DNA of 28,421 nt from a virus. The stretch lies in IMG/VR virus record IMGVR_UViG_3300017788_003178, positions 1-28,421 of that record. One strand, written 5' to 3'. The translations under genes and the position numbers were made by a program. Of the stretch, positions 1 to 28,421 are shown in pieces; the first letter of the stretch is position 1; every line of letters begins with the position of its first letter. The notes beneath the pieces are model-generated. The model worked only from the letters and a program-made list of their open reading frames with translations, was not told where the DNA came from and ran no database searches.

Positions 1-1
1 T

Positions 2-184
2 AATTTTTGGAATCCATATACTGGATTATTTACTACTTTGCCAACTTTACAAAATGATTTTTCAACAATGGGAGCAGACCAAGAAATAGCTACTCCTATC
101 AAGGGTTATGGAGTAAAAGGAGAATTTGTTTATCGTTATGGTGCCCCTACGGTCGCTTTAGCTGATTATGATAATTTAAGTTAA
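2..184 (+). CDS. C-terminal fragment of an unidentified protein (5' end outside window)
   Basis: An open frame enters from the left edge and ends at a TAA at 182-184, giving about 60 residues ending in ALADYDNLS. The fragment has an aromatic start (NFWNPYTGLF) and a C-terminal half rich in Gly, Tyr and Val. There is no motif that I recognise. It is followed at once by a strong terminator, so it is the last gene of an upstream transcription unit. A virion structural protein is possible for a phage gene ending a unit like this, but nothing in the fragment proves it. Confidence 0.6.
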   Translation, partial: NFWNPYTGLFTTLPTLQNDFSTMGADQEIATPIKGYGVKGEFVYRYGAPTVALADYDNLS

Positions 185-195
185 GTTATAATAAA

Positions 196-229
196 ATTGC
201 CGCTATCATAAAGATGGCGGCAATTTTTT
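196..229 (+). terminator. Rho-independent terminator
   Basis: A 12-bp stem pairs 196-207 with 213-224 around a 5-base loop, with a single G-U pair. Flanking A and T runs extend it, and six T follow (224-229). The GC-rich stem core stands out in this AT-rich DNA. It ends the unit of the gene that stops at 184 and separates it from the gene starting at 254. Confidence 0.9.
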
Positions 230-253
230 CTTTACTAACAAAGGGATATCAAA

Positions 254-892
254 ATGATAATCAAAAAATATTCTGAAATTAAAAAATACATCAATGAAGG
301 TGATGTTATACTATTTAGAGGTAAGGGTTTATTTTCTAAACTCATAGGTTCCTATACAGAAACTCCTTATTCTCATGTAGGTTTGGCTTCCTGGGTCAAT
401 GGAAATTCAAATACAGATGAAGGAGTATTAGAAATATTAGAGTTTACAGAAGGATCTGGAGGAAGAGCAGTTAATTTTGAACAAATGGTAAAAAAAAATC
501 CAAAAAAAATAGATATATATCGTCCAAACCCTTCATTCTTTATAATAGAATATTCTGAAAAAGAAAATAAAACAATTATTAAAGAAAAAATCTTTTCAGG
601 CAAGACAGTTACGACTATAATGAGGAAAATGACAGGGCTTCCTTATGGTTGGAAAAGAATTTGGTGGATTTTTAGACATAAATTATTTTTATATAAAATT
701 TTTATGGATACAAATAAACTTCGATTGGATTCTTTAGGGGGAGAAATGATATATCCTGTATGTAGCACGGCAGTTGCTTATTCTTTTAATTGTAATGGAT
801 ACGATTTAGTTAAAAATAGAAGTGATGAATGGACTGAACCGGGAGAAATCGCTAAAAGCACTCAACTAAACTATCTCTTCACACTGGAATAA
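254..892 (+). CDS. Permuted papain-like (YiiX / NlpC-P60-type) cysteine hydrolase
   Basis: This 212-residue protein has the layout of the circularly permuted NlpC/P60 (YaeF/YiiX-like) hydrolases. The N-terminal block reads EGDVILFRGKG, then a Ser/Thr-rich stretch and the YSHVGLA motif with the presumed catalytic His41. The presumed nucleophile Cys170 (PVCSTAVAYSF) lies near the C-terminus, so His precedes Cys as expected for the permuted fold. Family members cleave amide or ester bonds in peptidoglycan peptides or lipids; the substrate here is unknown. There is no clear signal peptide or membrane helix. AAAGGG lies upstream of the ATG. The gene is first after a terminator and is followed three bases later by a small unknown gene. 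A tail or lysis-associated role is possible but is inference. Confidence 0.7.
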   Translation: MIIKKYSEIKKYINEGDVILFRGKGLFSKLIGSYTETPYSHVGLASWVNGNSNTDEGVLEILEFTEGSGGRAVNFEQMVKKNPKKIDIYRPNPSFFIIEYSEKENKTIIKEKIFSGKTVTTIMRKMTGLPYGWKRIWWIFRHKLFLYKIFMDTNKLRLDSLGGEMIYPVCSTAVAYSFNCNGYDLVKNRSDEWTEPGEIAKSTQLNYLFTLE

Positions 893-894
893 AA

Positions 895-1242
895 ATGAAT
901 AAATCACAAAGTATTGCATCAGATATAATAAATATTTATCAAAGACTTGATAATAAAAAAGAAAAAACTGTAGAAGACCCTATAACAATTATAATGATAG
1001 CATCAGTGGTCATAGAATGTATAAAAATTATTAAAGAATGTAAAAAAAATACATATGAAGCTCTTTTTCTTATTAAAAGACTTTCAGATAGACACGACAA
1101 AGTATTAAAAAGAGAATTAAGAAAAAGAATGGGATTTGTGAAATATCATTTATTTGGAAAAAAATATCTTAGGGCTTTTAGATATGCGGCTAGGGAAATT
1201 AAAATCGCAGATATTATAGAACTTTATGAAGAAGTCAAATAA
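895..1242 (+). CDS. Hypothetical protein, basic, with one hydrophobic stretch
   Basis: This is a 115-residue protein of no family I recognise. Residues about 29-46 (PITIIMIASVVIECIKII) form a hydrophobic helix that may be membrane-embedded or buried in a helical bundle. The rest is very rich in Lys and Arg (KRELRKRMGF, YLRAFRYAAREIK) and looks all-helical. It starts three bases after the stop of the hydrolase gene with only a weak ribosome site, so it is probably translationally coupled. The tight pairing suggests that the two proteins act together, perhaps as a virion or lysis pair, but the sequence gives no direct proof. Confidence 0.65.
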   Translation: MNKSQSIASDIINIYQRLDNKKEKTVEDPITIIMIASVVIECIKIIKECKKNTYEALFLIKRLSDRHDKVLKRELRKRMGFVKYHLFGKKYLRAFRYAAREIKIADIIELYEEVK

Positions 1243-1265
1243 AATATAAATTTTGAAAAGGAAAA

Positions 1266-1829
1266 ATGGAAAAATTAACAGAAAAAGTAAATAAGAAAAT
1301 AGAGGAATGGTCACAAAATTATAGAGAACTAATAAATATCATAAGCTGGGATGAATACTTTTTATTACAAGCATATCTAATTTCTTTAAGAAGTATAGAT
1401 GCCCAAACACAATGTGGCGCTGTTCTTGTGAATGAACTTAAAACTATATTATCTACTGGATATAATGGATTTATGACAGGAATAAATGATAATATTCTTC
1501 CTAATTTAAGACCAGAAAAATATCCTTATTTTTTACACGCAGAACATAATGCTGTATTAAATTGTGCAAAAAATGGAATAAGTACATTAAATGCAACCGC
1601 ATATATAACAAGTCCACCTTGCTCTAATTGTTTTCAAATTTTACACCAAGCAGGAATAAAAAAAATAATTTATTTAAAAAATTATAATGTAGCTAAAATG
1701 ATAGAAAACGAAGAAGAACAAATTAGATTAAAAATATTGAGTATGTTGTCTCCAATTGAAGATTGCGGTATAGAAAATCCAAGCGACGACCTTTTACAAA
1801 AAATTTCACAAATTAAAAGTTGGCGTTAG
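1266..1829 (+). CDS. Deoxycytidylate (dCMP) deaminase
   Basis: This zinc-dependent cytidine/dCMP deaminase family protein has 187 residues. The zinc site is complete: His91 and proton-shuttle Glu93 in HAEHNAVLNCA, and Cys119/Cys122 in SPPCSNC. The N-terminal CGAVLVN and STGYNGF segments also fit the family. It should convert dCMP to dUMP, feeding dTTP synthesis, which suits an AT-rich phage genome. The length matches phage dCMP deaminases. The ATG follows a good AAAAGG site. It lies upstream of the ribonucleotide reductase operon but is separated from it by a 240-base non-coding region with a terminator. A riboflavin-type or tRNA-editing deaminase is less likely given the phage context. Confidence 0.88.
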   Translation: MEKLTEKVNKKIEEWSQNYRELINIISWDEYFLLQAYLISLRSIDAQTQCGAVLVNELKTILSTGYNGFMTGINDNILPNLRPEKYPYFLHAEHNAVLNCAKNGISTLNATAYITSPPCSNCFQILHQAGIKKIIYLKNYNVAKMIENEEEQIRLKILSMLSPIEDCGIENPSDDLLQKISQIKSWR

Positions 1830-1847
1830 ATTAAGAGAGTGTATAAT
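1820..1847 (+). promoter_or_regulatory. Candidate sigma70-like promoter for the leader / small RNA
   Basis: TTGGCG (1820-1825) and a perfect TATAAT (1842-1847) are separated by 16 bases. The -35 box overlaps the last codons of the deaminase gene. Transcription would start near 1853-1855, exactly at the 5' arm of the first stem of the structured region. The -10 is a consensus match but the -35 matches at only four of six positions, and such matches arise by chance in AT-rich DNA. Confidence 0.45.
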
Positions 1848-1852
1848 ATTAA

Positions 1853-2037
1853 GGTCGAAATAAAAGAGCATTTAAAATTTATACTGCTAAGTGGCATGTA
1901 TTCGGCCTGTAAAAATTAATATACTAAAACACAAATAATAAACACAAGGTCAATATTCAAAATATTGAGGTTTTTAAAGTATAATTAACATGTCACTTTA
2001 AAATCAACAAGCCCATCTATTAGGTGGGCTTTTCTTT
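1853..2037 (+). ncRNA. Candidate structured leader RNA or small RNA upstream of the RNR operon
   Basis: This stretch of the largest intergenic gap folds into consecutive stems. Bases 1852-1859 pair with 1901-1908 (8 bp, one G-U) around a 41-base segment that holds a small TGCT/GGCA hairpin. Bases 1950-1957 pair with 1961-1968 (8 bp). Bases 1972-1980 pair with 1995-2003 (9 bp). The last element is the terminator at 2009-2037. AAGGTC occurs twice (1851-1856 and 1946-1951), and either copy can pair with the central GGCCT at 1904-1908, giving two exclusive folds. Only about 30 bases separate the terminator from the next ATG. The RNR operon is therefore probably reached by read-through, which fits attenuation or a riboswitch. 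An independent small RNA is the alternative. No known RNA family was recognised. Confidence 0.5.
2009..2037 (+). terminator. Rho-independent terminator / possible attenuator
   Basis: A 10-bp stem (2009-2018 with 2022-2031, one T-G pair) surrounds a 3-base loop. It is followed by a T-rich tail interrupted by one C. It lies 33 bases before the start of the next gene with no promoter visible between, so it may act conditionally on transcription of the RNR operon. Confidence 0.8.
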
Positions 2038-2069
2038 CTAATGTATTTAAAAAAATTAAAGAGGAAAAA

Positions 2070-2357
2070 ATGAGTATTAATATTAATATAGGATCAAAAA
2101 AAGAAGATAAAAAAAATTTTGAAATAGTTATAGAATTAAAAGATAAAGAAGGAAATCCAACTGGTGTTAAAAAATATTATCAAACAGATGACTCAAGTAA
2201 ATTGCATCAATTTTGGACAAGAAATACTGGAAGTATTAAAAAAAAGAAAAAGAGAAAATCAGAAGCTATTAGCAATAAAGAAGATATAAAACAAGCATTA
2301 AAAGAAGTTGATACCTATACATCCAAAGTGCGTAAGCAAAGGAATTTAGAAGACTGA
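2070..2357 (+). CDS. Hypothetical small lysine-rich protein
   Basis: This 95-residue, highly basic protein has no recognised domain. The N-terminal half (SININIGSKK, FEIVIELKDKEG) looks like short beta strands. A run of nine basic residues with one Lys/Arg switch (KKKKKRK, about residues 57-63) follows, then a helical C-terminus. A strong AGAGGA ribosome site precedes the ATG. Its stop codon overlaps the start of the RNR gene (TGATG), so the two are translationally coupled, and this is the first gene after the structured leader. Possible roles include nucleic-acid binding or an accessory to RNR, but neither is shown by sequence. Confidence 0.7.
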   Translation: MSININIGSKKEDKKNFEIVIELKDKEGNPTGVKKYYQTDDSSKLHQFWTRNTGSIKKKKKRKSEAISNKEDIKQALKEVDTYTSKVRKQRNLED

Positions 2358-5300
2358 TGAAAAAATATACATATGAAGAAGCACTTGATGAATCTATAAA
2401 ATATTTTGGAAATGATTTATCAGCTAGAGCGTTCATTGACAAATATGCGTTAAGAAACGAAAAAAATGAATTATTAGAACTAACCCCTAAAGATATGCAT
2501 AAGAGGATAGCAAAAGAATTAGCAAGAATAGAGAAAAATAAATTTGGAAAACCATTATCAGAAGAACAAATATTTAATTATTTAGATAAATTTAAATGTA
2601 TTATACCGCAAGGAAGTCCTATGTATGGCATAGGAAATGAATATCAATATGTCAGCACTTCTAATTGTTTTGTTGTTGAAAGTCCATTTGATAGTTATGG
2701 TGGTATTTGTCTAACTGATCAAGAAATAGCCCAAATAAGTAAAAGACGAGGAGGAGTTGGCGTAGATATATCAACATTAAGACCAACTGATTCTCCTACT
2801 CATAATTCATCTAGATCAAGCACCGGAACAGCCTCGTGGATGGAAAGATATTCTAATACGATTAGAGAGGTTGGACAATGCGGGCGGAGAGGCGCCCTTA
2901 TGGAGACAATAAGCATTCATCATCCAGATATTTTAATTTTTTCAACAATTAAAAATGATAGCACAAAAGTCACAGGAGCAAATATATCTGTAAGATTGTC
3001 TAATGAATTTTTAGAAGCATTAGAAAAAGATGAAGAATATGAAATTAGGTGGCCAGTAGATTCGGACATACCAGAATATAGTAAAATGATATCTGCAAAA
3101 GAAGTTTGGAATAAAATTATTCATTCTGCTTGGTTAAGAGCCGAACCTGGATTATTATTCTGGGACAATATAATTAATGAAAGCCCAGCAGATTGTTATG
3201 AAGGTTTTAATACTGTTTCCACAAACCCCTGTATTCCAGCAAGTGAATATTTATTGACTAAAGATGGCTATGTTAAATTTGGAGACTGTTACAATAGTGG
3301 TAAAGAACAAACAATAGTAATAGATAACAGGATATCCTATAGGGATAGCAAACAACTAAAAGATAAAGAGCTACCAGAAAATTGGATAATTGATAATAAG
3401 GTATCGGGAACAAAACTTTCACAAGCCAGTCATGTGTTTTTAACAAAAGGTCTGGCTGATATAATTAAGATAACGACATCCAAGGGATTTAGTATTAAAT
3501 GTACACCAGATCACCATATAGCCACAACCGATGGTATGATTGAAGCCAAAGACATTCAGCCAAACCACAATATCTTGATATCTATACCAGATCATAATAA
3601 TACTTCTATCATAAATAAGAAACCAGAAACTACCGAAGAACAGCTAGCAGTTTTAATAGGTTTAATTTGTGGAGATGGAACTTTTGACAAAAAAAGAAAA
3701 AGAGTTCATTTAGATTTTTGGGGCGAAGATAAAGACGAAATGACCATTCTTGTTTGTGGGTTAATTGATCAGCTCTTTGATTCTTTAGGAGAAAGATATA
3801 ATAATAGAAACAGAAAACTTAGTAAATATTTTGTATCAAAAATTAAACAGTCTGATAAAAATAGAATTTCTTCTGCGTGGTTAGCCTATATACTAGAAGA
3901 ATATGGGTATTCAAGAGAAGTTAAACACGATGTTCCAAAATTTATTATGGAAAATTCAAGCACAAACATTGGTAAATTCTTTTTGGCAGGTTTATTTTAT
4001 TGTGATGGATCAGTACAAGGTTCTAATGTTAGCGGTTATACCGTAAGATTATCACAAAGCAATAAACAACTGTTAGAAAAGATTCAATTAATTCTACATT
4101 CTAATGGTATGTTGTTTGGAATATATAATCGTCGTAATGCTCAAAAAAGATTATTACCAGACTCAAATAAGGATCTTAAATATTATAGCTGCAAAGAAAA
4201 CTATGAACTTATTAGTATTTGTGGTAGTGTAGTAAAATATAGAGATACAATAGGATTTTTGTCAACCTATAAAGACATACAGATAAATACTATCAATCAT
4301 AATTTTCAAGTTAAAGAGTCTTTTACTGATGTTGCTGTAAAAACAGAGATATTAGAGCAACAGCCTGTTTTTTGTATAAAAGAGCCTATATCTAGAAGTA
4401 TGATAGTCAATGGTATGTCAGTAAGAAGATGTGGCGAAATACCATTGTGTGCTTATGATTCCTGTCGTTTGTTAGCCATAAATCTATTTCATGCTATGAA
4501 AAATCCATTTGAAAAAAATGCAGAATTTGATTTTGATTTATTATATGAAACTTCTTATATAGCTCAAAGATTAATGGACGATATTATTGATTTAGAAATT
4601 GAAGCTATATCAAGAATAATCAAAAAAATACAAAAAGATCCAGAACCAAATACAATTAAAAATACTGAACTTGATCTCTGGTTAAAAGTAAGAACTAAAG
4701 CACAAGAAGGAAGAAGAACAGGAACAGGAATAACTGCTTTAGGAGATGTGATAGCAGCATTAAATATAGATTATGGCTCAAACGAATCTGTTGAATTTAC
4801 TGAAAAAATATATAAGACACTAAAATTAGGGGCTTATAGGGCTTCTGTAGATATGGCTAAAGAATTAGGACCATTTCCTATTTGGCAAAATGTTTTAGAA
4901 AAAGATAATCCATTTTTACTTAGAATTAAAGAAGAAGCTCCTGAATTATATTCTGATATGTTAAAATATGGAAGAAGAAATATTTCAATATTAACCACTG
5001 CTCCAACAGGAACAGTTAGTATGATGGCTTCTATTTCCGTAAATAATAAAACTTTACATGGCACAACTTCTGGCATTGAACCAGTATTTATGGTCGAACC
5101 ATATACCAGAAGAAAGAAAGGAAATCCAGGGGATTTAAATTTTCAAACAGACTTTGTAGATCAAAATGGAGATCACTGGATGGAATTTAATGTATATCAT
5201 CCAGGTGTAGAATTATGGTTAGAAATAACAAATAATGAAGATTTGAAAAATTGCCCATATATACCAGCGGGAAAAATCAACTGGACTAATAGAGTAAAAT

Positions 5301-5989
5301 TGCAAGCTGCTGCTCAAAGACATGTAGATCATTCAATCTCTTCAACAATAAATTTGCCTAATGAAATAACAGAAAAAGAAGTTAGCAATATATATGTAGA
5401 GTCTTGGAAAAACAACTTAAAAGGAATAACTGTATATAGGGATGGATGTAGAACAGGAGTATTGGTTAAAAAAGAAACAGGAATAATAAAAACAGATGCT
5501 CCAAAAAGACCAGAAAGTTTAAAATGCAATGTTCATCATATAAACGTCAAAGGACAAGAGTATTTTGTTTTAGTCGGCTTATATGAAAATCAACCATATG
5601 AAGTTTTTTCAGGTAAAAATGGTATTATAGATAAAAAAGTTAAAAACGGAAAAATTATCAAGCAAAAAAGAAGTAGATATAAAGCTATCTTCGACGACAA
5701 TACAGAATTATCACCAATTGGAGTTTTTACAACAGACGAAGAAGATACTTTGACTAGATTAATAAGTGCAAGTTTAAGACATGGTGCTGATATATCTTTT
5801 ATTGTGCATCAATTAGAGAAAGCAAAAGGAGATATGCAATCTTTTGCTAAAAGTTTGGTTAGGGCTCTTAAAAAATATATACCAGATAATATGGAAGTCA
5901 AAGGAGAAGAATGTCCAGAATGTGGAAGTGTATTGCATAGACAAGAAGGATGTATAATTTGTAAAAATTGTGGGTTTTCTAAATGTTAA
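2357..5989 (+). CDS. nrdJ: Adenosylcobalamin-dependent (class II) ribonucleotide reductase containing an intein
   Basis: The 1210-residue precursor has about 810 residues of host protein once the intein (residues 292-691) is removed. It should reduce ribonucleotides to deoxyribonucleotides with a B12-generated thiyl radical. Diagnostic pieces are SNCFVVESP (redox Cys104), GGVGVD, the active-site loop STNP/CGEIPL split by the intein, and PTGTVSMMASI with SGIEPVF. The C-terminal cysteine-rich ribbon has CPEC and CKNC pairs. Radical Cys692, Glu694 and second redox Cys703 keep the +2 and +11 spacing of Lactobacillus leichmannii C408/E410/C419. The start overlaps the preceding stop. No small RNR subunit is nearby, consistent with class II. 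Activity depends on intein removal, and the intein C-terminus is abnormal. Confidence 0.95.
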   Translation: MKKYTYEEALDESIKYFGNDLSARAFIDKYALRNEKNELLELTPKDMHKRIAKELARIEKNKFGKPLSEEQIFNYLDKFKCIIPQGSPMYGIGNEYQYVSTSNCFVVESPFDSYGGICLTDQEIAQISKRRGGVGVDISTLRPTDSPTHNSSRSSTGTASWMERYSNTIREVGQCGRRGALMETISIHHPDILIFSTIKNDSTKVTGANISVRLSNEFLEALEKDEEYEIRWPVDSDIPEYSKMISAKEVWNKIIHSAWLRAEPGLLFWDNIINESPADCYEGFNTVSTNPCIPASEYLLTKDGYVKFGDCYNSGKEQTIVIDNRISYRDSKQLKDKELPENWIIDNKVSGTKLSQASHVFLTKGLADIIKITTSKGFSIKCTPDHHIATTDGMIEAKDIQPNHNILISIPDHNNTSIINKKPETTEEQLAVLIGLICGDGTFDKKRKRVHLDFWGEDKDEMTILVCGLIDQLFDSLGERYNNRNRKLSKYFVSKIKQSDKNRISSAWLAYILEEYGYSREVKHDVPKFIMENSSTNIGKFFLAGLFYCDGSVQGSNVSGYTVRLSQSNKQLLEKIQLILHSNGMLFGIYNRRNAQKRLLPDSNKDLKYYSCKENYELISICGSVVKYRDTIGFLSTYKDIQINTINHNFQVKESFTDVAVKTEILEQQPVFCIKEPISRSMIVNGMSVRRCGEIPLCAYDSCRLLAINLFHAMKNPFEKNAEFDFDLLYETSYIAQRLMDDIIDLEIEAISRIIKKIQKDPEPNTIKNTELDLWLKVRTKAQEGRRTGTGITALGDVIAALNIDYGSNESVEFTEKIYKTLKLGAYRASVDMAKELGPFPIWQNVLEKDNPFLLRIKEEAPELYSDMLKYGRRNISILTTAPTGTVSMMASISVNNKTLHGTTSGIEPVFMVEPYTRRKKGNPGDLNFQTDFVDQNGDHWMEFNVYHPGVELWLEITNNEDLKNCPYIPAGKINWTNRVKLQAAAQRHVDHSISSTINLPNEITEKEVSNIYVESWKNNLKGITVYRDGCRTGVLVKKETGIIKTDAPKRPESLKCNVHHINVKGQEYFVLVGLYENQPYEVFSGKNGIIDKKVKNGKIIKQKRSRYKAIFDDNTELSPIGVFTTDEEDTLTRLISASLRHGADISFIVHQLEKAKGDMQSFAKSLVRALKKYIPDNMEVKGEECPECGSVLHRQEGCIICKNCGFSKC
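3230..4429 (+). mobile_element. Intein with LAGLIDADG endonuclease in the RNR active-site loop; non-canonical C-terminus
   Basis: Residues 292-691 (400 aa) of the RNR precursor interrupt the conserved NPCGE loop. Block A starts with Cys292 (CIPASEYLLTKDG). Block B has the T..H pair Thr383/His386 (CTPDHHIATTDG). Two dodecapeptides follow, LIGLICGDG (Asp440) and LAGLFYCDG (Asp550), as in a DOD-type homing endonuclease. Block F/G reads VFCIKEP...MIVNGMSVRR. The host protein resumes with Cys692. Inteins normally end His-Asn; here the last two residues are Arg690-Arg691, although the block itself is otherwise recognisable. The endonuclease motifs look intact. Splicing may be altered or lost, or may use unusual chemistry. 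Confidence 0.9.
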
Positions 5990-6015
5990 ATAATTAATAA
6001 TAAGAGAAATAATAA

Positions 6016-6738
6016 ATGACAATAAAAAAAAGAAGAAATCCTAATGATTCACATTATAATGAAGAGAATTTTAATGAAAATGTATTTAACTTTAAACTTA
6101 AACCCAAAACAGATAATCAAAAATTATATTTTGATTCTATAGAAAAAAATAAAATTACATTCTGTTGCGGACCAGCAGGATGTGGCAAAACTTATATTCC
6201 TTCTTTATATGGATTAAAGGGATTATTAGAAGGAAAATATCAAAAAATGATTATAAGTAGACCATTAGTACAAGCTGATGAATCTACCGGATATTTGCCA
6301 GGAGGAATTAATAGTAAATTAGATCCATATCTTCAACCTATTTATGATGCTTTTAGTCATGTAGCGATAGGTAATGAAATTGAAGATCTTATAAATAGAA
6401 AAAAAATAGAAATAGTTCCATTTGCATATATGCGTGGAAGAAATTTTTTCAATAGTTTCATACTATTGGATGAAGCATCAAATTGTACTTATAATCAATT
6501 AATTTTAGCCTTGACAAGATTCTCAAAAAATAGTAGAATGGTATTTGCGGGAGATATCACTCAATCTGATCTTCCAATTAGACAAAGAGGAGGATATGAA
6601 ACGATAATAGATAGTTTAAAAGATACTGAAGATATTGGAGTAATACATTTAAATTCTTCTGATATTATTAGAGAACCTATTATAAAAATTATTTTAGAGA
6701 AACTTTATAATGAAAATACACGAGAAACAAAAACATAA
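6016..6738 (+). CDS. phoH: PhoH-like P-loop ATPase
   Basis: This 240-residue PhoH-family protein is close to phage PhoH-like proteins in length. The Walker A motif is GPAGCGKT (52-59), and the Walker B-type motif is ILLDEASN (Asp152, Glu153), where DEAQN is more usual. Family landmarks ISRPLVQADESTGYLPG and FAGDITQSDLP are present. PhoH proteins are ATPases with suspected RNA-related or helicase-like roles, and many phages carry them; the substrate remains uncertain. The ribosome site is weak (AAGAGA). The gene lies 26 bases after RNR and its 3' end overlaps the HNH endonuclease start by 29 bases. Confidence 0.9.
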   Translation: MTIKKRRNPNDSHYNEENFNENVFNFKLKPKTDNQKLYFDSIEKNKITFCCGPAGCGKTYIPSLYGLKGLLEGKYQKMIISRPLVQADESTGYLPGGINSKLDPYLQPIYDAFSHVAIGNEIEDLINRKKIEIVPFAYMRGRNFFNSFILLDEASNCTYNQLILALTRFSKNSRMVFAGDITQSDLPIRQRGGYETIIDSLKDTEDIGVIHLNSSDIIREPIIKIILEKLYNENTRETKT

Positions 6739-7318
6739 AAGAGTCTTAGTTTTAAATGCCGACTTTTCTCCAATGGGATTAATTGATTGGAAAAGAGCAA
6801 TAGTATTAACTATTATTAATGATTGTGAATCTTTAAAAGGATTAGAACCAATTGATTATTATGATGAATTTGTTTTAACTTGCGGGAAAAAATATTATCC
6901 AATTCCTTCTGTTGTTCGTAGTCCTATTTACATTAGGCAAAAAAATAAGAGAATACCATTTTCTAGAAAAAACGTATTTGTAAGAGATAATTTGACATGT
7001 ATGTATTGCGGCAAACAAGATTTAAGTGGGCAAGATTTAACATTTGATCATGTTGTGCCTAGAGCAATTTGGAAAAAACAAAATCATAATGGTACTCCAA
7101 CAACATGGAAAAATATAGTAACATGTTGTAAAACATGCAATAGAAGAAAAGCAGACAGAACTCCAAAAGAAGCTAAAATGCAACTTTTAAGAGAACCAAA
7201 AGAACCTAATCATCACCAATATATTTTAGGATTATCTCCTTGGAGCAAAATACATCCAGCATGGGAAAATTATTTAACACCATTATATAAAAATTTATTA
7301 CAAAATGAAGGTGTATAA
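6710..7318 (+). CDS. HNH endonuclease
   Basis: This 202-residue protein has a zinc-ribbon HNH core. CMYC (Cys97, Cys100) and CKTC (Cys140, Cys143) are the likely zinc ligands. FDHVVPR (Asp113, His114) and the WKNIVTCC block (Asn135) provide the catalytic ββα motif. The N-terminal module (VLVLNADFSPMGLIDWKRA) is the domain usually fused to this kind of bacterial and phage HNH protein. It probably cuts DNA. A stand-alone homing endonuclease and a phage recombination/packaging nuclease are both possible. The chosen ATG overlaps the PhoH gene; no better in-frame start precedes the conserved VLVLNADFSP segment. Confidence 0.85.
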   Translation: MKIHEKQKHKRVLVLNADFSPMGLIDWKRAIVLTIINDCESLKGLEPIDYYDEFVLTCGKKYYPIPSVVRSPIYIRQKNKRIPFSRKNVFVRDNLTCMYCGKQDLSGQDLTFDHVVPRAIWKKQNHNGTPTTWKNIVTCCKTCNRRKADRTPKEAKMQLLREPKEPNHHQYILGLSPWSKIHPAWENYLTPLYKNLLQNEGV

Positions 7319-7377
7319 TAAAATAGTAAAATAGTTAAGATACTGTCATATAATATATATTAAAATGCACACAAGGA
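7319..7377 (+). promoter_or_regulatory. Intergenic gap with promoter-like TATAAT
   Basis: A 59-base gap between the HNH and PAS-protein genes contains a perfect TATAAT (7349-7354), 24 bases before the next ATG. No convincing -35 box is found at 16-18 bases, so it would need an extended or phage-specific element. The purine-rich AAGGA lies almost directly against the ATG at 7378, which is unusually close for a ribosome site. Confidence 0.3.
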
Positions 7378-8013
7378 ATGAGAAAATATAATAAATTAGA
7401 AATACTAGAAATTCTAGATAAAAATGAGGTAAATAAAGAACATTTGGCAGCAATTTTTAGAAAATGCCCTCAACCAATGTCTATTATATCTACTGATGCA
7501 TATTTTGTTAAACCAAATGAAGCATTGTGCAATTTCTTAGAATATTCTTTTTCTGAATTACAAAATAAAACATTCTATGATATAACGCATCCAGAAGACT
7601 TAACTAATGAATTAAAAGAAATAGAAAGACTTTTAGATAATGATATTGATCATTTTGTTTTATTTAAAAGATATATTAGCAAAGGAGGGAGAATAGCCCC
7701 AGCATTATTAACATTATTTAAAGTTGATGATGAAGAAGGAAATATTATGTATTACATTAGTCATATAGTGCCAGTAAAAAATGGTGCGGAAAATAATATT
7801 AAAAAATGGGTATTTGAACATTCAACTAATCCAAACACAAATTTTAAAGAAAAAGCTGGTATATGGATGGTAGAAAATTGGAAATTTGTTTTTAGTTTTC
7901 TTTTGATATTAGTAGGAATTATATACGTCGCCATAGATTTTAGAACTATATTTTTAAATAACTACGAAATACAAAAAGAACTTTTAGAAAAAATAGATCA
8001 ACTAAGGAAATAA
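7378..8013 (+). CDS. PAS-domain protein with C-terminal membrane helix
   Basis: The 211-residue protein contains a PAS-like sensor fold at about residues 22-135: CPQPMSIISTDAYFVKPNEALCNFL, ending with YYISHIVPV. The segment FLEYSFSELQNKTFYDITHPED is the typical PAS 'gyt.eEl.g..~~d~~hPdD' pattern. A single strongly hydrophobic helix follows at about 169-187 (KFVFSFLLILVGIIYVAI), then a short charged helix. No kinase, cyclase or HTH output domain is attached. It would place a PAS domain on the cytoplasmic side of the host membrane. The ligand is unknown. The start has AAGGA almost touching the ATG; no alternative in-frame ATG precedes the PAS region. Confidence 0.75.
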   Translation: MRKYNKLEILEILDKNEVNKEHLAAIFRKCPQPMSIISTDAYFVKPNEALCNFLEYSFSELQNKTFYDITHPEDLTNELKEIERLLDNDIDHFVLFKRYISKGGRIAPALLTLFKVDDEEGNIMYYISHIVPVKNGAENNIKKWVFEHSTNPNTNFKEKAGIWMVENWKFVFSFLLILVGIIYVAIDFRTIFLNNYEIQKELLEKIDQLRK

Positions 8014-8017
8014 TAAT

Positions 8018-8398
8018 ATGCCATTATATACTTTTGAGTGTTATAGTGAAGATGGTGGTTGTGGTCAAATATTTGATATTTCTTGTGGAATGAATGAAAT
8101 ATCCACATTGCCTAAACCTTTATGTCCTAACTGTAATGACAACTGGTCAGTATCTCGCAATTTTAATTCAAGTATATATGTATTTGATAGTTCACCAAGA
8201 ACAGTTGGTGCTTTAGCAGAAAGAAATACGAATAAAATTAGCGAAGATCAAAAAATTATGCTTAATGATAAGCATACGAGCTATAAAAAGCCTTTTACAG
8301 GCAATTTGCCCAAAGGAGGATCTTTATTTCCTGTTGATAAAAAGGGCAAAATAATACCATCTAATAAAAAACATCAAAGGAAAAAAAATAATGGCTAG
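8018..8398 (+). CDS. FmdB-like zinc-ribbon protein
   Basis: The 126-residue protein starts with MPLYTFECYS..GGCGQIF, the signature of FmdB-type zinc ribbons. Likely zinc ligands are Cys8, Cys15, Cys36 and Cys39 (CPNC). The rest is a basic, low-complexity tail ending in KKHQRKKNNG. FmdB-like ribbons are small putative regulators with no firm biochemical role. A clear AAGGA ribosome site lies upstream. The stop region overlaps the next start by 8 bases, so the genes are coupled. Confidence 0.7.
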   Translation: MPLYTFECYSEDGGCGQIFDISCGMNEISTLPKPLCPNCNDNWSVSRNFNSSIYVFDSSPRTVGALAERNTNKISEDQKIMLNDKHTSYKKPFTGNLPKGGSLFPVDKKGKIIPSNKKHQRKKNNG

Positions 8399-8786
8399 AG
8401 AAAAATTTACAGAAGAAGAACTTGGAAATGCTGTTTTTACTACCGCAGAACATAATAAAAAAGAAAAACAAAACAAAATTACTATATATACTATATATGG
8501 AAAGCATGAAATAATTGATACAGAAGGATATCCAGTAATATTTGATGAGAATAGCGATAATGCATATGCAAAAAAAGAAGGAGATAAATTTTTCATCAAA
8601 AGTAATGGATCAAGATTAGCTGACCCATTAGGAATATATGGGGGAACAGATTTGAATAAAAAAATAGGAGATCATTCAGTATGGAAGTGGAGAAGCACAA
8701 GCCCTAAAATATTTGAATTGTTTATAAGATTTTTAAAAACAAAAAATAAAAGCTATTATCTAAATGCTACAAGGGAGATGTTATAA
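8391..8786 (+). CDS. Hypothetical protein
   Basis: This 131-residue soluble protein is of unrecognised family. It begins with an acidic helical segment (EKFTEEELGNAVF), then a beta-rich middle (KITIYTIYGKHEIIDTEGYPVIF and KFFIKSNGSRLADPLGIYGG), and ends in a helical aromatic segment (FELFIRFLKTKNKSYYLNATREM). AAAGGA sits before the ATG inside the preceding gene, and the stop overlaps the next start (TAATG). Its place among DNA-metabolism genes is the only functional clue. Confidence 0.7.
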   Translation: MAREKFTEEELGNAVFTTAEHNKKEKQNKITIYTIYGKHEIIDTEGYPVIFDENSDNAYAKKEGDKFFIKSNGSRLADPLGIYGGTDLNKKIGDHSVWKWRSTSPKIFELFIRFLKTKNKSYYLNATREML

Positions 8787-9322
8787 TGGGAAAAATTAAG
8801 AAAAACGGTTCTTCTAAAGCCAGAATGACTATGATTGAAAAGTACAAAATTCAACAAATGCTCGGTTCTGGTAAAGAAATTTCAGAAATAGCTAGTTCTT
8901 TAGAAAGAACAGAAGAAACTATATCTAAGTATATTGAAACAGAACTTAAAGATTTAGTAAATTCAATATCTCCTAGTAAAGAATCTGAATCTGAAAATAT
9001 AGAAGAAAAAATTAATATTGATATTTTTAATTCTGTTATTAATTCTTTAAAAAGAAAAGGCATTGAAGAAAAAGATGCAATTAATGCTATAAATAAAGTT
9101 AAAAGTAAAATCAATGAAAAAATTGATGATGTTGAAAAATTATCAACATTATGCATGAAGGAATTAGAAGTTCATAATGCCATAATTAGAGAAGCAATAA
9201 ACGGACAAAAAGGAGTCACTATTATGACCAAAGCAGCTTCTGAAATTATTGAGAACAAGAGAGTAGATACAAGGGCGGCAAATAGAAGAAATAGTTTTTA
9301 TAAACCGCAACAAAATGGCTAA
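8786..9322 (+). CDS. HTH-containing probable DNA-binding protein
   Basis: The 178-residue protein carries a resolvase-like helix-turn-helix at about residues 17-52: YKIQQMLGSGKEISEIASSL followed by RTEETISKYI. The middle (about 75-130) is helical, and INSLKRKGIEEKDAINAINK faintly resembles a UBA- or RuvA-C-terminal-like three-helix bundle. The C-terminus is basic. It probably binds DNA. Possible jobs include transcription regulation or a small-terminase-like role; the sequence does not decide. GGGAG precedes the ATG, which overlaps the preceding stop, and its own stop overlaps the next start by 8 bases. Confidence 0.65.
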   Translation: MGKIKKNGSSKARMTMIEKYKIQQMLGSGKEISEIASSLERTEETISKYIETELKDLVNSISPSKESESENIEEKINIDIFNSVINSLKRKGIEEKDAINAINKVKSKINEKIDDVEKLSTLCMKELEVHNAIIREAINGQKGVTIMTKAASEIIENKRVDTRAANRRNSFYKPQQNG

Positions 9323-9752
9323 AGAACAATCTAAAAATAACAGTTATCCTTCTAGATATTCCCCTAATGGATGGGTTCGTTCTGATCAATATATAATTGA
9401 GTTAATATGTGAAAAAAAAGCACAAATAGAAAAAAAAGATTTACCAATAAAATTTTGGGAAAATCCAGAATGGTGTAAATTTTTTAAATCTCAATTAAGA
9501 AGATGCCAAATACTGCTTAAAAAATATTCATCAGATTCTATTATCAAAGCCTTACAAGATAAAAAATCTTGGAATATTTACAGCTTGTTTGCCCCATGGC
9601 TGGAAGATATAATCATCTATTACGAAAAAAACAAAAAAGAAATAAAAATTACAAAAGATATAAATAAACCGGAAATGTCCTCTGGAACTTTCAGAAAAAA
9701 TTCTTTTGAAAATAAAACGAAAAATATTAAAAAAATATTAGAGGATTTATAA
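9315..9752 (+). CDS. Hypothetical protein
   Basis: This 145-residue protein has no recognised domain. The central part is helical and rich in Trp, Lys and aromatics (KFWENPEWCKFFKSQLRRC, WNIYSLFAPWLEDIIIYYE); the C-terminal 35 residues are charged and probably disordered. It overlaps the preceding gene by 8 bases and ends in TAATG with the RecA/UvsX-like gene. Its order directly before the recombinase suggests a recombination accessory, but this is context only. Confidence 0.65.
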   Translation: MAKEQSKNNSYPSRYSPNGWVRSDQYIIELICEKKAQIEKKDLPIKFWENPEWCKFFKSQLRRCQILLKKYSSDSIIKALQDKKSWNIYSLFAPWLEDIIIYYEKNKKEIKITKDINKPEMSSGTFRKNSFENKTKNIKKILEDL

Positions 9753-10765
9753 TGGCAAAAAAAGATAAAGAAGAAATAGAAGAAAAGGACAACATAGATC
9801 AGGCTTTAAAAAAGAAATTTGGAGATGATATCTTTTTTCCAGGGGATCAACTTTTAGAAAAAGAACCTCATATTATACCAGTAAGTCCAGCCTTAGATCT
9901 GATTTTAGGTGGAGGGATACCTATGGGCTCATTTGTTGTAATTACTGGTAAACCCAAAATAGGAAAATCTTCTCTTTGCCTACATTTTGCTAAAAATGCA
10001 CAAAGTGAAGGTATGAAAATTTATTATTTTAATGTTGAGGGAAGAATAAAGCCTAGAGATTTAAAAGGTATCCCTGGATTGAAGACAGATATTGATAATT
10101 TCCAAATTGTAGGATCTGTTAAAGGCCAAATATTATCTGCGGAAGACTATTTAGATATATTGATGACTTATGCAGAAACAAAAGAAAATTCTATATTTAT
10201 TATAGATTCCGTATCTCAATTATGCAGCAAAGAACGAAGAGCCAATGAAACAGGAAAAAGATTTAGAGATGATGTTCCTTTGATGCTCGCAGATATGACA
10301 AAAAAAATAAGTAATGTATTACCAATAACTAATAATACAGTAATATGTATTACACACTTAATTGCTAATCAAGGCATGGGACATTCGCAATGGAGTGAAG
10401 CTTCAGGGCAAAAAGTACAATATCAAGCAGATGTTAAATTAAAAGCTTTATATTCAGAAGCCTATAAAGTGGGAGAAGAACAAGTTGGGCAATTAGTACA
10501 TTGGCAATGTGATACAACAGCATTATCAGCACCACCGTGTCAAAAAACACAATCTTTATTGAGATATGGATATGGCATTGATGCTGAATATGAAATTTTG
10601 AATATGTGTATTGATTTAGGAATTATTGATAAAAAAGCATCATGGTTAGTTTTTCCCGATGGAAATAAATATCAGGGCATTGAAAAGGCTAGACATTATC
10701 TTTTTGAAAATAAAGATATATATAATAATTTAAAACAAAAATTAAAAGAAATGATGGGATTATAA
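9752..10765 (+). CDS. RecA/UvsX-like recombinase
   Basis: The 337-residue RecA-family ATPase should form filaments on ssDNA and promote strand exchange in phage recombination and repair. After a charged N-terminus, PVSPALDLILGGGIPMGSF leads to Walker A GKPKIGKS (66-73) and Walker B IFIIDS (Asp152). The later segment TVICITHLIANQG fits the RecA core after the L1 region. Residues 166-180 (ETGKRFRDDVPLMLA) are encoded by a 46-base stretch found exactly again in the nuclease gene at 16674. The ribosome site is GAGG. The following genes are a nuclease and a possible UvsY-like mediator. Length and divergence are closer to phage UvsX-like proteins than to bacterial RecA. Confidence 0.85.
   Translation: MAKKDKEEIEEKDNIDQALKKKFGDDIFFPGDQLLEKEPHIIPVSPALDLILGGGIPMGSFVVITGKPKIGKSSLCLHFAKNAQSEGMKIYYFNVEGRIKPRDLKGIPGLKTDIDNFQIVGSVKGQILSAEDYLDILMTYAETKENSIFIIDSVSQLCSKERRANETGKRFRDDVPLMLADMTKKISNVLPITNNTVICITHLIANQGMGHSQWSEASGQKVQYQADVKLKALYSEAYKVGEEQVGQLVHWQCDTTALSAPPCQKTQSLLRYGYGIDAEYEILNMCIDLGIIDKKASWLVFPDGNKYQGIEKARHYLFENKDIYNNLKQKLKEMMGL
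10246..10291 (+). repeat. 46-bp perfect direct repeat, copy 1 (inside recombinase gene)
   Basis: Bases 10246-10291 are identical to 16916-16961, including all wobble positions, and are read in the same frame in both genes. Both copies encode ETGKRFRDDVPLMLA. Similarity stops abruptly on both sides. The host proteins are otherwise unrelated (RecA-type ATPase versus PD-(D/E)XK nuclease). Confidence 0.95.
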
Positions 10766-10791
10766 TTAAGTTAATATTTGGATCATAAAAT

Positions 10792-11196
10792 ATGAAAGTA
10801 ATGACGCTTGATGGCATTGAGTATGATTGGAATATTCCTTCAAAAATAGCAAAAGGAAATAAAAGAGAAACAAGTTCTTTACATACCATTGCTAAAAAAA
10901 TCTTACACGAACTATATCCAATGCTTAATATTTATGAAGAAATTCCTCTTATTGTTGAAAAAAATAAAAAATTATATCTAGATTTTTATATCCCGTCAAT
11001 TCAAACTGCCATAGAAGTCAATGGAAAGCAGCATTATTCTTTTAATACATTTTATCATAGAAATCAAATACATTTTATGAAAATGAAAATGAATGATAGA
11101 AAAAAAGCAGAGTGGTGCGAACATAATAAAATAACACTTAAAATTTTACCATATAATATGGTAGAAAAATGGAGAAATATAATAAATGACTCCTGA
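10792..11196 (+). CDS. Small PD-(D/E)XK / Vsr-like (DUF559-type) endonuclease
   Basis: The 134-residue protein matches the compact Vsr/DUF559-like restriction-endonuclease fold. It has YLDFYIPSIQTAIEVNGKQH, with an Asp then a Glu-x-x-x-Lys/Gln-His cluster as the expected metal and catalytic centre. KMNDRKKAEWCEHNKITLKIL then forms the closing helix and strand. It may be a repair-type nick or mismatch nuclease, or a recombination resolvase acting with the neighbouring recombinase. It starts 26 bases after the recombinase gene and overlaps the next gene by 11 bases. The exact family is uncertain. Confidence 0.7.
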   Translation: MKVMTLDGIEYDWNIPSKIAKGNKRETSSLHTIAKKILHELYPMLNIYEEIPLIVEKNKKLYLDFYIPSIQTAIEVNGKQHYSFNTFYHRNQIHFMKMKMNDRKKAEWCEHNKITLKILPYNMVEKWRNIINDS

Positions 11197-11674
11197 TGAA
11201 TTAATGGTAAAAGCAGAAACCATTTTAGATAATTATGAAAAAACTAATGGAATTCTTGAATTTAGAATATATGATGTAGATGAAGTATCTAAATATTTTC
11301 ATTTAAAAATAGAACAATTAAATAAATTATCAGCAATAGAATGTGCAGAAGTATCATATCTTTTAGCACAATATTCTTTTTATCTTCAAAGAATGTACAA
11401 TAGAGAAAGTGCAAAAAATAGATGGGCTCAAGATCAAATAACAAAAATAGTTTGTGATAAATTAGACTCATATAATAATGGAACTTATATGAAATACGAC
11501 CATAAAATATCCATTATAGCAAAAGAAAACAAAGTTGTTGAAAAATTACAATCAATATTAAATTATACATCTCAAATTATGGAAAGAATGAATTTCTTAT
11601 CAACATCGGTAAAAAATATGAGCGAAATAATGTCAAATTTGCAAAAAGCAAAATTTTTCAAAGGCAACCAATAA
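11186..11674 (+). CDS. Hypothetical helical protein, possible UvsY-like recombination mediator
   Basis: The 162-residue, almost entirely helical protein has an N-terminal part rich in acidic residues and a C-terminal part with HKISIIAKENKVVEKLQSIL and NFLSTSVKNMSEIMSNLQKAK. The order of elements resembles T4 UvsY: a helical N-terminal module, a 'keep-in-register' segment with K/D followed by a Leu/Tyr helix, and a final amphipathic helix ending in FKG. It lies two genes after the UvsX/RecA-like gene, where a mediator would be expected. The primary-sequence match is weak, so the family assignment is tentative. Overlaps of 11 bases and TAATG show operon membership. Confidence 0.6.
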   Translation: MTPDELMVKAETILDNYEKTNGILEFRIYDVDEVSKYFHLKIEQLNKLSAIECAEVSYLLAQYSFYLQRMYNRESAKNRWAQDQITKIVCDKLDSYNNGTYMKYDHKISIIAKENKVVEKLQSILNYTSQIMERMNFLSTSVKNMSEIMSNLQKAKFFKGNQ

Positions 11675-12150
11675 TGGACATACAAGATCTATTAAATATA
11701 TTAACAGCCGAACAATTAGAACAATTGGCGGCATTAAAAAAACAAGAGGATCAATCTGAAAAAACAAAAATAATAGTTCCTCCAGCAAATAAAAAAAGAA
11801 ACCAGAATAGGAAGCCTAAGAAAAAATTAATAGAAAATATAACAGGAGAAAATCACCCTAAAATACCTAAGAAAAAAAATACAAAAAGAACACAATTAAT
11901 TTTAGGGGAAAGAGAAAACATATTTATTAAATCACCAGAAAAAGATATGTTTAAAGAAGACTCATTAATAGATCAAAAATTATTTTCAGGCAAGATAGTA
12001 GAAAGAGAAAAAAGAAAAATAAGCTATATAGACGCTAGATGTAGTCAGTGTGAAAATATGTATGAGGATGTTCCGTTTTCTGAATGCTATAAAGATGACA
12101 ATGGATATGTTTTTATCTGTGAGGAATGTGTAGGGAAACTTAAGAAATGA
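11674..12150 (+). CDS. Hypothetical protein with C-terminal zinc-finger-like Cys pairs
   Basis: The 158-residue protein has a short helical N-terminus (LLNILTAEQLEQLAALKKQ), a long Lys/Asn-rich, probably disordered middle (about 25-85), and a C-terminal Cys4 module with CSQC and CEEC spaced by about 26 residues (ISYIDARCSQCEN to YVFICEECVGKLKK). Such a ribbon could bind nucleic acid or a replication partner. It overlaps the recombination-region gene before it (TAATG) and the helicase gene after it (ATGA), and could link recombination to helicase loading. That role is inference from position. Confidence 0.7.
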   Translation: MDIQDLLNILTAEQLEQLAALKKQEDQSEKTKIIVPPANKKRNQNRKPKKKLIENITGENHPKIPKKKNTKRTQLILGERENIFIKSPEKDMFKEDSLIDQKLFSGKIVEREKRKISYIDARCSQCENMYEDVPFSECYKDDNGYVFICEECVGKLKK

Positions 12151-13601
12151 AAGCTTTATGCGATATAGCAGCAGAAAGAGCAGTATTATCTGCAATATGC
12201 CAGTTTGGTGAAAATTCTTTTTTAGATGTATCAGATATTATAACAAATAAAACTTTTACTGTAGATTACAATCAACTTATTTATTCTTGCATTAAGCATA
12301 CTTTTAATAATAATCAAACAACAGAAATAGATGTTGCTTCGATATATTCTGCTGGGGAAGAATTAGGGATTGGAAATATTTTATTAAGACCGGAAATTTT
12401 AGAACATATAAATTCTCTTTTTAATTTTCCTGTAAATCAAAATAATATTAGAAAATTTGCAGCTAAAATTAGAAAGCTAGAAATAGCTAGGCAACTTAGA
12501 GAAAAGTTAAAAACTACTTCGGATTCATTATTAGAACTTAATGGTACTGAAAATATTTCCCATATATTAGGAATAGCCGAAACTTCTGTTTTTGAATTCT
12601 CCTCATCATTAAATAGCAGTAATGAAGAACCTAAAAAAATATATGATGGTTTGTCTGATTATATTAATTATCTTGGAGAAAACACTGTTGATCAAATTGG
12701 AATTTCAACAGGTTTTCCAGAGTATGACAAAGCTATTGGTGGAGGATTAAGACCTGGAACTATCAATGTTATAGGTGCTAGAACAAAGATTGGAAAAAGT
12801 TTAATATCTAGTGCTATTGGATATCATATTGCAAAAGAAAAAAATATTCCAGTATTAAACATGGATACAGAAATGACTTATGAAGACCATATTCATAGGT
12901 TATTAGCCATGGCTAGTGAATGTTTTATTTATGATATTGAAACAGGAAAATTTACTGAAAAGCCACACCAAGATAAAAAATTAAGAGATGTTGTGAGAAA
13001 AATAGAAGATGAAAAAATTCCTTATTATCACAAATCAATAGCAGGAATGCAATTTGAAGAACAAATGGCAATTATGAGAAGATGGATAATAAAAGAAGTT
13101 GGACTTAATAATTCTGGACATTCCAATCCTTGTGTAATAATATATGATTATTTAAAACTCATGGATTCAAATGCTATAACATCTAATGTAGCAGAATTTC
13201 AGGCTTTAGGTTTTATAATGTCTTCATTACATAATTTTACTGTAAAATATAAAATACCAATTCTGGCACTAATACAATTAAACAGGGATGGCATAAATAA
13301 AGAAGGAACAGATGTTGCTAGTGGATCTGATAGAATCATATGGCTATGTTCTAATTTTACAATATTAAAACAAAAATCTGATGAAGAAATATCTCAAGAT
13401 GGTATACAAAATGGAAATAGAAAATTAGTACCAATTGTGTGTAGACACGGGGCGGGAATTGAAGATGGGAACTACATTAACTGTTTTATGCAAGGATCTA
13501 TAGGAAAAATATCTGAAGGTAAAACTAAATTTCAATTATTAAAAGAACAACAACAAATCAATATAGATAGCGAAGAGGGAGAATCAGAATGGCCCAATTA
13601 A
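12147..13601 (+). CDS. DnaB-like replicative DNA helicase
   Basis: The 484-residue protein fits the DnaB family. The N-terminal helical domain (about 5-160) starts AAERAVLSAICQFG. The RecA-like motor begins at STGFPEYDKAIGGGLRPGTI with Walker A ARTKIGKS (Lys217-Ser218). MDTEMTYEDHIHRLLAM, CVIIYDYLKLM (Walker B) and ALIQLNRDG with the ASGSDRIIWL arginine-finger/sensor region follow. It should unwind DNA as a hexameric ring at phage forks, with the primase at 14744 as its likely partner. The ATG overlaps the preceding stop. No intein is present here, although DnaB is a common intein host. Confidence 0.92.
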   Translation: MKALCDIAAERAVLSAICQFGENSFLDVSDIITNKTFTVDYNQLIYSCIKHTFNNNQTTEIDVASIYSAGEELGIGNILLRPEILEHINSLFNFPVNQNNIRKFAAKIRKLEIARQLREKLKTTSDSLLELNGTENISHILGIAETSVFEFSSSLNSSNEEPKKIYDGLSDYINYLGENTVDQIGISTGFPEYDKAIGGGLRPGTINVIGARTKIGKSLISSAIGYHIAKEKNIPVLNMDTEMTYEDHIHRLLAMASECFIYDIETGKFTEKPHQDKKLRDVVRKIEDEKIPYYHKSIAGMQFEEQMAIMRRWIIKEVGLNNSGHSNPCVIIYDYLKLMDSNAITSNVAEFQALGFIMSSLHNFTVKYKIPILALIQLNRDGINKEGTDVASGSDRIIWLCSNFTILKQKSDEEISQDGIQNGNRKLVPIVCRHGAGIEDGNYINCFMQGSIGKISEGKTKFQLLKEQQQINIDSEEGESEWPN

Positions 13602-14197
13602 ATGCAAATATTCCTTATCAATATGCTTATGTACAAAACAAATATTTATTTGGAGACAATTTACTTGAAAATTTAACAGAGTGTTATATTTTTGGCGTAA
13701 AAAGTATCATTAATAAGCCTTTACAATTCCATTGTCAATTAAAAAATGGTTCTGTATTTTGGGGATTACCAATTTCTGCTTTTGTATGGAAAAAAGAATA
13801 TGTTTCTTTAGGAACTACAGAACAAGAAAGACTATCTAATTTACAATGGTGGGATTGTCAATCAAATGATATCGCAGTAACTTGTTTTTCTTATTTGCAA
13901 TATTATGGGGTGGATGTAATTAGCAGAAATGAGAAAAAATGGATGAAAGGTAAATATTTATTTACCATAGATGATTATTATTCAGATTTAAATTCTTTAC
14001 CTCTAGGTTATGCAACCGGACCAGATAGCAAATGTTTTCATTTTATACAATTAGATAATGGAAATTATTGTGTTTATCCAAATAATTATTGTAGGTGGCA
14101 TAATTTAAATTTTGTAGATCCTTATGATGTAAAAAATCCCCCAAGATATAAAGCTAATGCATTTGAATTTAAAGCGGAATTTGAAAAAGATGAATAA
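13589..14197 (+). CDS. Hypothetical protein
   Basis: The 202-residue protein has no recognised domain. It is rich in Trp, Tyr and Cys and looks beta-rich: YFGDNLLENLTECYIFGVKS near the N-terminus, NGSVFWGLPISAFVW, a central LQWWDCQSNDIAVTCFSYL segment, and GNYCVYPNNYCRWHNLNF. No signal peptide or membrane helix is evident. A strong GAGGGAG ribosome site precedes the ATG, which lies inside the end of the helicase gene. It is embedded in the replication operon, so a replication-linked job is possible, but nothing specific can be said. Confidence 0.7.
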   Translation: MAQLNANIPYQYAYVQNKYLFGDNLLENLTECYIFGVKSIINKPLQFHCQLKNGSVFWGLPISAFVWKKEYVSLGTTEQERLSNLQWWDCQSNDIAVTCFSYLQYYGVDVISRNEKKWMKGKYLFTIDDYYSDLNSLPLGYATGPDSKCFHFIQLDNGNYCVYPNNYCRWHNLNFVDPYDVKNPPRYKANAFEFKAEFEKDE

Positions 14198-14747
14198 AAC
14201 AATAAGTGTTGCAATTGATTTTCAAGAAGATCCAAATTCAGGTTATGCAGCCAGAACTAAAATAAACGCCTCTGCTGATGCCACTATTGCTTTAGCTGTA
14301 GACTTTAATAGTGCTGGAGAAAAGTTGACTAAGTCTTCTGTATTGGGACAAGGTAAGCAATATATTGCTATAGATGCTAATTCGATGGAGGTTACGGATA
14401 AAAGGGTAAATAAAATAGTAGATATGCTGAATGCAGTTGCTGCTAAAACCTTGAACATTGCTGGAAATGGTATTTACACCATGAAGGGTAAATACACACA
14501 GCAGCAAGTAGATGATTTCACTTATCGGCTATTAAAAGCTGTTGTAGAATCTCCAAATCTTAAAAATAAAATTATTTCTATTAGAACAGGTGGACAAACA
14601 GGTTTCGATGAAGCGGGAGCTAAAACTGGTATTAAATTAGGCATTCCTACAACAGTGTTAGCACCTAGAGGTTGGAAGTTTAGAAATATATCTGGACAAG
14701 ACATATCTAATGAAAAAGCTTTTAAAGCTAGATTTGAGAAGAGATGA
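14190..14747 (+). CDS. SLOG/LOG-like Rossmann-fold nucleotide-binding protein
   Basis: The best start is the ATG at 14190, giving 185 residues; an upstream in-frame ATG at 14157 would add a poor, basic leader inside the previous gene. The C-terminal half carries a Rossmann-type motif, RTGGQTGFDEAGAKTG then LGIPTTVLAPRGWKFRN, like LOG/SLOG and putative molybdenum-carrier proteins. Such folds bind nucleotides or nucleotide-derived signals. The N-terminal half (Ala/Asp-rich, AVDFNSAGEKLT) is of unknown type. The gene is richer in Ala and less AT-biased than its neighbours, which may mean recent acquisition. The start overlaps the preceding stop and its stop overlaps the primase start (ATGA). Function is unknown. 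Confidence 0.7.
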   Translation: MNKTISVAIDFQEDPNSGYAARTKINASADATIALAVDFNSAGEKLTKSSVLGQGKQYIAIDANSMEVTDKRVNKIVDMLNAVAAKTLNIAGNGIYTMKGKYTQQQVDDFTYRLLKAVVESPNLKNKIISIRTGGQTGFDEAGAKTGIKLGIPTTVLAPRGWKFRNISGQDISNEKAFKARFEKR

Positions 14748-15850
14748 ATAAAACAATATTAGAAAATATGGATAAAATTATATCCTATTTCAATTTAAAT
14801 TTATCTGAATATACAAGATACTATATAGGGCCATGTCCAATTCATGGAGGGGATAATCCAACAGCATTCAATCTATATCATTCTGGAGAAACAAATGTAG
14901 GAAATTGGTATTGTAGAACACACAAGTGTCATGAGCATTTCAATAACATTAATAGTATAGGCTTTATACAAGCCTTATTATCTGTAAAAAAAAATAAATG
15001 GTCTAAACCTAATGATAAAGTTGTTAGTTTGCCAGAAACTATAATATGGTGTGAGAATTTTTTTAATGTTAAATATGAACCAACAGATATAAATTTAAAA
15101 AAAGATATAAGTTATTCTATAAATAGATTATGCAAAAATAAAAAAAGAATATATGATTTATTTTTATCTGAAGAACAATATAATAATTGTGATTTAAAAA
15201 CTGATGACTATTTTATTTCAAGAGGATACGCTTTAGAAACAATAAACAAATTTAATATAAAATATTGCGATAATCCATCAAAACCTATGTATTGTAGATC
15301 AATAGTGCCGTTACACGATCATACAGGCAAAAATATTATAGGTTGCTCTGGTAGAGCCGTATGGGATAAATGTGACATATGTTCATCATATCATAATCCT
15401 AAAAGGATGTGCCCACCAAAAGAAAAGTTAGGAATTTATTGTAAATGGAAAAATTCAAGAGGATTCCCTGGTAAATATGAATTGTTTAATTTTCATCGGG
15501 CAAGAAAGGCAATAGAAAAAACAGGCATTGTATTTTTAACAGAAGGTCAACCAAATGTTTTTAGATTATTTGAAGCAGGATTCGAGCAATCTCTTGGCTG
15601 TTTTGGTTCTAATTTTTCTATAGAGCAAAAAAAAATACTTGATATTTCTATGGCCCATACTATAATAATAGTGCCAGACGCCGACAAAGCTTCTTTAAAA
15701 TTTATTGAATCCATAAAAAAAATATGTAAAAATTCCTATAATATAGTAACTATAGAACCATCATATCATGATGATATAGGTCAATGCAATATAGAAACAG
15801 TAAAATATTTATTACTTCCCTTTGTCGAAAAATATACGAGGACATTATGA
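14744..15850 (+). CDS. DnaG-like DNA primase (zinc-binding + TOPRIM)
   Basis: The 368-residue protein is shorter than bacterial DnaG. An N-terminal CHC2-type zinc module uses Cys31, His34, Cys57 and His60 or Cys62 (GPCPIHGGDNPTAF, WYCRTHKC). A TOPRIM core has Glu267 in VFLTEGQPNVFRL, a GCFGSNFS segment, and Asp312/Asp314 in IIIVPDADKA. Between them, four cysteines (201, 210, 213, 223) in GCSGRAVWDKCDICSS and beyond could form a second metal site, which is not usual. It should make RNA primers for the DnaB-like helicase. It overlaps both the SLOG-like gene and the dNMP kinase by four bases. Confidence 0.87.
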   Translation: MNKTILENMDKIISYFNLNLSEYTRYYIGPCPIHGGDNPTAFNLYHSGETNVGNWYCRTHKCHEHFNNINSIGFIQALLSVKKNKWSKPNDKVVSLPETIIWCENFFNVKYEPTDINLKKDISYSINRLCKNKKRIYDLFLSEEQYNNCDLKTDDYFISRGYALETINKFNIKYCDNPSKPMYCRSIVPLHDHTGKNIIGCSGRAVWDKCDICSSYHNPKRMCPPKEKLGIYCKWKNSRGFPGKYELFNFHRARKAIEKTGIVFLTEGQPNVFRLFEAGFEQSLGCFGSNFSIEQKKILDISMAHTIIIVPDADKASLKFIESIKKICKNSYNIVTIEPSYHDDIGQCNIETVKYLLLPFVEKYTRTL

Positions 15851-16677
15851 ATGAAATTAAAGTTTTAGGATTTTGTGGAAAAAAGCAGTCTGGTAAAAAC
15901 ACTTCAGGAAATTATATTTTAGGAATATTTCTTGAAGCTCTAGAAATATCTAAAGAATTTAAAATTACACCTAAGGGAAATCTCTGGGTAAGTGATATCT
16001 TTGGCAATACAGAATATGCTGGAATTTTAGATTTAAATTCTAATTCAATAGCAACAAAAACATTTGCAGAAGAACATATATATCCGTTTATAAAGATATA
16101 TAGCTTTGCTGATTTATTAAAGAAAAATATATGTATTGATATATTGGGATTATCTTATGAAGAATGTTTTGGTAGTGATGAAAAAAAGAATAGTTTAACA
16201 AATTTAAGATGGGAAAATATGCCTGGAATTGATGAACTTCGTATATCCAACGAAAATGCTTTGATGACTGCAAGAGAAGTAATGCAGTTTGTTGGTACAG
16301 AAGTTTTTCGTAAAATGTACAATAATGTTTGGGTGGATGCTACTATGCGACAAATAGAAAAAGATTCACCAAGTATGGCGATTATAACTGATGTAAGATT
16401 TCCAAATGAAGTAGAGGGAATCATGAATTGTCAAAATTATTCAAGCATAATGACAGGGAAAGTTATAAAACTAAAAAGAGACATATATCCAAATGATAAT
16501 CACCCAAGCGAAACCTCTTTGGATACACATGGAGATGAATTTTATTCTTATATTATAGATAATCAAGACATGTCTATACAAGAACAAAATAAGCATGTAT
16601 ATACTTTCTTATCTGATATTGGTTGGATTCCACACCACATTCCAGAAGAATTATTACAGGAACTACCTGTTGAATGA
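15847..16677 (+). CDS. Deoxynucleoside monophosphate kinase (T4 gp1-like)
   Basis: The start is placed at the ATG at 15847, which overlaps the primase stop as ATGA and has GAGGA just upstream; an earlier in-frame ATG at 15784 would lie inside the primase and lacks the family start. The resulting 276-residue protein begins with a P-loop, GFCGKKQSGKNTSG (Lys17, Thr19). Later conserved blocks are FADLLKKNIC, ALMTAREVMQFVGTEVFR and AIITDVRFPNEVEGI, as in phage T4 dNMP kinase (gp1). It should phosphorylate dNMPs to dNDPs and complete the supply chain from dCMP deaminase and RNR to DNA. Substrate range cannot be read from sequence. Confidence 0.83.
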   Translation: MNEIKVLGFCGKKQSGKNTSGNYILGIFLEALEISKEFKITPKGNLWVSDIFGNTEYAGILDLNSNSIATKTFAEEHIYPFIKIYSFADLLKKNICIDILGLSYEECFGSDEKKNSLTNLRWENMPGIDELRISNENALMTAREVMQFVGTEVFRKMYNNVWVDATMRQIEKDSPSMAIITDVRFPNEVEGIMNCQNYSSIMTGKVIKLKRDIYPNDNHPSETSLDTHGDEFYSYIIDNQDMSIQEQNKHVYTFLSDIGWIPHHIPEELLQELPVE

Positions 16678-18698
16678 GCATACCAATAACATATATTCGT
16701 AGTTCATCTTATAGTTCTCATGAAATGTGTGAAATGAAATATTTTGGGGAATATGTACTAGGATGGACTGGACCTCCAAATAAAAAAGCAGATAAAGGAA
16801 CCATTGTCCATAAGGTAATGGAAATCTTAGCCAATGTAAAATTAGCTAGACAAAATGGACTAAATAATTTTGAAGATGATATCATAGGGGAAGTTTTTAA
16901 TCTAGAATTAGACAGTGAAACAGGAAAAAGATTTAGAGATGATGTTCCTTTGATGCTCGCAATCTTCGATAAAATATATGGCCATTATACAAACCAATCA
17001 TCAAATCATATATGGGCACCAGCAGACTATAGAGAAACGTATAAATGGTTGATGAAAGCCATTTCTTATAATAATGGGTCAATGCATCCATTTAACCAAG
17101 AAATAGTTGAACCAGAAAGACATTTCGATATAGAAATGAAACAAAACTGGGCTAAATACGAGTATGATTTAAATGGAGAAAAAATATCTGGCAATCTTAG
17201 ATTAAAAGGAACAATAGATCTAATTACCAAAATAGATAAGACAACACATGAAATTATTGATTATAAAGGACTTCCTCTATATACTAAAATACCAACAATA
17301 AATGGTTGGACGACTATGGGAAATATAAAAGTCGGTGACACGATATATGATAAAAATGGAAATGAGACAAAAGTAATAGGAAAATCTCAAATTAAATATA
17401 AAGATTGTTATGAAATTACATTTGATGACAATAGCTCTGTTGTTTGTGATGATGAACATATTTGGCTTCTTTCAGATGGATCAGAAATAAAAACAGTTGA
17501 CCTATCAGAAAAAGATAAAATAGATGTTACAAAACCTATTTTTTGCAAATATAAAGATTTACCAATAGATCCATATGTTTTAGGTGTTTGGTTAGGAGAT
17601 GGTAGAAATAGAACAGGAGAAATTTCTGGTCAAGATTCTTTTATTTTTAACGAAATAAAAAAACGAGGATATAAAGTTGGCAAAAATATTAGTCAGAAAA
17701 GTTGTCCATCTCATACAATTTTTGGTTTGGTAAATCAACTCAAAAAATTAAATTTATTACACAATAAACATATACCAGATATCTATCTAAGATCGTCAGT
17801 TAAACAAAGACTAGATTTATTAAGAGGACTGATGGATAGTGATGGGTATGCTAATGCCACAAGAAAACAAGCAGTATTTATGAATTGTAATAAAATTTTA
17901 TCTGAAGATGTTAAAAAATTACTTATAACATTAGGACAAAGACCATATCTTTCAAAAACTAAAGCCAATGGATTTGGATTAGAAGTTGATGCTTATCCTA
18001 TATTTTTTAGACCAGTTAATATAAATCCATTTTTACTTCCTAGAAAAGCAAAAAAAATTAAAAAAGAATGGGGACCAGGAAGATCTAGTGTAAGAAAAAT
18101 TACGAAAATTACAAAAATTAAAAAACAATTCACACAATGTATTATGGTAGATAGTCCTACGCATACATATTTATGTACAGAAAATATGATTCCTACACAT
18201 AATACAGGTAAAAGAATAAATTGGGCTACTGGTGAAGAAAAAACTTATGAATATTTACACAAAGATTTTCAGCTTAGGCTATATCATTATGCCCATAATA
18301 TTATTTATCCCCATATTGATAATGTTCTCGTTACTATTTTTTTTATTAATGACGGTGGAGCTTTTACTTTGGCTTTTGGTAAAAACGATATTCCAGAAAC
18401 TGTTAATATGATCAAGGAAAAATTTGAGTATATTAAAAATACAGAACAGCCAAAACCAAATTATACATGGAAATGCAAAAAGTTTTGCCATTTAGGGAAA
18501 CAAACATTTGAAGATACTCATATTAAAGCACTAGAGGCAAAACCAAATAGTAAATTATCAATAATTGGTGAAAAAATGTGCATGTGCGATGAAATAAAAT
18601 ACGCACTTGATTTTAGACCAATAGAAGATGTAATATCTAATATGACAAAAGAATCCTACTCAATATCTAAATATAAAGCTCCTGGGGAAATAGAATGA
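16674..18698 (+). CDS. RecB/Cas4-like PD-(D/E)XK nuclease containing a class 3 intein
   Basis: The 674-residue precursor yields about 362 residues once the intein (199-510) is removed. The mature nuclease has SSYSSHEMCEMKYF, GTIVHKVMEIL (His46), GTIDLI (Asp182), the catalytic IIDYK-TGK (Asp196, Lys198) rebuilt across the intein, and QLRLYHYA. This is the standard order of RecB/Cas4-type nucleases. Cysteines at the N-terminus (Cys19) and C-terminus (WKCKKFC, MCMCDE) could hold an iron-sulfur cluster, as in Cas4, but this is inference. A role in DNA end processing or recombination fits the context. Residues 82-96 come from the 46-bp repeat shared with the recombinase gene. The start overlaps the kinase stop. 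Confidence 0.85.
   Translation: MSIPITYIRSSSYSSHEMCEMKYFGEYVLGWTGPPNKKADKGTIVHKVMEILANVKLARQNGLNNFEDDIIGEVFNLELDSETGKRFRDDVPLMLAIFDKIYGHYTNQSSNHIWAPADYRETYKWLMKAISYNNGSMHPFNQEIVEPERHFDIEMKQNWAKYEYDLNGEKISGNLRLKGTIDLITKIDKTTHEIIDYKGLPLYTKIPTINGWTTMGNIKVGDTIYDKNGNETKVIGKSQIKYKDCYEITFDDNSSVVCDDEHIWLLSDGSEIKTVDLSEKDKIDVTKPIFCKYKDLPIDPYVLGVWLGDGRNRTGEISGQDSFIFNEIKKRGYKVGKNISQKSCPSHTIFGLVNQLKKLNLLHNKHIPDIYLRSSVKQRLDLLRGLMDSDGYANATRKQAVFMNCNKILSEDVKKLLITLGQRPYLSKTKANGFGLEVDAYPIFFRPVNINPFLLPRKAKKIKKEWGPGRSSVRKITKITKIKKQFTQCIMVDSPTHTYLCTENMIPTHNTGKRINWATGEEKTYEYLHKDFQLRLYHYAHNIIYPHIDNVLVTIFFINDGGAFTLAFGKNDIPETVNMIKEKFEYIKNTEQPKPNYTWKCKKFCHLGKQTFEDTHIKALEAKPNSKLSIIGEKMCMCDEIKYALDFRPIEDVISNMTKESYSISKYKAPGEIE
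16916..16961 (+). repeat. 46-bp perfect direct repeat, copy 2 (inside nuclease gene)
   Basis: Identical to 10246-10291 over 46 bases, in the same reading frame (residues 82-96 of the nuclease precursor). The flanks differ at once. It lies about 300 bases upstream of the intein start. Confidence 0.95.
17268..18203 (+). mobile_element. Class 3 (WCT-type) intein with LAGLIDADG endonuclease
   Basis: Residues 199-510 (312 aa) of the nuclease precursor. The first residue is Gly199, not a nucleophile. Block A-like IPTINGWTTMGNIKVGD follows. Block B is DDEHIWLLSDG, with His262 and Trp264. Endonuclease dodecapeptides are VLGVWLGDG (Asp309) and LLRGLMDSDG (Asp390). Block F is QCIMVDSPTHTYLC with Cys489; block G is MIPTHN with Thr508, ending His509-Asn510, followed by Thr511 (+1). 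Trp at B12, Cys at F4 and Thr at G5 plus a non-nucleophilic first residue define class 3 inteins. The joined host sequence, IIDYKTGKRINW, is a normal nuclease motif. Both halves of the element look intact. Confidence 0.93.
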
Positions 18699-19972
18699 AA
18701 TATACTCCTTTACATGTACATTCAGATGCTAGTTTATTAGACGGTCTAAGTCAAACAAGCCAGATTGCACGCCGAACTATAGATATTGATGCAGATGGAT
18801 GTGCATTAACAGATCATGGTAATATTAGTAATTGCGTCTCTTTTCTACAAGAAATGAATAAGGTTAATAAAAAAGCAATCCTTGGATGTGAGTTATATAT
18901 TTGTGATGAGGATGCAAAAATTAGAGAACAATCTAATAGATATTTAGCTCACTTTCCAGTATTAGCAAAAAATACTAAAGGATGGAATAACTTAATAAAA
19001 ATAGTATCTGAATCTAATTCTCCAGAACACTATTATCATAGACCAAGACTTAGTTTAGATCAGCTAAGTAAATATACTAATGGAGATATTATAGGATTTA
19101 GTGGTCATCTTGGTTCTCATATTGCAGATGCTATTTCCAATTATGGAATTCAAGGAGGAATTAAAACAGCTTATCTCTTGCAAGAGATTTTTGGTAAGGG
19201 AAATTTTTGGTTAGAATGTCAATTAATGGATCAAAAAATAACACCTAAACAAATAGATATAACTAAAGCTGTTAGAGAAATAAGTAAAAAAACTGGCATC
19301 CGATGTATAGCTACTCCAGATGCTCATTATGCATATAAGGAAGATGCTATATTACAAAGAATATTATTATGCTCAAATTTAGGAATAAATCTACAAAAAG
19401 GCAGAGATCCTAATTTTGGTATGAGTACGTTTTTTAGATCAGATTGTTTCCATATTCCTTCTTACGAAGAAATGTTAAGCTATGGTCACACCAAAGAAGA
19501 ACTAGAAAATACTAATACTATTCTATCTCAAATAGAAAATTACGATATTTTGAAACCACCAGCACTTAAGCAATTTGAATGTACTGATGGAATGACACCA
19601 GATCAATATTTAAAAAAGCTATGTAGAGATGGTTGGAAAAAATTAATAGCAAACAAAATTCCAAAAAATAAACAACCAGAATATGCAGACAGAATAAAAA
19701 GAGAACTAGAGGTTCTTCAGGGCGCTGGACTATCAAGTTACTTTCTAATTGTACAAGATATTTTAAGTTTTGTAAATAAAAACAATTGGCTACCTGGGCC
19801 TGGAAGAGGTTCTGCTGCTGGTTGTTTGGTATCTTATTTAATTGGCATTACTAAGATTGATCCTATAAAATATGGATTATTATTTGAAAGATTTTATTCA
19901 TATGGACGAAATATTCCTAAGAATATCAGTTTTGATGAAGAAAAATATGAAAAATACATGAAACTGGTGTAA
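18695..19972 (+). CDS. dnaE (5' part): DNA polymerase III alpha (DnaE-type), N-terminal fragment
   Basis: This 425-residue fragment holds the PHP domain and the start of the polymerase palm. PHP metal motifs look complete: LHVHSDAS (His7, His9), LTDHGN (Asp40, His41), GCELYI, YYHRPRLS, SGHLGSH and TPDAHY. The palm motif PGPGRGSAAG (about 367-376) and LLFERFYSYGRN follow, then the frame stops at KYMKLV. The catalytic aspartates are missing and lie in the second fragment at 20719. A homing endonuclease gene sits between. TGGGGA precedes the ATG, which overlaps the nuclease stop. The intact PHP residues could mean a metal-dependent activity; a DnaQ-like exonuclease is also encoded at 25389. Confidence 0.88.
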   Translation: MKYTPLHVHSDASLLDGLSQTSQIARRTIDIDADGCALTDHGNISNCVSFLQEMNKVNKKAILGCELYICDEDAKIREQSNRYLAHFPVLAKNTKGWNNLIKIVSESNSPEHYYHRPRLSLDQLSKYTNGDIIGFSGHLGSHIADAISNYGIQGGIKTAYLLQEIFGKGNFWLECQLMDQKITPKQIDITKAVREISKKTGIRCIATPDAHYAYKEDAILQRILLCSNLGINLQKGRDPNFGMSTFFRSDCFHIPSYEEMLSYGHTKEELENTNTILSQIENYDILKPPALKQFECTDGMTPDQYLKKLCRDGWKKLIANKIPKNKQPEYADRIKRELEVLQGAGLSSYFLIVQDILSFVNKNNWLPGPGRGSAAGCLVSYLIGITKIDPIKYGLLFERFYSYGRNIPKNISFDEEKYEKYMKLV

Positions 19973-20019
19973 TATATTGCGTGTTGCATTTAAATATCTT
20001 TCAAAAAGACACAATATAT
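19972..20019 (+). promoter_or_regulatory. Hairpin before the homing endonuclease start
   Basis: Bases 19972-19979 pair with 20012-20019 (8 bp). After a 2-base bulge on the left, 19982-19985 pair with 20008-20011 (4 bp, one wobble). The hairpin ends one base before the ATG at 20021 and covers the place where a ribosome site would be. No clear Shine-Dalgarno sequence is exposed. Such a structure could restrict translation of the endonuclease. Confidence 0.45.
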
Positions 20020-20020
20020 A

Positions 20021-20731
20021 ATGATAAAATATAAATGTAAATATTGCAAAAAAATATTCGAGAATTATCCTAGTAGAAAATCTATCTATTGTTCTTTAGA
20101 TTGCTCAATATTAAGTAACACTAGATTGCCTAATAATCTCTTTGATATTGAATCATACGATGCTTGTTATTGGTTAGGATTTTTATTTGGAGATGGTTGT
20201 GTAGATACTAAGGGTAAATTGCAAATATGTCTATCTATTAAAGATATAGATCATCTATATAAATTTAATAATTTTATCTTTTCTAGAAATATTAATGCTG
20301 TAAATAAATATAAAGATAGATGTATCATACAAGTTAATTCTAAAAACTTGTGTAAAAATTTAGAAAAATATAATATAATACCTAATAAAACAAAAACTTC
20401 TCTTATTGTTTTACCTCAATCAAAATATATTAACCATTTTATTAGAGGGCTATTTGATGCTGATGGTTGGGTTTTTAAAAAGGAATATAAAAATAATAAA
20501 GGATATAAGTATTATAAGTATTGTTGCGGTATTTGTTCTTATTTAAAAGAAAATTTAGAAATTATAAACAATCAATTACCAATACATGGTATTATTTCAA
20601 GAAAGAAAACACAAGAGTTATATGAGTTAAGATTTCAAAGCAAGCAAGATATAAGAAAAATTAAAACATTCTTATATCAAGATTCTTTAACTTCATTACA
20701 TCGTAAAAGGATATTAATGTGTTCAATTTAA
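20021..20731 (+). mobile_element. LAGLIDADG homing endonuclease gene inserted in dnaE
   Basis: This 236-residue protein has an N-terminal zinc-finger-like segment (YKCKYCKKIF and YCSLDC) and two LAGLIDADG dodecapeptides, CYWLGFLFGDGCV and HFIRGLFDADGWV, with both key Asp residues. It therefore looks like an active double-motif endonuclease. There is no Hint/intein domain, so it is not an intein. It separates the two halves of the polymerase gene. Its last 13 bases overlap the second half, and its coding sequence contains the AAAGGA used as the ribosome site for that half. The flanking space is too small for a group I intron core, so it is best read as a free-standing insertion. Confidence 0.88.
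20706..20711 (+). promoter_or_regulatory. Ribosome binding site for the second DnaE fragment
   Basis: AAAGGA lies seven bases before the GTG at 20719 and inside the homing endonuclease coding region. It supports GTG rather than a distant ATG as the start of the downstream polymerase half, and indicates separate translation of the two fragments. Confidence 0.6.
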
Positions 20732-23169
20732 GAGAATTAACTGATGAATTTTGTTCTGAAAGACTAGAAAAAGTAAAAGATAATAAATTTTTTATAGAAG
20801 AATGTAATATAGTTGAATCTATGCCAAAAGGTATAGAATATTATAAACATATTATTAATAATATTGGTTTAGATACAAATAATAAGAAAAATAGTTATAT
20901 TATGTGGATATGTGGTAAAGTTGAAAAGCTAGATACAAACAAAAAAGTAGACTTTTCAAACGCCCGTATTTCAATGCCAGATATTGATGTTGATATTCCT
21001 ATTCAACACCGTGGAGATATTATAGAATATATTACTAATAAATATGGTACTGATCGTGTTTCTCAAATGATAACATACCAAAAGATGAAAGGCGCTAAAG
21101 CTTTAACAGAAGTATTTAGAGCTTATGGAGATACTTCATTTGAAGAAATAAAAGAAATAACTAAGAATATAGTTGAAGAAGCTAAGATTGCAGACCAATT
21201 ACAAGAAATGGAAGAACCATCAATTATAAGATGGTGTTTAGAAAATAAGAAGAAAGATTTTAAGGATTGGTGTGAAATAGACGAAGAAGGAAATTTAACA
21301 GGACAATATGCTGATAGATTTTCTCTTGCAATTAGACTCGAAGGAACTAAGTCTGCACAATCTAAACATGCTGCTGGTATAGTTATTTCACCAATACCAT
21401 TATCTGAAATGTGCCCTATGGTATATGATTCTAAAACTAAAAAACAAGTAGCAGGAATGGAAATGAATGACTTAGAAGCTATAGGGCTTATTAAGTTAGA
21501 TATTCTTGGTGTCGCTATGTTAGATAAAGTTATGTGTGTAAGAGATCTATTAAAAGTTAAAGGAATAGATTTTAATCTAGATATAGAAGAAATACCTTTA
21601 GATTGCGAAAGAACATGGGCATTATTTGCAGAAGGAAATACTAAGGGCGTTTTTCAATTAGAGTCAAGACTTGGACAAATGCTATCTAAAGAATTAAAAC
21701 CAGAAAATATGGAACACTTAGCTGGATTGGCCAGCATTATGCGTCCAGGGTCTTTAGAGGCTAAAAAAGAAGACGGTAAAACAGTTACAACTCATTATAT
21801 TGAAAAAAAGAATAATAAAGAACCAGTAACATATATCAGTGACTCTTTAAAAGAAATATTAGATAGTTCTTATGGAGAAATGATTTATCAAGAACAGGCC
21901 ATGGCTATCGCTCAAAAAATAGCCGGATTCGATCTTAAACAGGCCGACATTTTGAGAAAAGCTATTGGTAAGAAAAAACCAGAAATCATGGCGGCATTGA
22001 AAGAGGAATTTTTAGAAGGATGTAGAAAAACAAATCTTGTAAATGAAGAGGTGGCTCACACTTTATTTAATTGGATAGAAAAGTCCCAAAGATATTCTTT
22101 TAATAAGAGTCATGCTGTTAGCTATGGTTTCAATGCATATTTAAGTGCTTATTGCAAGGCTCATTATATCAAGGAGTTTTTTACCGCATATTTAAAGTTT
22201 TCTCATGATAAGATTAAACCGCAAAAAGAAATATATGAACTGGTTAATAACGCAAAAGCTATGGATATTTGGATTATGCCTCCAAATATCAAAAACTTAA
22301 ATGATGAATTTGAACTTATCAACGATAAAATATATTTTGGTTTGTGTGATATTAAGAATGTTGGAAAGTCTGTAGTTGATAAACTAAGAGCTTGTACTAA
22401 AGAAATAGAATGTAAGCTTAATAAACAAATAAAAGATTGGAATTGGATTGATTTTTTAATATTTCTATCTACAGAAATCAAAGTAAATTCATTAGAGTCT
22501 TTGATTTATGTAGGAGCATGTGATTGTTTTGGGAAAACCAGAAGTTCCATGATATTTGAATGTAATTTATTTAGAAATCTTAGTAATAAAGAATTAGAAT
22601 GGATACAAAATAATTGTAAAGATTGTAAGAATTTTAATGAAATTTTAAATAAGATGATATCTTCTGGAAATGAAAACAATAAGAATAAAGCTTATCATAA
22701 TACTAAAAGATTAGAAGCTATAAAAGATATTCAAGTTTCTTTGAAAAATCCCCCTTCTGATTTAAATGATAAGCCGCATCAGATATCACAATTAGAATAT
22801 GAATTACTAGGCGTTAATATAACGGCTCATGGATTAGATGAATCCAATACAAAATATAAAGCTAATTGCACATGTCAAGAATATGCTCAAGGATACGGAA
22901 AAAATAAAGATATACCTGTAGTAATAGCTGCGAAAATAGACTATGTAAGAAAAATAAAAACTAAAAATGGATTGAACCCAGGACAGGAAATGTCTTTTAT
23001 AGAGATAAGTGATGAAACAGGGACAATAAATTCTTTAGTTTTATTCCCTGACCAATGGGACGAATATAAACATATGGTTGTTGAAGGAAATCGTTTGTTG
23101 TTTTGCGGCAAAAGAAGTTCAAATAAAGAAAAAGATTCTTATATAATAGAATTAGTAGAACAATTATAA
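20719..23169 (+). CDS. dnaE (3' part): DNA polymerase III alpha (DnaE-type), C-terminal fragment
   Basis: This 816-residue fragment starts at GTG. After about 80 residues it has ISMPDIDVDIP, with catalytic aspartates equivalent to E. coli Asp401/Asp403 (here Asp90 and Asp92), and the third at LIKLDILG (Asp261). DNA-binding fingers (SQSKHAAGIVISP, SFNKSHAVSYGFNAYL), a helix-hairpin-helix-like YFGLCDIKNVGKS and a C-terminal OB-type region (SLVLFPDQWDEY, ending IELVEQL) follow. Fragment one supplies PHP and GRGSAAG, so the two must associate to form the palm. The GTG start and AAAGGA lie in the end of the endonuclease gene. Likely phage replicase. Confidence 0.9.
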   Translation: MFNLRELTDEFCSERLEKVKDNKFFIEECNIVESMPKGIEYYKHIINNIGLDTNNKKNSYIMWICGKVEKLDTNKKVDFSNARISMPDIDVDIPIQHRGDIIEYITNKYGTDRVSQMITYQKMKGAKALTEVFRAYGDTSFEEIKEITKNIVEEAKIADQLQEMEEPSIIRWCLENKKKDFKDWCEIDEEGNLTGQYADRFSLAIRLEGTKSAQSKHAAGIVISPIPLSEMCPMVYDSKTKKQVAGMEMNDLEAIGLIKLDILGVAMLDKVMCVRDLLKVKGIDFNLDIEEIPLDCERTWALFAEGNTKGVFQLESRLGQMLSKELKPENMEHLAGLASIMRPGSLEAKKEDGKTVTTHYIEKKNNKEPVTYISDSLKEILDSSYGEMIYQEQAMAIAQKIAGFDLKQADILRKAIGKKKPEIMAALKEEFLEGCRKTNLVNEEVAHTLFNWIEKSQRYSFNKSHAVSYGFNAYLSAYCKAHYIKEFFTAYLKFSHDKIKPQKEIYELVNNAKAMDIWIMPPNIKNLNDEFELINDKIYFGLCDIKNVGKSVVDKLRACTKEIECKLNKQIKDWNWIDFLIFLSTEIKVNSLESLIYVGACDCFGKTRSSMIFECNLFRNLSNKELEWIQNNCKDCKNFNEILNKMISSGNENNKNKAYHNTKRLEAIKDIQVSLKNPPSDLNDKPHQISQLEYELLGVNITAHGLDESNTKYKANCTCQEYAQGYGKNKDIPVVIAAKIDYVRKIKTKNGLNPGQEMSFIEISDETGTINSLVLFPDQWDEYKHMVVEGNRLLFCGKRSSNKEKDSYIIELVEQL

Positions 23170-23186
23170 AAATTTTTAATTTTGTC

Positions 23187-23214
23187 TTGTAAAAACTTTC
23201 TTGATGGCTACAAT
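23187..23214 (+). promoter_or_regulatory. Candidate promoter for the SSB gene
   Basis: TTGTAA (23187-23192) and TACAAT (23209-23214) are 16 bases apart, in the 85-base gap between the polymerase and SSB genes. Start of transcription would be about 30 bases before the SSB ATG. The match is moderate and the region is AT-rich, so it may be fortuitous. Confidence 0.35.
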
Positions 23215-23254
23215 ATTTTATATTGGTTTTTAAACTTTTAAAATTGGAGGAAAA

Positions 23255-23665
23255 ATGAATAAAGTATTTTTAAAGGGCAATTTAGTAAAAGATCCAGAGT
23301 TAAAGGAACTAAAGAGCGGAGAAAAGATTTCTTCAGTAGTAAATTTTTCTGTGGCAGTTTCAAGGTTCTACAAGAAAGCCAATGGTGAAACAGATAAATC
23401 TACTGAATTTATAGATTGTGAAGCATGGGATACTGGAGCAAATTTGGTAGCAAAATTATTGAAAAAAGGAGATCCAGTATTAATTGAAGGTTCTTTAAAA
23501 ACAGATAAATGGGAAAAGGATGGAGTAAAGCATTCTAGGGTTAGAGTCAGAGTTATTAATTTTGATAAATTAGCTAGATATGTAGCAAAACAAGAAGAAG
23601 AGCAAAAAAACGCAGATGAACAAGCTGTGTCTGTTGTAGACGATGGTGAAGACATACCATTCTGA
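23255..23665 (+). CDS. ssb: Single-stranded DNA-binding protein
   Basis: The 136-residue bacterial-type SSB has an OB-fold start NKVFLKGNLVKDPELKE, then FSVAVSRFYK, EFIDCEAWDTGANLVAKLLKKG and VLIEGSLKTDKWEKDG. It ends in an acidic, Phe-terminated tip, DDGEDIPF, the usual site for recruiting replication and repair proteins. It should coat ssDNA at phage forks and recombination intermediates. A strong GGAGG lies before the ATG and a terminator follows 14 bases after the stop, so it is the last gene of the large block and may also be transcribed from its own promoter. Confidence 0.95.
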   Translation: MNKVFLKGNLVKDPELKELKSGEKISSVVNFSVAVSRFYKKANGETDKSTEFIDCEAWDTGANLVAKLLKKGDPVLIEGSLKTDKWEKDGVKHSRVRVRVINFDKLARYVAKQEEEQKNADEQAVSVVDDGEDIPF

Positions 23666-23678
23666 TCAGAGATAAAAC

Positions 23679-23710
23679 ACCAGCATATAGAAATATATGC
23701 TGGTTTTTTT
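23679..23710 (+). terminator. Rho-independent terminator after SSB
   Basis: An 11-bp perfect stem (23679-23689 with 23694-23704) carries a GAAA tetraloop and is followed by seven T (23704-23710). It closes the long replication block. The ribosome site of the next gene (AAGGA) begins directly after the T run. Confidence 0.93.
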
Positions 23711-23721
23711 AAGGAAATATT

Positions 23722-25392
23722 ATGAAAAAAATTAGAATTTTATATAGTGGAGAATCTAGTGGTGCAGCGTCTGGTTTTGGAATATATGGACATAATGTAT
23801 TATCTAGATTAATTAAAAATCCAAAATTTGAAGTTGCTGAATTTGCATCTTTTGGAAGTATAGATGATGGAAAATATAAAAATGCAAAGTGGAGATATTA
23901 TCCAAACGCTGTAGATCCAGGTCATCCAGAATTTAATGCGTACAATCAATCTCATCAGAGTAAATTTGGAGCGTGGAGATTTGAAAGAATTCTATTAGAT
24001 TTTAAGCCAGATATAGTATTTACAATAAGAGATCCTTGGATGATGGAGCATGAGCATAAATCTCCATTAAGACAATTTTATCATTTGGCAATTATGCCCA
24101 CCGTTGATTCGTCTCCTCAACAACATTCATGGATTGAAATGTTTTCAACAGCAGATGCTGTATTTACCTATTCTGACTGGGCAATACCAATACTACAAAA
24201 AGAAAGCAATAATAAGATTAAGCCTATATGTAGTGCATATCCAGGTACAGAATTTGATGCTTTTTTTCCATCTGTTGATAAAGCCATAGATAAAGAGAAA
24301 TTAGGATTGCCTAAAGATTCTTTCATTATAGGATCTGTAATGAGAAATCAAAAGAGAAAACTATTAGAAGATTTATTTTCTATGTTTTCTATATATTTAA
24401 AAAAATATGGACATACAGAACAAGGTAAAAAGTCATATCTTTTAGTCCATACTAGTTATCCAGATTTTGCAGGATGGAATATCCCCAATTTAATTAAACA
24501 TTTAGGAATATCTAGTAGAGTATATTTTACTTATTTTTGTCAACATACTGAAAAAATAATTATTAAAAAATACTCTGGCACAAAAACATATTCTCCATAT
24601 TCAAACGGAATTAGTGCTGGTTTTCCCAATGTCGGCAGAGGAGTAACAAGATTTCAATTAGGCGATATTTATCGTGCTATGGATTTATATGTTCAATGTG
24701 CAATATGCGAAGGGCTTGGTATGCCACAAGTAGAGGCCGCTGCGTGCGGAGTTCCTCTTGCTTCTGTAGACTATAGTGCTATGGCAGACATTATAGAAAA
24801 AACAAAAGGATTTCCATTAAAGATTTCCAAAATGTTCTATGAATGGGAAACAAATGCCTATAGAGCATATCCAGATAACGATTATGCAGCAGATCTTTTT
24901 TATAAAGTTCAAAATTTAAATCCTACAGAATTAAAATTTAAACAAGAAAAAGCTAGACATGCAGCAGAAAAATATTTTTGTTGGGATCGTACTGCAAAAA
25001 TATGGTCCGATCATTTTGAATCTGTAGTATTAAAAGATTACCAAGGCAAATGGGATCATCCAATAACTATTAATGATTTAAATATACCTGAATATAATTT
25101 TCATCAAAATATGAATACCACACAATATGTTGAATGGCTATGTTATCAGGTTGCCAAGAGTCCAGAATTATTTATTTCAACTTTTGGCATAGAATTGATA
25201 GAGCAATTAAATAATGGTCTTACATCGGCTTTTAAATCTGGAAATCCGATAGATCGAAAAGCTGTATATGATATGTGTGCTATGATAGGTCAAAATAAAA
25301 TAGTTTGTGAAAAAGCAAGAGTTCAAAAAGAACCATTACCTTTAACAGATTTTATTGAATTTGCACATATGTTTGAAAAAGGAGTAAAATGA
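23722..25392 (+). CDS. Family-4-like (GT-B) glycosyltransferase
   Basis: The 556-residue protein fits a GT-B fold. The N-terminal Rossmann domain begins KIRILYSGESSGAASGFGIYG. The linker contains DAVFTYSDWAIPIL and CSAYPGTEFDAFFPS. The C-terminal domain has FIIGSVMRNQKRK (sugar-nucleotide-binding start) and the GT4 EX7E motif, E330GLGMPQVE338, with AAACGVPLASVD. It should transfer a sugar from a nucleotide donor to an unknown acceptor. An extra C-terminal domain of about 130 residues is not identified. It opens the second transcription block after a terminator, with AAGGA before the ATG. Confidence 0.85.
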   Translation: MKKIRILYSGESSGAASGFGIYGHNVLSRLIKNPKFEVAEFASFGSIDDGKYKNAKWRYYPNAVDPGHPEFNAYNQSHQSKFGAWRFERILLDFKPDIVFTIRDPWMMEHEHKSPLRQFYHLAIMPTVDSSPQQHSWIEMFSTADAVFTYSDWAIPILQKESNNKIKPICSAYPGTEFDAFFPSVDKAIDKEKLGLPKDSFIIGSVMRNQKRKLLEDLFSMFSIYLKKYGHTEQGKKSYLLVHTSYPDFAGWNIPNLIKHLGISSRVYFTYFCQHTEKIIIKKYSGTKTYSPYSNGISAGFPNVGRGVTRFQLGDIYRAMDLYVQCAICEGLGMPQVEAAACGVPLASVDYSAMADIIEKTKGFPLKISKMFYEWETNAYRAYPDNDYAADLFYKVQNLNPTELKFKQEKARHAAEKYFCWDRTAKIWSDHFESVVLKDYQGKWDHPITINDLNIPEYNFHQNMNTTQYVEWLCYQVAKSPELFISTFGIELIEQLNNGLTSAFKSGNPIDRKAVYDMCAMIGQNKIVCEKARVQKEPLPLTDFIEFAHMFEKGVK

Positions 25393-26039
25393 ATTATTTT
25401 TTAGTTTTTGATTTTGAAACAGACGGCAAAGACCCAAATTATTGCAATCCAGTACAATTAGCTTCTATATGTATAGATCCTTATAATTTAGAACCAATAG
25501 AAAGTTCTATTTTTTGTAGTTATATGAAACCTATTGATATTGATAATGAAAAATATTTTACAGAAGAAAGAATGAAAACTATTGAATGGCATGCAAAAGT
25601 TAGAGAAACAACATCTGAAGAAATTATAAAAACTTGGAAAAACGCACCGTCTATTGAAAATGTATGGAAAAATTTTTCAAATCATGTAAATAGATATAAT
25701 CCTAAAAAGACACAATACAATGCTCCATATGCTGCTGGTATGAACATTAAAAATTTTGATCTTATTATTGCTGCAAGATTAAATGAAAAATATAAAATTA
25801 CCACTATGTTTAATTACGAATATACTGATATTAGAGATTGGGCATTTCATGCTTTAATTTGGGATACGGAATTAAAAAGCAAAACTATGGATAGTCTTAG
25901 AAAATATTTGGGATTAGCAAATCATAATGCTCATGATGCATTACAAGATGTCAAAGATGAAGCGGCTGTTATAAGTAGATATCTAAAGCATTATAAGAAT
26001 TTATTTAATAAGAACAAATATAAAGGAAGTATGAAATAA
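25389..26039 (+). CDS. DnaQ-like 3'-5' exonuclease (DEDDh)
   Basis: The 216-residue protein has the three DEDDh exonuclease motifs: VFDFETDG (Asp8, Glu10), NIKNFD (Asp124), and HNAHDALQDVKDEA (His182, Asp187). It should remove nucleotides from DNA 3' ends and could proofread for the split DnaE polymerase, in the manner of bacterial epsilon. It lies between two glycosyltransferase genes and far from the polymerase. AAGGAG precedes the ATG, which overlaps the preceding stop, and its own stop overlaps the next start. An RNA-degrading or repair role is the alternative. Confidence 0.88.
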   Translation: MNYFLVFDFETDGKDPNYCNPVQLASICIDPYNLEPIESSIFCSYMKPIDIDNEKYFTEERMKTIEWHAKVRETTSEEIIKTWKNAPSIENVWKNFSNHVNRYNPKKTQYNAPYAAGMNIKNFDLIIAARLNEKYKITTMFNYEYTDIRDWAFHALIWDTELKSKTMDSLRKYLGLANHNAHDALQDVKDEAAVISRYLKHYKNLFNKNKYKGSMK

Positions 26040-27169
26040 TGAATATATTATTTATAGGCCCATATAGACAAGCAGACGAATTTGCTAAATTTTCTATTAA
26101 CTATATCAAAGCACTAAGTTTAACTGGGCACAATATTGCAATTGCTCCTATATATATGGGCAATACTGCTAATTTGAAATTAAAAGACGAATTACTAGAA
26201 TTAGAAAATAAAAAATTTGAAAAATATGACATTATCATACAAAATGTTTTACCTATATTTTTTGAGAAACAAGAAGGCTACAATATAGGAATACATTATA
26301 ATGAAACAAAAAATTTAAAAAACTCATTGTTTATTGATAAAATGAATTTAATGGATGAGCTTTGGGTTTGTTCAGAATCTGAAAAACAAACTCTTATAAA
26401 AGCAGGAGTAAAATGCAAAATAAATATAGTACCAATACCTATTGATATAGAAGAATTAAAAACATATGAAAATGTTGAACCTACAAAAATTCCGGCATTG
26501 GAAAATAAATTTGTTTTTTACATAATGGGTGATTATATAGAAAGAAAAAATTTACATGCTGCAATCATAGCTTATAATTTAGAATTTACAAAAGAAAATG
26601 ATGTTGGATTTTTGATACAATCAAATATACCAAATCAAACATTAGACGAAAGCATTAAAAAAATACAAGAAGATATAATAAATTTAAAGAAAAAACTTAG
26701 ATTATATAATAATTCATCTCTTTATAATAATGAAGTTATTGTAAGTAGTAATTTAGATTTGGAAAACAGAATTTCTTTATATAAAGCTTGTAATTGTCTA
26801 ATTATACCTTCTAGGGCAGAAGCATATTCTGATATAGCTTTTGAGTCTTTATATGTCGGAAATTCAATAATATGCAATAAAGATTTACATCTTTCTAATT
26901 TGTTAAATGATTTTTATGGCGTTGAATCTTATGAAGTTCCATGCATAATGAACAATCCTGCTAACCCTATATTTTATACTTCTTGGGAAACTTGGAACGA
27001 AATAAATATTTTAGATTTACAAAATAAAATGAGAGAAACTTATAATAAAGGAAAAGAAAACAATATTGATGAAGTTATCAAAAAAGCAAAAGGAAAATCG
27101 TGGGTTGTAAACAATTTTTCTTTTGAAAAAATATCTAATAAAATGAAAGAAATATTATGTCAATTATAA
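26039..27169 (+). CDS. Glycosyltransferase (GT4-like)
   Basis: The 376-residue GT-B-type protein starts MNILFIGPYRQADEF. It has DELWVCSESEKQTLIKAG, the hinge IVPIPIDIEEL, FVFYIMGDYIERKNL and an EX7E motif, E261AYSDIAFE269, in LIIPSRAEAYSDIAFESL. The C-terminus crosses back as in GT-B enzymes (WVVNNFSFEKISNKM). It is shorter than the first glycosyltransferase and lacks its extra domain. It is translationally coupled to the exonuclease (TAATG) and overlaps the next gene by 13 bases. The acceptor is unknown. Confidence 0.82.
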   Translation: MNILFIGPYRQADEFAKFSINYIKALSLTGHNIAIAPIYMGNTANLKLKDELLELENKKFEKYDIIIQNVLPIFFEKQEGYNIGIHYNETKNLKNSLFIDKMNLMDELWVCSESEKQTLIKAGVKCKINIVPIPIDIEELKTYENVEPTKIPALENKFVFYIMGDYIERKNLHAAIIAYNLEFTKENDVGFLIQSNIPNQTLDESIKKIQEDIINLKKKLRLYNNSSLYNNEVIVSSNLDLENRISLYKACNCLIIPSRAEAYSDIAFESLYVGNSIICNKDLHLSNLLNDFYGVESYEVPCIMNNPANPIFYTSWETWNEINILDLQNKMRETYNKGKENNIDEVIKKAKGKSWVVNNFSFEKISNKMKEILCQL

Positions 27170-28062
27170 AAAACTTATTGTATAAAAAAATAAAAATAAA
27201 CAGAAAGCCAAGAGCATTATGTTTTTTCTTTGATGGCAAATTTGATAGTGAATTTGCACAAACTTTAGATATAGAACTTTTTGGGAACGAGGATTTATCT
27301 GTTTATAGATGGGATAAGAATCTAAAAAATAAAAATATAACAATAATAAGGAAAGAAGAAATATACCAATATCCATATGATTTTATTATATTTAATTCTT
27401 TTTCAGTATTTGAAAACCATATAATGAATCTTCCAAAAAGCTTACATATTCCTTCGGTTGTTTTTCAGCATGAAGATTTAGCAATGACTAATTTTCATTT
27501 AAAGCAAAAGTTAGCACAAGCAAGAACAGAATTAGTAATAACTAAAGATAAGCTTTATGGAATTGAAAATAAAACAGATATTAAAAAAGATATTGATATT
27601 TTAGTTGCAGGACTATTTCAACCAGCAGATTATCCTTTAATAGATAAAATTAAAAAGCAAATACCTAATTTATTAGTCATCGGAAATAACCCAGGTTTAT
27701 CATATTCTGTACCCATTTCTGATTACAATTCTTATAAAGAACTTTTTTATAGAAGTAAAATTTTTATAAATCTCACCACTCAAAAATCTGTTAATTATGA
27801 AGTTTTATGGGCATTATCAGGAGGGGCTAAAGTAATAGGTTTTAAATTAAATGAACTAAAAGATATAGAGAAATACATAAGTGCTTTTAATAATATAGAA
27901 GAAATAATAAATTGTGCCAAAAGAGAATTATCAAATATAGATTCTCCTTATCAATTTCCACATTTAGAAGAATTATTGAAAGTTTTTGATATGAAAAAGG
28001 TGAAAGAAATTGGATCTTCTATTGTAAACAAATATTATAATGAGGTATTTAAATATGAATGA
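27157..28062 (+). CDS. Probable glycosyltransferase-like protein
   Basis: The 301-residue protein looks like a degenerate GT-B enzyme. There is a Rossmann-like first half (PRALCFFFDGKF, YDFIIFNSFSVFE, IPSVVFQHEDLAM) and a second half with DILVAGLFQPADYPLIDKI, LLVIGNNPGLSYS and FINLTTQKSVNYEVLWALSGGAKVIGF. The last segment matches the donor-binding region of GT-B enzymes, but the EX7E motif is absent. The order and overlap with the GT gene before it suggest one glycan pathway. It could be an inactive partner or a more distant transferase. Confidence 0.65.
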   Translation: MSIIKNLLYKKIKINRKPRALCFFFDGKFDSEFAQTLDIELFGNEDLSVYRWDKNLKNKNITIIRKEEIYQYPYDFIIFNSFSVFENHIMNLPKSLHIPSVVFQHEDLAMTNFHLKQKLAQARTELVITKDKLYGIENKTDIKKDIDILVAGLFQPADYPLIDKIKKQIPNLLVIGNNPGLSYSVPISDYNSYKELFYRSKIFINLTTQKSVNYEVLWALSGGAKVIGFKLNELKDIEKYISAFNNIEEIINCAKRELSNIDSPYQFPHLEELLKVFDMKKVKEIGSSIVNKYYNEVFKYE

Positions 28063-28399
28063 GCCAAAAATAAATTTATCAATGCATGAAAATAGCTCAC
28101 TTCCAACTATTAATTTAGGAAGAGGCTTAGAGCAATCAGAAGGTGACCAGATAGAAAAGATTATTTCTATGTGTGCCCAAAAATTAGCCTATGGAGGCAA
28201 ATTGTCAATACAAGGATTACATTTAGAATCTTTTTGTAAAGAATTTATTTTTGGTATCCAACCAAATTCAAATTTATTGCTAAATATTAAATCAATAAAT
28301 CCAATAGACAAAATAAATTTTTTGTTAAATCAAAATAGATTAAAAATAACATCTTTAGAATTAAATAATGGAGTTTATTATTTAGAGGCAACAAAATGA
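28055..28399 (+). CDS. Methyltransferase-like fragment (C-terminal half only)
   Basis: The ATG at 28055 has GAGG nine bases upstream and is preferred to one at 28040, giving 114 residues. KLAYGGKLSIQGLHLESFCKEFIFG and LNQNRLKITSLELNNGVYYLEATK resemble the last strands of a class I SAM-dependent methyltransferase domain of the kind found in glycan clusters. The SAM-binding N-terminal half is absent, so it probably does not methylate by itself. It could partner another protein or be a reduced paralogue. It overlaps the genes on both sides by 8 and 4 bases. Confidence 0.6.
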   Translation: MNEPKINLSMHENSSLPTINLGRGLEQSEGDQIEKIISMCAQKLAYGGKLSIQGLHLESFCKEFIFGIQPNSNLLLNIKSINPIDKINFLLNQNRLKITSLELNNGVYYLEATK

Positions 28400-28421
28400 A
28401 AAGATATACAGACTGTAGTAA
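28396..28421 (+). CDS. Start of a following gene (3' end outside window)
   Basis: The ATG overlaps the preceding stop as ATGA, and the visible product begins MKRYTDCS. Too little is present to assign a function; the coupling shows that it belongs to the same operon. Confidence 0.55.

Follow-up and report, generated by a model that had tools for sequence, protein, structure and literature searches.

In a 2014 review, the C-terminal residues of inteins are confined to Asn, Gln, Asp and Glu (PMC4031507), and cyclisation of Asn (or of Gln, Asp or Glu) is the one release step common to classes 1 to 3 in the reviews consulted. In the canonical third step of splicing, the Asn at position G:7 acts as nucleophile, with the His residues at G:6 and F:13 as helpers (PMC4031507). 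The inteins of the Chilo iridescent virus ribonucleotide reductase (RNR) and of the Pab and Mma Pol II, with C-terminal Gln or Asp, have no terminal Asn and yet splice (PMC4031507), their side chains cyclising as that of Asn does. Class 3 inteins have no N-terminal nucleophile and keep the Asn; they provide a precedent for mechanistic variants arising from single events, with a proposed phage origin. Bacterial intein-like (BIL) domains possess the HINT fold but no +1 nucleophile, and those of type B have no similarity to block G. Among the inteins of RNRs, those inserted at the NP/CGE site (the slash marks the insertion point) and ending in Asn or Gln are represented by PRK08332/NF006207, an intein-containing vitamin B12-dependent RNR, while the SPbeta BnrdE intein and its relatives lie in class I RNRs at an NL/C site and end in TGN or TGQ. 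A study of phage inteins with altered residues concerned the penultimate position only (PMC5050341). No report of an Arg-ended intein was found in the literature searched, which left subscription journals mostly outside and is weak evidence of absence.

The window, which is the whole stretch of DNA analysed here (28,421 nucleotides), is a 28.4-kb viral contig. Its plus strand carries at 2357-5989 one open frame of 1210 amino acids encoding NrdJ, a class II (adenosylcobalamin-type) RNR with an in-frame intein, in which Pfam identified Ribonuc_red_lgC (the barrel domain, 6.6e-75), Ribonuc_red_lgN and TSCPD. The N-extein (2357-3229) ends in VSTNP. The insert of 400 amino acids (3230-4429), which reads CIPASEY...MIVNGMSVRR with zero stops in translation, is placed precisely at the junction of Pro and radical Cys in NP/CGE. 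Because 23 related viral RNRs that have no insert run on as ...STNP/CSEIPL, both boundaries are exact by homology and the Arg-Arg lies inside the insert. The C-extein with its stop codon (4430-5989, 519 amino acids, beginning CGEIPL) comprises the rest of the RNR barrel, TSCPD and a C-terminal Cys-rich tail; the DSCRLL Cys and the C-terminal CxxC motifs were found in it, and its relatives in IMG/VR show 51-55% identity. The first-pass annotation had claimed that the intein ends in Arg-Arg right before the radical cysteine, and this is borne out: Arg399-Arg400 of the intein (R690-R691 of the ORF) are encoded by AGA AGA at 4424-4429, where His-Asn is expected, and are followed by TGT at 4430-4432 for Cys+1 (ORF Cys692), the radical cysteine of NPCGE. 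We assign a probability of roughly 0.6 to the reading that this insert belongs to a conserved family of phage inteins at the RNR radical-cysteine site, here called RR inteins, which would begin splicing in a class 1-like manner and have their C-terminal bond cleaved without cyclisation of Asn, Gln, Asp or Glu.

The residues of the N-terminal side and of the endonuclease, which the first-pass annotation had listed as intact, were all located in the ORF. They are the N-terminal nucleophile Cys1 (ORF Cys292, 3230-3232), the block B Thr92 to His95 (TPDH, ORF Thr383 and His386, 3503-3514) and two LAGLIDADG motifs, GLICGDGTF and GLFYCDGSV (3650-4060; Pfam LAGLIDADG_3, 6e-16). The acidic residues of the latter, D149 (3674-3676) and D259 (4004-4006), are conserved in 12/13 and 13/13 members of the RR alignment, and the window intein has both the two motifs and the acidic residues that define a LAGLIDADG homing endonuclease. 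Block F (4367-4396) includes Val380, Cys382 (F:4), Glu385 and Arg389. A third step-3 residue, absent from the earlier list, is also altered here, as Arg389 (ORF Arg680) stands at the usual place of the block F His. The model TIGR01445 (intein_Nterm) matched with 37.1 bits against a cut-off of 24.5; TIGR01443 (intein_Cterm) gave no match in the four RR members tested and none in one of two controls ending in His-Asn.

The window intein, extended by 15 flanking residues at either end, was modelled with AlphaFold2 from a 22-sequence alignment, with a pLDDT of 89.4 and a pTM of 0.89. Solved inteins matched the model with overall Z scores of 17-27, including whole-chain matches to TliVMA (27.4), PI-PfuI (24.4) and NrdJ-1 (20.6); the Ssp DnaB intein (1mi8) matched with a Z of 21.1 and 1.7 A over 139 residues, and I-DmoI with a Z of about 17. 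In this model the HINT splicing domain and the nested LAGLIDADG endonuclease are both intact in fold. R400 is predicted to occupy the usual place of the cyclising Asn, since model residue 415 (R400) is the last one aligned, opposite the terminal Asn of solved inteins, namely N440 of Mtu RecA, N198 of Mxe GyrA and N454 of PI-SceI.

The insert combines an in-frame position in a gene whose uninterrupted homologue is intact with a HINT domain bearing Cys1 and the block B Thr and His. At +1, where class 1 has Cys, Ser or Thr, all RR members have Cys, whereas the cyclising Asn, Gln, Asp or Glu of that class is replaced by Arg400 in all of them. Class 3 does not fit, as Cys1 is present and, at the second residue past the block B His (I97), the family has Ile, Phe or Leu where the WCT motif of class 3 (Trp B:12, Cys F:4, Thr G:5) calls for Trp; Cys F:4 is shared with that class, although the departure is at the opposite end, with Cys1 kept and the Asn gone. 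BIL domains have the same fold, but the RR family conserves Cys+1 and the LAGLIDADG endonuclease. Judged by its sequence and predicted fold, its site and its N-side chemistry, the insert is best classed as an intein that departs from class 1 at the C-terminal residue and does not belong to class 3. In site, Cys1, block B Thr and His, LAGLIDADG motifs and Cys+1 it resembles the NP/CGE inteins ending in Asn or Gln, and the window aligns to positions 854-1255 of NF006207 (E 1.5e-28); the differences are the Arg-Arg and the basic residue in place of the block F His. The terminal Arg differs likewise from the Gln or Asp of the Chilo iridescent virus, Pab and Mma inteins, as it has neither carboxamide nor carboxylate.

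Whether Arg-Arg recurs in NrdJ inteins at the same site, a question raised with the first observation, can be answered in the affirmative, as it was found in 17 other distinct contigs. IMG/VR was scanned by pattern for class II RNR loci with a non-Pro residue before the radical Cys, and a CRN-codon scan was added. The two pattern scans gave 64 distinct intein ends at the NP/CGE site: 50 Asn, 9 Gln, 3 Arg-Arg, 1 Arg-Asp and 1 Arg-Gly. The three Arg-Arg cases (L037, L076 and L081) are homologous to the window intein, and a further one (L110) is on a short contig of a bacterial metagenome-assembled genome (MAG). A profile built from four members retrieved more loci, every one ending in Arg-Arg. 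A block F/G pattern with the +1 residue left open matched 17 stretches in IMG/VR, all in RNR genes and all reading RR/C; the pattern demanded V-[FY]-C in block F, and other types would escape it. The unbiased test was a scan with the alignment from which the last 20 residues had been removed, hence blind to the ending, and it returned 17 loci, with RR/C in 17/17 and three of the contigs (L164, L165 and L168) new. In total, 18 distinct members including the window are known, 17 on viral contigs and one on the MAG contig, all at the RNR NP/C site and all RR/C, with pairwise identity down to 25% among the 13 members first aligned. The MAG with L110 belongs to a phylum of which 391 other genomes were checked, and they contained no RR intein. 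With family members as tblastn queries none came to light in phage isolates or plasmids either, though not all hits were followed to their end. P0002 as the lone query found zero relatives in IMG/VR and genome contigs, whereas C-extein, site-pattern and alignment queries succeeded.

The nearest outgroup by profile is the SPbeta BnrdE intein with its relatives, whose full-length homology is about 25-29% and which differ in site and ending and, in SPbeta, by an Asp at F:4. The HMM that excludes the last 20 residues separates the RR family, with its members far above these next relatives ending in GN; L028, an SPbeta-type outgroup, scored 186, compared with scores above 390 for those RR members that the profile covers for the greater part of their length. 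Arg-Arg as a general trait of RNR inteins was ruled out, as the class I NL/C relatives end in GN or GQ and most NP/CGE inteins in Asn or Gln. Since the related class I inteins end in this way, the sequences indicate that in this lineage Arg-Arg goes with the radical-cysteine site. When the last 20 residues were left out of the phylogenetic tree, RR clades of 13 and 4 members each received strong support, and their union was not well supported, so that a single origin of the family is not shown by the tree. Whether or not both clades form one group, the Arg-Arg ending has been kept over long divergence. Other endings and sites were also encountered. L095 (3429 region), a small RNR intein at NP/CGE, ends in Arg-Gly/Cys, and L077 (minus strand), at the same site, ends in Arg-Asp/Cys; both share the penultimate Arg of the RR family. 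Many Woesearchaeota RNRs (genome contigs L100-L119) read ESTDS/CGEQPL, with Ser instead of Pro before the radical cysteine and no intein there.

The junction residues that never vary among the 17 full-length members are Cys1, Thr92, His95, Val380, Cys382, Glu385, Arg399, Arg400 and Cys+1. All members have Arg at G:6 and a basic residue at the block F His position, 389, where 16 of the 17 have Arg and one has Lys; L037 also has Lys. Cys382 and Glu385 are no marker of mechanism, because they occur also in some Asn- or Gln-ended inteins at the NP/CGE site. The codons at the junction vary, with AGA, CGA, CGT and CGC for R399 and AGA, AGG and CGA for R400. Lys, which is one mutation away from AGA and does occur at 389, was found at neither 399 nor 400 in any of the 19 tabulated rows. 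This argues for a guanidine-specific role rather than for mere charge or a generic dibasic protease site.

The same observation bears on a protease-assisted route, in which Cys1 would form the N-extein thioester, a trypsin-like or dibasic protease of host or phage would cut after Arg-Arg, and Cys+1 would ligate as in native chemical ligation. RR/C is a classic dibasic cleavage site, and the retention of the N-side catalytic residues and Cys+1, with Asn and His gone on the C-side, is what such a route would leave. However, proteases of this kind accept Lys, the replacement of the block F His by Arg or Lys389 would be needless for a protease site, and the model places the junction in the middle of the folded HINT domain. 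Cytosolic dibasic proteases are, moreover, rare in bacteria, and we consider this route unlikely. Two candidates that would restore an Asn were considered. Cleavage at the internal Asn-Gly (N394-G395) was rejected, as GMSVRR would then remain ahead of the radical Cys and as two full-length members have Asp or Glu in place of N394; a junction Asn hidden by a frameshift is unsupported, as the +1 frame there has TAG and TAA stops.

A decayed intein end had been offered in the first-pass annotation as one explanation, with splicing dead and the endonuclease persisting; the ending might also be an assembly error. That single copies may be broken or mis-assembled is seen in L037 (minus strand, oriented about 2623-4492), whose N-half and C-half are in different frames through either an endonuclease frameshift or an assembly error. 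Both explanations are contradicted by the remaining evidence. Arg-Arg is invariant in 18 mostly highly divergent members, and RR/C recurs in the other contigs with different synonymous codons. In the close pair L141/L148, dN/dS was 0.098 for the splicing domain, 0.079 for the endonuclease and 0.04 for the C-extein, which indicates purifying selection on the splicing domain and the C-extein; this argument leans mainly on L141/L148 as the sole unsaturated close pair, the other, more diverged pairs giving roughly 0.1-0.6 with synonymous sites often near saturation. Together with the lack of a second detected RNR large subunit in large contigs, these results make decay or assembly error very unlikely. 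The intein dS of the same pair (0.63) is well below that of the C-extein (2.0), which fits homing transfer.

Viral contigs of 340, 208, 194, 164 and 138 kb each gave a match to the RNR barrel family (class I/II large subunit) at the interrupted gene and nowhere else, although all members are metagenomic, their contigs may be incomplete and a second RNR may lie elsewhere in those genomes. A gene that persists as the one copy detected, with an insert right at its radical cysteine, must be rejoined to be useful, and this is the main ground on which we infer that RR inteins splice, presumably without a helper. Failed splicing, another of the earlier suggestions, is accordingly unlikely given the conserved RNR extein, and the unusual splicing route proposed beside it is the branch left standing. 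The halves might instead be used without ligation, the intein cutting itself out, or cutting at one side only, and the RNR halves assembling non-covalently with the C-half starting at the radical cysteine. Split phage RNR genes have been reported, of which Aeh1 nrdA is functional (PMC3653736), and type B BIL domains cleave without splicing (PMC4031507). We find this improbable, since Cys1 and Cys+1 are both invariant and would be needless for pure cleavage (Cys+1 being also the radical residue), the insertion lies exactly at the radical cysteine, and an Asn-free C-terminal cleavage would remain to be explained.

For autonomous splicing of RR inteins, the residues of class 1 steps 1 and 2 are all in place. 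Cys1 would undergo an N-S acyl shift aided by the block B Thr and His, and transfer to Cys+1 would follow. In step 3, R389 of block F, R399 and R400 would stand in for the two step-3 histidines and the terminal Asn. In the preferred version of the release, the guanidine of R400 would attack its own carbonyl and give a six-membered delta-lactam instead of the Asn succinimide, while R389 and R399 would lower the pKa of this guanidine and stabilise the oxyanion. The arginine delta-lactam is known from peptide synthesis, where it forms in a side reaction. The low nucleophilicity of arginine, whose guanidinium pKa is near 13.8, counts against attack by R400, and we know of no enzyme or intein shown to cleave its own backbone via an Arg side chain. 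In a close alternative, Arg would assist an N-S acyl shift at Cys+1, and the amine would then attack the N-extein thioester directly; this route would require no cyclising residue and seems nearly as plausible as the lactam. By either version, the route to the completed protein is probably one that the literature searched does not contain.

The Arg cluster might also serve regulation, with Arg-Arg blocking step 3 until a signal arrives (a nucleotide or phosphate on the cluster, or a phage cofactor), which would make RNR activity conditional. Arg clusters bind phosphates, and the RR family is found only in RNRs. Altered step-3 residues have been proposed to tune splicing in phages (PMC5050341). 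An arrested intein would still require an Asn-free release chemistry, however, and we hold this possibility to be quite unlikely. If the preferred reading is true, a conserved family with no cyclising residue would represent another solution to the often rate-limiting step of protein splicing, and it could supply a new protein-ligation tool whose release step is controlled independently.

Two further interrupted genes are found on the plus strand of the window. The DNA polymerase III alpha gene (18695-23169) is divided into two ORFs (18695-19972 and 20719-23169) that flank one for a LAGLIDADG endonuclease (20021-20731); this split gene matched no Rfam intron family, and the arrangement is either an intron or a gene split. 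A second intein of 312 amino acids (17268-18203) lies in ORF 16674-18698, a PD-(D/E)XK nuclease gene. It starts with Gly and ends in THN/T. Its Trp at the second position past the block B His, its Cys at F:4 and the Thr preceding the His-Asn make up the WCT signature of class 3, for which its missing Cys1 is ordinary.
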